Assembly (NCBI GenBank): GCA_016873095.1
Contig: VGYC01000040.1
Location: forward strand, 1 to 44,613
Length of the DNA stretch: 44,613 nt
Origin: Planctomycetota bacterium
Lineage (GTDB): Bacteria; Planctomycetota; Planctomycetia; Gemmatales; Gemmataceae
Direction: 5' to 3'
Shown: one piece after another, positions 1 to 44,613 of the stretch
How the letters are laid out: every line of letters begins with the position of its first letter
How positions within the stretch are numbered: the first letter of the stretch is position 1
The notes under the pieces: model-generated
Database searches by the model: none
What the model saw: only the letters and a program-made list of their open reading frames with translations
Told to the model about the DNA's origin: nothing
Position numbers and translations under genes: made by a program

Positions 1-122
1 ACCGCAGTCACGACGAACAGCAAGAAGCCATCGAAGAATACCTGCGCTGGCGCAACGGCCACTACGAGATATCCATGGAGCGCTGGAAAACCTACAAACG
101 TCACCAAAGCAAAGCTGCATGA
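1..122 (+). CDS. 3' end of an unidentified gene (partial)
   Basis: An open frame enters the window at base 3 and ends at the TGA at 120-122, giving a 39-residue C-terminus. It is rich in charged and aromatic residues, with an EEYLRWRNGHYE segment and a basic tail ending in SKAA. The style (Trp/Arg/Tyr-rich, basic end) is compatible with the C-terminus of a DDE transposase, but that is only an impression and no catalytic motif lies inside the window. The gene's start is outside the window. Confidence 0.45.
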   Translation, partial: RSHDEQQEAIEEYLRWRNGHYEISMERWKTYKRHQSKAA

Positions 123-444
123 GAACTTAGAAAACGCGAAACTTGCGAACTGGAAACGGCACTAGCCGCTCTGTCGCTGACAGAGACTGGACTGGCTCGG
201 CCGCGACAGGCAAACCCAGCAAGGTGATTAGCGAGTCGAGGGTTACCACGGGACGTCTCCAGTCACAAGTACACGAGATTGAAGTTTATCTGCCGAGCAA
301 TTGCGATTCAACACAACTCGCAAATCCCACGCCTTCCCCGGCGAACTACCTTCGGGATGAGTCACCGCGAGGGGGGAAGCTGTTTTTCCCCGGTTACCCA
401 TTTGCACCCATTTGTCCAGCAACATCATCACGAAGGAGATGGGC
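123..444. other. Intergenic stretch, no gene recognised
   Basis: About 320 bases without a convincing gene. Short open frames here lack ribosome-binding sites and protein-like composition. A G-run/C-run inverted repeat (GGGGAA ... TTCCCC, around 374-391) could form a weak hairpin. The last bases hold the ribosome-binding site AAGGAG (433-438) of the next gene. Confidence 0.5.
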
Positions 445-1227
445 ATGTTCCGCAAGACTGTTGTGGGGCTGGTCGTGGTGGCCGGCCTGATGTTCTTCAT
501 CAAGAAGACCAGCTTCCTCAGCTACGCCGGCACGCTGTGGAGCCAGGCGACCAGGGAGGCGGAAGAGCAGGTGCCGACAAAGTTCGAGATCGAGCGGGCC
601 CGGCGTGAGATCGCGGCCATGGACGGCGATATCAGCGGCGCGTTGCGGCCCATCGCCGAGTACATGGCCGCCATCAATCGGCTCAAGAAAGACGTCAAGA
701 CGGCGCGCGCCGCCCTCACAGAACAGAAGGCCAGCATTCTCGCCATGACCCGCGATCTGGATGGCAACCCGACCGTGCTCGTCTATGCCGGCGAGGAATT
801 TTCCGCCGAACGCGTCCGCCGCAAGCTGCAAGGCGACTTCGAATCGTACAAGCGTTGCGAGGCGCATCTCAAGAGCCAGGAGAAGTTGCTGGAAGCGAAG
901 GAACGCTCGCTGACCGCCAGCCGCGAGCAGCTATCGAAACTGGTTGCCAAGAAACGCGACTACGAGGTCCGTCTTGCACAGCTGGAAGCCGACGAGGAGA
1001 CGCTGCAAACCGCCCGTATCGGCAGCAAGCTGCCCTTCACCGACAACCGCTCGACGGAGATCGAGGCCGCCCTCGGCAAGATCGAGAACCGGCTGGAGGT
1101 GCAACGCGCCGAGATCGAGCTGGCCAACGGCCCGCAGGCGCACGACTTCATCCCGGTCCAAGCCCGCAACCGTCCGGGCGCGGTCGCGAGCGTGGAGGAG
1201 ATCCGTCAGCACTTGGGCGCGAATTAG
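445..1227 (+). CDS. Membrane-anchored coiled-coil protein, unknown function
   Basis: A 260-residue protein with one N-terminal membrane helix (about residues 5-20, VVGLVVVAGLMFF) and then a long charged region rich in Ala, Glu, Lys, Arg and Leu (about 35-235) that reads as coiled coil. The C-terminus becomes Pro/Val-rich (HDFIPVQARNRPGAVASVEE). The ATG at 445 is preferred because AAGGAG at 433-438 lies 6 bases before it; an upstream TTG at 412 has no such site. It probably sits in the envelope with the coiled coil on one side of the membrane. It is the first gene of a same-strand cluster with FHA and Ser/Thr kinase genes, which suggests a signalling or scaffold role. That role is inference; no enzymatic motif is visible. 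Confidence 0.75.
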   Translation: MFRKTVVGLVVVAGLMFFIKKTSFLSYAGTLWSQATREAEEQVPTKFEIERARREIAAMDGDISGALRPIAEYMAAINRLKKDVKTARAALTEQKASILAMTRDLDGNPTVLVYAGEEFSAERVRRKLQGDFESYKRCEAHLKSQEKLLEAKERSLTASREQLSKLVAKKRDYEVRLAQLEADEETLQTARIGSKLPFTDNRSTEIEAALGKIENRLEVQRAEIELANGPQAHDFIPVQARNRPGAVASVEEIRQHLGAN

Positions 1228-1294
1228 TGTTCAGTTTTCAGTGTTCAGTTTTCAGCAAGCAAGATCGGGACAGTCTTACTGAACACTGAAAACT
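1228..1294. repeat. Tandem 14-bp repeat with a 17-bp inverted copy
   Basis: TGTTCAGTTTTCAG occurs twice in tandem (1228-1241 and 1242-1255) directly after the stop codon of the coiled-coil gene. The 17 bases at 1233-1249 are matched perfectly as a reverse complement at 1278-1294, leaving a 28-base spacer. The element could form a long stem-loop between the two genes, either as a transcript end or as a dispersed intergenic repeat. Confidence 0.8.
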
Positions 1295-1298
1295 CTGT

Positions 1299-1304
1299 TA
1301 GAAT
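1299..1304 (+). promoter_or_regulatory. Candidate -10 element TAGAAT before the FHA gene
   Basis: TAGAAT matches the sigma-70 -10 consensus at five of six positions and lies just before the ATGs of the FHA gene. No good -35 box is seen at 17 bases (TTACTG). If used, the leader would be very short or absent. The same hexamer precedes eight other genes in the window. Confidence 0.35.
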
Positions 1305-1314
1305 GATGGCAGGC

Positions 1315-1896
1315 ATGGTGGACCAATTCCTTCTCTGGGTGGACGGCGTGGGCGGCTACCGTATCTGCCTGGGTGGGCGAGTACGGATCGGCCAGGCGGT
1401 GCCGGGGACGGAAGTGGAAGCGCCGGTGTTCGCCGACATCGGCCGGCATCATGCCACGGTGACGCGCGACGAGGAAGGCTATGTCCTGGAGGCGGTCAAG
1501 AAAACGCAGGTGAACGGCCAGCCGATCGACAAGGCCGTGCTCCGCGACGGTGACCGGCTCACGCTCGGCAGCGCTTGCCAGTTTCAGCTCGGCATGGCCG
1601 TGTCGATGAGCGCGACCGCCCGGCTGCACCTGGTCAGCGGGCATCGCTTTCCGAACGGCGTCGATGCCGTGTTCCTGCTGGCCGATTCGCTGGTGCTGGG
1701 GCCCGACCCGGAAGTACACGTGGAGATTGCTGACCTGGAGCAGCCGCTGCATCTGTACCGCTGCGGGGGCCGGCTCGGCATCCACGCAGCCGGGGAATTC
1801 AGCATCGACGGGCGGCCCTGCCGTGACCGCGGCATCCTTGAATCGAGCAGCGTTGTCCGCGGCAAGGGCTTCTCGCTGGCGCTGGAGCCCGTATAG
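1315..1896 (+). CDS. FHA-domain protein
   Basis: A protein of about 193 residues. The first half fits a forkhead-associated domain, which binds phosphothreonine peptides: a hydrophobic strand pattern, then RHHATV, a strand, QVNGQPI and LRDGDRLTLGSACQFQL. These correspond to the SxxH-like, N-G and GD-x-I/L positions of the fold. The second half (about 105-193) repeats beta-strand-rich features (VFLLADSLVLGP, FSIDGRPC) and may be a second, degenerate FHA-like unit. In-frame ATGs exist at 1303, 1306 and 1315; none has a strong ribosome-binding site, and 1315 is chosen because the domain begins soon after. It lies 53 bases upstream of a Ser/Thr kinase gene on the same strand, so it plausibly reads out phosphorylation by that kinase (inference). 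Confidence 0.75.
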   Translation: MVDQFLLWVDGVGGYRICLGGRVRIGQAVPGTEVEAPVFADIGRHHATVTRDEEGYVLEAVKKTQVNGQPIDKAVLRDGDRLTLGSACQFQLGMAVSMSATARLHLVSGHRFPNGVDAVFLLADSLVLGPDPEVHVEIADLEQPLHLYRCGGRLGIHAAGEFSIDGRPCRDRGILESSSVVRGKGFSLALEPV

Positions 1897-1949
1897 CGGC
1901 GTTTAGCGGGGAGCCGACAGGCGACCGAAGCACGCGTAGGAACCGTCCC

Positions 1950-3422
1950 ATGAAGTTCACCTACACCACGGGACACCGGCCGCTGGAAGGATATACGCTC
2001 AAGCGCGGCATCGGCCGGGGCGGGTTCGGCGAGGTCTATTATGCCGTCAGCGATGCAGGCAAGGAAGTCGCCCTCAAACGCATCTTTCAGAATGTCGAGG
2101 TCGAGCTGCGCGGCATCGCTCAGTGCCTCAACCTCAAGCATCCCAACCTCGTCCATCTCTTCGACCTCCGCACCGACGCCAACGGCGACCACTGGGTCGT
2201 CATGGAATATGTTTCAGGCGAGTCGATGGCCCAGATCCTGGGGCGAAACCCGCATGGCGTCGGCAGCGAGCTGGCCCGGCAATGGTTCGCCGGACTCGCC
2301 GCCGGCATCGGCTACCTGCACGACAACGGCATCGTCCATCGCGATCTGAAGCCGGCCAACATCTTCCTCGAGAACGGCGTCATCAAGGTCGGCGATTACG
2401 GGCTCTCCAAGTTCATCGCCAGCACCGAGGCGTCCGCGCAGACGCAGAGCATCGGCACGGTCCACTACATGGCCCCGGAGATCTCGACGGGCAACTACAA
2501 CCGGCAGGTGGACATCTACGCCTCCGGCATCATGCTGTACGAGATGCTCACCGGCCGCGTGCCGTTCGACGGCGAGAGCGCCGGCGAGATCCTCATGAAG
2601 CATCTGACGCTGGCGCCGGATTTGACCGGCGTGTCGTCGCCGTTCGTGCCCATCCTGCACAAGGCGCTGTGCAAGAACGCCGCCAGCCGGTATCGCACGA
2701 TGGCGGAGATGGCCAAGGACGTGCAGCGGACCGAGCCGGCAGCGTCCGTGCCCGATCCGCTCGGCAATTCCGCGTCGCCCAACGGCAAGCTGGCGGACAC
2801 GGTCGTCGAGCCAGTTGCGTTGCCGACGCTGACGCGGGCGCTGGCCGAACTGGCCGGCTCGCTGCTGCTGGCGGCCTGCATTGCGGGAGCACTGGGGCTG
2901 GCCTGGGAGATCCTCGTGCAGCCGGGCAACAACAGTGCGGTGCTCGAGGTCTTCGGTCTGGCGACGGCTTGCTCGTGGTGCGTGCTCGTTCCCGCCAAGG
3001 CCTGGCGGCAGCCGGCCGACGACTCCTGGCCGAGACGCTTCATCATGACGGCGCTGGGGCTGGCGCTCGGCATCGTCGCCGCCTGGCTGGAGGGGCAGCC
3101 GCTGGAAGACGTGCTGAATCTGCCAGGCTCGACCGCGCGCCTGGAAGCGCTGCGCTTCATGGGCCTGTTTGGCTTGTCGTTCTTTCTGATGCGCTGGTGG
3201 AAGCTGGCGGAACGGACGCGACCGCTGCGATTTGATCTCGGTCCTGTGGTGCTGGCCGCCATCCTGGCGTTCGTGCTGTCGCTGCTGCTGCCGATCCAGG
3301 GCAACCGCCACATTGCGGTGCTGGCCCTGACCGCCAGCGCTGCCATCGTGCAGCTTGTCTCGCCGTGGCAACCGCCGCAACCGAAGCGGTCCCGGCCGCA
3401 ACGGCTGCGCTTCTCGTCGTGA
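1950..3422 (+). CDS. Membrane Ser/Thr protein kinase (Hanks type)
   Basis: A 490-residue protein. The N-terminal kinase domain (about 14-270) has the glycine loop GRGGFGEV (22-29), the ATP-binding Lys43, the catalytic loop HRDLKPAN (130-137), the metal-binding motif as DYG (149-151) instead of the usual DFG, and APE (175-177), so it should be active. The region from about 290 to 470 holds several hydrophobic helices, placing the kinase domain in the cytoplasm with a multi-pass membrane domain behind it instead of the single helix and external sensor common in bacterial kinases. The ATG at 1950 follows a weak GTAGGAA. It lies downstream of the FHA gene and is followed after 36 bases by a secreted-protein gene, so these form a likely operon. 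Confidence 0.93.
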   Translation: MKFTYTTGHRPLEGYTLKRGIGRGGFGEVYYAVSDAGKEVALKRIFQNVEVELRGIAQCLNLKHPNLVHLFDLRTDANGDHWVVMEYVSGESMAQILGRNPHGVGSELARQWFAGLAAGIGYLHDNGIVHRDLKPANIFLENGVIKVGDYGLSKFIASTEASAQTQSIGTVHYMAPEISTGNYNRQVDIYASGIMLYEMLTGRVPFDGESAGEILMKHLTLAPDLTGVSSPFVPILHKALCKNAASRYRTMAEMAKDVQRTEPAASVPDPLGNSASPNGKLADTVVEPVALPTLTRALAELAGSLLLAACIAGALGLAWEILVQPGNNSAVLEVFGLATACSWCVLVPAKAWRQPADDSWPRRFIMTALGLALGIVAAWLEGQPLEDVLNLPGSTARLEALRFMGLFGLSFFLMRWWKLAERTRPLRFDLGPVVLAAILAFVLSLLLPIQGNRHIAVLALTASAAIVQLVSPWQPPQPKRSRPQRLRFSS

Positions 3423-3458
3423 CCGTTTGGCGTCTTGCCGCCGCATATGAGGGATCTC

Positions 3459-4016
3459 ATGCCGCGCCGCTTCGTAGCGCTGATCGCCGTCGCCTGGCTG
3501 AGCGGCGTTGCGCTCATCGAGGCGCGAGCGCAACACGGCCGCAGCCAGCCGTCGCACGCCGGCTGGCCCGAACGCATCGAAGGCTTCGGCCTCGATCTGT
3601 CTGCTGCCAAAGGCCACGCTTATCTTTCAGCCTGCCGGGAAGTCGAGACATACCTCGAGCGCCTGCAACCGCCGATCAAGGCATGGCGGCCGACGGTCGC
3701 ATACATCCGCGCCCACATGGTGGACAGCGAGGCTGCCGGGCCGGACCTGCCGCTGGATCCCGGCATCGCCAGGCGCTGGGTCTTGCTGCTGAAGCCGCCA
3801 GACCTGGATTCTTTCCGCCGACTCGATGAAAGCAAGCACGGGCTCGCTCGCGACGAGCACCGACGGCAACGACTCGCGACATTTGCTAGAATGATTGTCG
3901 GCGTGCTCCTGCTTGTTGTCATCGCTGGCGCGGGTTGCAGGCGGACTCATGGCCAGGCTAACCGATCCAGAGACCCTCAAATGCTACCAGAGCGCGCTGA
4001 GAAACTGGCGATTTGA
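3459..4016 (+). CDS. Secreted protein of unknown function with C-terminal hydrophobic segment
   Basis: A 185-residue protein with an N-terminal signal peptide (RRFVALIAVAWLSGVALIEARA). The middle is Pro/Arg/Leu-rich without a recognised motif, and a second hydrophobic stretch lies near the C-terminus (MIVGVLLLVVIAGAG, then CRR). The ATG at 3459 has GAGGG about 5 bases upstream; an ATG at 3447 is possible. The last 68 bases overlap the next gene in another frame, so the C-terminus may have been altered when the following toxin-antitoxin pair arrived. An internal ATG at 3891 would encode a peptide resembling a lipoprotein signal sequence, so a separate small product cannot be excluded. Confidence 0.6.
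   Translation: MPRRFVALIAVAWLSGVALIEARAQHGRSQPSHAGWPERIEGFGLDLSAAKGHAYLSACREVETYLERLQPPIKAWRPTVAYIRAHMVDSEAAGPDLPLDPGIARRWVLLLKPPDLDSFRRLDESKHGLARDEHRRQRLATFARMIVGVLLLVVIAGAGCRRTHGQANRSRDPQMLPERAEKLAI
3887..3892 (+). promoter_or_regulatory. Candidate -10 element TAGAAT before the toxin-antitoxin pair
   Basis: TAGAAT lies inside the 3' part of the preceding gene, 56 bases ahead of the ATG at 3949. No clear -35 box is present. It would let the toxin-antitoxin pair be transcribed independently of the kinase operon. Confidence 0.3.
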
Positions 4017-4308
4017 CGGCTTCATCGTGTTCGAAAAGGATGCGGCTGCCGGACTGCGCAAGCACCTGGAAGGCCACACGCAAAAGAGCTTCAAGGAACT
4101 GCTTTACCGCTTCGTGGTCATTGAAGACAACGAGGTCGACCAGGTTGTCGAGAGTCGCGAACACTGGAGGGATAGGTGGTCGCACCATTACGACCTGCGT
4201 CCCGTGATCGATGGCGTAAAATACTATGTCGAAACCAGGTTGTACTATCGAAAGCCGGACGATCCGGACGACCCAATGGTCTATCTGGTGAACATCAAGC
4301 CTGCGTGA
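3949..4308 (+). CDS. Candidate toxin of an MqsR/MqsA-like pair
   Basis: A 119-residue protein. The sequence does not match a family with certainty. Its place immediately before an MqsA-like antitoxin gene, its size, and the layout of its C-terminal half (a DLRPVIDG turn, then strand KYYVETRLYYR and a last strand MVYLVNIKP) resemble the MqsR branch of RelE-type mRNA interferases, where the toxin gene also comes first. MqsR proteins are usually near 100 residues; the N-terminal part (LKCYQSALRNWRFDGFIVF) is extra. The ATG at 3949 is chosen; the upstream TTG at 3895 would add a hydrophobic stretch that does not fit a cytoplasmic toxin. It overlaps the previous gene by 68 bases, and 4 bases separate it from the antitoxin gene. 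Function is inferred from context. Confidence 0.55.
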   Translation: MARLTDPETLKCYQSALRNWRFDGFIVFEKDAAAGLRKHLEGHTQKSFKELLYRFVVIEDNEVDQVVESREHWRDRWSHHYDLRPVIDGVKYYVETRLYYRKPDDPDDPMVYLVNIKPA

Positions 4309-4312
4309 GGTC

Positions 4313-4786
4313 ATGATGCCTGCGACACATCAGAAATCGCGGCCGTTTCCATGGCGCTGCCCCGCTTGCATGATGGATGAGGTGGTTCCGTCATGCGTGC
4401 CTTATCAGATCGACATCAAGCACGATGGCGTCCTGCATGCCGTTTCTCTGCCGAATCTCAAGGTCCCGCGTTGCAGGTCTTGCGGCGAATTGCTATTCGA
4501 TGATGCTGCTGATGAACAGATCAACGTCGCCTTGCGTGAGCTCTTGCAATTGCTTTCTCCCGAGCAGATTCGCGCGGGCCGAGTACAACTCGGAGTCGAT
4601 CAGCAGCAGCTGGCAAACGACCTCGGAACCAGGCTCGAAACCATCGCACGTTGCGAAGACGGCTCGCACATCCAGAGCAAGACATTGGATAACTTGCTGC
4701 GCGTCTATTTCGCAGTTCCTGGCGCCCGCGCGGTGCTGCAAGGCGCGGCGTCGCAGATCGGCGTGCAGCCGACGAACGCAGGCTAA
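4313..4786 (+). CDS. MqsA/YgiT-like zinc-finger HTH antitoxin
   Basis: A 157-residue protein. The N-terminal part has two CxxC pairs (C16/C19 in RCPAC and C54/C57 in CRSCG) spaced as in the zinc-binding domain of MqsA/YgiT antitoxins. The C-terminal part (about 80-140) contains a helix-turn-helix of the XRE kind (LGVDQQQLANDLGTRLETIARCEDG). In known pairs the N-terminal domain binds the toxin and the HTH represses the operon. The start could be ATG 4313 or 4316, after the GAGG overlapping the upstream stop. It is co-directional with the candidate toxin 4 bases upstream. Cys and HTH signatures are seen directly; partner and operon autoregulation are inferred. Confidence 0.75.
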   Translation: MMPATHQKSRPFPWRCPACMMDEVVPSCVPYQIDIKHDGVLHAVSLPNLKVPRCRSCGELLFDDAADEQINVALRELLQLLSPEQIRAGRVQLGVDQQQLANDLGTRLETIARCEDGSHIQSKTLDNLLRVYFAVPGARAVLQGAASQIGVQPTNAG

Positions 4787-4799
4787 ACCGAGGTTCCAC

Positions 4800-5420
4800 A
4801 TGCCATCCGAAAGCGATCGCTTGTTGATTGACCGGATTCGCGACGGCGACGCCGTTGCCTGGGAGGACCTCATCGCACGCTACGAGGGGCGGCTGCTTGC
4901 CTTCGTCCATCGCCGCATTCACGACCGCACGGCCAGCGAGGACGTCGTCCAGGAGACCTTCGTCGGCTTCCTCAACAGCCTGCCGAACTTCGATGAGAAC
5001 CGCGAGCTGCAGACGTACCTGTTCACCATCGCCTCGCACAAGCTGACCGATTTCCTGCGGCGGACCGGGCGGCATCCCATGCAGCATGTCTCCGAGGGGC
5101 CGGACGACGTGCTGCACCAGGAGACGGATTCCAACCCGGCCGCCTCCAGCCTGGCCCGCAGCCGCGAGCGCAAGCAGCTTGAGAGCGAGGCGGTCGCCCG
5201 CTGCCTCGGCCCCATGCTCCGCCAATGGCAGGAGTCCGGCGACCACGTGCGCGTCAAGGTCCTGGAACTGCTCTTCGTCAAGGGCTGGGCCAACTGCGAT
5301 GTCGCCAAGCACCTCAAGGTCAATGAGCAGCAGGTCGCCAACTACCGCTTCGCGGCGCTGAAGAAGCTCTCGGAACGCCTGCAAGAGGCAGGCCTGCCGG
5401 GCGAGCTATTTCCGGCATGA
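4800..5420 (+). CDS. ECF-type RNA polymerase sigma factor
   Basis: A 206-residue sigma-70 family protein. Region 2 is near the N-terminus (DAVAWEDLIARYEGRLLAFV, then ASEDVVQETFVGFL), followed by a linker. Region 4 has a helix-turn-helix near the C-terminus (CDVAKHLKVNEQQVANYRFAALKKL). It has only regions 2 and 4, as expected for extracytoplasmic-function sigma factors. ATG 4800 has GAGG 6 bases upstream; the open frame extends to 4377 but that part is antisense to nothing and overlaps the antitoxin in another frame. It lies 13 bases after the antitoxin gene and is convergent with the next gene. No anti-sigma gene is adjacent, so control may run through the nearby kinase and FHA proteins, a common planctomycete arrangement (inference). 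Confidence 0.88.
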   Translation: MPSESDRLLIDRIRDGDAVAWEDLIARYEGRLLAFVHRRIHDRTASEDVVQETFVGFLNSLPNFDENRELQTYLFTIASHKLTDFLRRTGRHPMQHVSEGPDDVLHQETDSNPAASSLARSRERKQLESEAVARCLGPMLRQWQESGDHVRVKVLELLFVKGWANCDVAKHLKVNEQQVANYRFAALKKLSERLQEAGLPGELFPA

Positions 5421-5451
5421 GAGGGTGCGGACTTCGGCAGAGCAAGGCCCG

Positions 5452-7002
5452 TCACTTGCTATTCTTGGCGCGCGCATTATCGAGCATTCTCTGACACTCG
5501 TTTCGCGCATTCGTATTGGTGGCGTTCTCCAGCGCGCGCTGCAGATGTTCGACCGCCTCCGCGTATTGCCCGGTCTCGAGAAACACCTCGCCCAGCGTGC
5601 GATGCCAGCGATGCTTCGCGCTCTTGATCTTGCTGGCTGGAGGGTCGGCGGCAGCGGACCGGGCCGCAGCAAGAGCCCTGTCCTTGTCCTGGGCCTTCAG
5701 CCATGACATGGCCGCATCCGCGCGCATGCGCGAGCGAACGGCCGGCGGGGCGCGCTGAGCCAGCTTTTCAAGTAACTCGGCCGCCTGCTTGTGCTTGCCC
5801 GACCCGAGCAGCTTGTTGAGATCGTTGCGACTGTCGTCGTCCTTGCTGTTGGGCTCGGGATCACTTGCCGGCGGATCCTTGGGGATCTTGGGCGTCGCTT
5901 CCCTCAGGACGAGAGACTGGAAGAACGCGGCGGCATCCTTGTGATACGGGCTGCTGGCCGGGCCCAGCACCATCAACTGATAGAGATCGTCGCGCACAAC
6001 CATCATGCGAATCTGCGCATGGCCGTTGCCAAGGACATCCATCTGCAGTTCGCGCCACGCATGGCCGGCTTTTGGACCCGACCCCTCCCTGCGAATGTTG
6101 CCCGCCAGGCTTTGTTTCAGCCGATCGCGCACCCCCGTGAGGGCGGCATCTGCCGGCCGGGCCGTCAGCGTGTTCGGTGGAAACCGGGCCAGCATGACTT
6201 GAAAGGCCGTCTTGTCCGGCATCTCGCGACTCAACAGGACTGTCTGCGCCCCTTCAGGGGACGTATCCTGCTTTTCCGCACTGGGGGCGGCGCCGGGCGG
6301 CATCTTGATGGAAAACGCATTGCTGCGCGAAAGGACTGTGCTCCAACCGGCAGTCGGGTCCTTCGGCACGTTTTTCCCGGAATCGTTCTTTGGAACAATG
6401 GGCGGTTCGTTATTGGGGCCGCGGGCCTTGGCCGTCTGCTGAAATTCCTCTTTCGAGATCGTGCGCACCGAGCCGTCGCGCAGCCGTTGCATGGCCGACG
6501 CTTCAACTCCGACCCGTTGCAGATCTTCAAGCTGCAACGGCGCCTTGCGGAACATGTCCAGATGATTGTGGTACGCCAGGCCGATGATTTTCATGTCCAG
6601 CTCGGCCTGGCGATCTCTGCGCGGACCGTCGGACTTGCCCAGCAGCATGATGAGCAGCACCACGCCGCCGATGACAAGCACGCCACCGCCGGCGCACAGA
6701 GCGATCACCAGGCCCGCGTTGCTCTTGGGTGCTTCGCGCCTCCTGCGGCGCGAGCGCGGCATGTCATCGTCGAGATCGTCGTCCTCGTCGCGTCTGCGCG
6801 TCGCGCCTCTTGGCCTGGCCGGGCGATCCGCCGAGCGCACGGCTTCGCGCGCCGGCCGCCGCCGGTCGTCATCGTCATCGGCCGTCGTCCGGGGCACCGG
6901 CACTGTCGCTCCGCAATGCGGGCAGCGCACCTTGCGCCCGGCCGACTCGTCGCGAACCTTGATTCTCTCCTGGCACTCGAGACAGGCAAGGATGATCGCC
7001 AT
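5452..7002 (-). CDS. Zinc-ribbon membrane protein with C-terminal TPR-like region
   Basis: A 516-residue protein. The N-terminus is a zinc ribbon with C7, C10, C27 and C30 (CLEC ... CPHC), followed by an acidic/Arg-rich low-complexity linker (about 40-95). One membrane helix follows (about 97-121), then a large presumably external domain, and a C-terminal alpha-helical stretch (about 415-510) with TPR-like helices (WLKAQDKDRALAAARSAA, LGEVFLETGQYAEAVEHLQRAL). This architecture is typical of planctomycete proteins of unknown function. ATG 7002 has a strong GAGGGGAAG site upstream. It is the last gene of a minus-strand series with the amidohydrolase, HEAT, groES and response-regulator genes, and its 3' end is 31 bases from the convergent sigma-factor gene. 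Confidence 0.8.
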   Translation of the reverse strand: MAIILACLECQERIKVRDESAGRKVRCPHCGATVPVPRTTADDDDDRRRPAREAVRSADRPARPRGATRRRDEDDDLDDDMPRSRRRRREAPKSNAGLVIALCAGGGVLVIGGVVLLIMLLGKSDGPRRDRQAELDMKIIGLAYHNHLDMFRKAPLQLEDLQRVGVEASAMQRLRDGSVRTISKEEFQQTAKARGPNNEPPIVPKNDSGKNVPKDPTAGWSTVLSRSNAFSIKMPPGAAPSAEKQDTSPEGAQTVLLSREMPDKTAFQVMLARFPPNTLTARPADAALTGVRDRLKQSLAGNIRREGSGPKAGHAWRELQMDVLGNGHAQIRMMVVRDDLYQLMVLGPASSPYHKDAAAFFQSLVLREATPKIPKDPPASDPEPNSKDDDSRNDLNKLLGSGKHKQAAELLEKLAQRAPPAVRSRMRADAAMSWLKAQDKDRALAAARSAAADPPASKIKSAKHRWHRTLGEVFLETGQYAEAVEHLQRALENATNTNARNECQRMLDNARAKNSK

Positions 7003-7115
7003 CGGAGCTTCCCCTCACAAGTTGTGCGCCAGCTGCAGATATCTCTTTTTTTAGCCTGCACGAATGACGGAGGCAAGAAGTCGTCAATGTCACTCCGAGT
7101 CCGAGGCGGAAGCAC

Positions 7116-8333
7116 CTATCGCAACGACCGGTCAATCCAACTCCCACGATGGAGCACGGTGCTGACGGTTGTCGCCGAATCCAGGATCGACGAATGCGGC
7201 TCCGCGGCGTCCATATCAGCCCCTGCCAGCGCCACCAGATCCGCTGATTTCCCCGCCTCGAGGCTGCCGGTTTCGCATTCCCAGCCCAGAGCCTCCGCGC
7301 CGGCGAGTGTCGCCATGCGCAGGATCACCGCGCCCGGCACCTGCGGATGCAGCCGGTGCAAGAAGCGTGCCTCGGCGAGCAAATCGAGATCGGGATTGGA
7401 AGCAAGGCTATCGGTGCCTAGCGCCACACGGACTCCGCGCGCCAGGAAGTCACGGAACGGATGCGGCGGATGGCCGAAGGCGGCGTGCGTGCGCGGACAG
7501 TAGACAATGCTGCCGCCCATAGGCATGCGCGCATCCGCCGGCAGATAGTTGCCATGGATAATCAGCACCGGCGAACTCGTTCCATTGAAGAACCTCAGCA
7601 CGTGGCCGCTGTCGTCCGCGAGTCCCTCGGGATCGTAGACGCCAAGGTCGCGCAGGAATGGCACGAATGGTCCACGATGAAGCCTGAGCAGTTCCTGTTC
7701 CTCGGCGGTTTCCGCGAGGTGCACGGCCGCTGGAACGCCGGACGTGGCGGCGGCAGCGAACAGCGACGAGCGCACGCTGTAGGGCGCATGCGGACTGACG
7801 CCGGGCCGGCACGTCGGCGTTGCCGGATGCGCCGCCAGCCAGTCTTGAAAGTCTCGCGATGCGCGGACCGCGCGATCCTCGGGCAACCCGAGCACCTCGT
7901 GAAAGACAACTGCGCGACTCGATTCCGCCGAAAGGACCTCCCAGCTCGCACCCGCCGCGCTGATGTCGCCCACCAGCCTCGTGCCGAAACGCAGGCACTC
8001 GGCCAGCCCTGCGCGAATGTCCGCTTGTACTTGCTCGGCAGAGCGACAGCGGCGATGGGCAATCACCTGCCGCAGCCAGCCGGTGAAATCGCGCGACGGC
8101 GCCGCCAGCCCGCGCAGACCGGTAAGGTCGAGATGCGTGTGGGCATTGACCAGGCCGGGGATGACCGCGGCATCTCCCAGGTCCACATCGGCGCGGCGTG
8201 ACCCGGCGTCTTCGACGGCGACGATGCGCTCGCCGCGGATGGTCACCAGGCCGTCGCGGATGGGCGGCCGCGACACTGGAAAGACCCAGCGGGCCCGGAT
8301 GGTCCAGTCGCGGTCCGGCCAGGAGGGAAGGTT
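7116..8333 (-). CDS. Metal-dependent amidohydrolase (TRZ/ATZ-type; possibly aminodeoxyfutalosine deaminase)
   Basis: About 405 residues. Hallmarks of the amidohydrolase superfamily are present: an N-terminal beta-sandwich strand set (TIRARWVFPV ... GERIVAVE), the metal-binding HTHLD after AAVIPGLVNA, SPHAPYSV, VHLAET, IIHGNYL, CPRTHAAFG and the final metal Asp in ALGTDSLAS. These features fit the aminohydrolases that remove an amino group from purine- or triazine-like rings. The HTHLD ... SPHAPYS ... GTDSLASN combination also resembles aminodeoxyfutalosine deaminases of menaquinone synthesis, but no other menaquinone gene is in the window. The frame begins with TTG at 8336-8334, which overlaps the stop codon of the HEAT-repeat gene, so translation is probably coupled; no ATG fits the N-terminal strands. 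Confidence 0.85.
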   Translation of the reverse strand, partial: NLPSWPDRDWTIRARWVFPVSRPPIRDGLVTIRGERIVAVEDAGSRRADVDLGDAAVIPGLVNAHTHLDLTGLRGLAAPSRDFTGWLRQVIAHRRCRSAEQVQADIRAGLAECLRFGTRLVGDISAAGASWEVLSAESSRAVVFHEVLGLPEDRAVRASRDFQDWLAAHPATPTCRPGVSPHAPYSVRSSLFAAAATSGVPAAVHLAETAEEQELLRLHRGPFVPFLRDLGVYDPEGLADDSGHVLRFFNGTSSPVLIIHGNYLPADARMPMGGSIVYCPRTHAAFGHPPHPFRDFLARGVRVALGTDSLASNPDLDLLAEARFLHRLHPQVPGAVILRMATLAGAEALGWECETGSLEAGKSADLVALAGADMDAAEPHSSILDSATTVSTVLHRGSWIDRSLR

Positions 8334-10090
8334 CAAGGCTTGTCTCGCAGCTGCTGAATGTAGTCGAGCAGGCAGTCGGCGGCGCGGTCGCTCAACGTCG
8401 GGATCAGCGCCTCCAGTCGCGGCACGGCCGACTTCGGCAGGTTCGGAATCATCTGCCCGTACCAGTAGGCGTGGTGCTCCGCTTTCTTCGCGTGCTTTTG
8501 GAAGGCGGTGATGAAGGCGTCGGTCGCGTCCGGATGACCGGTCTGCACCATGCTGCTGACAATCTCATGACAATCGTCCAGCGACTTCGACTTCTTCATC
8601 AGGGCGTCGAAGGTCTCTTTGAGGAAGGCGTTGGCCCCGTCGTGCCCCGGTCGGCCCAGCCGCCGGATCAGGCCCAGGTGCTTGATGGCGACCGCCACAT
8701 CCAGCCAGCGCGGATCAAGCGGCGGACCGCTGTCAGGCGCCGCCCAGAAGTGGTAGTCGCCGCCCAGCGCGGCGCAGACGGCTTCGCGCTTTTCCCACTG
8801 CTTCTTATCTCCTGGCTTCGCGCTCAGGTATCGCGCGAACATGTCAAAGACGACTTCCGCTGGCAACGCGTGCCGCGCGGCATAAAAGGCGATGCCCAGT
8901 TCCTCTTGAGTCAGCGATGCATGCGCTTCGGCAAGCTTCCTCTGCAAGCTCGTGGCGCCCTGGCCCATGACGTTGACCACGGTCCTGTTCAGGTCCGTCC
9001 CGGAGCGTGCGTCCCCCTTCACCTTGGCCAGCTCGCTGCGTTGCCCGAAGGTCTTGAGCAGGAACGCCGCCGTGTCCGGGTCGTCGCCGGCGGCCAGGCA
9101 GCCGATGATCGTTTGCAAGCGCGTCAGGCGCTGCCCCAGTTCCTTCCTGACCTTGGTCCTGGACAGCGCCGCCAGCTCGCCTTCCGCTTCGCTGATGACA
9201 TGCTTGCGCAGCTTGGCGCTCTTGCTCTTCTGAATGGCGTCGGCCGCGATGTCGAGGTCCTTGCCCTTCAGTGCTTTTTGCAAGACGGCGACCGCGTCAT
9301 CGTCGTCGCTGGCCGACAGCGCCCGGTAGGCGGCCTGGCGCACGTCCGCTGCCTTGGCGGATGCCTGCTCGATGAGGAACGACAGGTCCTCGGCCGCGGC
9401 GCCCATGCACTCGATGGCCACGACCTTGACCTCTTTCGAGACGGATTCCAGCGCCTGCTTGACAAGCGTGCGCGACCCGTCCGGATCAAGCGCGTGCAGC
9501 AGCCGCAGACGGCGCGGATGTCCGCCGCGGCCCTTGATATCAAGCTTGCCCCGCGACTCGGATACGATCGCCTTGCCATAAAGCGGCAGGATCTGTTCGG
9601 CGATGAGATCGGCGACCTCCGGATAGGGATCGTCCAGGGCCTTGAGTGCCGGCTTGACGAGGCGCAGGTCGCGGAAAGCGCCGCGCGCGTGAGCGTCGCG
9701 AATCAATTCTAGCCGCCCGGAACCGGTCGTCGTCAGCGCCTCCAGGAGCGGCTTGAGCACGCGGGCGCTGGCCTGGACGCCGGGCATTCCAAGGTCGCTT
9801 GATTCGATCAGCTGCAAGTCGCCCGCCGCGCCTGTTTCCCCCTGGGTGTAGAGAATGGCAATGACCAGTGTCGCCAACTCGAGGAGCGCCTCTGCCGAGG
9901 CTTGCTCCTTGGCGTCCACAACCTGCTTGACGGCGTCGGCGACCCTGGCAAAAACCGGCGTCTTGGCGCCAGCCTGTTCCAGCGGCGCGATCAGCCTCTT
10001 GAGCCGGAAATCGCCGCCGGCGACGACGCTCCCGGCGATGGCCAGCCGGCGCATCTCGTCGTAAACCTGGCTGAGGATCGCGATGCTCAT
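8333..10090 (-). CDS. HEAT-repeat protein, unknown function
   Basis: A 585-residue, almost wholly alpha-helical protein. The central part has repeated two-helix units of HEAT type (for example VKALDDPYPEVADLIAEQIL, VSKEVKVVAIECMGAA, ASAKAADVRQAAYRALSA, LQKALKGKDLDIAADAI). Such repeats form protein-binding solenoids. No signal peptide or membrane helix is seen, so it should be cytoplasmic. The ATG at 10090 (MSIAILSQ) is preferred, with GGAG 8 bases upstream; the frame stays open to 10255 but that extension is Ser/Arg-rich and not protein-like. Its end overlaps the start of the amidohydrolase by 4 bases, and groES ends 115 bases upstream. Confidence 0.8.
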   Translation of the reverse strand: MSIAILSQVYDEMRRLAIAGSVVAGGDFRLKRLIAPLEQAGAKTPVFARVADAVKQVVDAKEQASAEALLELATLVIAILYTQGETGAAGDLQLIESSDLGMPGVQASARVLKPLLEALTTTGSGRLELIRDAHARGAFRDLRLVKPALKALDDPYPEVADLIAEQILPLYGKAIVSESRGKLDIKGRGGHPRRLRLLHALDPDGSRTLVKQALESVSKEVKVVAIECMGAAAEDLSFLIEQASAKAADVRQAAYRALSASDDDDAVAVLQKALKGKDLDIAADAIQKSKSAKLRKHVISEAEGELAALSRTKVRKELGQRLTRLQTIIGCLAAGDDPDTAAFLLKTFGQRSELAKVKGDARSGTDLNRTVVNVMGQGATSLQRKLAEAHASLTQEELGIAFYAARHALPAEVVFDMFARYLSAKPGDKKQWEKREAVCAALGGDYHFWAAPDSGPPLDPRWLDVAVAIKHLGLIRRLGRPGHDGANAFLKETFDALMKKSKSLDDCHEIVSSMVQTGHPDATDAFITAFQKHAKKAEHHAYWYGQMIPNLPKSAVPRLEALIPTLSDRAADCLLDYIQQLRDKP

Positions 10091-10156
10091 GGAAGCCACT
10101 CCGTCCCATGGCGAATCGCACCCTCTTGCGATCCCAGGATCCGCCTCGGACCGTAG

Positions 10157-10176
10157 CGGAATTCGCAAGAATTCCG
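10157..10176. repeat. Perfect 8-bp palindrome element between groES and the HEAT gene
   Basis: CGGAATTC, a 4-base loop GCAA, then GAATTCCG: a perfect stem-loop or operator-like dyad in the 115-base gap downstream of groES and upstream of the HEAT-repeat gene. There is no T-run after it, so it is not a typical terminator. It could be an operator or a dispersed repeat. Confidence 0.6.
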
Positions 10177-10205
10177 ATGTGCGAACGCGACCTGACGCCG
10201 AAGCC

Positions 10206-10493
10206 TCAATCCACGATCGCGAGGATGTCGTCCTCGGACATGATGAGGTACTCATCGCCGTCGATGGTGACCTCGTTGCCAGCGTATGACGAGAAGAGGA
10301 CGCGGTCGCCCTCCTTGACCTGGAAGGCAGCGCGCTTGCCGTTCTCCAGCAACTTGCCGTCGCCCACGCTCAAGACCTTGCCTTGCTTGGGCTTCTCCTT
10401 GGCGGAGTCAGGCAACACGATGCCTCCGGCCGTCTTTTCCTCCGCTTCCAGTCGCTTGACCACGATCTTGTCGTTGAGTGGGACGACCTTCAT
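10206..10493 (-). CDS. groES: GroES co-chaperonin
   Basis: A 95-residue protein matching the 10-kDa chaperonin along its full length: [26 protein letters not shown] at the N-terminus (P-L-x-D-R/K-I/V-V/L-V-K/R and GGIVLP motifs), the mobile-loop region, then [20 protein letters not shown], and the terminal [15 protein letters not shown]. It caps the GroEL ring during protein folding in the cytoplasm. ATG 10493 has AGGGAGA 7 bases upstream. No groEL lies next to it: the upstream neighbour is a response regulator and the downstream one a HEAT-repeat protein, so the GroEL partner must be elsewhere. No CIRCE element (TTAGCACTC-N9-GAGTGCTAA) is seen upstream. Confidence 0.95.
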
Positions 10494-10560
10494 GTCGCGT
10501 TCTCCCTGTTGTTGAATGTGTGTGATGGATGCAAATCGATTCTTGAAAGCCATGCTTAGT

Positions 10561-10977
10561 CTAGTCGTCGCGGCCCTTGTCGTCCAAGCTGCCGTAAGCC
10601 CGGGTAAGGGCACGGACGACTGTGTACAGCACGACGTTCTTACTCACGGGCTTGGGGATGATGCTGAAGGCGTGGGCGCTGAAGGCACGGCGCATCAGGT
10701 CCTCGGTGGCGTCGGCCGTCACGAGGATGCAGGGCAGGATGGTGTTGATCTGTCGCACCAGTTCCAGCGTTTCCAGCCCGGTCATGCGCGGCAAATGCAT
10801 GTCGAGCAACGCGAGATGAATCGGCTCCTCGCGCACGATGTCCACCGCCTCCTCGCCGGAGCCGGCCAGGAACGTGCGAAAGCCCTCTGGTTCGACAATG
10901 TCACGCAACGTTTCCCGGCACCCCGGGTCGTCGTCGGTGATCAGGATCGAATAAGGTCTTGGCTCAGTCGAGGTCAT
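10561..10977 (-). CDS. Single-domain response regulator (CheY-like)
   Basis: A 138-residue protein consisting of one receiver domain: the acidic pocket DDD (15-17), the phosphoacceptor Asp59 in LLDMHLPRM, Thr87 in LVTADAT and Lys109 in IIPKPVSK. No output domain follows, so it should act by protein contact, as CheY or Spo0F do. The ATG at 10977 is preferred because the receiver begins right after it and AAGG lies upstream; the frame continues to 11157 with poor composition. It is the first gene of the minus-strand series and is divergent from the thioredoxin-NHL gene. No histidine kinase is adjacent. Confidence 0.9.
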
Positions 10978-11356
10978 AACCGCCAACCTTTTCCGCTCCA
11001 CAAGAGCACCCGCTCGGCCGAAGAACGGAGAGCCGACCGGCAGCCGCCGCGTCCACTCGCCTGTCTCCTCCAAGCTGCACTTCCCCAACGGAGCAAACCG
11101 CGTACCAGCCAGGCGACTGCAGGGCTTGATCCGTAACTCCATGTCAGTTTTAAACATGAGTCGCAGAAAAAATCAAGACGAGCATGGCGCATGGCGGGAA
11201 TTGCTGCAATCCCTGCCAGATACGCAAGGCGCTGCCATTATGGCAGCAGATCGAGCAACTGCGAAATGATAAGTATGGCCTTGCTGGCCGTCATTAGGTA
11301 GGGCGGTAAAATGACTTGAGGGTACACCGCGTTTCCAAACAGGGCAGCAGGAGCGC
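10978..11356. other. Divergent intergenic region between the response regulator and the thioredoxin-NHL gene
   Basis: About 380 bases that must carry promoters for both directions. A short dyad, GCTGCCAT-t-ATGGCAGC (11231-11247), could be an operator. AGGAG just before 11357 is the ribosome-binding site of the plus-strand gene. Open frames here look non-coding. Confidence 0.45.
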
Positions 11357-13021
11357 ATGATGAGCAAGGCTTTCGCGCGAGTTCCTCGCGGCGTCAGGAA
11401 GAAGCTGGCCACGTTCGCCATGATTGTTTTGGTGGCAGGGCTTCCAGCGCTGGGGTGTGGCAAGGATGAAACGCCGGTCAACGGCGAGAAGCCAGTCGCA
11501 CTGGCCATGGCTGGCGAGCGCGAACGGCCCGACGCCCCCGACCTCTTCGGCGGCATCGGCTGGCTCAACACCTCCAAGCCAATCAGCCTGGAGGATCTCC
11601 GCGGTCGGGTTGTGCTCCTCGACTTCTGGACGCTGTGCTGCATCAATTGCATCCACGTCCTTCCCGACCTGGCAAAGCTGGAGGCCAAGTATCCCGGCGT
11701 CCTTGTCGTCATCGGCGTGCACACGCCCAAGTTTCCCAACGAGAAAAACTCGGCCAGCATCCGCAAGGCCATCCTCCGCTACCGCATCGCCCACCCCGTG
11801 GTCAACGACGCGAACCACACCATCTGGCGGCGCTACGGCGTCAACTCCTGGCCGACGCTGATGCTGATCGACCCCGAGGGCAAGTTCTATGGCCGCATTT
11901 CCGGAGAGGGGGTGTACGACGTGCTCGACCAGCACATCGGCAAGCTCGTCAAGGAGTACAAGGCCAAGAAGAAGCTGAAAGAGACGCCCATCGAGTTTAA
12001 CCTCGACCACGAGCAGCCCAAGACGCTGTTCTTCCCCGGCAAGGTGCTGGCCGACCAGAAGGGCAATCGGCTGTTCATCGCCGACAGCACCAACAATCGC
12101 ATCGTCATCACCGACCTGGAAGGCAAGAAGATCGCCGTCGCCGGCAGCGGCAAGGAAGGTCAAAAGGACGGCGGCTTCGCACAGGCGACGTTCAGCGATC
12201 CGCAGGGGATGGCCCTTGACGGCAACACGCTCTATGTCGCCGACCGCAAGAATCACCTGATCCGGGCCCTCGATCTCAAGGCGGAGAAGGTGACCACCAT
12301 TGCCGGCACGGGCGAGCAGGATCGCGGCAGCCGCGTACAGACCGGGCCGCCGCTGAAGATCGGCCTCAACAGCCCATGGGACCTGCTCTTGCATGGCAAG
12401 AAAATGTTCATCGCCATGGCCGGGCATCATCAGGTCTGGGCGCTGGATTTCGCCAAGGATGAGATCGGCCCGTATGCCGGCAGTGGCCGCGAGGATCTGG
12501 AAGACGGTCCGCTCAAGAGGAGCGCCCTGGCCCAGCCCAGCGGCCTGGCCAGCGACGGCAAGAATCTTTACGTCGCCGATAGCGAGATCAGTGCCATCCG
12601 GGCCATGCCGCTCGACGGCACCGGCGAGGTGTCCACCGTCGTGGGAGAGGGACTGTTCGAGTTCGGCGATATCAACGGCAAGGGTGGCAGGGTCCGCCTG
12701 CAACACGCCCTTGGCGTGGCCTACCGGAACGGCAAACTCTACGTGGCCGACACGTACAACAGCAAGATCAAACTCATCGACCCCGAGGAGCGAACCTGCG
12801 AGACCTTTGCGGGCGATGCCCCCGGCTGGCTGGCCGACTCCCTCTTCAATGAACCGGGCGGCCTCAGCTTCGCCGGCGACAAGCTCTACGTAGCCGACAC
12901 CAACGCTCACCGCATCCGCGTCATCGACATGAAAACCAAGGCGATTTCGACGCTAAATCTCCAGGGCGTCGATCCGGTTGAACCCGAACGGGCCAAGAAA
13001 ACGATAAAGATAAAGGGATGA
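11357..13021 (+). CDS. Secreted thioredoxin-like / NHL-repeat protein
   Basis: A 554-residue protein. It has an N-terminal hydrophobic signal (about 18-33) ending in a lipobox-like ALGC (C34). A thioredoxin-fold domain follows (about 60-205) of the TlpA/AhpC type, with WTLCCINC (the CxxC being C95-C98) and the cis-Pro region NSWPTLMLIDPEG. Then come NHL repeats (about 220-540) forming a beta-propeller, with units such as RLFIADSTNNRIVI, TLYVADRKNHLIRAL, NLYVADSEISAIRAM and KLYVADTNAHRIRVI. The order is that of NHLRC2-type proteins. It should act outside the cytoplasmic membrane in thiol redox chemistry. Two start codons (11357, 11360) follow AGGAG. The DsbD gene lies 98 bases downstream on the same strand, a likely source of electrons (inference). 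Confidence 0.92.
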   Translation: MMSKAFARVPRGVRKKLATFAMIVLVAGLPALGCGKDETPVNGEKPVALAMAGERERPDAPDLFGGIGWLNTSKPISLEDLRGRVVLLDFWTLCCINCIHVLPDLAKLEAKYPGVLVVIGVHTPKFPNEKNSASIRKAILRYRIAHPVVNDANHTIWRRYGVNSWPTLMLIDPEGKFYGRISGEGVYDVLDQHIGKLVKEYKAKKKLKETPIEFNLDHEQPKTLFFPGKVLADQKGNRLFIADSTNNRIVITDLEGKKIAVAGSGKEGQKDGGFAQATFSDPQGMALDGNTLYVADRKNHLIRALDLKAEKVTTIAGTGEQDRGSRVQTGPPLKIGLNSPWDLLLHGKKMFIAMAGHHQVWALDFAKDEIGPYAGSGREDLEDGPLKRSALAQPSGLASDGKNLYVADSEISAIRAMPLDGTGEVSTVVGEGLFEFGDINGKGGRVRLQHALGVAYRNGKLYVADTYNSKIKLIDPEERTCETFAGDAPGWLADSLFNEPGGLSFAGDKLYVADTNAHRIRVIDMKTKAISTLNLQGVDPVEPERAKKTIKIKG

Positions 13022-13119
13022 TCCCAGACGTGTTTACGTTTCGCGCTGGGAACCTCACTTCAGGAAGCTGATGGCCGGCGCGAATGTCAAACGGACGTTC
13101 CCAGTGATGGGGCCAGAAC

Positions 13120-15333
13120 ATGCACGGAACATGGAATCGAAAGGCTTCGGTCATCAATTATCTCAGCTGTGTTGGCTGCCTGGCTCTGGCGCTCTGCGTA
13201 TCCAGGGTACATGCGGACAACATCGATCCGTTTTCGCCGGAGTTCCAGGCAAAAGCGGAGGTGGCGCCGGGCAAGCTGGCCGATGATCCATTTGCCCTGG
13301 CGAACAAGGCCGAGCCGCGCCAAGCTAAACCACCGCTGGCCAAGCCGACGCCGAAAAACACCAGGAAGCCGGGCGAGGCGGTCGCCAAGGTCATCTCCTT
13401 CGATGTTGCCGTCGCGCCCAAGGAAGCCCGCCCCGGCCAGGTCGTGCATGTCACCATCACGGGGACACCGAAGGATAAGCACTACACGTATGCGTTCACC
13501 AGGCGAACCAAGGATCAGAAGGGCAAGAATGTCAGCCAGCTTCTCATCGAGCCAAGCAATCTGATCAAGCCGCTATGGCCGATCACCGAATCCGAGGGAC
13601 AGTTTGTCCGCGCGGAAACGGGCGACGTCTTCCTGGAGCATAAGAAACCGTTCACCCTGGAACTAGACGTCCTGATCGATCCCAAGGCGCCGGACGGCGA
13701 ACTGAGCATTCCAATCTCGCTGGACCTGCAAGTTTGCGACGAGCACACCTGCATTCCTGACGTGATTCCGCTCCAGGCCAAGGTGCGCGTCAAGGGCAGT
13801 CCGATTGCCTTGACATCGGAAATCCAGCAACGGCTGGCCCAGAAACGTCCCGAGGCGGAAGTGGTCACCCCCTCCGGCACGATCCTTGGCGGCGACGGTT
13901 CCTCCGACCTGTTCAGCTTCATTCTCGCCGGCATTTTCTGGGGCGCCGTGTCGCTGATCACTCCCTGCGTCTTTCCGATGATCCCGATCACGGTCAGCTA
14001 CTTCCTCAAGCAATCGGACAAGGAGCATCACCGGCCCATCACCATGGCGGCGGTGTATTGCGGCACCATCATCGTCGTCCTGACCATCGCCGCCGTCGCC
14101 CTCCTGTCTGTCTTTCGCGCCCTGAGCGTCAACCCGATCATGAACTTCGTCATCGGCGGGTTGTTCGTGTTCTTCTCGCTGAGCCTGTTCGGTATGTACG
14201 AGATCGAGCTGCCCAGCGGCCTGGCGCGGTTCACCTCGGCCCGCGAGGGCAAGGGCGGCCTGCTCGGCACCATGTTCATGGCGCTGACGTTCACCATCAT
14301 CAGCTTTGCCTGCGTGGCCCCGTTCCTGGGCGGTTTCGGCGGCACGGCAGCTAACTCCAATCTCACCTTCACGCATCGCATCCTCGGCGGCCTCGCCTTT
14401 GCCGTCACCTTCGCCTCGCCGTTCTTCGTCCTCGCTCTGTTCCCGACGTTGCTCAAGAAGATGCCCAAGAGCGGCTCCTGGCTCAACACCGTCAAGGTCG
14501 TCATGGGCTTCCTGGAACTGGCGGCCGCACTCAAGTTCTTCCGCGCCGGCGAACTGGTGATCGTCTCGCAGCCGTCCGTCTTCACCTACGACCTTGTGCT
14601 CGGCCTGTACGTCGCCCTGAGCCTGCTGGCCGGTCTGTACTTGCTGGGCCTGTTTCGGCTGCCGCATGACTCGCCGCTGGAGAATCTGACAGTGCCGCGG
14701 ATGCTGCTGAGCCTCATCTTCCTCGGCATCGCCTTCTATCTGGCGCCCGCGCTGTTGAAGAGCGACAAGGGCCAGAATCAACGGCCGACCGGCGATGTCT
14801 TCGCCTGGCTCGACTCGTTCCTGCTGCCCGACGACGTGGAAAGCGATCTGCCCTGGATCGGCAACCTGGACAAGGGGCTCGAGCAAGCGCGCACCAAGCG
14901 CAAGCTGGTGTTCGTCGATTTCACGGGCAAGACCTGCACCAACTGCAAGCTCAACGAGCGCAGCGTCTTTGCACAGCCGGAGTTCAAGAGCTTGCTGGAG
15001 CAATACGAGCTGGTGCAACTCTACACCGATGTCGTCCCCAATCGTTTCTACTCACCCATCGAGCGCGTCAAGTTCGGCAACGGCACGAGCCAGCAGCAGA
15101 CCGACGCCAGCGAGAACCTCAAGTTCCAGCGAAGCAAGTTCGGCACCGAGGCCCTGCCGCTCTACGTGATTCTGGAACCGTTGCCCGACGGCCAGTATCG
15201 CGAGATCGGCCGCCAGGAAGGTCGCATCACCAACCAGGCCGCCTTCGCGGAGTTCTTGCTTAAGCCGATCGACGGCAACTCGGTGCAAGCGGGGCTGAAT
15301 GCGGATAATCCGGCCAAGGTCGCTGCGCGCTAG
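13120..15333 (+). CDS. dsbD: Thiol:disulfide interchange protein DsbD
   Basis: A 737-residue protein with the three DsbD parts. An N-terminal signal is followed by a periplasmic immunoglobulin-like domain whose C206 and C211 (VCDEHTC) fit the nDsbD pair. A membrane domain (about 265-560) of eight or so helices has the transport cysteines in ITPCVFPMIP and SFACVAPFLG. A C-terminal thioredoxin domain carries C606-T-N-C609. DsbD passes electrons from cytoplasmic thioredoxin across the membrane to periplasmic thiol proteins. A proline/lysine-rich linker (about 60-85) lies before the first domain. ATG 13120 opens the signal peptide. The thioredoxin-NHL protein upstream is the obvious local client. 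Confidence 0.93.
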   Translation: MHGTWNRKASVINYLSCVGCLALALCVSRVHADNIDPFSPEFQAKAEVAPGKLADDPFALANKAEPRQAKPPLAKPTPKNTRKPGEAVAKVISFDVAVAPKEARPGQVVHVTITGTPKDKHYTYAFTRRTKDQKGKNVSQLLIEPSNLIKPLWPITESEGQFVRAETGDVFLEHKKPFTLELDVLIDPKAPDGELSIPISLDLQVCDEHTCIPDVIPLQAKVRVKGSPIALTSEIQQRLAQKRPEAEVVTPSGTILGGDGSSDLFSFILAGIFWGAVSLITPCVFPMIPITVSYFLKQSDKEHHRPITMAAVYCGTIIVVLTIAAVALLSVFRALSVNPIMNFVIGGLFVFFSLSLFGMYEIELPSGLARFTSAREGKGGLLGTMFMALTFTIISFACVAPFLGGFGGTAANSNLTFTHRILGGLAFAVTFASPFFVLALFPTLLKKMPKSGSWLNTVKVVMGFLELAAALKFFRAGELVIVSQPSVFTYDLVLGLYVALSLLAGLYLLGLFRLPHDSPLENLTVPRMLLSLIFLGIAFYLAPALLKSDKGQNQRPTGDVFAWLDSFLLPDDVESDLPWIGNLDKGLEQARTKRKLVFVDFTGKTCTNCKLNERSVFAQPEFKSLLEQYELVQLYTDVVPNRFYSPIERVKFGNGTSQQQTDASENLKFQRSKFGTEALPLYVILEPLPDGQYREIGRQEGRITNQAAFAEFLLKPIDGNSVQAGLNADNPAKVAAR

Positions 15334-15347
15334 TCACGCAAGTGAGG

Positions 15348-15552
15348 TCAACTCTCGCCGAGAGGGTGACCCGGCATCTTCGCGAGTCTGCGGAAAAACA
15401 ACAGATCCAGTGTCTCGTCGTGGAATAGCGGGTCGCCCCAGGTCAGCGGATGAGCCTCAAGTTGTTGGTTGGCGAATTCCAAGCTGTCGATGAGATCGCC
15501 AGCCAATTCAGTCGCTGCACCAGCTGCCGATACATCAATCGTTTTTTTTCAT
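15348..15552 (-). pseudogene. Small ORF interrupted by an A8 tract
   Basis: On the minus strand an ATG at 15552, with AGGA 5 bases upstream and a TATATT box further up, is followed by eight A residues; in this frame translation stops after five codons. If the tract held seven A residues, the frame would read MKKTIDVSAAG and continue through FANQQLEAHPLTWGDPLF and LDLLFFRRLAKM to the TGA at 15350-15348, a coherent peptide of 67 residues. The downstream frame has a protein-like composition and GC-rich third positions. It may be a real gene with a homopolymer error, a gene expressed by slippage, or a decayed gene. The product is not recognised. Confidence 0.45.
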
Positions 15553-15668
15553 TTTTTCCTGGCAGCTGCTCAAATTGCCAATATAATCTTCTCAGCTGCC
15601 GCGGAGAATGTCGGCAGCGCAGGTGCGATACCTGACCCCATCTCCTTTTCGAGGAAAGGAATCCTCCC

Positions 15669-16382
15669 ATGCTGAAGATCAGCACAAACACCATCAGGAT
15701 CGGCATTTACGGCGTGCAAGACGCCCCTGCAGGCCGAGGCATCGGGCTCTGGCCCAGCGGTTACAAGGGGAGCGTGACTGCAGCTGGCGGTGAACCCATC
15801 TTCCTTGATGATTGCGACGAGAACGCTTCCTGGAGCAAGATCCTGTCTGGCTTGCACGGGGTCGTGCTGGCCGGCCACGGCGAGGACGTCAGTCCCTTCG
15901 CGCTGGAAGGAATGTGCCACTGGTGCCGCGACCATCGGCTGCCGCTGCTGGCCATCGACCAGGGGTTGCTGATTCTGAATACGGCATTTGGCGGCGCCAA
16001 CTATTTCGACTTGCCGCGCGAGTTTCCCGAAGCGTTGCAGCATCGCCATCGCCCCGAACCGGGCTTGCGGCACGCCATCCTCGTCGAACGCGGTACACAG
16101 CTTGCCGCCCTGTACGGGGAAGGCGAAATCGTCGTCAACAGCGAACACACGCAGGCCGTGCAACGGCCGGCCGAGGGCTTCACCGTCGGCGCCCGCGCGC
16201 TGGATGGCGTCATCGAGGAGATCGAATGGAGCAAGCCGCGCTGGTTCTGCATGGGTGTGCAGTGGCAGCCGGCATCGGCCTCCGCCTCCGGGCTCGACAT
16301 TCAGGTCTTCCGCGGCCTGGTGGATGCTGCCCGCAACGTCTCCAGCAAGCCGGCACGCCGTCGCATGGCGGTGGGGGCGTGA
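15669..16382 (+). CDS. Class I glutamine-amidotransferase-like protein lacking catalytic residues
   Basis: A 237-residue protein with the layout of the peptidase C26 (gamma-glutamyl-GABA hydrolase, PuuD-like) branch of class I amidotransferases: GVVLAGHGEDVSP matches the GG-D-P segment, LPLLAIDQGLLILN the nucleophile elbow, VVNSEHTQAV the VNS-HHQ motif and FCMGVQWQPAS the VQWHPE motif. The nucleophile Cys is Asp97, the catalytic His is Gln200 and the partner Glu is Ser203. Hydrolysis by the usual triad is therefore not expected. The frame is intact and follows AGGAAAGGA, so it is probably expressed, perhaps as a binding or regulatory protein. Its neighbours give no pathway context. Confidence 0.7.
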   Translation: MLKISTNTIRIGIYGVQDAPAGRGIGLWPSGYKGSVTAAGGEPIFLDDCDENASWSKILSGLHGVVLAGHGEDVSPFALEGMCHWCRDHRLPLLAIDQGLLILNTAFGGANYFDLPREFPEALQHRHRPEPGLRHAILVERGTQLAALYGEGEIVVNSEHTQAVQRPAEGFTVGARALDGVIEEIEWSKPRWFCMGVQWQPASASASGLDIQVFRGLVDAARNVSSKPARRRMAVGA

Positions 16383-16445
16383 GCGAACGTGCCGGTGAAC
16401 CGGGAGTGTTGCCGCAAGGGTAACGCTCCCCGGTTGCCAGTTTCC

Positions 16446-16472
16446 CGACAGGCCAGCTCTACATGCTAGAAT
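16446..16472 (+). promoter_or_regulatory. Candidate promoter for the DUF433/DUF5615 pair
   Basis: CCGACA (16446-16451), a 15-base spacer, and TAGAAT (16467-16472), about 40 bases before the ATG at 16512. The -10 hexamer fits sigma-70 well; the -35 matches TTGACA at four of six positions and its spacing is a little short. Confidence 0.4.
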
Positions 16473-16511
16473 GAACAGCGAGTGAAATGGCCCGTCATGA
16501 GGTGCACGCAG

Positions 16512-16877
16512 ATGAGCATCGCATTGCACACCGACCCCGTGCCGCTGCGCGTGGATGAGTCCGGCACCATCCGGGTTGGACAATCGCGTGTCACGCTGGA
16601 TGTGCTGCTCGAGTACTCGGGACAGGGCATGCCGGCCGAGGAAATCGCTCGCGGCCTGGACACAATCACTCTGGCGGATGTTCACGGCGCGCTGGCCTAC
16701 TACTTTCGACATCGTTCCGAGATCGACGCCTACCTGCGGCAGCGCCAGGAAGACGCAGACAAGTTGCGACGAGAGATCGAAGCAGTGAACGCGCCTCGGT
16801 TGGCGAACCTGAAGGAGCGCGTCGATGCGCTGAGGGCCGAGAGGAACGGCGGCCATGCTGCGCCTGCTGATGGATGA
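16512..16877 (+). CDS. DUF433-family protein, probable antitoxin
   Basis: A 121-residue protein. The segment TIRVGQSRVTLDVLLEYSGQGMPAEEIARGL, followed by ADVHGALAYYFRHRSEIDAYLRQR, is the typical DUF433 winged-helix pattern (G-S/T-R-V-x-L/V-D and ADVxxxxAYYLxHxxEVDAYL). The C-terminus (about 75-121) is a charged helix. DUF433 proteins are commonly encoded just before DUF5615 PIN-like proteins and are taken as their antitoxins. ATG 16512 is preferred; 16497 is an alternative. The gene overlaps the next by 23 bases, so the two are co-translated. Family assignment rests on the motif; the antitoxin role is known for related pairs and inferred here. Confidence 0.85.
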   Translation: MSIALHTDPVPLRVDESGTIRVGQSRVTLDVLLEYSGQGMPAEEIARGLDTITLADVHGALAYYFRHRSEIDAYLRQRQEDADKLRREIEAVNAPRLANLKERVDALRAERNGGHAAPADG

Positions 16878-17205
16878 AGATGTCCATGGCGACATCATCA
16901 ATGGCTTGCGGTTGCGCCAACCTACGATTGACCTGATGCGGGCTCAAGATGTTGGACTGCGCCAGACTCCCGATCCGATCATCCTGGAATGGGCAGCCAG
17001 AGAAGGGCGCGTTGTCGTTTCAGTGGACAAGAAGACGTTGGCTGCGGATGCCTGGGATCGCGTGGCACGAGGTCTTCCGATGCCCGGAGTCGCCATCCTG
17101 CGAATTCTGCTCACAATTGGCCACGCTATCGAACAGCTCGAATTGATCGCTCTGGCTGGTGTGCCAGACGACTTTCGCAATCAAGTGGTTTGCCTTCCAA
17201 TTTGA
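16855..17205 (+). CDS. DUF5615 PIN-like protein, probable toxin
   Basis: A 116-residue protein fitting the DUF5615 family: an N-terminal LLMDEDVHGDIINGL (acidic residues of the PIN-like active site), AQDVGLRQTPDPIILEWAAREGRVVVSVD (D-x-G-x-x-x-x-D-x-x-I/V-L-x-W-A), and LPMPGVAIL in the second half. PIN-like proteins are often metal-dependent RNases. The usual T/S-x-D after the fourth strand is present as SVD, so the site looks complete. It overlaps the DUF433 gene by 23 bases. Its end is 16 bases from the convergent aldo/keto reductase gene. Confidence 0.88.
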   Translation: MLRLLMDEDVHGDIINGLRLRQPTIDLMRAQDVGLRQTPDPIILEWAAREGRVVVSVDKKTLAADAWDRVARGLPMPGVAILRILLTIGHAIEQLELIALAGVPDDFRNQVVCLPI

Positions 17206-17220
17206 CAGCGCGAAATCGCC

Positions 17221-18216
17221 TCACCGCGGCGCCGCCACCGGCCTTGGCAACTGATACCACGCCAGGTTGCACTTCTCTCTCTCCTCATCCGTCAGTGCCA
17301 GCTTGATAGCCGGCAGACTCTGGTCGAGTTGCTCCGGCTTGCTGGCGCCGACGATGGCGCAGGTGATGCCGGGCTGGTCGAGCACCCAGCGGACCGCCAC
17401 CTGGATGAGCGACTTGCCGCGCGGCTCGAAAAACTTCTTGAGCTCCTGGACGGCATCAAGCTGGGCTTGCTGCCAGTAGCGCTCGCGATACAGCTCACCG
17501 GTCTTGCCGATGGAGAAGCGCGTGCCCGGCGGCGGCGCATCCAGCTTCTCATACCTTCCGGTGAGGAAGCCGCCGGCTAGCGGATTGTAGGCGATCACGC
17601 CGATCCCCTGGTCGCGGCAGAAGGGCAGCAACTCGGCGTCGATCTCACGATAGAGAAGGTTGTAGCGCGGCTGCACGCAGTCGAAGCGGGCCCAACCATT
17701 TCTGGCACTGATGCCGAGTGCCAGCGCCACCTGCCAGGCCGGGTAGTTCGAGCAGCCCAGGTAGCGGACCTTGCCGCTGCGCACCAGGTCGTCGAGCGCA
17801 CGCAGTGTCTCCTCGAGCGGCGTGTCCGGATCGGGAGCGTGCGGCTGATAGAGGTCGATGTAGTCGGTGCGCAGCCGGCGCAGGCTTTCCTCGACGGCCT
17901 TCATGATGTGGCGGCGTGACAGACCCTCGTCGTTGGGGTCATGGCCGACGCGCATGCGGCACTTGGTGGCCAGCACGAAGCGGTCGCGCTGCCCTTGCAG
18001 CCAGGCGCCGACGATCTCTTCCGTCTGCCCGGCCGTATCCGGCGACGGCGGCACCGGATACACGTCGGCCGTGTCGAAGAAGTACACGCCGTGTTCCGCC
18101 GCCTTGTCCATGATCGCGAACGATGTCCGCTCGTCGCACTGATGGCCAAAGGTCATCGTCCCCAGGCAAATCTCCGAAACTTTCAGGCCGGTCCGGCCCA
18201 GTCGCCGCGTCTGCAT
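17221..18216 (-). CDS. Aldo/keto reductase
   Basis: A 331-residue NAD(P)H-dependent oxidoreductase with a TIM-barrel fold. The catalytic tetrad is visible: Asp48 and Tyr53 in FFDTADVYP, Lys85 in LATKC and His126 in LYQPHAPD. The N-terminus MQTRRLGRTGLKVSEICLGTMTFG is typical of the Tas/YajO-like (AKR11-13) branch. GCSNYPAWQ and the C-terminal cofactor region (VRWVLDQPGITCAIVGASKPEQLDQSL) are also present. The substrate cannot be read from sequence. The start is the ATG at 18216. It is followed upstream, on the same strand, by a flavin monooxygenase gene ending 50 bases away, so the two may be co-transcribed. Confidence 0.95.
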   Translation of the reverse strand: MQTRRLGRTGLKVSEICLGTMTFGHQCDERTSFAIMDKAAEHGVYFFDTADVYPVPPSPDTAGQTEEIVGAWLQGQRDRFVLATKCRMRVGHDPNDEGLSRRHIMKAVEESLRRLRTDYIDLYQPHAPDPDTPLEETLRALDDLVRSGKVRYLGCSNYPAWQVALALGISARNGWARFDCVQPRYNLLYREIDAELLPFCRDQGIGVIAYNPLAGGFLTGRYEKLDAPPPGTRFSIGKTGELYRERYWQQAQLDAVQELKKFFEPRGKSLIQVAVRWVLDQPGITCAIVGASKPEQLDQSLPAIKLALTDEEREKCNLAWYQLPRPVAAPR

Positions 18217-18266
18217 TCTTCGTCTCCACTGAAAATCTTGCTGTCGCTACGAATAGGTTGCGCGAC

Positions 18267-19478
18267 TCACACCGTCAACCGCACCGGCACGACGCCGTGC
18301 TGCAAGCCATGCAGGCGCTTGCCCATGAGCAGCCGGAGCAAGCCGGACTTCACCAGCATGGGCAGCAGACGTAGCGACCAGCGCGACAGCAGGCGATCCG
18401 AGCGAAGAAACGTCTGCGCCTGTCGGTGCTGGTGCTCCTGCATGGCAACGATCTCGGGCATGCGATCGGCGGCAACGCGCTGGGCAGCGCCATCGATGCT
18501 GGCCGGGTCGTTGCCGGCGGCCAGCACCGGGCAAAGGTGGTTGGCAGCCACAAGCGCGTCGCGCAGCGCCAGATTGATTCCCTGGCCGCCGATGGGCGAC
18601 ATCGGATGGGCGGCATCGCCCAGCAACAAAACCCCCGGTGCAGTCCAGGTCGTCAAGCGCCCCACGATCACGTCGAGCAGGATCGGCTGCTTGAGGCATT
18701 CGGGATGCGCCTGTATGTGCCCGGCCAGATCGGACGAGATTCGCCGCAGCAACTCTTCGGTCCAGGTATGCAGGCCCCCTTCCTTGAGTGTCTTGAATTG
18801 CCCCTGGGCCAGTGTCATGCCGACCCAGAGTCGGCCGTCGGCGGTGGGGATCGCGCCGGTGATGCCGCCGGCGCCCAGTTCCAGCCGCACGGTTCCCTGA
18901 TCCGGCCAGAAATCGGGGAGGGGCACTTTCAGGTTCAAGATGTCAAAGATCTGCGGAGTGGCGATCTCTGTGAACCGGCCGAGCTTGCGGACGGTGGAAT
19001 ACCGGCCATCGGTTCCCACAACCAGGTCGGCGGGAAAATCGCGCGGCCCGTCCGGTCCTTCCGCGCGAATGCCGACCACGCGCTCGCCCACGCGTAACAG
19101 TTCGCGCGCCGCCGTGCCCATTTCCAGGCGAAAGTTGGCATGCTTGCCGGCTTCCTCCGCGAGCATGGGCAGCACCGCGGGTTGCGGAACGAAGCAGCCG
19201 ATGAAACCGAGCTTTTCGGTCGGGAAACGTGCCTGCCGCCTTCCACCCTGGTAGATCTCGATGGCGTTGATGACGGCTCGCGGAAGCGTACGCAGCCTGT
19301 TGCCGAGTCCCATCTGCTCGAAGGCGTCCAGACCGCTTGGCTGCAAGCCATCGCCGCGAAAGGTGCGGTCAAAATCCGGGTGGCGTTCCAGGAGCGTGAC
19401 AGCGATGCCGCGGCGGGCCAGCAAGAAGGCCAGCGCCCCTCCGGCAGGCCCGGCGCCGACGATGACCACCCGACTCAT
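18267..19478 (-). CDS. FAD-dependent monooxygenase (UbiH/PHBH-type)
   Basis: A 403-residue flavoprotein. The N-terminal dinucleotide-binding motif is GAGPAG (8-13) with ERHPDFDRTFRGDGLQPSGL after it, the middle DG motif is GTDGRYS (155-161), and the second FAD motif is LLLGDAAHPMSPIGGQGINLAL (about 285-306). This is the para-hydroxybenzoate hydroxylase/UbiH group, which hydroxylates aromatic or polyprenyl substrates. The C-terminus is basic and hydrophobic (LRLLMGKRLHG), perhaps for membrane contact. The start is ATG 19478. The substrate is unknown; neighbours do not define a pathway. It lies upstream of the aldo/keto reductase in the same direction. Confidence 0.92.
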   Translation of the reverse strand: MSRVVIVGAGPAGGALAFLLARRGIAVTLLERHPDFDRTFRGDGLQPSGLDAFEQMGLGNRLRTLPRAVINAIEIYQGGRRQARFPTEKLGFIGCFVPQPAVLPMLAEEAGKHANFRLEMGTAARELLRVGERVVGIRAEGPDGPRDFPADLVVGTDGRYSTVRKLGRFTEIATPQIFDILNLKVPLPDFWPDQGTVRLELGAGGITGAIPTADGRLWVGMTLAQGQFKTLKEGGLHTWTEELLRRISSDLAGHIQAHPECLKQPILLDVIVGRLTTWTAPGVLLLGDAAHPMSPIGGQGINLALRDALVAANHLCPVLAAGNDPASIDGAAQRVAADRMPEIVAMQEHQHRQAQTFLRSDRLLSRWSLRLLPMLVKSGLLRLLMGKRLHGLQHGVVPVRLTV

Positions 19479-19698
19479 GCAATGTCCTCAGGGCACGCGG
19501 GCAAGGTTGTCATTGTAGAGCGCGATCCGGTCACGCCGGAATCTCCCGTGAACCTCTTGCGCAGATTCGCCTCTTTACACGTTAACACCTCGCTTCGCGG
19601 CGACGCAGGACTGCGAGTCCGCAAGGGCTGCAAGGACCGCTCGGCCGCAAGGACGGGTTTGGCCGGCCAGGGCCAGTTTTGCGGGACGGAGGTTCCCC

Positions 19699-20136
19699 AT
19701 GATCCTTCTCTATACGCTCGTGCTGCTCATCCTCGCCCTCGCGAAGTTCCTGGTGCAGCGCCGCGTCGCCTTCCTCGAGTGGCGGCACACGCGGCTGGCG
19801 CGGGGCGTCAACGCCCTGCTCAACCAGGCCATCTTCAAGCAGGGTAACAGCAACAAGCCGAACCCGTGCCAGCTTGCCCAGCAGCAGTACCTGCTCGGCC
19901 ACATGGTCCTGAAGAAGGACAACGCCGAGCGCAAGCTGCTCGCCTGGCTGGGCGTGAGCGAGAAGCTGGCCCGGGCCGTCGATGCCTGGCGCAAGTGGAA
20001 GGGCAAGAAGCTGCCCTACACGCTGGGCGCCCTCGACGTCTGGCTGTTCTTGTACCTGATCGACTACTTCGGCGCCGCTGAGATCCTCGGCACGCGCCGG
20101 TTGATCCAGATGGTCACGTCGCTCTGGAGCAACTGA
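19699..20136 (+). CDS. Small membrane-associated protein, unknown function
   Basis: A 145-residue protein with an N-terminal membrane helix (about 2-18), then a basic helical region and a C-terminal part with a Trp/Leu/Tyr-rich segment (ALDVWLFLYLIDYFGAAEIL) that may be a second helix. No known domain was recognised. GGAGG stands 6 bases before the ATG, the strongest ribosome-binding site in this part. It is divergent from the monooxygenase gene, and two stem-loops follow it before the convergent LOG gene. Confidence 0.7.
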   Translation: MILLYTLVLLILALAKFLVQRRVAFLEWRHTRLARGVNALLNQAIFKQGNSNKPNPCQLAQQQYLLGHMVLKKDNAERKLLAWLGVSEKLARAVDAWRKWKGKKLPYTLGALDVWLFLYLIDYFGAAEILGTRRLIQMVTSLWSN

Positions 20137-20227
20137 CGTCGATTCAGTTTCTTGGCGAACGTCGGTGCGTTAGCCCGACGTGGTCCGACGTGCATGGTCC
20201 GGCGACAAACCTGGCCGCCGGACCGGC

Positions 20228-20250
20228 GGGGGCGGAATCGTTCCGCCCCC
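20228..20250 (+). terminator. Stem-loop terminator after the small membrane gene
   Basis: A perfect 10-bp stem (GGGGGCGGAA / TTCCGCCCCC) with a TCG loop, followed by GATTTTCTTG, in the convergent gap after the gene ending at 20136. It is a good intrinsic terminator candidate for the plus strand. Confidence 0.65.
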
Positions 20251-20350
20251 GATTTTCTTGCCATGTCCTCCGCTGTGAGCTGAGGTGCCGATTCGTCCAA
20301 AGATTCGTCCTGAGAGAGACATGCGTCCCCTCGGCAAATCCATGGAATGT

Positions 20351-20374
20351 CGGGCAGGACTCCGATCCTGCCCG
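20351..20374. terminator. Second stem-loop in the same convergent gap
   Basis: A perfect 9-bp stem (CGGGCAGGA / TCCTGCCCG) with a 6-base loop, 44 bases beyond the 3' end of the LOG gene on the minus strand. It lacks a clear T-run; it may end LOG transcription or stabilise a 3' end. Confidence 0.45.
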
Positions 20375-20417
20375 CGCGGTAGGGACTTGCGGCTTTCGCC
20401 CCCCTTGTCATCCCAAA

Positions 20418-20957
20418 TCAAATCAAACTCAACCGATCCAGCAAATCCTCCGGCGTCTTGGCCGCGATGAGCAACCCGCGATGCTTCGGCTTGATGAAGC
20501 CGTCCTGCACCGCCTGGTCGAGCCAGGCGAGGAGCGGATCGAAGAAGCCGGCCTCGTTGAGGACGGCGATGGGCTTGTCGTGCAGTTTCAGCTGCGCCCA
20601 GGTGAGAATCTCGAACAGTTCGTCGGCCGTGCCGTAGCCGCCTGGCAGGGCGGCGAACGCGTCGGAGAGTTCCGCCATCACCGCCTTGCGCTCGTGCATG
20701 CCGGTGACGATGCGCATGTCCGACACTTTCTTGTGCATCAACTCGCGATCCACCAGCGCCTGCGGAATGACGCCGGTGACCTCGCCGCCGCCAGCGAGCA
20801 CGGCGTCAGCGACGATGCCCATGAGGCCGATGTGCCCCCCGCCGAAGACCAGGCCGACGTTGCGCTCCACCAGCAATTCACCGAGACGGCGGGCACTGGC
20901 CTTGAACTCGGCGCGCGTGCCCTGGCTCGATCCGCAAAACACACACAGCCGCCGCAT
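20418..20957 (-). CDS. LOG family protein (nucleoside-5'-monophosphate phosphoribohydrolase)
   Basis: A 179-residue protein with the two family motifs: GGGHIGLMG (39-47) and PGGYGTADE (105-113, the PGGxGTxxE signature), plus the N-terminal RLCVFCGSSQG. LOG proteins release ribose-5-phosphate from nucleotide monophosphates; in plants and some bacteria this yields free cytokinins, and many bacterial members act on AMP or CMP-like substrates. The catalytic Arg-Glu pair (ER at 89-90 with the motif Glu) is present. It should be cytoplasmic. ATG 20957 has AAGGAGAAG upstream. It is divergent from the membrane protein at 21275. Confidence 0.93.
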   Translation of the reverse strand: MRRLCVFCGSSQGTRAEFKASARRLGELLVERNVGLVFGGGHIGLMGIVADAVLAGGGEVTGVIPQALVDRELMHKKVSDMRIVTGMHERKAVMAELSDAFAALPGGYGTADELFEILTWAQLKLHDKPIAVLNEAGFFDPLLAWLDQAVQDGFIKPKHRGLLIAAKTPEDLLDRLSLI

Positions 20958-21274
20958 CGATTCTTCTCCTTACTTTCACCGACTCGGCCGACGGCACCTT
21001 GCCTTCTCTCGGCCAGGCCTGCCGGTCCACGAGCGGCCCGCCATCGCCGGTCCCTGCACGCCGGCCGCGAAACTTGTAGCAGTCCGCTTGCAGAAACCCG
21101 AGCTTGCAGGGGCGTATGTAGCGCCGCGACACCGGCACGGACCGCCAGTATGAGCGTGAGGTCCGCGACAGTGGTGAGGATCGGGCGGAGCGGGCGTACT
21201 TTCTGTTGCATCGCCCTATTCTACGTGTAAAGTGGATAGTGGGGCCAGCCAGCCACCTCGACAGGAGTCTCAGG
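20958..21274. other. Divergent intergenic region
   Basis: 317 bases between the LOG gene (minus) and a membrane-protein gene (plus). A TAGAAT hexamer (21218-21223, minus strand) points towards the LOG gene but lies 260 bases from its start. The plus-strand gene has AGGAG just before its ATG. Otherwise no gene is recognised. Confidence 0.45.
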
Positions 21275-21709
21275 ATGGATGAGGTCTTTCGCTACTATCA
21301 CACCGAGATGCTCATCCTGGTGGTGCTGACCATCATCGTGCTGACGTTGATGGTGCTGGTGCCGCAGCTGTTGCGGGCCCATCTGCGCAAGGCCGAGATG
21401 CAGCACGAGGAGAACATGCGCGCCCTGGAAAACGGCCAGCCCATCGTGCCGGTGGACGAGCGCACGCGCATGGCCGGCCGCACCGTGTTGCTGGTGCCCA
21501 TGGTGGTGATGATCTCCGCCGCGACGGTGACCTGCTTCATCGGCGCCTACAAGAGCGACAATGTTTTCACGGTGTCGCTGGCCGTCTGGGTGGTCGCTGG
21601 CGTGGTCAGCCTGGCCGCCATCACCGGCGGCGTTGCCCTCATCGGCCGGCTGGCCCAGCTCAACGCCGAGGAACACGAAGAACTGCCTGAGAATCCGCAG
21701 ATCAAGTAG
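21275..21709 (+). CDS. Small integral membrane protein, unknown function
   Basis: A 144-residue protein with three hydrophobic helices: about 12-33 (MLILVVLTIIVLTLMVLVPQLL), about 70-90 (VLLVPMVVMISAATVTCFIG) and about 97-120. The part between the first two is charged (HLRKAEMQHEENMRALENG) and the C-terminus is acidic (AEEHEELPENPQIK). The layout resembles small membrane proteins found beside regulatory genes, but no named family was recognised. ATG 21275 has AGGAG upstream; the frame is open to 21206 but without a site. It is followed after 83 bases by the nitrilase-like gene. Confidence 0.75.
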   Translation: MDEVFRYYHTEMLILVVLTIIVLTLMVLVPQLLRAHLRKAEMQHEENMRALENGQPIVPVDERTRMAGRTVLLVPMVVMISAATVTCFIGAYKSDNVFTVSLAVWVVAGVVSLAAITGGVALIGRLAQLNAEEHEELPENPQIK

Positions 21710-21792
21710 CTTCTTCCCTCCGGACATGCGTGAAGCAATTTCGCTGGGCGGTTTCGCGCACGTGCTCGCCCGAGAATAAGGAGACAGGCACG

Positions 21793-22701
21793 ATGAAAGG
21801 AATTGCCGTTCCATTCGGCGTCGCAGTCTTCTTGTTCGTTGCGGACCTGGAGGGGCCACGTTCTCGGGCCGCGGACAAAGACGGACAGCTGCGGATGGCC
21901 CTGGTCAACATCCGCTCCGTGTACTCCGATGGTCCCGAAGCCAAGGCCAACCAGGCCAGTATCGAGGCCAATCTCAAACGACACTTCTACTTCATCGATC
22001 GTCTGGCGGGTGAGGCGGATTTCATCGGCTTCCCGGAACTGTCAATCAACGGCTACCACTTCAGTAAGAACATGACCTGGCTGCGCCTGGAGGGTCCCGA
22101 GGTGGCGGCGCTGCGCAAGAAGGCTGTCGAAAAGCGCGTCTACATCAGTGTCGGTTTGGCGATCCAGGATGCCGACGGCAAACGTTGGAACGTGCAGATC
22201 GTCATCGATCCGCGCGGCAACATCATCGCCATCCATCGCAAGATCTGGCTGACCAATGAGAAAGGACTGGTGGAGGCCGGACGCGAACACAAGGTCTTCG
22301 ACGTCAAGGGTCTAAAGATGGGCATTGCCATCTGCGCCGACGGTACCGATCGCAAGAACTTGCAGGCCCTCGTGGACAACGGCGCCCAGGTCATCTACGG
22401 CCCGCATGCCAACACTACCGGCGGCACCATCGCCGGCTGGTACCGCTTCCGCTCAGCCTGGGCAGGCGAGAAAGGCTGGATCGCACAGTTGAAGGTGCAT
22501 GCCGCTCTGCACAATCATGCCGGACTGTACAACAGCGCCTTCAACCCGCCTGCGACCAAGGAGCGAAATACGGGCTGGGCCAGCGGCGCCTGGTTCATCG
22601 GGCCAGACGGCAAGACCCTGGCGCAGATGCCGACGTCCTCCCAGCGCAATGACAGCCGCGAGTTCGTCCTGATTCACAGCATCCCCATCCGCAGCCGTTA
22701 G
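21793..22701 (+). CDS. Secreted nitrilase-superfamily (carbon-nitrogen hydrolase) protein
   Basis: A 302-residue protein. A signal peptide (about 1-27, GIAVPFGVAVFLFVADLEG ... SRAA) precedes a carbon-nitrogen hydrolase domain. The catalytic triad is visible as Glu82 (FPELSINGYH), Lys150 (HRKIWL) and Cys181 (GIAICADGTD). These enzymes hydrolyse nitriles, amides or carbamoyl groups; an exported member suggests an extracytoplasmic substrate, which is not predictable. Downstream features include YGPHANTTGG and WIGPDG-like strands (GAWFIGPDGKTLAQM). AAGGAG lies 9 bases before ATG 21793; the open frame from 21730 lacks such a site. Confidence 0.88.
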   Translation: MKGIAVPFGVAVFLFVADLEGPRSRAADKDGQLRMALVNIRSVYSDGPEAKANQASIEANLKRHFYFIDRLAGEADFIGFPELSINGYHFSKNMTWLRLEGPEVAALRKKAVEKRVYISVGLAIQDADGKRWNVQIVIDPRGNIIAIHRKIWLTNEKGLVEAGREHKVFDVKGLKMGIAICADGTDRKNLQALVDNGAQVIYGPHANTTGGTIAGWYRFRSAWAGEKGWIAQLKVHAALHNHAGLYNSAFNPPATKERNTGWASGAWFIGPDGKTLAQMPTSSQRNDSREFVLIHSIPIRSR

Positions 22702-22765
22702 AGAGCTGCTGGCGCAGCTGAGATCATGAACGCGAGGAACTGCTGGAAAACCCGCTGATCAAACC

Positions 22766-23584
22766 ATGAACGGTTCCGCTTCCGAGCACCATTTTGTTGA
22801 ATCGACGCGCATCGGCCAACTGCCGGCGCTTGACCAGGATGCGTTCGCAACCGCCCCGGAGCTTGGCCGCGGCCGCAGCAAGACTCTGCCGGCAGCGCTG
22901 ATTGTCGGCGTTCTGGCTGGCATTCCCGTCGGTTCCGTTGTCGGTACCGGCTGCTGCTGGCTCATCGAGTACCTCGATCACATCTGGGTCGGCGCCCTGC
23001 TTGGTGCTGTCGGCGGAGCGCTGGCGGGAGGGCTGATCGCATTTGCCGAGCGACAGGTGCGCGGCGAACTGGTCAGGCCGGACACCGCCACAATGGTGGC
23101 TGTCGTACTCAACCTTATCCCCGCACTGCTGATTCTTCTTTTCAATCTCGCCTGGAGCGGCAAGATGTCGTACTGGTTGGCGACTATGGTCTTCGCCGGG
23201 CCGTTGCTCGGTCTCTTGATCGGCGGCATGCTGGATCGTTCCTACGAGGCTTTTCAACGTGGAGCGTTGGGCGGCTCGTTTGTGTTTGCGTTTATTGGCC
23301 TGGCCGGTTGCGGCGGGCTTCTGTTTGCCATCGACCAGGCAGCATACGGGCCCAGTCCAAATCAGGTTGCCAGGGAGACACGCGACCTTCTGGCATCCGA
23401 ATGGCGCGACGACAAGGAGATGAACAGAGCCACGCTCGATCAGGTCACGTTGACCCGCAAAGGTCGTAACACGTACGAGGGCTTTGCTGACGTATCATTC
23501 GATGTCTTCCGTGAGCGCCTGGCGCTGGAGGTCACGGTCAAGTACGGCATGATCTCGGTGCAGACACGGCTGCGAGAAGACTGA
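22766..23584 (+). CDS. Multi-helix membrane protein with C-terminal soluble domain
   Basis: A 272-residue protein. After a hydrophilic N-terminus (about 1-40) come four to five membrane helices (about 42-66, 74-92, 108-130, 136-154, 168-190), several rich in Gly and Ala. A soluble C-terminal domain (about 205-272) follows with alternating strands (DQVTLTRKGRNTYEGFADVSFD, LALEVTVKYGMISVQTRL). No named family was recognised. The C-terminal part could be a ligand- or protein-binding beta domain. It is 64 bases downstream of the nitrilase-like gene and convergent with sucD. Confidence 0.7.
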   Translation: MNGSASEHHFVESTRIGQLPALDQDAFATAPELGRGRSKTLPAALIVGVLAGIPVGSVVGTGCCWLIEYLDHIWVGALLGAVGGALAGGLIAFAERQVRGELVRPDTATMVAVVLNLIPALLILLFNLAWSGKMSYWLATMVFAGPLLGLLIGGMLDRSYEAFQRGALGGSFVFAFIGLAGCGGLLFAIDQAAYGPSPNQVARETRDLLASEWRDDKEMNRATLDQVTLTRKGRNTYEGFADVSFDVFRERLALEVTVKYGMISVQTRLRED

Positions 23585-23633
23585 CGTCCTGCCGAGCATT
23601 AGGACTTGCCGGAACCACCCTTGTCTTGAGAGC

Positions 23634-24506
23634 TTAGCGCTTCATCGCCTTCTGCACGGACACCCCCAGTTCGGCGGGCGTGTCGGCGACCACGATGCCG
23701 GCGGCCTTGAGGGCGGCGATCTTGTCCTTGGCGGTGCCGCTGCCGCCGCTGATGATGGCGCCGGCGTGGCCCATGCGCTTGCCGGGCGGGGCCGTCTGCC
23801 CGGCGATGAAGGCGGCCACCGGCTTCTTGACATGCCTGGCGACATATTCCGCCGCCCGCTCTTCCGCCGTGCCGCCGATCTCGCCCATCATCAGGATCGC
23901 TTCGGTCTTCGGATCGTCCTCGAACATTTTCAACAGATCGATGAACGACGTGCCGACGATGGGATCGCCACCGAGGCCGACGCACGTCGATTGCCCCAGC
24001 CCCAGGTTCGATAGCTGCCAGACAGCCTCGTAGGTGAGCGTGCCGCTGCGGCTCATGACACCGACGGGCCCCGGCTTGTGGATGTAGCCCGGCATGATGC
24101 CGACCTTGGCCTGCCCGGGCGTGATGACGCCGGGGCAGTTCGGTCCGACGAGTCGCGATGATTTCTTCTCATTGAGAAACCGATCCGCCTTCGCCATGTC
24201 GAGGACCGGCACGCCCTCTGTGATGGCGACGACGACGCCGATGCCGGAGTCGGCGGCTTCCATGATGGCATCGGCGGCGGCCGGTGGCGGCACGAAGATC
24301 AGGCTCACGTTCGCGCCTGTTTTCCGCACTGCCTCCGCCACGGAGTTGAACAGCGGGAAGCCTTCCTTCGTCGTGCCCCCCTTGCCGGGCGCCACGGCGC
24401 CGACCATGTTCGTGCCGTACTCCCGGCACTGCGTGGCATGAAACGTGCCGGCCTTGCCGAGGCCTTGCACCAGGACGCGAGAGTCTTTGTCAACCAGGAT
24501 GCTCAT
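23634..24506 (-). CDS. sucD: Succinyl-CoA synthetase, alpha subunit
   Basis: A 290-residue subunit of the TCA-cycle enzyme that makes ATP or GTP from succinyl-CoA. The CoA-binding N-terminal part has [24 protein letters not shown] and GGTT (43-46). [26 protein letters not shown] and SRSGTLTYE follow, and the phosphorylated His247 lies in [12 protein letters not shown]. Length and motifs are normal for the family. ATG 24506 overlaps the stop of the Uma2 gene by 4 bases (ATGA), so translation is coupled to an unrelated gene. The beta subunit, usually adjacent, lies about 1 kb upstream beyond two intervening genes. Confidence 0.97.
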
Positions 24507-25096
24507 GAATTCGAATCCTTGCGTTCTCCAGGTAACGCGAAAAAGTCGGCGACGCGACATCGAAAGCCGGGCAAGATATCTTCCACAATAAACTCTTGTT
24601 GCTCGGCGAGAACGTAGGGCTCCACGCCGGGACGGTGGACGGTGACGTTGCGTGCTTCCGGATCAATGACACAAACCAGCTTGATTCCCGCACGCAGTTG
24701 CTCGCCGACGCGGACCATGACGTGCCCCATGGTGTCGTTGGGCGACAGCACCTCGAACGTAACAAGCGGCAGCGTGTCGCCCCACGTGATTTCGAGCTCT
24801 TCATAGGTCTGCACATCGTCGAAGAGCGCCACGTCCGGGCCGCGCACCGTGTCCGGGCCGCGCTCGACGATGATGCCAGTATCGTTGGAGCAAACGTAGC
24901 CCTTCTTCCGAGCGAAGCAGTAGTTGGAAAGCAGGCGCACCACGTTGGCGCACACGTGGCCGTGGCGGCGACCAGGACGAGTCATGGCGACAATCTCCCC
25001 TCGTTCAAGCTCGCAGCGCTTGCCGCGGTTCTCCGAGCGGTTGGCCCACTCGAAGAACTCGTCCGCAGTCATCGGCTTGGTGGCGACAGTGGCCAT
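24503..25096 (-). CDS. Uma2 family (DUF820) endonuclease-like protein
   Basis: A 197-residue protein of the Uma2/DUF820 group, which has a PD-(D/E)xK nuclease fold. Visible features are [10 protein letters not shown] near the N-terminus, [11 protein letters not shown] (Glu30), the [12 protein letters not shown] helix, GPDVALFD (Asp88), [10 protein letters not shown] (Glu115), [22 protein letters not shown] and the final beta region. The residues expected for metal binding are present. Uma2 genes are expanded in planctomycetes and cyanobacteria, and their function is unclear. ATG 25096 fits the domain start. The gene sits between sucC and sucD and overlaps sucD by 4 bases. Confidence 0.9.
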
Positions 25097-25115
25097 ATTC
25101 AATCTCGATTTCCAC

Positions 25116-25451
25116 TCACTTCGCTTGCGAAGCGATTGCCAAATGCGCTGTCTGCGAGACACTTCGCCCCTCGGGTGTCGTCTGAAACAAATCACACCAA
25201 ACGCATACATCTTCCGTGTGTGATCGCTTACCGTGCCCGCCGACCAGAGTCTTGCCTCCGCTACTCACAAACACATATCCAGTCTTGACCAGGCGCAAAA
25301 GGCGACCGGCAATCTCTTCGAGCGACGGTCCCCCAGGAACGGCCCTCAGTAGTTGACCGTCTAGGGAGTCGTACGACAGCGCCAGATATAGCTGTTTCAG
25401 GTTCTTCCAATCAGCAAGCGCGTTCAGGATGAGCTTGTCAATAGGCAGCAT
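25116..25451 (-). CDS. Orphan 111-aa protein inside the suc gene group
   Basis: A protein of unknown family. The N-terminal 60 residues look like a small helical or winged-helix domain (DKLILNALADWKNLKQLYLAL, SLEEIAGRLLRLVKTGYVFVS). The C-terminal part has a CVWCD pair and is polar. ATG 25451 has GAGG 5 bases upstream, and a TAGAAT hexamer lies at 25499-25504 (minus), overlapping the sucC stop. It is 20 bases from the Uma2 gene and 50 bases after sucC, so it belongs to the same transcript in all likelihood. The wHTH reading is tentative. Confidence 0.6.
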   Translation of the reverse strand: MLPIDKLILNALADWKNLKQLYLALSYDSLDGQLLRAVPGGPSLEEIAGRLLRLVKTGYVFVSSGGKTLVGGHGKRSHTEDVCVWCDLFQTTPEGRSVSQTAHLAIASQAK

Positions 25452-25501
25452 GCAAACCTCTTCATGTCCGGCAGCAAGCAACTCTCTTTTCCCTGTGTAT
25501 T

Positions 25502-26686
25502 CTACCGCCCCGCCGCCACGACCTTCTTCGCCGCATCCGTCAAATCGCTCGCCGTGGTGATGTTCAGGCCGCTTTCCTTGAGGAGCTTGCGGCCCGCTTC
25601 CACGTTGGTTCCCTCCAGGCGGACGACGAACGGCACCTTGGGCTTGACCTCCTGGAAGGCGGCAATGATGGCGGCGGCGATGATGTCGCATTTCATGATG
25701 CCGCCGAAGATGTTGACCAGCACCGCCTTGACGCGCGGATCGCCCAGCAGGATGCGAAACGCCTCGGTCACCTGGTCCTTGTTGGCGCCGCCGCCGACGT
25801 CGAGGAAGTTGGCCGGCTCGCCGCCGTGATACTTGATGATGTCCATCGTGCTCATGGCCAGGCCGGCGCCGTTGACCAGGCAGCCGATCGTCCCGGTCAA
25901 GCTGATGTAGCTGAGGCCGGAGCGGGCGGCGCGCAGTTCGGCGGGATTCTCCTCCGTCTCGTCGCGCAGCGTCTCGATGTCCGGATGCCGGAACAGGGCG
26001 TTGTCGTCGAACGTCATCTTGGCGTCGAGAGCCAGCACGTCGCCGGAGGGCGTGACCACGAGCGGATTGATCTCGGCCAGGCTGCAGTCCTTGTCGAGGA
26101 ACACGCGGGCCAGGGCCGTCATCATCTTCTCCGCCTGCGGAACCTGCGCGGGCGTGAACTCGAGCGCGAAGGCCAGCGGCCGGGCCTGAAACGGCAGCAA
26201 GCCGGCGTCGGGATTGACAGGCGCCTTGAGGATCTTCTCCGGGCTGCGGGCCGCGACCTCCTCGATCTCGACGCCGCCCTCGGCACAGGCCATCAGCACC
26301 GGCATGCCGATGGCACGGTCGACGACCATGCCGAGGTAGACCTCGCGGGCGATGTCGGCGGCGTGCTGCACCAGCACCTTGGAGACGCGCTGCCCTTCCT
26401 CGCCGGTCTGCTTGGTGACGAGCGGATACTTGAACATCACCTCGGCGACAGAGCCGACCTCGTCGCGGCTGCGAATGAACTTGACGCCGCCGAAGTCCTT
26501 GCCGCTGTCCTTGAAGCGTCCCTTGCCGCGCCCGCCGGCGTGGATCTGCGCCTTGAGGACGACCGGCCCGCCCATGGCGTCAAACGCCTTCTGTGCCTCG
26601 GCCGGCGTCGAGGCCACGATGCCGCGCGGCACGGCCGCTCCAGCCGCCGAAAGCAGTTCCTTCGCCTGATATTCGTGAATCTTCAT
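25502..26686 (-). CDS. sucC: Succinyl-CoA synthetase, beta subunit
   Basis: A 394-residue subunit with an N-terminal ATP-grasp domain ([38 protein letters not shown], the nucleotide-binding lid) and the C-terminal ligase domain that contacts the alpha subunit ([32 protein letters not shown], then [11 protein letters not shown]). The motifs are canonical. It works with SucD in the TCA cycle. ATG 26686 has GGAG 8 bases upstream. Downstream come the 111-aa orphan, Uma2 and sucD, all on the same strand. A stem-loop lies in the leader. Confidence 0.97.
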
Positions 26687-26697
26687 CGCTGTCACTC

Positions 26698-26725
26698 CGC
26701 GGGAAAAAGAACGTTATATCCCGCG
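26698..26725 (-). promoter_or_regulatory. Stem-loop in the sucC leader
   Basis: CGCGGGA (26698-26704) and TCCCGCG (26719-26725) form a perfect 7-bp stem around an A/T-rich loop containing a TATAAC-like -10 box on the minus strand. It lies 12 bases upstream of the sucC start. It could be part of the promoter or a leader hairpin. Confidence 0.35.
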
Positions 26726-26819
26726 AAGCGGAAACGCACACCGTACACGTCTCACGCGCGCAAGCTTCCATGTCTTGCAGGATCGCTTGGCCACGCACGA
26801 CCTGTTTCGGCACAACGCC

Positions 26820-28400
26820 TCAATGGCGGAAGTGGCGGACGCCGGTGAAGATCATGGCCATGCCATGCTCATCGCCGGCGGCGATGGAATCGGCGTCGCG
26901 CAGCGAGCCGCCCGGTTGCACGATGGCGGTCACGCCCATCCGCGCGGCTTCATCGACGTTGTCGCGGAACGGGAAGAACGCGTCCGAGGCGAGGACACTG
27001 CCCTTGACGCGCTCTCCTGCCTTGCGGCCGGCGATGTGTACGGCATCGACCCGGCTCATCTGCCCGGCGCCGACGCCGACCACCATGCTCTCCTTGGCCA
27101 GCACGATGGCGTTGCTCTTGACATGCTTGCCCACCAGCCAGGCGAACTTGAGGTCGGCTAGCTCGGCCGCCGTCGGCTGGCGCTTGCTGACGACCCTGGC
27201 AGTGGCGAAATCGTCGGCCGGAACGTCGCGCTCCTGGGCCAGCAGGCCGCCGTCGACGCGACGGTAATCCCAGGAACGCTTCGGGGCGGACGCGCCGGTC
27301 GCGATTGGACCGGTCTTCAGCAAGCGGACGTTCTTCTTCCAGATCGGCCGTGTCGTGAGAACCTTGAACGCTGCGTCGCTGTAGCCGGGGGCAATTATGC
27401 ACTCGATGAAGCGGTTTGGCTCGGTGATGTGCATGGCGGTGGCTTCGTCGAGATCCCGGTTGAAGCCGAGCACGCCGCCGAACGCCGACAGCGGGTCGCC
27501 CTCGTACGCCTTCTGAAACGCCTGATCCAGCGTCTCGGCCACGGCGGCGCCGCATGGATTATTGTGCTTGATGACCACGGCGGCCGGCGCGGCGAACTCT
27601 CGGACAAGATTGAACGCGCTGTCAAGATCGAGGATGTTGTTGTACGACAGTTCCTTGCCATGCAGCGTCTGTGCCGACGCGATGCACGGATGCGTGCAGC
27701 CCGGCTCGACGTAAAAGGCCGCCGCCTGATGCGGGTTTTCGCCGTAACGCAGTTCTTGCTTGCGCTTGAATGCTAGATGAAGTGTCGCGGAGAAGCGATC
27801 GTCGGCCGCGCGCCCGGCAAAATAACCAGCGATGGTCCGGTCGTAGTTCGCGGTGCGGGCGAAGGCGGCGGCGGCCAGCTTCTCGCGAGTCGCCAACGCC
27901 AGCGCGCCGCCGTTGGCCTTCATCTCTTCCAGGACGGCCTCGTACTGATCCGGCGCGGTGATGATGGCCACGTCGTGGTAATTCTTGGCGGCAGAGCGGA
28001 CCATCGACGGTCCGCCGATGTCGATATTCTCAATCACTTCTTCATGCCCGGCGCCGCGCGCCAGCGTCGCCTCGAACGGATAGAGATTGCAGACGACCAG
28101 GTCGATCGTGCCGATGCCGTGCTGCTCGAGCACGGCACGATGTTCGGCATTGTCGCGGACGGCCAGGATGCCGCCGTGAATACGCGGATGCAGCGTCTTG
28201 ACCCGGCCATCGAGCATCTCGGGGAAGCCGGTGACCTCGGAGATGTCGCGCACCGGCAACCCGGCGTCCGCAAGCGCTTTGCGCGTGCCGCCGGTGGAAA
28301 TCAGGTCGATGTTCAGCCGGGCCAGTCCGCGAGCGAATTCGACGAGTCCCACCTTGTCGCTCACGCTCAGCAAGGCACGGCGTATGATTCGAGCGCTCAT
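26820..28400 (-). CDS. purH: Bifunctional AICAR formyltransferase / IMP cyclohydrolase
   Basis: A 526-residue enzyme of the last two steps of purine synthesis. The N-terminal IMP-cyclohydrolase domain (MGS fold) has SVSDKVGLVEFARGL, LISTGGTRKAL, MLDGRVKTLHPRIHGG and NLYPFE. The C-terminal formyltransferase domain has LRYGENPHQAA, ELSYNNILDLDSA, the catalytic VIKHNNPCGAA and the terminal GSLRDADSIAAGDEHGMAMIFTGVRHFRH. Length and motifs are normal. ATG 28400 has GAGGGG upstream, with a TTGTTT-N17-TAGAAT promoter 40-70 bases away. It is followed by sucC after 133 bases, a spacing that allows a separate promoter. Confidence 0.97.
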   Translation of the reverse strand: MSARIIRRALLSVSDKVGLVEFARGLARLNIDLISTGGTRKALADAGLPVRDISEVTGFPEMLDGRVKTLHPRIHGGILAVRDNAEHRAVLEQHGIGTIDLVVCNLYPFEATLARGAGHEEVIENIDIGGPSMVRSAAKNYHDVAIITAPDQYEAVLEEMKANGGALALATREKLAAAAFARTANYDRTIAGYFAGRAADDRFSATLHLAFKRKQELRYGENPHQAAAFYVEPGCTHPCIASAQTLHGKELSYNNILDLDSAFNLVREFAAPAAVVIKHNNPCGAAVAETLDQAFQKAYEGDPLSAFGGVLGFNRDLDEATAMHITEPNRFIECIIAPGYSDAAFKVLTTRPIWKKNVRLLKTGPIATGASAPKRSWDYRRVDGGLLAQERDVPADDFATARVVSKRQPTAAELADLKFAWLVGKHVKSNAIVLAKESMVVGVGAGQMSRVDAVHIAGRKAGERVKGSVLASDAFFPFRDNVDEAARMGVTAIVQPGGSLRDADSIAAGDEHGMAMIFTGVRHFRH

Positions 28401-28439
28401 GTCCCCTCCACGTTGCATGCATCCACGTTGCTTTTTGTC

Positions 28440-28468
28440 ATTCTAAAGATTCGTGGATGACGAAACAA
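28440..28468 (-). promoter_or_regulatory. Candidate sigma-70 promoter of purH
   Basis: On the minus strand TTGTTT (28468-28463), a 17-base spacer and TAGAAT (28445-28440). It lies 40 bases upstream of the purH ATG, and the spacing is ideal. The -35 sits at the edge of the terminator of the neighbouring tyrosine-rich protein gene. Confidence 0.5.
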
Positions 28469-28470
28469 AA

Positions 28471-28505
28471 AAAGCGGCGGCGTCTCTGCGAGACGCCGCC
28501 GCTTT
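28471..28505 (-). terminator. Strong intrinsic terminator of the Tyr-rich protein gene
   Basis: A perfect 16-bp stem (AAAGCGGCGGCGTCTC / GAGACGCCGCCGCTTT) with a 3-base loop. On the minus strand the stem is followed by a T-run, so it ends transcription of the gene at 28522-28959, 16 bases after its stop codon. Confidence 0.85.
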
Positions 28506-28521
28506 CTCGTGGGCCGAATGA

Positions 28522-28959
28522 TCACGGCCAGTAGTAATAGGACACGCGCGGCGAGTAATACGACGGCGTGTAGTAGGACTGCGTGTAGTAACCGCGCGGC
28601 CGGAAGACGCCGTAACCGTAGTAGCTGCGCGTCGTGACATAACCCGGCGAGTAGTAAGCGGGGTAGGAGTAGGTCGGATACGAATAAGCCGAGTACGAGT
28701 AGGACGGATAAGAGTAGGCCGAGTACGTGTAGGCCGGGTACGAATACGCTGGATACGAGTAGGCGGCATACGACACGGCCGGCGTGTAATAGGATACCGC
28801 GGGCTGCGTGTAATAAACCGGCGCGTAGTAACTCACGACCGGGGCCGGCGCCACCACCGCCGGAGAATACGAGTAAACGTACTGGGCCTGGGCCGGAGTC
28901 ACGCTTGCCAGCACCACCGCCAAAATCGCCATGGCTGCCATCGTCACGAAGCGGTACAT
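28522..28959 (-). CDS. Secreted tyrosine-rich repeat protein
   Basis: A 145-residue protein with a signal peptide (MYRFVTMAAMAILAVVLASV, cleavage near AQA-Q). About 39 of the 119 mature residues are Tyr. Residues 66-105 are eight tandem copies of a 5-residue unit, (A/S/T)Y(S/T)Y(P/S), and the flanks are SYY/YYT-type motifs. Such Tyr/Pro/Ser repeats suggest an extracellular structural or adhesive protein, or a cross-linked wall component; no enzymatic fold is visible. AAGGAGAAG precedes ATG 28959 and a strong terminator follows, so the gene is its own unit. The family is unassigned. Confidence 0.85.
   Translation of the reverse strand: MYRFVTMAAMAILAVVLASVTPAQAQYVYSYSPAVVAPAPVVSYYAPVYYTQPAVSYYTPAVSYAAYSYPAYSYPAYTYSAYSYPSYSYSAYSYPTYSYPAYYSPGYVTTRSYYGYGVFRPRGYYTQSYYTPSYYSPRVSYYYWP
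28645..28764 (-). repeat. Eight 15-bp tandem repeats within the Tyr-rich gene
   Basis: The DNA encoding residues 66-105 is a degenerate 15-bp tandem array (GAGTAGG/CGAATA-type units on the plus strand). It is prone to unit gain or loss. Confidence 0.75.
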
Positions 28960-29118
28960 GGTACTTCTCCTTCGTTGAAGTCTGGGGGCACCTCCACCAC
29001 GCCAATCTCCTATTAGCATCGTAGGGAAGCCATAAGTGAGCGTCAATGGGTTCGACGGCAGCGAGCCTGACCGATTCGCGTGCATGGTCTCGTGCAGCTG
29101 GTTCGAGCCGGGCAGACC

Positions 29119-30141
29119 TCACACGGCTTTCGCCACGCGCCGCCAGTCATGCACGACGTAGTCCAGCAACTCGCGCGCGAACGGGCTTTCGACCTGGACC
29201 AGCGAGGGATCGAGCGGTTCGGCGACGTACTGCAGGAGCAGAGCATCACCGTCGGCAGCGAAGGCGGGCCCCAGGCCGCAGAAGAAAAAGCCGTCGTCCT
29301 CGGCGGCTCGACAGGCCTCATCCACACCCGGTTGGGCCAGCGGCAATTCCAGATTGATCGCCAGCGTGCCGGTGCCGCACAATTCGCGGCGGCAGCGTTT
29401 GAGCGCCGCGGCTGTGTCCGCGCCGATGCGCTGCACGCGAATCGTTGCCGATTGCATCGGCGGCTCCGGGATCACGGCGACCTGGCCCACTCCGGTCGCA
29501 GGTTGCGCGTCCACGGCCGCCACGGGTATGCCGAATTGCGCGCTGATGCGGGCGCACATCTCCTGATGACGGGTGCTTGCGTGCCGCACCTGGTCTGGTG
29601 GCCGCAGATATTTGAAGTAGATGACAAAGCTCATCCGCTGCGGCAGCGCTTCGGGCATGTTGTGGAACGATGCAGGCCACAATCCCAGGGCGACGCCGCA
29701 CAGGTGCGCGCCGAAGTGCTCCTCGGCTTTCTGTGAGAACAGGTGATTGGTGACCGGGTAGCCGACAATGCCGATCAGCCCCGCCTCGGCGCCCGCCTGC
29801 CGCAGCAGCACACGCATCTCTTCGAGCAAATGATGATGGCGATGCTCGACCTCGACAATGGCGTCGCTCCCCTCGGCGACCGCACCCAGGTGTGGCCGCT
29901 CCAGTGCATAATGCCCGACGACACCGCCCGCCGCTTCCAGGGCCACGACCGACACCATCTGGCCGGCCTGGTTGAGGCGGATGATTTGGTCAGCGCGGTA
30001 TAGATCCGCTGGATAGTAGCCATCGCCGTACACGCCGCGGACCAGTTCGACGACACCGGCGGCGTCGTCCTGCTGCAGTCGGCGAATCGTATAGTCTCCC
30101 GAGATGCCTGTAATTTCCGTGACCATGGGTTGCGCGCTCAT
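29119..30141 (-). CDS. GNAT-like acetyltransferase domain protein
   Basis: A 340-residue protein. The first 150 residues resemble a GNAT N-acetyltransferase: YTIRRLQQDDAAGVVELVRGVYGDGYYPADLYR, then VSVVALEAAGGVVGHYALERP, and an AIVEVEHRHHHLLEEM helix in the place of the acetyl-CoA site. The usual Q/R-x-x-G-x-G/A motif is not clear. The rest (about 165-340) has alternating strands and helices and may be a second, degenerate GNAT lobe (DDGFFFCGLGPAF, DALLLQYVAEPLD resembling the last strands of the fold). The substrate is unknown. The start is ATG 30141, with a TAGAAT box at 30170-30175 (minus). It is a single gene between the Tyr-rich gene and a divergent secreted-protein gene. Confidence 0.7.
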   Translation of the reverse strand: MSAQPMVTEITGISGDYTIRRLQQDDAAGVVELVRGVYGDGYYPADLYRADQIIRLNQAGQMVSVVALEAAGGVVGHYALERPHLGAVAEGSDAIVEVEHRHHHLLEEMRVLLRQAGAEAGLIGIVGYPVTNHLFSQKAEEHFGAHLCGVALGLWPASFHNMPEALPQRMSFVIYFKYLRPPDQVRHASTRHQEMCARISAQFGIPVAAVDAQPATGVGQVAVIPEPPMQSATIRVQRIGADTAAALKRCRRELCGTGTLAINLELPLAQPGVDEACRAAEDDGFFFCGLGPAFAADGDALLLQYVAEPLDPSLVQVESPFARELLDYVVHDWRRVAKAV

Positions 30142-30585
30142 GAGTTTTTCGACCGCGTGGTTTTGCGTGATTCTAGCGATGCTCCGGACTTCGCCGCTGT
30201 CCTGCCGACATCCTCGCCACTTGGTTCCTCGCCGGGGGATGCACGCTCTGAAGATTCATCAAGACAAGAAGTTTCGGCGTTTCCGCCACGACACGCGTCA
30301 GTCGTGAAAAATCTTAGCAAGCGAGGTTCAAGTCGTCCGCCGGTTGTGCCGAGCGTGCCAGCAGTGTGCGTCAGGCGTGTAAAGCAACTTTAGTAAAAAA
30401 TGGTTCTTCGTCCGGATGCTCGGTTCTTTCTTTGGAAAGCGCGAGCCGACCGGATTCTTTTTCATCATCGGGACAATTGCGTTGGCGGGCAAGGCGTGCA
30501 TGGCGCATGTTGTAGATGCTGGGTATTTGAGGGGTCTCCGCGGCGAGACATGCCTGGCGTCACATCTTTAGATGAGAAGAGGAAC
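30142..30585. other. Divergent intergenic region upstream of a secreted-protein gene
   Basis: 444 bases. The left end holds the TAGAAT box of the GNAT gene (30170-30175, minus). The middle has A/T-rich patches (GTGTAAAGCAACTTTAGTAAAAAATGG near 30378-30404) that may hold the plus-strand promoter. The open frame starting at 30400 joins the secreted gene but its first 62 residues are not protein-like and lack a ribosome-binding site. Confidence 0.45.
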
Positions 30586-31065
30586 ATGAAGAAACTGCTT
30601 GTGGTTGGGGCGTTGGCTCTGGCCGTCGTCGTGCTTTCGGAACGGCAGGCGTCGGCTTGGTGCCACTGCAAGTTCGGCGTTGGCCTGAACTTCGATTACC
30701 AAGCGGGCGGCAACAACTGGCTGTGGGGCGCCTTCAAGAACGGCCAGCCTCCGGGATGCCCGGACTGCATCAACTGTGCCCCGAACTGCCCGGGCTGCTA
30801 TTACAAGAACATCCTGCACTATGGCATGCCTCCGGGACTCGGCCACGCCGGTCACGGCTACGGCGCCCCCGGCTTCGCTGCCGACGGCCCGATGATGGGC
30901 GCCCCCGGCATGGCTCCGATGGCCTCGCCGGTCCCGACGCCGACTCCGGTTCCGGGCGCGGATAGCCAGGTCTACTGGTTCAACACGCCCACCTACAGCA
31001 ATGTGAACTTCCACCCCAGCTATTACCAGCAAGGTGGTTATTTCATGCCGGTGAGCAGCCGCTAA
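30586..31065 (+). CDS. Secreted Cys/Gly/Pro/Met-rich protein, unknown function
   Basis: A 159-residue protein with a signal peptide (KKLLVVGALALAVVVLSERQASA). The mature protein begins with WCHCKFGVGLNFDY and has a Cys-rich cluster (CPDCINCAPNCPGCYY) suited to metal binding or disulfides. A Gly/Met/Pro-rich stretch (about 85-125) and a polar Tyr-rich end (PTYSNVNFHPSYYQQGGYFMP) follow. No family was recognised. AGAAGAGG precedes ATG 30586. It is followed by a 15-bp stem-loop and a second small secreted-protein gene, so these may be related surface proteins. Confidence 0.8.
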   Translation: MKKLLVVGALALAVVVLSERQASAWCHCKFGVGLNFDYQAGGNNWLWGAFKNGQPPGCPDCINCAPNCPGCYYKNILHYGMPPGLGHAGHGYGAPGFAADGPMMGAPGMAPMASPVPTPTPVPGADSQVYWFNTPTYSNVNFHPSYYQQGGYFMPVSSR

Positions 31066-31088
31066 CCGCGGCGCAGGTTGCCTGAGCG

Positions 31089-31133
31089 ATGAATGATGAA
31101 CGGTGGAATTCGCTTCCTCCGTTCATCATTCAT
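31089..31133 (+). terminator. 15-bp stem-loop between two secreted-protein genes
   Basis: ATGAATGATGAACGG (31089-31103) and its exact reverse complement (31119-31133) flank a 15-base loop, 24 bases after the stop of the upstream gene. The arms are A/T-rich rather than G/C-rich. A terminator or mRNA-stabilising element is likely, but no T-run follows directly. Confidence 0.5.
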
Positions 31134-31282
31134 TCTCGCTCCGGCGGTTCCGGAAAAAACGCAAGCGCCGCCGGCCTCCGGATCATTTCTCGCTCATCAC
31201 ACCATTTCTATTGGCTCGTGACGCTTCCATGAGCAACAGTGGAATGAAACTCGTTCATTCCCCTCATAGAAGGCACAAGGAC

Positions 31283-31678
31283 ATGTCACGATCGATCAGC
31301 ATCAAGACGTGGTTATTCTCAGGCGGCCTGGGTGTGCTTCTCGCCGCCTCGCCCGCATGCGCGCAACCGTGCAGTGTGCAGGCGGGCTTCACCTTCAACT
31401 TGCAGTCGCACGGCGGGCAGTGCACGCTGGGTCCGTGGTACTCCTATTTCCCGTATGATGCCTACTTCCAGACCCCGGCGCCGGTGTGCGGCTACCCCAA
31501 CTGGCCGACACCTTTCCCGCCGGCACAGGCAGCACCCGCCAATCAGCGAGGCCAGCAGAACCAGGCCGCCTCCGACCGGATGGGCTATGCGCCCTATCAG
31601 GGCCAGTATCCGGGCCAATGGCCGAACCAAACAGTCGGCTATCGCTACGGCATGCAATCGGCCATTGATTTTCGCTAA
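31283..31678 (+). CDS. Secreted Tyr/Gln/Pro-rich protein, unknown function
   Basis: A 131-residue protein with a signal peptide (WLFSGGLGVLLAASPACA). It then has PCSVQAGFTFNLQSHGGQCTLGPWYSYFPYDAYF and a C-terminal half rich in Gln, Pro, Asn and Tyr (YQGQYPGQWPNQTVGYRYG). Similar GFTFNLQS/GVGLNFDY openings after the signal suggest this protein and the one upstream are distant relatives. ATG 31283 has AAGG only 3 bases before. It is convergent with the FHA-STAS gene 27 bases beyond its stop. Confidence 0.75.
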   Translation: MSRSISIKTWLFSGGLGVLLAASPACAQPCSVQAGFTFNLQSHGGQCTLGPWYSYFPYDAYFQTPAPVCGYPNWPTPFPPAQAAPANQRGQQNQAASDRMGYAPYQGQYPGQWPNQTVGYRYGMQSAIDFR

Positions 31679-31705
31679 AGTCGCTAGATACGACAGCGGA
31701 CATGC

Positions 31706-32524
31706 CTACCAGCGTGTGGCCACGGCCACTTTCTTGTCCGGAAAGACGGGAATCTTGGCCAGGTCGAGGGTGGTGAAGATGGGAATTACCTCTGGCCGCA
31801 CACGGCACATGGCCATGCTGCTGCCCCAGCCTTTCAGCCACACGTAGACCTCGCCGAGCATCTTGACGCCGCTGGTCGATACGCGCCGAAGATTCTTGCA
31901 ATCGAGGAGCACGCGCAGGTTGTTGCGGCTCAGGTTGTCGCACAGCTCTTTCTTGATGAGTGCGATCTCGCCCTCATCAACCATCTGCGTGTCGTTGAAA
32001 CGAATCGTGGTGATGCCCCCCTCCTTGCCGATGCGCAGCCGCCCCTTGACCATTCCCTTCATGGCTTGCAGCTGATCGATGATGGAAGCCGCCGCCTCCG
32101 AAGCGTTCGTGGTCTGGTGGAAGGCGTCCGCCTCTTCGTCGAAGAGTTCCTGCTCGGCAGTCACGTCGAGGCTGCGGGCCGCCCACTCCTCGAGATCCCG
32201 CCCGGACAGCGGTTTCTCGCGAAACTGAACCACAAATTCGAGGGGCCCGACGTCGAGTTTGTCCCCCGGATGCATGGGCCACTCCTGGCCGGGTGGCACC
32301 AGGTCGCCGTTGAGCGTCGTGGTGAAACCGCTGGCCATGTCGCGAACATAGATCTTTCGCTCGCGCACAACCAGAGCACAATGTTCCTCCCCAACGCCTT
32401 CGACCTTTGAGCGAAGCTGACACATCCGGGACGTGCCGATCATGAACAGATCGACCGTGATAGAGATCGGCATGCCCTTGTGCTTGCCCCTGGCAACGAT
32501 CAAATAGAACTTGAAGGCTTTCAT
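31706..32524 (-). CDS. FHA domain fused to a STAS domain
   Basis: A 272-residue protein. The N-terminal half is an FHA domain (about 5-105), with SRMCQLR, EEHCALVV, TTLNGDLV and GDKLDVGPLEFVV at the expected positions; such domains bind phosphothreonine. A charged linker (about 110-160) follows. The C-terminal half (about 165-270) has the strand-helix pattern and NLRVLLDCKNLRRVSTSGVKML of a STAS domain, the fold of anti-sigma antagonists, where Ser at the LRRVSTSGV site is the usual phosphorylation point. A protein that reads Thr phosphorylation and acts as an anti-anti-sigma factor would connect the Ser/Thr kinases with sigma control (inference). ATG 32524 is preferred; the promoter is at 32654-32682. 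Confidence 0.85.
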   Translation of the reverse strand: MKAFKFYLIVARGKHKGMPISITVDLFMIGTSRMCQLRSKVEGVGEEHCALVVRERKIYVRDMASGFTTTLNGDLVPPGQEWPMHPGDKLDVGPLEFVVQFREKPLSGRDLEEWAARSLDVTAEQELFDEEADAFHQTTNASEAAASIIDQLQAMKGMVKGRLRIGKEGGITTIRFNDTQMVDEGEIALIKKELCDNLSRNNLRVLLDCKNLRRVSTSGVKMLGEVYVWLKGWGSSMAMCRVRPEVIPIFTTLDLAKIPVFPDKKVAVATRW

Positions 32525-32941
32525 CGCGCAAGTTCCCGAGAGGGATTGCAATTTCCGGCAATGGCCTGAACGGGGCGCGGCTGCGAGTTTGCGAGTCTTG
32601 CAGCCGGGATCCAGGCTCCCGGGCGAACGTGCTGTCTGGCTGGGTTAGCTTGAATTCTACAGTGAGTCGACATGCGATACAATCTGCATTTGCTCGATTC
32701 ACCATTATTATTTCCAGAATCGCCGGCTACCTGGCGGGGAGGCGGTTTCGACGCCAATCCCGCAAGTGCTTGAAAAAAAATGTGTTTTGCGGCCGCGCCT
32801 GTCACTGCTTTCGCTGAACCACCAAAACTTTGGAGTCTTTGTCATCCGCGCTGGATTGATGCCCCAGCACCAGCTATGCGATTGCCGCGAAGATGACTTG
32901 GATGACACGTGCGCAGCGAGCCATTTTCAGCGAGCGACCTC
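32525..32941. other. Intergenic region upstream of the FHA-STAS gene
   Basis: 417 bases. It contains the FHA-STAS promoter (32654-32682) near its middle. The rest has no protein-like frame; an A8 run at 32775-32782 follows the promoter region on the other side. The minus-strand gene beyond ends at 32942. Confidence 0.5.
32654..32682 (-). promoter_or_regulatory. Candidate sigma-70 promoter of the FHA-STAS gene
   Basis: On the minus strand TTGTAT (32682-32677), a 17-base spacer and TAGAAT (32659-32654). It is the best complete -35/-10 pair seen in the window, about 130 bases before the ATG at 32524. Confidence 0.55.
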
Positions 32942-34900
32942 TTATCTTGAACTGGCTGACTTGCGAATGCAGTACAGATGCTCATAGGTCCGAAGGAATA
33001 CGTCCGCGCCGGCGACGGCCAGTGCCGCGTAAGTCGGCTCGCAAATTTCATTGCGCGACAGCAACTTGAACTTGGGACCGGCGGCAAGGACAAACGTCGT
33101 TCCCTCCAGGCTGGTCACGTACAGTCGGTCGTTTGCCAGCAAAAGCGAGCCCCAGAGTTGCTCGCCGAGACGTTCCTTCCAGATTGTCTTTCCGGACGGC
33201 GCGTCGAGGCAGGCCACGAAGCCAGGGGCGTCGGCGATGTACAGCCGGCCCTGGTGCATGACGCCGCTGCCGATGCGCTGCGGGTTCTTGCCGGCTTGCT
33301 GCCACGCCCTGTGCGAGTCGGTGACGTCGCCGTTCCCGCCGGGCCGGACGGCAAGCAAGGGGCCGTTATGCCCGGAGATGCCGACGACCAGATTGCCCTC
33401 GTCGCCGACGACCGGCATGGCGTAAATCTCGTTGCCGAGTCCACGGCAGGTCCAGATCGCCTTGCCGGTGGCTGGCTCGTAAGCCTTGAACATGCCCTCG
33501 CCGCCGATGCGCTCGCCCGGCAGCGGCATGATCAGTTCGTCGCGCCCGCCGGAGCGGACGATGACCGGCGTGCTCCAGGATCCGAAGACGGGGCTGTTGA
33601 TTGCTCTCTCGTCGCTTTTCCACACCGTCTTGCCGGTGCGCTTGTCGAGGGCAATCAAGAACGAGGAAGGCTCGCCTGGCCCATGAAAGAGGATGAGCAG
33701 ATTGCCATACAGGATCGGACTTGAGCCATTGCCCCAGCGGCTCAGGATCGGGCCGAGATCGCGATGCCAGAGTTTCTTGCCCTCGAAGTCATAAGCGACG
33801 ACGCCGGCCGAAAAGAAATGAGCATAGACCGCCTGTCCGTCGGTCACCGGCGATGCGGAGCATGGCGGATTCTGCTTGTGCGACGTCTCCACGACCGTGC
33901 AGGGCACTTCGCGCTGCCACAGTTTCTTGCCGTCCTTGCGGTCAAAGGCGATGAGGGCGCGGCGCTTGCCGCCGTCCAGCGCCTGCGTGAGAAACACCTT
34001 GTCGCCCCAGACGATCGGCGTTGAGTTTCCCGGCGCCGGCAAGGCAACCTTCCAGCGAACATTCTTTTTCGCATCCCACGTGAGTGGGATGTCGCCAGCC
34101 GCGACGATGCCACGGCCATCCGGCCCGCGCCAGGCCGTCCAGTTTGCGGTCGAGTGTGTGACGGCCTTCACCAGTGCCTCTTCCTGGTCCCAGTAGCTGG
34201 GCAGGCTGTCCCAGGGGTTGGCGCCGTCGCGATCGGTGATATAGATGTAGCCGAGGTTTTTCTCGTCCGCCTCGCGCCAGAATCGCTTCATCTGCTGGCC
34301 GGCGCCGACCTTGTAGGCCAAGTAGAAAATGCGCGCGGCATGGCGGGCCGTCCACTCCGGCAGTGCGAGGCCCGTCGACAAACCAACGCCCTCGAACAGG
34401 CAGGCGATATCGCAGGCCGGCCGGGTGAAGTACTCCTCGACGCACACGGTCCCCGGATTCGTGACGACGAACTTCAGCCCGTGCTTCTTGCGAACGTGCT
34501 GATACAGCGCCGCGTAATACTCGACCTTGTCGGCGCTGCTGGCTTGCTCGTCAAAGAAGATGCCCTGGATTCCGGGATACATCTGCGTCCAGCGATCGAC
34601 GTCCTTCATCACGTCGGCCAGCGGCCGCTTGGCGTACGACGTGGAGACGTAACCGATGAGCGACAGCTGCGCCTGGACCGCACGCTTGCAAATGGATGTG
34701 TAATGGACATCGACCTTTTCGCCCGGACCGCTGGCGGGATTGACGATTACCAGCAACGACTTCCGCGCCGGCGAAGCCAGCAGCCTGTCCCAGTCTTTGA
34801 GCCCCTGGCCTGCCGGATAGAAATAGGCGGGCACGAGGATGCGTGGAGCGGCATCCGCCATGGCCGGGATCAGAAAGAACATGACGAGGCTTGGCCGCAT
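32942..34900 (-). CDS. Secreted Spherulin4-like domain fused to a PQQ-type beta-propeller
   Basis: A 652-residue protein. A signal peptide (about 1-18) is followed by a TIM-barrel-like domain (about 20-240) resembling the Spherulation-specific family 4: ILVPAYFYPAG near the start, IVNPASGPG, IGYVSTSYAKRPL, DVDRWTQMYPGIQGIFFDEQ and the C-terminal FLAYK segment. Related proteins hydrolyse galactosamine-containing polysaccharides. From about 255 on, a beta-propeller of the PQQ/BamB type has blades ending in W-motifs (DGKKLWQREV, EGKKLWHRDL, TGKTVWKSDE, TGKAIWTCRG, SGKTIWKERL). ATG 34900 is chosen; the frame continues to 35032. It probably acts at the cell surface. Catalysis was not verified residue by residue. 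Confidence 0.82.
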   Translation of the reverse strand: MRPSLVMFFLIPAMADAAPRILVPAYFYPAGQGLKDWDRLLASPARKSLLVIVNPASGPGEKVDVHYTSICKRAVQAQLSLIGYVSTSYAKRPLADVMKDVDRWTQMYPGIQGIFFDEQASSADKVEYYAALYQHVRKKHGLKFVVTNPGTVCVEEYFTRPACDIACLFEGVGLSTGLALPEWTARHAARIFYLAYKVGAGQQMKRFWREADEKNLGYIYITDRDGANPWDSLPSYWDQEEALVKAVTHSTANWTAWRGPDGRGIVAAGDIPLTWDAKKNVRWKVALPAPGNSTPIVWGDKVFLTQALDGGKRRALIAFDRKDGKKLWQREVPCTVVETSHKQNPPCSASPVTDGQAVYAHFFSAGVVAYDFEGKKLWHRDLGPILSRWGNGSSPILYGNLLILFHGPGEPSSFLIALDKRTGKTVWKSDERAINSPVFGSWSTPVIVRSGGRDELIMPLPGERIGGEGMFKAYEPATGKAIWTCRGLGNEIYAMPVVGDEGNLVVGISGHNGPLLAVRPGGNGDVTDSHRAWQQAGKNPQRIGSGVMHQGRLYIADAPGFVACLDAPSGKTIWKERLGEQLWGSLLLANDRLYVTSLEGTTFVLAAGPKFKLLSRNEICEPTYAALAVAGADVFLRTYEHLYCIRKSASSR

Positions 34901-34980
34901 GTTGGCTCCCGTGAGAAAATCGTTCGTTGCGGTTTCGCGCACGGGATCACGCCAGATGCGCGGAACCGCACGTGACCTGA

Positions 34981-36906
34981 CTACAGCCCGCTGCCGCGGG
35001 CAATGATGCTGACTTCGCTGCTGGGGACCCACATGTCCAGTTGCAGGTAGTCGGCGCCGACGCTGAGCCCGGCCGAGGACAGCACTGCCTTTGCGGGCAG
35101 GCGGACTCCCTGCGGATCGATCAGCGCCAGCAGACTCGCCATCGCCAGGTGCAACTCGATCCTGCGTGCCGACGGCGCTTGCCGCTGGAAGGCCTTGATT
35201 GCTGTCGACCCCTGCAAGCCCGGCTTGTCGCCGGCGAGGTTCCTCAGTGTCTCATTCAACAAGTCAAGGTCCGAGCCGAAGAAAGCGACCACTTGCTTGC
35301 CGTGCGGCACCAGGCGGAGGTTATTCCATTCGGGACCGAGCAATTGCTTCATGAACGGCCTGGCACGCTGCACGTCGGCGTCGGATAGCTGGATCCGGAC
35401 CACGTCCACGACGCGCCCCTGGCGCTTCTCGGCCTCGGCGATGTACGCGAACGTCGGTCGGATGGAACGCAACACTTCAGCATAGAGCAGTTCCTTGCGG
35501 CGTGCGGCGGCGGCCTCTGCAATCTGCCGATACAACCGATCGGCACGGCGTGAAACCTCCAGCTCGGCCGCTCTTCGAGCCTTGTCCAGTCGCGGCAGGA
35601 CGGGCTCGCCGAGCAATCGAAGCTTCAGCGTCGCTGACTCGCGGACATGGTACTGACGGTCGCTCAGGTCGCGGATCAGTTGCTCGACATCGACGGCGGG
35701 CTTGCCTTTCTCCTTCGGATTCAACTCCAATCCCTTGCCGTCGGCGATCTTGGCGAGCGTGCGCAGATCGGCGAGGAACTTGCCCGCATCGTCGGTATCG
35801 AGGATGGCGACGCCGCTCATGAGGCCTTGCTCGCTCTCTGCGGGGTTCTTGTAGATCGCCAGCCGGCTGCCGCGCAGTCGCGTCCAGACCTCTGTGAAGA
35901 CACCCACCACCACGGGCTGATCGACGGCCGCCAGAATGCGGCGATCCCGAACCAGTGTCTTCAGGACCCAGTCGAACAGCACCTTGGCGATGATCCCAGT
36001 CTTGCGGCCGTCACCCTGGCTGGCCTGCACGGCGAGGACGTTGCCGTCGGGCAGGCCTCGCAGATTCGCGGCCGACTGGGCGGCGCCGAGCGTCTTCAGA
36101 AACTCCTTGCCGCCTTTCTTTTCATTGCCGAGGACGGCGAGCAAGCTGACGCCGAGGCCCCGGTCCACGCGCAGCGTGCCGAGCCCGTAACGCACATCCG
36201 TGAGCGCGTCGAGGAAGTGGTCGATGACCTGTTGCTCGGCGTTATCGTCGAGCTTTCCGAACTGACTGCGCAGGTTGTCGATGAAGCTGCCCCACTCCTT
36301 GCCCATGGCGCGTGGGTTGACGTGAATCACCACGTCGGAGTCGTTGACCGATTTCTTCTGAGCGGCCGACAGTTCCTTGCGTCCCGCCTTGCCGTCCAGG
36401 ACACGGGCAATCGCCTCCCTGGTATTGCCGATGTACAGGTGCTTGCCGCGTGCGAAGAAAAACTTGCCGAAGTTCGTGCCTTTGCCTTCTTCCATCTTGC
36501 CTGCCTTGAGCTGGCCATTCTCGAAACCAAAATTGCGAGCCAGCGCGTCGATTTCCGTGAAGGGCAAGATGAGGACGAGGAACCGATCCAGATTGGGCAG
36601 GTTGAGGAGGTCCTGTCCCTTCTCGGGCGGCGCGAGGACAATGGCCGTCGGACTCTTGAGATCGATGCCGCCGTTGATTCCCAGGAATTGCAGAGCCAGC
36701 AACCAGAGCTGCGACGGCCGAAAGAGATTCTGCATGCCCGCTTCGTTCACGAACTCGTCGCCGCGCTTCGACAGCTCGGCGACATTGCGAATGGCGATCC
36801 CCGCCGTCGCGTCCGCCGGCACCAGGTCGAGCACGGTCTGCGCCTGGGCAGTGCCGGCGACGAGGGCGAGAATCGACGCCGCAAGCAGAAGTCGCGCTGG
36901 CTTCAT
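34981..36906 (-). CDS. Large secreted protein with HEAT-like segment, unknown function
   Basis: A 641-residue protein with a signal peptide (KPARLLLAASILALVAGTAQA). The N-terminal 340 residues repeat a lipoprotein-like alpha/beta pattern (VLDLVPADATAGIAIRNVAEL, IVLAPPEKGQDLLNL) reminiscent of DUF3352-type proteins. A segment around 420-475 (LIRDLSDRQYHVRESATLKL, then EPVLPRLDKARRAAELEVS) matches a HEAT-like unit common in planctomycete proteins. No catalytic motif was recognised. ATG 36906 follows the small basic gene, whose coding frame lies just upstream; the open frame extends to 37224 but that part is the shadow of the next gene. It is in the same direction as that gene and 25 bases from its end. 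Confidence 0.78.
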   Translation of the reverse strand: MKPARLLLAASILALVAGTAQAQTVLDLVPADATAGIAIRNVAELSKRGDEFVNEAGMQNLFRPSQLWLLALQFLGINGGIDLKSPTAIVLAPPEKGQDLLNLPNLDRFLVLILPFTEIDALARNFGFENGQLKAGKMEEGKGTNFGKFFFARGKHLYIGNTREAIARVLDGKAGRKELSAAQKKSVNDSDVVIHVNPRAMGKEWGSFIDNLRSQFGKLDDNAEQQVIDHFLDALTDVRYGLGTLRVDRGLGVSLLAVLGNEKKGGKEFLKTLGAAQSAANLRGLPDGNVLAVQASQGDGRKTGIIAKVLFDWVLKTLVRDRRILAAVDQPVVVGVFTEVWTRLRGSRLAIYKNPAESEQGLMSGVAILDTDDAGKFLADLRTLAKIADGKGLELNPKEKGKPAVDVEQLIRDLSDRQYHVRESATLKLRLLGEPVLPRLDKARRAAELEVSRRADRLYRQIAEAAAARRKELLYAEVLRSIRPTFAYIAEAEKRQGRVVDVVRIQLSDADVQRARPFMKQLLGPEWNNLRLVPHGKQVVAFFGSDLDLLNETLRNLAGDKPGLQGSTAIKAFQRQAPSARRIELHLAMASLLALIDPQGVRLPAKAVLSSAGLSVGADYLQLDMWVPSSEVSIIARGSGL

Positions 36907-36931
36907 GTTCGACTCCGTAAAGGATCGCTCA

Positions 36932-37288
36932 TCAAGATTTCTTGGATTTGCGCAACGGTAAATGGACTGCCTGGGCCGACTTGCCGTCCTTGCTCGGCAG
37001 CACCTTGACGGTGTTGCCCTTGACCATGCGGTCGTCCTTGATGCCCTTCTTGCTGATGCCTCCCTGCGGGCCGAAGAACTTGGTGCCGTCGGTGACCTTG
37101 AACTTCCGGTCCTTGCCGTTCTTGAGCTTGAGCGTGAAGACGCTGGCCCTGGCGTCCACGCTCTGGATCTTGCCGTTGATGAAGTCATCGTCGGCAGCGG
37201 CTTCCTTCTTGCCTCCCCGGGCATCGAGGGTGAGGAAGCCGACGGCCAAGCACAGCACGGCGCCGCCCAGGACGCGCAGCCAGATCAT
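36932..37288 (-). CDS. Small basic secreted protein, unknown function
   Basis: A 118-residue protein with a signal peptide (WLRVLGGAVLCLAVGFLTLDARG) and a Lys/Asp-rich mature part with strand-like segments (FINGKIQSVDARASVFTLKL, FKVTDGTKFFGPQG, KGNTVKVLP) and a basic end (PLRKSKKS). The pattern G-x-I-x-x-VDA ... F-x-V-x-D-x-T-x-F ... V-x-V is shared with the gene at 41748-42116, suggesting paralogs with a small beta-barrel. GGAGAG lies before ATG 37288, and TAGAAT at 37378-37383 (minus) precedes it. It is divergent from rph. Confidence 0.75.
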   Translation of the reverse strand: MIWLRVLGGAVLCLAVGFLTLDARGGKKEAAADDDFINGKIQSVDARASVFTLKLKNGKDRKFKVTDGTKFFGPQGGISKKGIKDDRMVKGNTVKVLPSKDGKSAQAVHLPLRKSKKS

Positions 37289-37580
37289 GATGCACTCTCC
37301 AGGGGAAGACGTGTAACCGTCCGGTGCCGGGCACTCGCCGCCATGCCGGAGCGACATCGCCTCCCGATGCGGGGATCATTCTAAGCAGTGGAACCAGCGA
37401 AGGCGAGTTATGCCTCCCCGCTCCGTCGCTTGCACCGCGGCTCAGGCGTCGGGATCTGATATCGACTTGACGCCGGCGTGCCGCGCCGTAACTGGTCAAC
37501 ATGACTTCGGCGCGCGGCAACCGTGAGGCACCGATACTTCGGGCTCATTCTCCCCGCTCGCCAATGCCGAGGAGATGCAC

Positions 37581-38309
37581 ATGCGGAACGATGGGCGGCG
37601 GGCGGATCAACTGCGGCCGCTGAAGTTTCAGCGACGTTATGGCAGGCAGGCCGCCGGGAGCGTGCTCGTGCGCATGGGCCGGACGACGGTGCTGTGCACG
37701 TGCTGCGTGGAGGCCGGCGTGCCGCCGTTTCTCGTCGGCACCGGCAAGGGCTGGCTGACGGCGGAGTACGGCATGTTGCCGGGCAGCACCGGGACGCGCA
37801 AGCCGCGTGACCGCGGCGGCAAAGTCGATGGCCGGACCGTCGAGATTCAGCGACTCATCGGCCGCAGCCTGCGCGCTGTCGTCAATCTGGACAAGCTACG
37901 CGAGCACACCCTGTGGCTGGATTGCGACGTGCTCGAGGCAGACGGCGGCACGCGCACGGCCAGCATCAATGGCGCTTTTGTCGCCCTGGCCGATGCCCTG
38001 GCAACCAAGCGCGACGTGCTCGGCCCGGCGCGCGACATCGTCAAGGACAGCGTCGCGGCCATCAGCGTGGGCCTGCTTGACGACTTCGAGTTGCTCGACC
38101 TGGATTACAGCGAGGACAAGGAAGCCGAGGTAGACCTCAATCTCGTCATGACCGGCGCCGGCGCGTTTGTCGAAGTCCAGGGAACCGGCGAGGAGGCGAC
38201 CTTCACTCGCCAGCAACTCGACCGACTGCTCAAGCTGGGCAAGCTGGGCATCGATCAGATCGTCAAGTCGCAAAAACAAGCGCTGGGGAGCCATTGGCCT
38301 CTGGACTGA
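37581..38309 (+). CDS. rph: Ribonuclease PH
   Basis: A 242-residue phosphorolytic 3'-5' exoribonuclease that trims tRNA 3' ends. The family pattern is intact: QLRPLKFQRRYGRQAAGSVLVRMGRTTVLCTCCVE, then PPFLVGTGKGWLTAEYGMLPGSTGTRKPRD, GRTVEIQRLIGRSLRAVV, WLDCDVLEADGGTRTASINGAFVAL, and SVGLLDDFELLDLDYSEDKEAEVDLNLVMTGAGAFVEVQGTGEEATFTRQQLDRLLKL. The usual phosphate-binding Arg/Thr residues are present. The ATG at 37581 is preferred over 37575 because GAGGAG ends 6 bases before it. It is cytoplasmic and forms hexamers in known cases. The gene is followed after 82 bases by a secreted-protein gene. Confidence 0.96.
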   Translation: MRNDGRRADQLRPLKFQRRYGRQAAGSVLVRMGRTTVLCTCCVEAGVPPFLVGTGKGWLTAEYGMLPGSTGTRKPRDRGGKVDGRTVEIQRLIGRSLRAVVNLDKLREHTLWLDCDVLEADGGTRTASINGAFVALADALATKRDVLGPARDIVKDSVAAISVGLLDDFELLDLDYSEDKEAEVDLNLVMTGAGAFVEVQGTGEEATFTRQQLDRLLKLGKLGIDQIVKSQKQALGSHWPLD

Positions 38310-38343
38310 ACGGGCCGCCGATGCTATGAGCCGCGTTCCGGAA

Positions 38344-38379
38344 ATTGCAGAATGCAGACTTCAGATTGCAGATTTGCAG
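38344..38379 (+). repeat. Short TTGCAG-type direct repeats before a secreted-protein gene
   Basis: ATTGCAG, AATGCAG, CTTCAG, ATTGCAG and ATTTGCAG follow each other in about 36 bases, directly before the ribosome-binding site of the next gene. The cluster resembles a low-complexity intergenic repeat. Confidence 0.45.
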
Positions 38380-38391
38380 AGGGGACAGGCC

Positions 38392-39501
38392 ATGAGGATT
38401 TCGAAGCACGTCGGAGCGGCGCTGGCGCTTGGGACCGCCATTCTCATCGTCGAGGTCGGCTCGGCCCAGGTGCCGGGACCGATGGACCAGTCGATCCTGC
38501 GTAATCCGTTGCTCGAGACGCCCCCGCAGCATTCCGGATTGCCGTATACGCCGGGCCAGCAGTCGGCGCGAACACCTGCGGCCGCGCAACCGGACATCAA
38601 CCAGGACATTCTTGTCAGCGACAAGCAGGGCCCGTGGATGATCTTCGTCACTTCCTACAGCGGGAAGGAAGCCGCCGTCATGGCCCGGCAAATGGTGATG
38701 GAACTTCGAAACACGTATCGGCTGCCAGCCTACGTGTTCAATCGCGGCACCGACGAGAAGCGCAAGGAAGATGCCCGCGTCAAGGGCATCATTGAAAAGC
38801 AACGGCAGTTCCTTGCCGAGAAAGGCCTGCCGCTCAACACGCCGCTCCGCGTCAAGCGCTTGCAGATAGAAGAGCAATGTGCGGTGCTCGTCGGCGACTA
38901 TGCGGATGACGCTGCGGCACGTCGCAGCCTGAACGACATGCGCCGCCTCAAGCCTCCCGATCCCGAGCGCGTCAAGCTGGACAAGGTCTACAGTCTGGTG
39001 GTTGACGCCAAGGGCAAGGAGAATCGGCGCGAGGAGTTCGTCAATCCGTTCAACAAGGCCTTCGTGATTCACAATCCGCTGCTCAAGGTGGAACGATCCC
39101 GAGAAGCCGATGAGTCGGATCTTGCCGCCACGAAGCTGCTGACGCGCGGCGAGGACTTCAGCCTGTTCAATTGCCCCAAGCCGTACACGCTGGTCATCAA
39201 ACAGTTCACGACACCGACGGTGACGCAGCCGCGCTCCGGCAGCGGCTCGTTTCTCGCAGCCCTGGGCCTGAACAAGACCGGCGACGGCGTGGACACGGCC
39301 GCCCACAATGCCCACAATCTCGCCGAGCTGATGCGCAAGTCCTTTCAGCTCGAAGCCTATGTGCTGCACACGCGCCACAGCAGCATCGTCACTGTCGGCG
39401 GCTTCGACAGCCTCGGCGACCCGCGCATGCGCTCGACGCAAGAAATGCTCGTCAACCGTCTCAAGGTGCCGAGTGCCGTTCCCATGGCCGTGCCGCGCTA
39501 G
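38392..39501 (+). CDS. Secreted protein with SPOR-like repeats, unknown function
   Basis: A 369-residue protein with a signal peptide (GAALALGTAILIVEVGSAQ), a Pro/Gln-rich linker (about 30-70) and then two alpha/beta regions. The first (about 75-195) contains PWMIFVTSYSGKEAAVMARQMVMEL, LPAYVFNRG and QCAVLVGDYADDAAARRSLNDMRRL; the second (about 270-365) has YTLVIKQF, KSFQLEAYVLHTRHSSIVTVGGFDSLGDPRM. This order (strand, helix, Y-V, then V-x-V-G-x-F/Y) resembles SPOR domains that bind peptidoglycan, but this is only a resemblance. GAGGGGAC lies before ATG 38392. It is convergent with the carbonic anhydrase gene. Confidence 0.7.
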   Translation: MRISKHVGAALALGTAILIVEVGSAQVPGPMDQSILRNPLLETPPQHSGLPYTPGQQSARTPAAAQPDINQDILVSDKQGPWMIFVTSYSGKEAAVMARQMVMELRNTYRLPAYVFNRGTDEKRKEDARVKGIIEKQRQFLAEKGLPLNTPLRVKRLQIEEQCAVLVGDYADDAAARRSLNDMRRLKPPDPERVKLDKVYSLVVDAKGKENRREEFVNPFNKAFVIHNPLLKVERSREADESDLAATKLLTRGEDFSLFNCPKPYTLVIKQFTTPTVTQPRSGSGSFLAALGLNKTGDGVDTAAHNAHNLAELMRKSFQLEAYVLHTRHSSIVTVGGFDSLGDPRMRSTQEMLVNRLKVPSAVPMAVPR

Positions 39502-39529
39502 GGTTCTCGCGTGACCTCGCGAATCAGTC

Positions 39530-40204
39530 CTAGATCGCCGCGATCGCGTCAATTCTGGCCCCGGCCAGCAGTGGCGTGGGCGGTTGTTGCGACAGCGGCT
39601 GCAACTGACCGCGTTCCGGGTCATAGGCGAAAACCTGTCCGGTCTCGATCTTGTAAACCCAGGCATGCAGCTTGAGCTGGCCGCTGGCCAGCCGCGACGC
39701 CACGGCGGGATGCGAACGCATGTTGTCGAGCTGAGCCAGCACGTTTTCCTGAATGGCAACGCTCATCAGGTCCGGTCCACGCAGGCCGGCGTACTTCTCC
39801 TTGACGATCCAGCGGGTGGCCTCGGCGTGCTTGAGCCAGGCGCGCACCGCCGGCATGTTTTCCCGCAGGTCGTCCGGGGCGAGCAAGGCCTTGATGGCTC
39901 CACAGTGCGAATGCCCGCAAACGATGATGTCCTTGACGCCGAGTCCGACGACGGCGAACTCGATGGTTGCCCCCTCGCCGCCGTTGGCCGCCCCGTAAGG
40001 CGGCACGATGTTGCCGGCATTGCGCAAGATGAACAGCTCGCCCGGGTCGGTCTGGGTGATCAAGTTTGGGTTGATGCGCGAATCGGAGCAGGTCACGAAC
40101 AGGGCATCCGGGTTCTGCCCAGCCGCTAGCCGCTCGAAGAGTTCGCGCTGAGAGCTGAAGATGTTCTCCTGGAATTGATGGATTCCTTGCACGAGCTTTC
40201 GCAT
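39530..40204 (-). CDS. Beta-class carbonic anhydrase
   Basis: A 224-residue zinc enzyme that interconverts CO2 and bicarbonate. The zinc ligands and catalytic residues are visible: Cys39, Asp41 and Arg43 in CSDSR; His98 and Cys101 in CGHSHCGA. FILRNAGNIVPPYG and GATIEFAVVGLGVKDIIVCGHS complete the family pattern. No signal peptide is present. ATG 40204 has GGAG 8 bases upstream. It is cytoplasmic, probably supplying bicarbonate for carboxylations. It is convergent with the secreted protein upstream and in line with the small membrane gene at 40304-40642. Confidence 0.96.
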   Translation of the reverse strand: MRKLVQGIHQFQENIFSSQRELFERLAAGQNPDALFVTCSDSRINPNLITQTDPGELFILRNAGNIVPPYGAANGGEGATIEFAVVGLGVKDIIVCGHSHCGAIKALLAPDDLRENMPAVRAWLKHAEATRWIVKEKYAGLRGPDLMSVAIQENVLAQLDNMRSHPAVASRLASGQLKLHAWVYKIETGQVFAYDPERGQLQPLSQQPPTPLLAGARIDAIAAI

Positions 40205-40303
40205 CGCCATTCTCCGTAGTGTTTGAATCGTCGCCCGCGGCACAAGGCGCGGACGACGCCGAAATCAGGTTCGTTCTTGAAGATCAACGAGAACTGCAAC
40301 TCA

Positions 40304-40642
40304 TTAACAGCGCAACAGCGGATGCGGGACCTCGCTGCTGGCAGGGTTCACCAGCCGAAAGAAAACGGCGCTTGCCGGGCGAAGGGTTGATGCGATGCGG
40401 CTTTGCGGACGAGTCGGCCGCTGATGCCGCGCACGCTGCGGCAAGACATGCGCGAGGAGCGCTCGTTCCGATCCATCTTCTTCACGTGGCTCCGGTACGA
40501 GATCTGCCTCGCAAACGCTGGCAAGCAGGCCGCGCAGGTTCTCTGTCTCGACGACGAGACTCACGCTCAACGCGAACACGAGGGCGGCCGGCAAGATCCG
40601 CCGCGTCGTCCGCTGGAAGGAACTGTCAACTGCCCAGGGCAT
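40304..40642 (-). CDS. Small membrane or secreted protein, unknown function
   Basis: A 112-residue protein starting at ATG 40642, with GGAG about 7 bases upstream. A hydrophobic helix (ILPAALVFALSVSLVV, about 17-32) follows a basic N-terminus, like a signal anchor. The rest is Glu/Arg/Pro-rich, with high GC at third codon positions as in neighbouring genes. It lies within a longer open frame (to 41332) whose N-terminal part is antisense-like to the epimerase gene and is ignored. No family was recognised. Confidence 0.5.
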   Translation of the reverse strand: MPWAVDSSFQRTTRRILPAALVFALSVSLVVETENLRGLLASVCEADLVPEPREEDGSERALLAHVLPQRARHQRPTRPQSRIASTLRPASAVFFRLVNPASSEVPHPLLRC

Positions 40643-40743
40643 CACCGCTCTCCAGAGCGAGCAACTCACAGGAGATTGTCGGAGCCGGGCAGGGGGCATG
40701 TCAAGGGCGCTTCGCCGGCGCGGCTGCGGCCGTTGCGCATCCG

Positions 40744-41592
40744 CTAGCCGAACGCCGCCCACTTCTCCTTCATGAACTTCAGTCCCCTGGTGTAGACCTC
40801 CTCGGCATTGGGGAACAGGTCGCGCCAGACGCGGGTGGCGGCGGCCAGCGCCGGTAGCGCGCGGCCAAAGGCTTCGATCACCAGCCAGCCATCGTACTTG
40901 ACCTCGCGCAGCGTGCCGAACACGTCGTCCCAGTGCACCTGGCCCGTGCCCGGCGTGCCGCGATCGCTCTCGCTGATGTGCACGTGCGCGAAATGACCCA
41001 CCAGGTCGCGGATCGTCTGCGCCGAGCATTTCTCCTCGATGTTGGCGTGGAAGGAATCGAACATCGTCTTGAAGTTCGGATGGTTGACCTGCTGCACCAG
41101 TTCTCTGGCCTGCGCCGCCGTCGTGAGGAAGTAACACTCGAAGCGATTGAGGTACTCGATGATGAGCATGATGCCGGCTTTCTTGGCCTCCTCGGCGGAC
41201 TGGCGAAAAACCTCGACGGCCCGCTTCTTCTCGTCGGGTGTTGGGCCCGCGCCGGAAAACACCGCCAGCGGTGAATGATACGGACCGCACAGGGCCTCGC
41301 CGCCCATGCTGGCCGTCATCTCGATGGCCCACTTGTGCCGGTCCATCGCTGCTTGCCGGATCTTCGGATCCGGATCGATCGGGTTCGCCTCGGGGCCGAC
41401 AACGGTCACGGCGGTGCAGCCGAGGCCGAGGTTCTTCAACTCCCGGCCGATGGCCTTGTAGTGGCTGGCATCCCCCTCGAAGATGGGGATCTCGACACCG
41501 TCAAATCCCGTCTGCTTCAGCTTCGCAAGAAGCGGGACATGCTCGGAAGTGACATGGGTGGTCCACAGAAGCAGGTTCATGCCGGTTTTCAT
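40744..41592 (-). CDS. Sugar phosphate isomerase/epimerase-type TIM barrel
   Basis: A 282-residue protein of the xylose-isomerase-like barrel group (D-tagatose/D-psicose 3-epimerase-like). The metal ligands expected for the epimerases are present: Glu146 (LIIEYLNR), Asp179 (MFDSFHAN), His205 (HVHISESD) and Glu240 (LVIEAFG). The N-terminus (MNLLLWTTHVTSEHVPLLAKLKQTGFDGVEIP) is typical. It probably epimerises a sugar or sugar acid with a divalent metal in the cytoplasm; the exact substrate is unknown. The start is ATG 41592. No sugar-catabolic operon surrounds it. Confidence 0.9.
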   Translation of the reverse strand: MKTGMNLLLWTTHVTSEHVPLLAKLKQTGFDGVEIPIFEGDASHYKAIGRELKNLGLGCTAVTVVGPEANPIDPDPKIRQAAMDRHKWAIEMTASMGGEALCGPYHSPLAVFSGAGPTPDEKKRAVEVFRQSAEEAKKAGIMLIIEYLNRFECYFLTTAAQARELVQQVNHPNFKTMFDSFHANIEEKCSAQTIRDLVGHFAHVHISESDRGTPGTGQVHWDDVFGTLREVKYDGWLVIEAFGRALPALAAATRVWRDLFPNAEEVYTRGLKFMKEKWAAFG

Positions 41593-41747
41593 GCCGAGGC
41601 CCTCAAGGTCGGTCGATCAGGGAGAATGGCATCATTGTCGGCGAACGGGCGCAGATCGGCAAGAATCATCGCCGCCGCGAAACCTGCGGCGGCAACGCGG
41701 GTTCAATAGTGCGTGGATGTGTCTGCAACTTACAAGGGGGCGTCACG

Positions 41748-42116
41748 ATGATTCGTCTTTTCGCGTGTGGTACGGCTTTGCTGGCAGTGGTCTTCCTGGC
41801 GGCGGGCAGTTCCGACGCCGGCGACAAGGCAAAGAAGAAGGTCAAGAACAACCAGATGGTCAAGGGGACCATCAAGCTGGTCGATGCTTCCAAGGACCTG
41901 CTCGTCGTCAACCAGAAGGTCAAGAAGGAGTTCGTCGATCGCGAACTGAGCATCCTGGATACGACCGAGTTCGTCATCATCACCGGCGGCGCCAAGAAGG
42001 AGGTCACCGGCAAGGAGGGTCTGCGCTTGCTCGCCGGCAAGGAAGGCTCGCAAGTCAACGTCAAGTGCGACAAGGACGTCAACGTCCTCAAGGTGACCGT
42101 CAAAGTCAAGAAGTGA
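41748..42116 (+). CDS. Small basic secreted protein, second copy of the family at 36932-37288
   Basis: A 122-residue protein with a signal peptide (IRLFACGTALLAVVFLAAGSSDAG) and a Lys-rich mature part (KAKKKVKNNQMVKGTIKLVDASKDLLVVNQK, then LDTTEFVIITGGAKKEV, SQVNVKCDKDVNVLKVTVKVKK). It shares the G-x-I-x-x-VDA, D-x-T-x-F and alternating-strand end with the gene at 36932-37288. AAGGGGG lies 8 bases before the ATG. A strong terminator (42162-42189) follows it. Confidence 0.75.
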   Translation: MIRLFACGTALLAVVFLAAGSSDAGDKAKKKVKNNQMVKGTIKLVDASKDLLVVNQKVKKEFVDRELSILDTTEFVIITGGAKKEVTGKEGLRLLAGKEGSQVNVKCDKDVNVLKVTVKVKK

Positions 42117-42161
42117 CGCAACCGCCTGCCCTGCGCACTCTCGGCCCTGCACCGTCAATGA

Positions 42162-42189
42162 AGCACTCGGAGCCTGCGCTCCGAGTGCT
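42162..42189 (+). terminator. Intrinsic terminator after the small basic secreted gene
   Basis: A perfect 12-bp stem (AGCACTCGGAGC / GCTCCGAGTGCT) with a 4-base loop, followed by CTGCTTTTCG, 45 bases after the stop codon at 42116. Confidence 0.7.
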
Positions 42190-42315
42190 CTGCTTTTCGA
42201 ACCCGGTGTCCGGCCGTGCCTCCAGGTCTTCCCCGCGCCGATGCCCCGCTAAACGATCCATCGTGTCGTCGGTACAATGGCCCGGAACAATTCCACCATT
42301 GAGAGGACACCTGCG

Positions 42316-43776
42316 ATGGCGACCGGGACTGCGGACATTGGCCTGATCGGCCTGGCGGTGATGGGCGAAAACCTGGTGCTCAACATCGAGAGCCGCGGCA
42401 ACACGGTCGCGGTCTTCAATCGCACCGTGGCCCGGGTCGATGACTTCATCGCCGGTCGGGCCAAGGGCAAGAAGATCATGGGCTGCCACTCCGTGAAGGA
42501 GCTGGTCGCGGCGCTCAAGAAACCGCGCAAGGTGATGATCATGGTCAAGGCGGGACCGGCCGTCGACCAGGTCATCGACGAGGTCGCGCCCTTGCTTGAG
42601 AAGGGCGATATCCTCATCGACGGCGGCAACACGCACTACCCGGACACGACACGACGCACACGTGCCCTCAAGGAACGCGGTCTGCTGTACATCGGCACCG
42701 GCGTCTCGGGCGGCGAGGAAGGGGCGCTGCTGGGACCATCCATCATGCCGGGAGGCGATCCGGCCGCCTGGCCGCACGTCAAACCTATTTTTCAGGCCAT
42801 TGCCGCCAGGGCCCCGGACGGCTCGCCGTGCTGCGACTGGGTCGGCGCCGAGGGCGCGGGCCATTATGTCAAGATGGTCCACAACGGCATCGAGTACGGC
42901 GACATGCAGCTCATCTGCGAGAGTTACGATCTGCTCGCCCGTGTCGGTGGCCTGTCAGTCAGCGACCTGCACGAGGTCTTCGCCCGCTGGAACAAGGGGC
43001 AACTCGAGAGCTACCTGATCGAGATCACCCGCGACATCTTCGGCTACAAGGACCCGGAAACAGGCAAGCCGCTCGTCGATTTCATCCTTGACGCCGCCGG
43101 GCAGAAGGGAACCGGCAAGTGGATGGTCGGCTCCGCGCTCGATCTTGGCGTGCCGTTGACGTTGATCACCGAGGCGGTATTCGCCCGCGTGCTGTCCTCA
43201 CAGAAGGAGGAGCGCGTCGCGGCGGCCAAGCTGCTGCGCGGCCCGGAGACGCGCCCGGCCGACGACCGCAACAGGTTCATCGACGATGTCGAATCGGCCC
43301 TTTACGCCAGCAAGATCATCTCCTATGCCCAGGGTTTTGCCTTGCTGAATGCGATGTCGAAGGAGACGGGCTGGACGATCAACAACGGCGCCGTGGCGAT
43401 GATGTGGCGCGGCGGCTGCATCATCCGCAGCGTCTTCCTGGGCAAGATCAAGGAGGCGTTCGACCGTAATTTGAAGCTGACCAATCTGCTGGTAGATGGC
43501 TACTTCGCCGAGCAGGTGCAACGCGCCCAGGCAGGCTGGCGACGGGCCGTGGCCGCCGGCGTCAACAGTGGGATTCCGCTGCCGGCGATGAGCGCCGCCC
43601 TTGCCTATTTCGACGGCTACCGCAGCGGACGGTTGCCCGCCAACCTGCTGCAAGCGCAGCGCGATTACTTCGGCGCCCATACGTATGAGCGGACGGATCA
43701 GCCGCGCGGCAAGTTCTTCCACACCAACTGGACCGGCCGCGGCGGCACCACAGCGTCGACGACTTATACCGTGTGA
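42316..43776 (+). CDS. gnd: 6-phosphogluconate dehydrogenase (decarboxylating)
   Basis: A 486-residue oxidative pentose-phosphate enzyme that turns 6-phosphogluconate into ribulose-5-phosphate and NADPH. The N-terminal Rossmann part has DIGLIGLAVMGENLVLNIESRGNTVAVFNRT (GLAVMGxN). The catalytic region has GGNTHYPDTTRR, GVSGGEEGALLGPSIMPGG, VGAEGAGHYVKMVHNGIEYGDMQLI, KGTGKWM and the C-terminal domain with WRGGCIIRS, ending in QRDYFGAHTYERTD near the C-terminus. Length is normal. ATG 42316 follows GAGAGGA; a TACAAT box is at 42272-42277. The downstream sigma-factor gene overlaps or abuts the stop, so the two may be co-transcribed. Confidence 0.97.
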   Translation: MATGTADIGLIGLAVMGENLVLNIESRGNTVAVFNRTVARVDDFIAGRAKGKKIMGCHSVKELVAALKKPRKVMIMVKAGPAVDQVIDEVAPLLEKGDILIDGGNTHYPDTTRRTRALKERGLLYIGTGVSGGEEGALLGPSIMPGGDPAAWPHVKPIFQAIAARAPDGSPCCDWVGAEGAGHYVKMVHNGIEYGDMQLICESYDLLARVGGLSVSDLHEVFARWNKGQLESYLIEITRDIFGYKDPETGKPLVDFILDAAGQKGTGKWMVGSALDLGVPLTLITEAVFARVLSSQKEERVAAAKLLRGPETRPADDRNRFIDDVESALYASKIISYAQGFALLNAMSKETGWTINNGAVAMMWRGGCIIRSVFLGKIKEAFDRNLKLTNLLVDGYFAEQVQRAQAGWRRAVAAGVNSGIPLPAMSAALAYFDGYRSGRLPANLLQAQRDYFGAHTYERTDQPRGKFFHTNWTGRGGTTASTTYTV

Positions 43777-43781
43777 CGATC

Positions 43782-44390
43782 ATGGCGGAAGCGAACTTCG
43801 ACACACAGATGTTGCAAGGCTGGCTTAGCCGGATGCGCGGCGGGGACGCCAAGGCGCGCGACGAGATGCTCCGCGCCCTCGGCCAGCGCCTGGAGCGCCT
43901 GGCCGGCGCCATGCTGCGCAAGTTTCCCAACGTGCAGCGCTGGGAGCAGACGGCCGACGTCTTTCAGAACGCCATCGTGCGGCTAATGCGCAGCCTCGAG
44001 AAGATCGAGCCAGAGAACACCCGCGCCTTCCTGGGACTGGCCGCCGAGCACATCCGCCGCGAATTGCTCGACCTGGCCCGGCACTACGGGGGCAAGCAAG
44101 GATTGGGCGCCAATCATGCCAGCGTTGCCGGCGGCGATTCCGTCACGCCGCTCGAACCTGCCCAGCCCGGCGAGGATGCCGAACTCGACCTGTGGGCCGC
44201 CTTCCACGAGGCCGTCGCCAACCTGCCCGCAGAGGAACGCGAGGTCGTGAGCCTGTCGTTCTACCACGGCTGGACGCAGAAGGAGATCGCCGCCCTCTTC
44301 GGCGTCGATGAACGTACCATCCGCCGCCGCTGGAACGCGGCAATGCTGCGATTGCGTGAGCCATTGCAGGGGAAGTTGCCAAGCGTGTGA
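43782..44390 (+). CDS. ECF-type RNA polymerase sigma factor, second copy
   Basis: About 202 residues. Region 2 (about 14-90) shows AMLRKFPNVQRWEQTADVFQNAIVRLM; region 4 near the C-terminus has LPAEEREVVSLSFYHGWTQKEIAALFGVDERTIRRRWNAAMLRL, with a helix-turn-helix. This is a planctomycete-type ECF sigma factor; the WEQT/DVFQNA pattern differs from the copy at 4800. ATG 43782 is chosen; GTG 43773 would overlap the gnd stop by 4 bases and cannot be excluded. No anti-sigma factor gene is next to it. A partial gene starts 145 bases downstream, often a Ser/Thr kinase in such pairs, but too little is present to tell. Confidence 0.85.
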   Translation: MAEANFDTQMLQGWLSRMRGGDAKARDEMLRALGQRLERLAGAMLRKFPNVQRWEQTADVFQNAIVRLMRSLEKIEPENTRAFLGLAAEHIRRELLDLARHYGGKQGLGANHASVAGGDSVTPLEPAQPGEDAELDLWAAFHEAVANLPAEEREVVSLSFYHGWTQKEIAALFGVDERTIRRRWNAAMLRLREPLQGKLPSV

Positions 44391-44535
44391 TTTACGCAGA
44401 GGTTGTGATGGCAGGCATTCATCCGATCGTCCGCTTCATGGCGGTCTGCGAAGACATGCAGATAGTGGGCAACCGTAACCGTTCACAGGTCAGTCTAGCG
44501 TTTTCTACTCGGAATGGGGTATCCTTGCAGCTGGC

Positions 44536-44613
44536 ATGGATGCTTCTCCGGTTGTTTCTGAAGCTGATCTCGCCGCGACACCCGCAGCGGTGCTGGCGCT
44601 GATTCGGCACTTG
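44536..44613 (+). CDS. 5' end of a gene cut by the window end
   Basis: ATG 44536 opens a frame that runs to the last base (26 codons, starting MDASPVVSEADLAATPA, then AVLALIRHL). An Ala/Pro/Val-rich start like this often precedes cytoplasmic kinase domains, but the sequence is too short to assign. The preceding gap (44391-44535) has a TATCCT-like box and no recognised gene. Confidence 0.4.
   Translation, partial: MDASPVVSEADLAATPAAVLALIRHL

Follow-up and report, generated by a model that had tools for sequence, protein, structure and literature searches.

The galactosaminidase families are made up mostly of bacterial enzymes, very few of which have been characterised, and for GH135 the fungal Sph3 is the sole enzyme named in the part of PMC12054363 available to us. 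The same part of that source states that Sph3 acts specifically on galactosaminogalactan in its fully acetylated form, gives E222 as its general acid/base and prints its nucleophile as Asp196. We take Asp196 to be a misprint and did not retain it, because D166A is the catalytically inactive variant in PMC8546845 (likewise available in part) and D166 aligns with a conserved aspartate, D117, of the domain described here. GH191, GH166 (PelA) and GH114 galactosaminidases have the general barrel and the acid pair in common with that domain, as far as the available part of PMC12054363 goes, but are clearly further from it than GH135.

Here we describe a protein encoded in a 44,613-nucleotide stretch of planctomycete DNA, the whole of which we refer to as the window. 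It shares its TIM barrel with Sph3 of Aspergillus (GH135, PF12138; 5c5g, 5d6t), but the two domains are only about 24–25% identical, Sph3 is fungal whereas the window protein is bacterial, and the solved Sph3 chain is a single domain whereas the window protein adds a propeller after the barrel. Stand-alone bacterial "spherulation-specific family 4" proteins, such as those of Streptomyces plasmids and one on contig C118 of genome G433, have the Spherulin4 domain in common with it but lack the propeller. Conversely, the BamB/YxaL-like propellers secreted in this order, such as G453 C36 and G433 C211, are 68–73% identical over the whole propeller and open with the same NWxAWRGP start, but they carry their own signal peptide in front and no enzyme domain. 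The two domains are known and usually separate, and their combination appears to be new in the collections searched. A narrow check of the GH135 literature touching planctomycetes or beta-propellers, including the available parts of PMC5352709 and PMC7922503, found no description of the fusion.

Layout of the gene and the Spherulin4 domain

The sequence-only reading had assigned a Spherulin4-like domain fused to a PQQ propeller to positions 32942–34900, and both the bounds, which are exact, and the fusion itself were borne out. A single minus-strand frame of 652 residues (32942..34900), opening with an ATG at 34900 and with GGGAGCC just 5′ of it, holds a putative signal peptide, a Spherulin4 (GH135-like) domain and a PQQ/BamB-like beta-propeller. 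Residues 1–18 (34847..34900) form a probable Sec signal peptide, judged by eye without a predictor, and from this signal-peptide-like N-terminus the fusion protein is probably secreted. The Spherulin4 domain, a Sph3-type TIM barrel, covers residues 20–240 (34181..34843), where the Pfam family PF12138 scores 147.2 bits against a cut-off of 30.2 (E 7.8e-43), and the remainder of the protein matches PQQ_2 with 98.7 bits against a cut-off of 27.6 (E 5.2e-28). Both matches are far beyond chance and uphold the assignment of the N-terminal part to spherulation-specific family 4 and of the C-terminal part to a propeller. The junction between the end of the Spherulin4 domain and the mature N-terminus of the propeller (NWxAWRGP) lies at residues 245–253 (34142..34168), and the BamB/YxaL-like beta-propeller extends over residues 253–652 (32945..34144), all of these features being on the minus strand. 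Scans for repeats and for promoters and terminators gave nothing useful.

The kinship to enzymes acting on galactosamine polysaccharides, also claimed from the sequence, holds for GH135 both by sequence and by fold, Sph3 being the best solved structure in either comparison. With the window protein as query, Sph3 (5c5g/5d6t) was matched at E 3.5e-15 and BamB at E 2e-7, and a profile of 33 relatives (A2) matched Sph3 at E 8.7e-32. Modelled alone, the Spherulin4 domain reached a pLDDT of 90.8; Foldseek placed the two Sph3 entries on top (E 1.5e-15 and 2.0e-15; next 9.2e-6), and VIA-align superposed the model on 5d6t/5c5g with a Z of 27.3 and 2.1 Å over 224 residues (next Z 16.5), placing it among the Sph3-type TIM barrels. 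The VIA-align rows at Z 16.5 and below include GH191 (Z about 15–16) and PelA (about 14), and no GH114 structure is among the matches listed, an absence that carries no weight.

In the alignments from both the window query and the profile, D116, E117 and E172 of the 5c5g chain face D117 and E118 (34547..34552, minus strand) and E170 (34391..34393, minus strand) of the window protein. An offset of 50, derived from the chain ranges, converts the chain numbering to D166, E167 and E222 of the entry, so that D117 and E170 occupy the positions of D166 and E222. In Sph3, E167, the counterpart of E118, has a role as well. The domain also retains the motifs NPG and TD..NPWD, and what it presents is a Sph3-type barrel with all three acids, not a non-enzymatic fold or a barrel that has lost them. 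Among 46 Spherulin4 ORFs, the residue equivalent to D117 is present in 46, that of E118 in 40 and that of E170 in 43. Three relatives (L012 and L013 of G216, and L069 of G504) lack both E118 and E170 and are, to judge from these positions, candidate non-catalytic versions; L011, L059 and L093 lack E118.

Proposed function

We propose, with a probability of roughly 0.55, that the protein is a secreted, lineage-specific two-domain fusion whose GH135-type barrel cuts a GalNAc-rich exopolysaccharide while the propeller keeps it attached to a partner or to a matrix. The sequence-only suggestion of a surface enzyme that the propeller anchors or regulates is plausible. We infer its activity, substrate and site of secretion and the role of its propeller as follows. 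The signal peptide would lead to export of the two-domain protein; the Sph3-like TIM barrel would most likely be a retaining enzyme that cleaves exopolysaccharide rich in alpha-1,4-linked N-acetylgalactosamine, the roles of nucleophile and acid/base falling, by homology, to D117 and E170; and the propeller, being a common secreted scaffold in the order, would most likely tether the enzyme to a partner, surface or matrix component. PelG (PF16933) was not found in the protein's own genome, which is 95.5% complete, and no endogenous Pel-type substrate is therefore evident; because of this the target may be a polymer of another organism.

A distinctly less probable but still serious alternative is that the Spherulin4 domain does work as a glycosidase but cuts a different glycan, whether an amino-sugar polymer of another kind or a polysaccharide from the environment, which would be expected of a divergent bacterial relative of GH135. 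The identity to Sph3 of only about 24–25% and the lack of PelG in the genome are consistent with this, as are the contexts in which relatives occur (GH10/PA14, cadherin, RTX, RHS, dockerin and PKD, and phage tail modules), whose variety suggests varied substrates, whereas the retention of the three acids and of the NPG and TD..NPWD motifs argues against it. More speculatively, the propeller might dock the GH135 domain on a specific surface or biofilm component, so that fungi or other bacteria are stripped of their galactosamine-rich exopolysaccharide; we consider this rather doubtful, but if true, GH135 would here be put to use outside polymer biosynthesis.

We regard it as improbable that the Spherulin4 domain is a non-catalytic, lectin-like binding module carried by the propeller. 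Inactive hydrolases may serve as lectins, according to the part of PMC8546845 available to us, and the relatives that have lost E118 and E170 (L012, L013 and L069) or E118 (L011, L059 and L093) would fit such a fate. In the Spherulin4 tree, moreover, the branch of the window protein is long, at 0.53 versus 0.27 and 0.37 in its two nearest kin, and a shift in function is therefore possible. The window protein itself, however, keeps D117, E118 and E170.

The preferred reading of a polysaccharide-cleaving enzyme may also be set beside the phage relatives of the domain. Viral sequences gave no relative when scanned with the Spherulin4 domain of the window protein by itself, but did so, in phage contigs, when scanned with the Spherulin4 profile. 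L130 and L135 (IMG/VR) are phage contigs with Spherulin4 domains, and the L130 protein combines this domain with a minor tail domain match (phrog_1885). In the Rothia phage Spartoi, a Spherulin4 gene (L137:5788-6876) lies between the minor tail genes and lysin A. A search of PHROGs gave little beyond one minor tail match. The minor tail match in L130 and the position of the Spartoi gene suggest that these are phage polysaccharide depolymerases, and a depolymerase role would fit the Spherulin4 family. As a bacterial GH135 domain that has all known acids and is naturally fused to a scaffold, the protein would be a reasonable choice when looking for enzymes that dissolve biofilms; the fusion is also a small case study of enzyme-scaffold joining and leaves the understanding of the families unchanged.

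Rarity and origin of the fusion

Of 392 genomes drawn from the phylum, 12 have Spherulin4 domains, as do 62 of 397 drawn from the class, 12 of the 102 genomes of the order and, in two other classes, 4 of 397 and 5 of 154 genomes. All these draws overlap; pooled, they give 85 distinct Spherulin4 places, the window's counted, and 84 of these lie above the curated cut-off (a count from the tables). Among the 85 places in these same-phylum draws, the Spherulin4 domain of the window alone carries a propeller. Twelve of the 84 other places are in frames of at least 600 residues, and Pfam scans of all 12 showed no PQQ family; the other 72 frames, below 600 residues, are too short for both entire domains, and a few of them stop at contig edges. 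Similarly, PQQ_2 was detected in the window's ORF only when 46 Spherulin4 ORFs, including that of the window, were scanned with Pfam. Approached from the propeller side, no Spherulin4 domain was seen in 39 loci around propeller relatives, a contig scan with the whole protein as query returned propellers only, and among the order matches listed none extends over both domains except that to the fusion gene itself. Other extracellular partners of Spherulin4 do occur, namely dockerin, cadherin with RTX, PKD with beta-helix, GH10 with PA14, and RHS. A giant protein at L143:8076-13706 (minus strand) contains PA14, GH10 and Spherulin4, and in L143-L146, L148 and L149 (G717, G720, G746, G705 and G544) Spherulin4 is repeatedly found with cadherin and sometimes with RHS or RTX repeats.

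The fusion, which we read as lineage-specific, is present in one genome only among those searched. In G433, which belongs to a related genus of the same family, the halves are apart: the Spherulin4 protein (57% identity) is encoded on C118, the propeller (72%) on C211. The window joins G433 and G442 in a 3-row clade of the Spherulin4 tree (support 100/98), and G433 together with six genomes of genus g295 in an 8-row clade of the propeller tree (support 100/97), outside which a propeller paralogue from its own genome (C55, 62% identity) falls. The propeller relatives begin with a signal peptide followed by A-D/E-NWPAWRGP, whereas in the window protein the end of the Spherulin4 domain is followed by NWTAWRGP; the reading frame continues through the join, and what has been lost is the tail of Spherulin4 together with the signal peptide of the propeller, the latter exactly up to the mature start. 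GC3 is 0.83 and 0.80 in the two halves, and GC and GC3 are similar to those of the neighbouring genes. Because the junction fits the mature start of the propeller and GC and GC3 are alike, the sequence favours a real gene fusion over a misassembly.

That an assembly error has joined two genes would be conceivable in a draft of 548 contigs (95.5% complete, 3.3% contamination), the more so as no other searched genome has the fusion and neither flank is syntenic with any of the relatives examined, the window genes sharing no gene order with 24 loci that hold the separate halves or homologues of the flanking genes. We nevertheless consider this very unlikely, given an in-frame join exactly where the propeller signal peptide ends, the matching GC3 of the halves, nearest relatives of both halves in the same family, and a genome that has no second, stand-alone copy of Spherulin4.

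The propeller and the genomic surroundings

The full-length model (18 rows) has a mean pLDDT of 78.7 and a pTM of 0.63, with a confident propeller; residues 193–255 are below pLDDT 50 and poorly placed, so that the relative placement of the two domains in it is to be read with caution. In structural comparison the propeller model comes closest to YxaL (Z 36.8), followed by BamB (about 32–35), and Foldseek likewise gives BamB/YxaL, which places it in the PQQ_2/BamB-like fold. The NCBIfam cut-offs for BamB equivalogs were missed (TIGR03300, 63.5 bits against 285.2; NF008351, 41.4 against 423), as was that for PQQ alcohol dehydrogenase (TIGR03075, 46.8 bits against 480.05). The model thus shows a scaffold of BamB/YxaL-like fold, and PQQ binding is without support. 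A bifunctional protein with a PQQ-dependent dehydrogenase as its propeller is hardly credible, as the weak TIGR03075 match lies far under its cut-off and the best folds are BamB and YxaL. The sequence-only reading had described the propeller as usual in secreted planctomycete proteins, with which it agrees that all 102 genomes of the order match the whole protein at E <= 1e-20, most with tens of first-look candidates; among the order matches listed, nearly all cover the propeller half.

Around Spherulin4 loci with flanks of mostly 1.5 kb, a propeller was nearby in 2 of 60 (L056 and L066). When the flanks were extended to as much as 8 kb, or less on shorter contigs, this was so in 3 of 41 loci (L169, L171 and L189) versus 0 of 19 controls; L189 (G742) had been drawn as a control and, since it holds a Spherulin4 gene, was counted on the test side. 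We rejected such adjacency as a sign of coupling, as the three loci are each arranged in another way and so slight a difference from the controls carries no meaning, and neither the 60-locus nor the 41-locus set contains a conserved Spherulin4-propeller neighbourhood that would support functional coupling.

Upstream of the fusion gene by 80 bases and on the same strand lies a gene (34981-36912) for a protein of 643 residues without a Pfam or NCBIfam match, relatives of which are found in 12 of the 102 genomes of the order, its own counted. About 390 bases downstream, again on the same strand, a gene at 31706-32551 encodes a protein that combines FHA with STAS domains and has close relatives in 30 of these 102 genomes, its own likewise counted.
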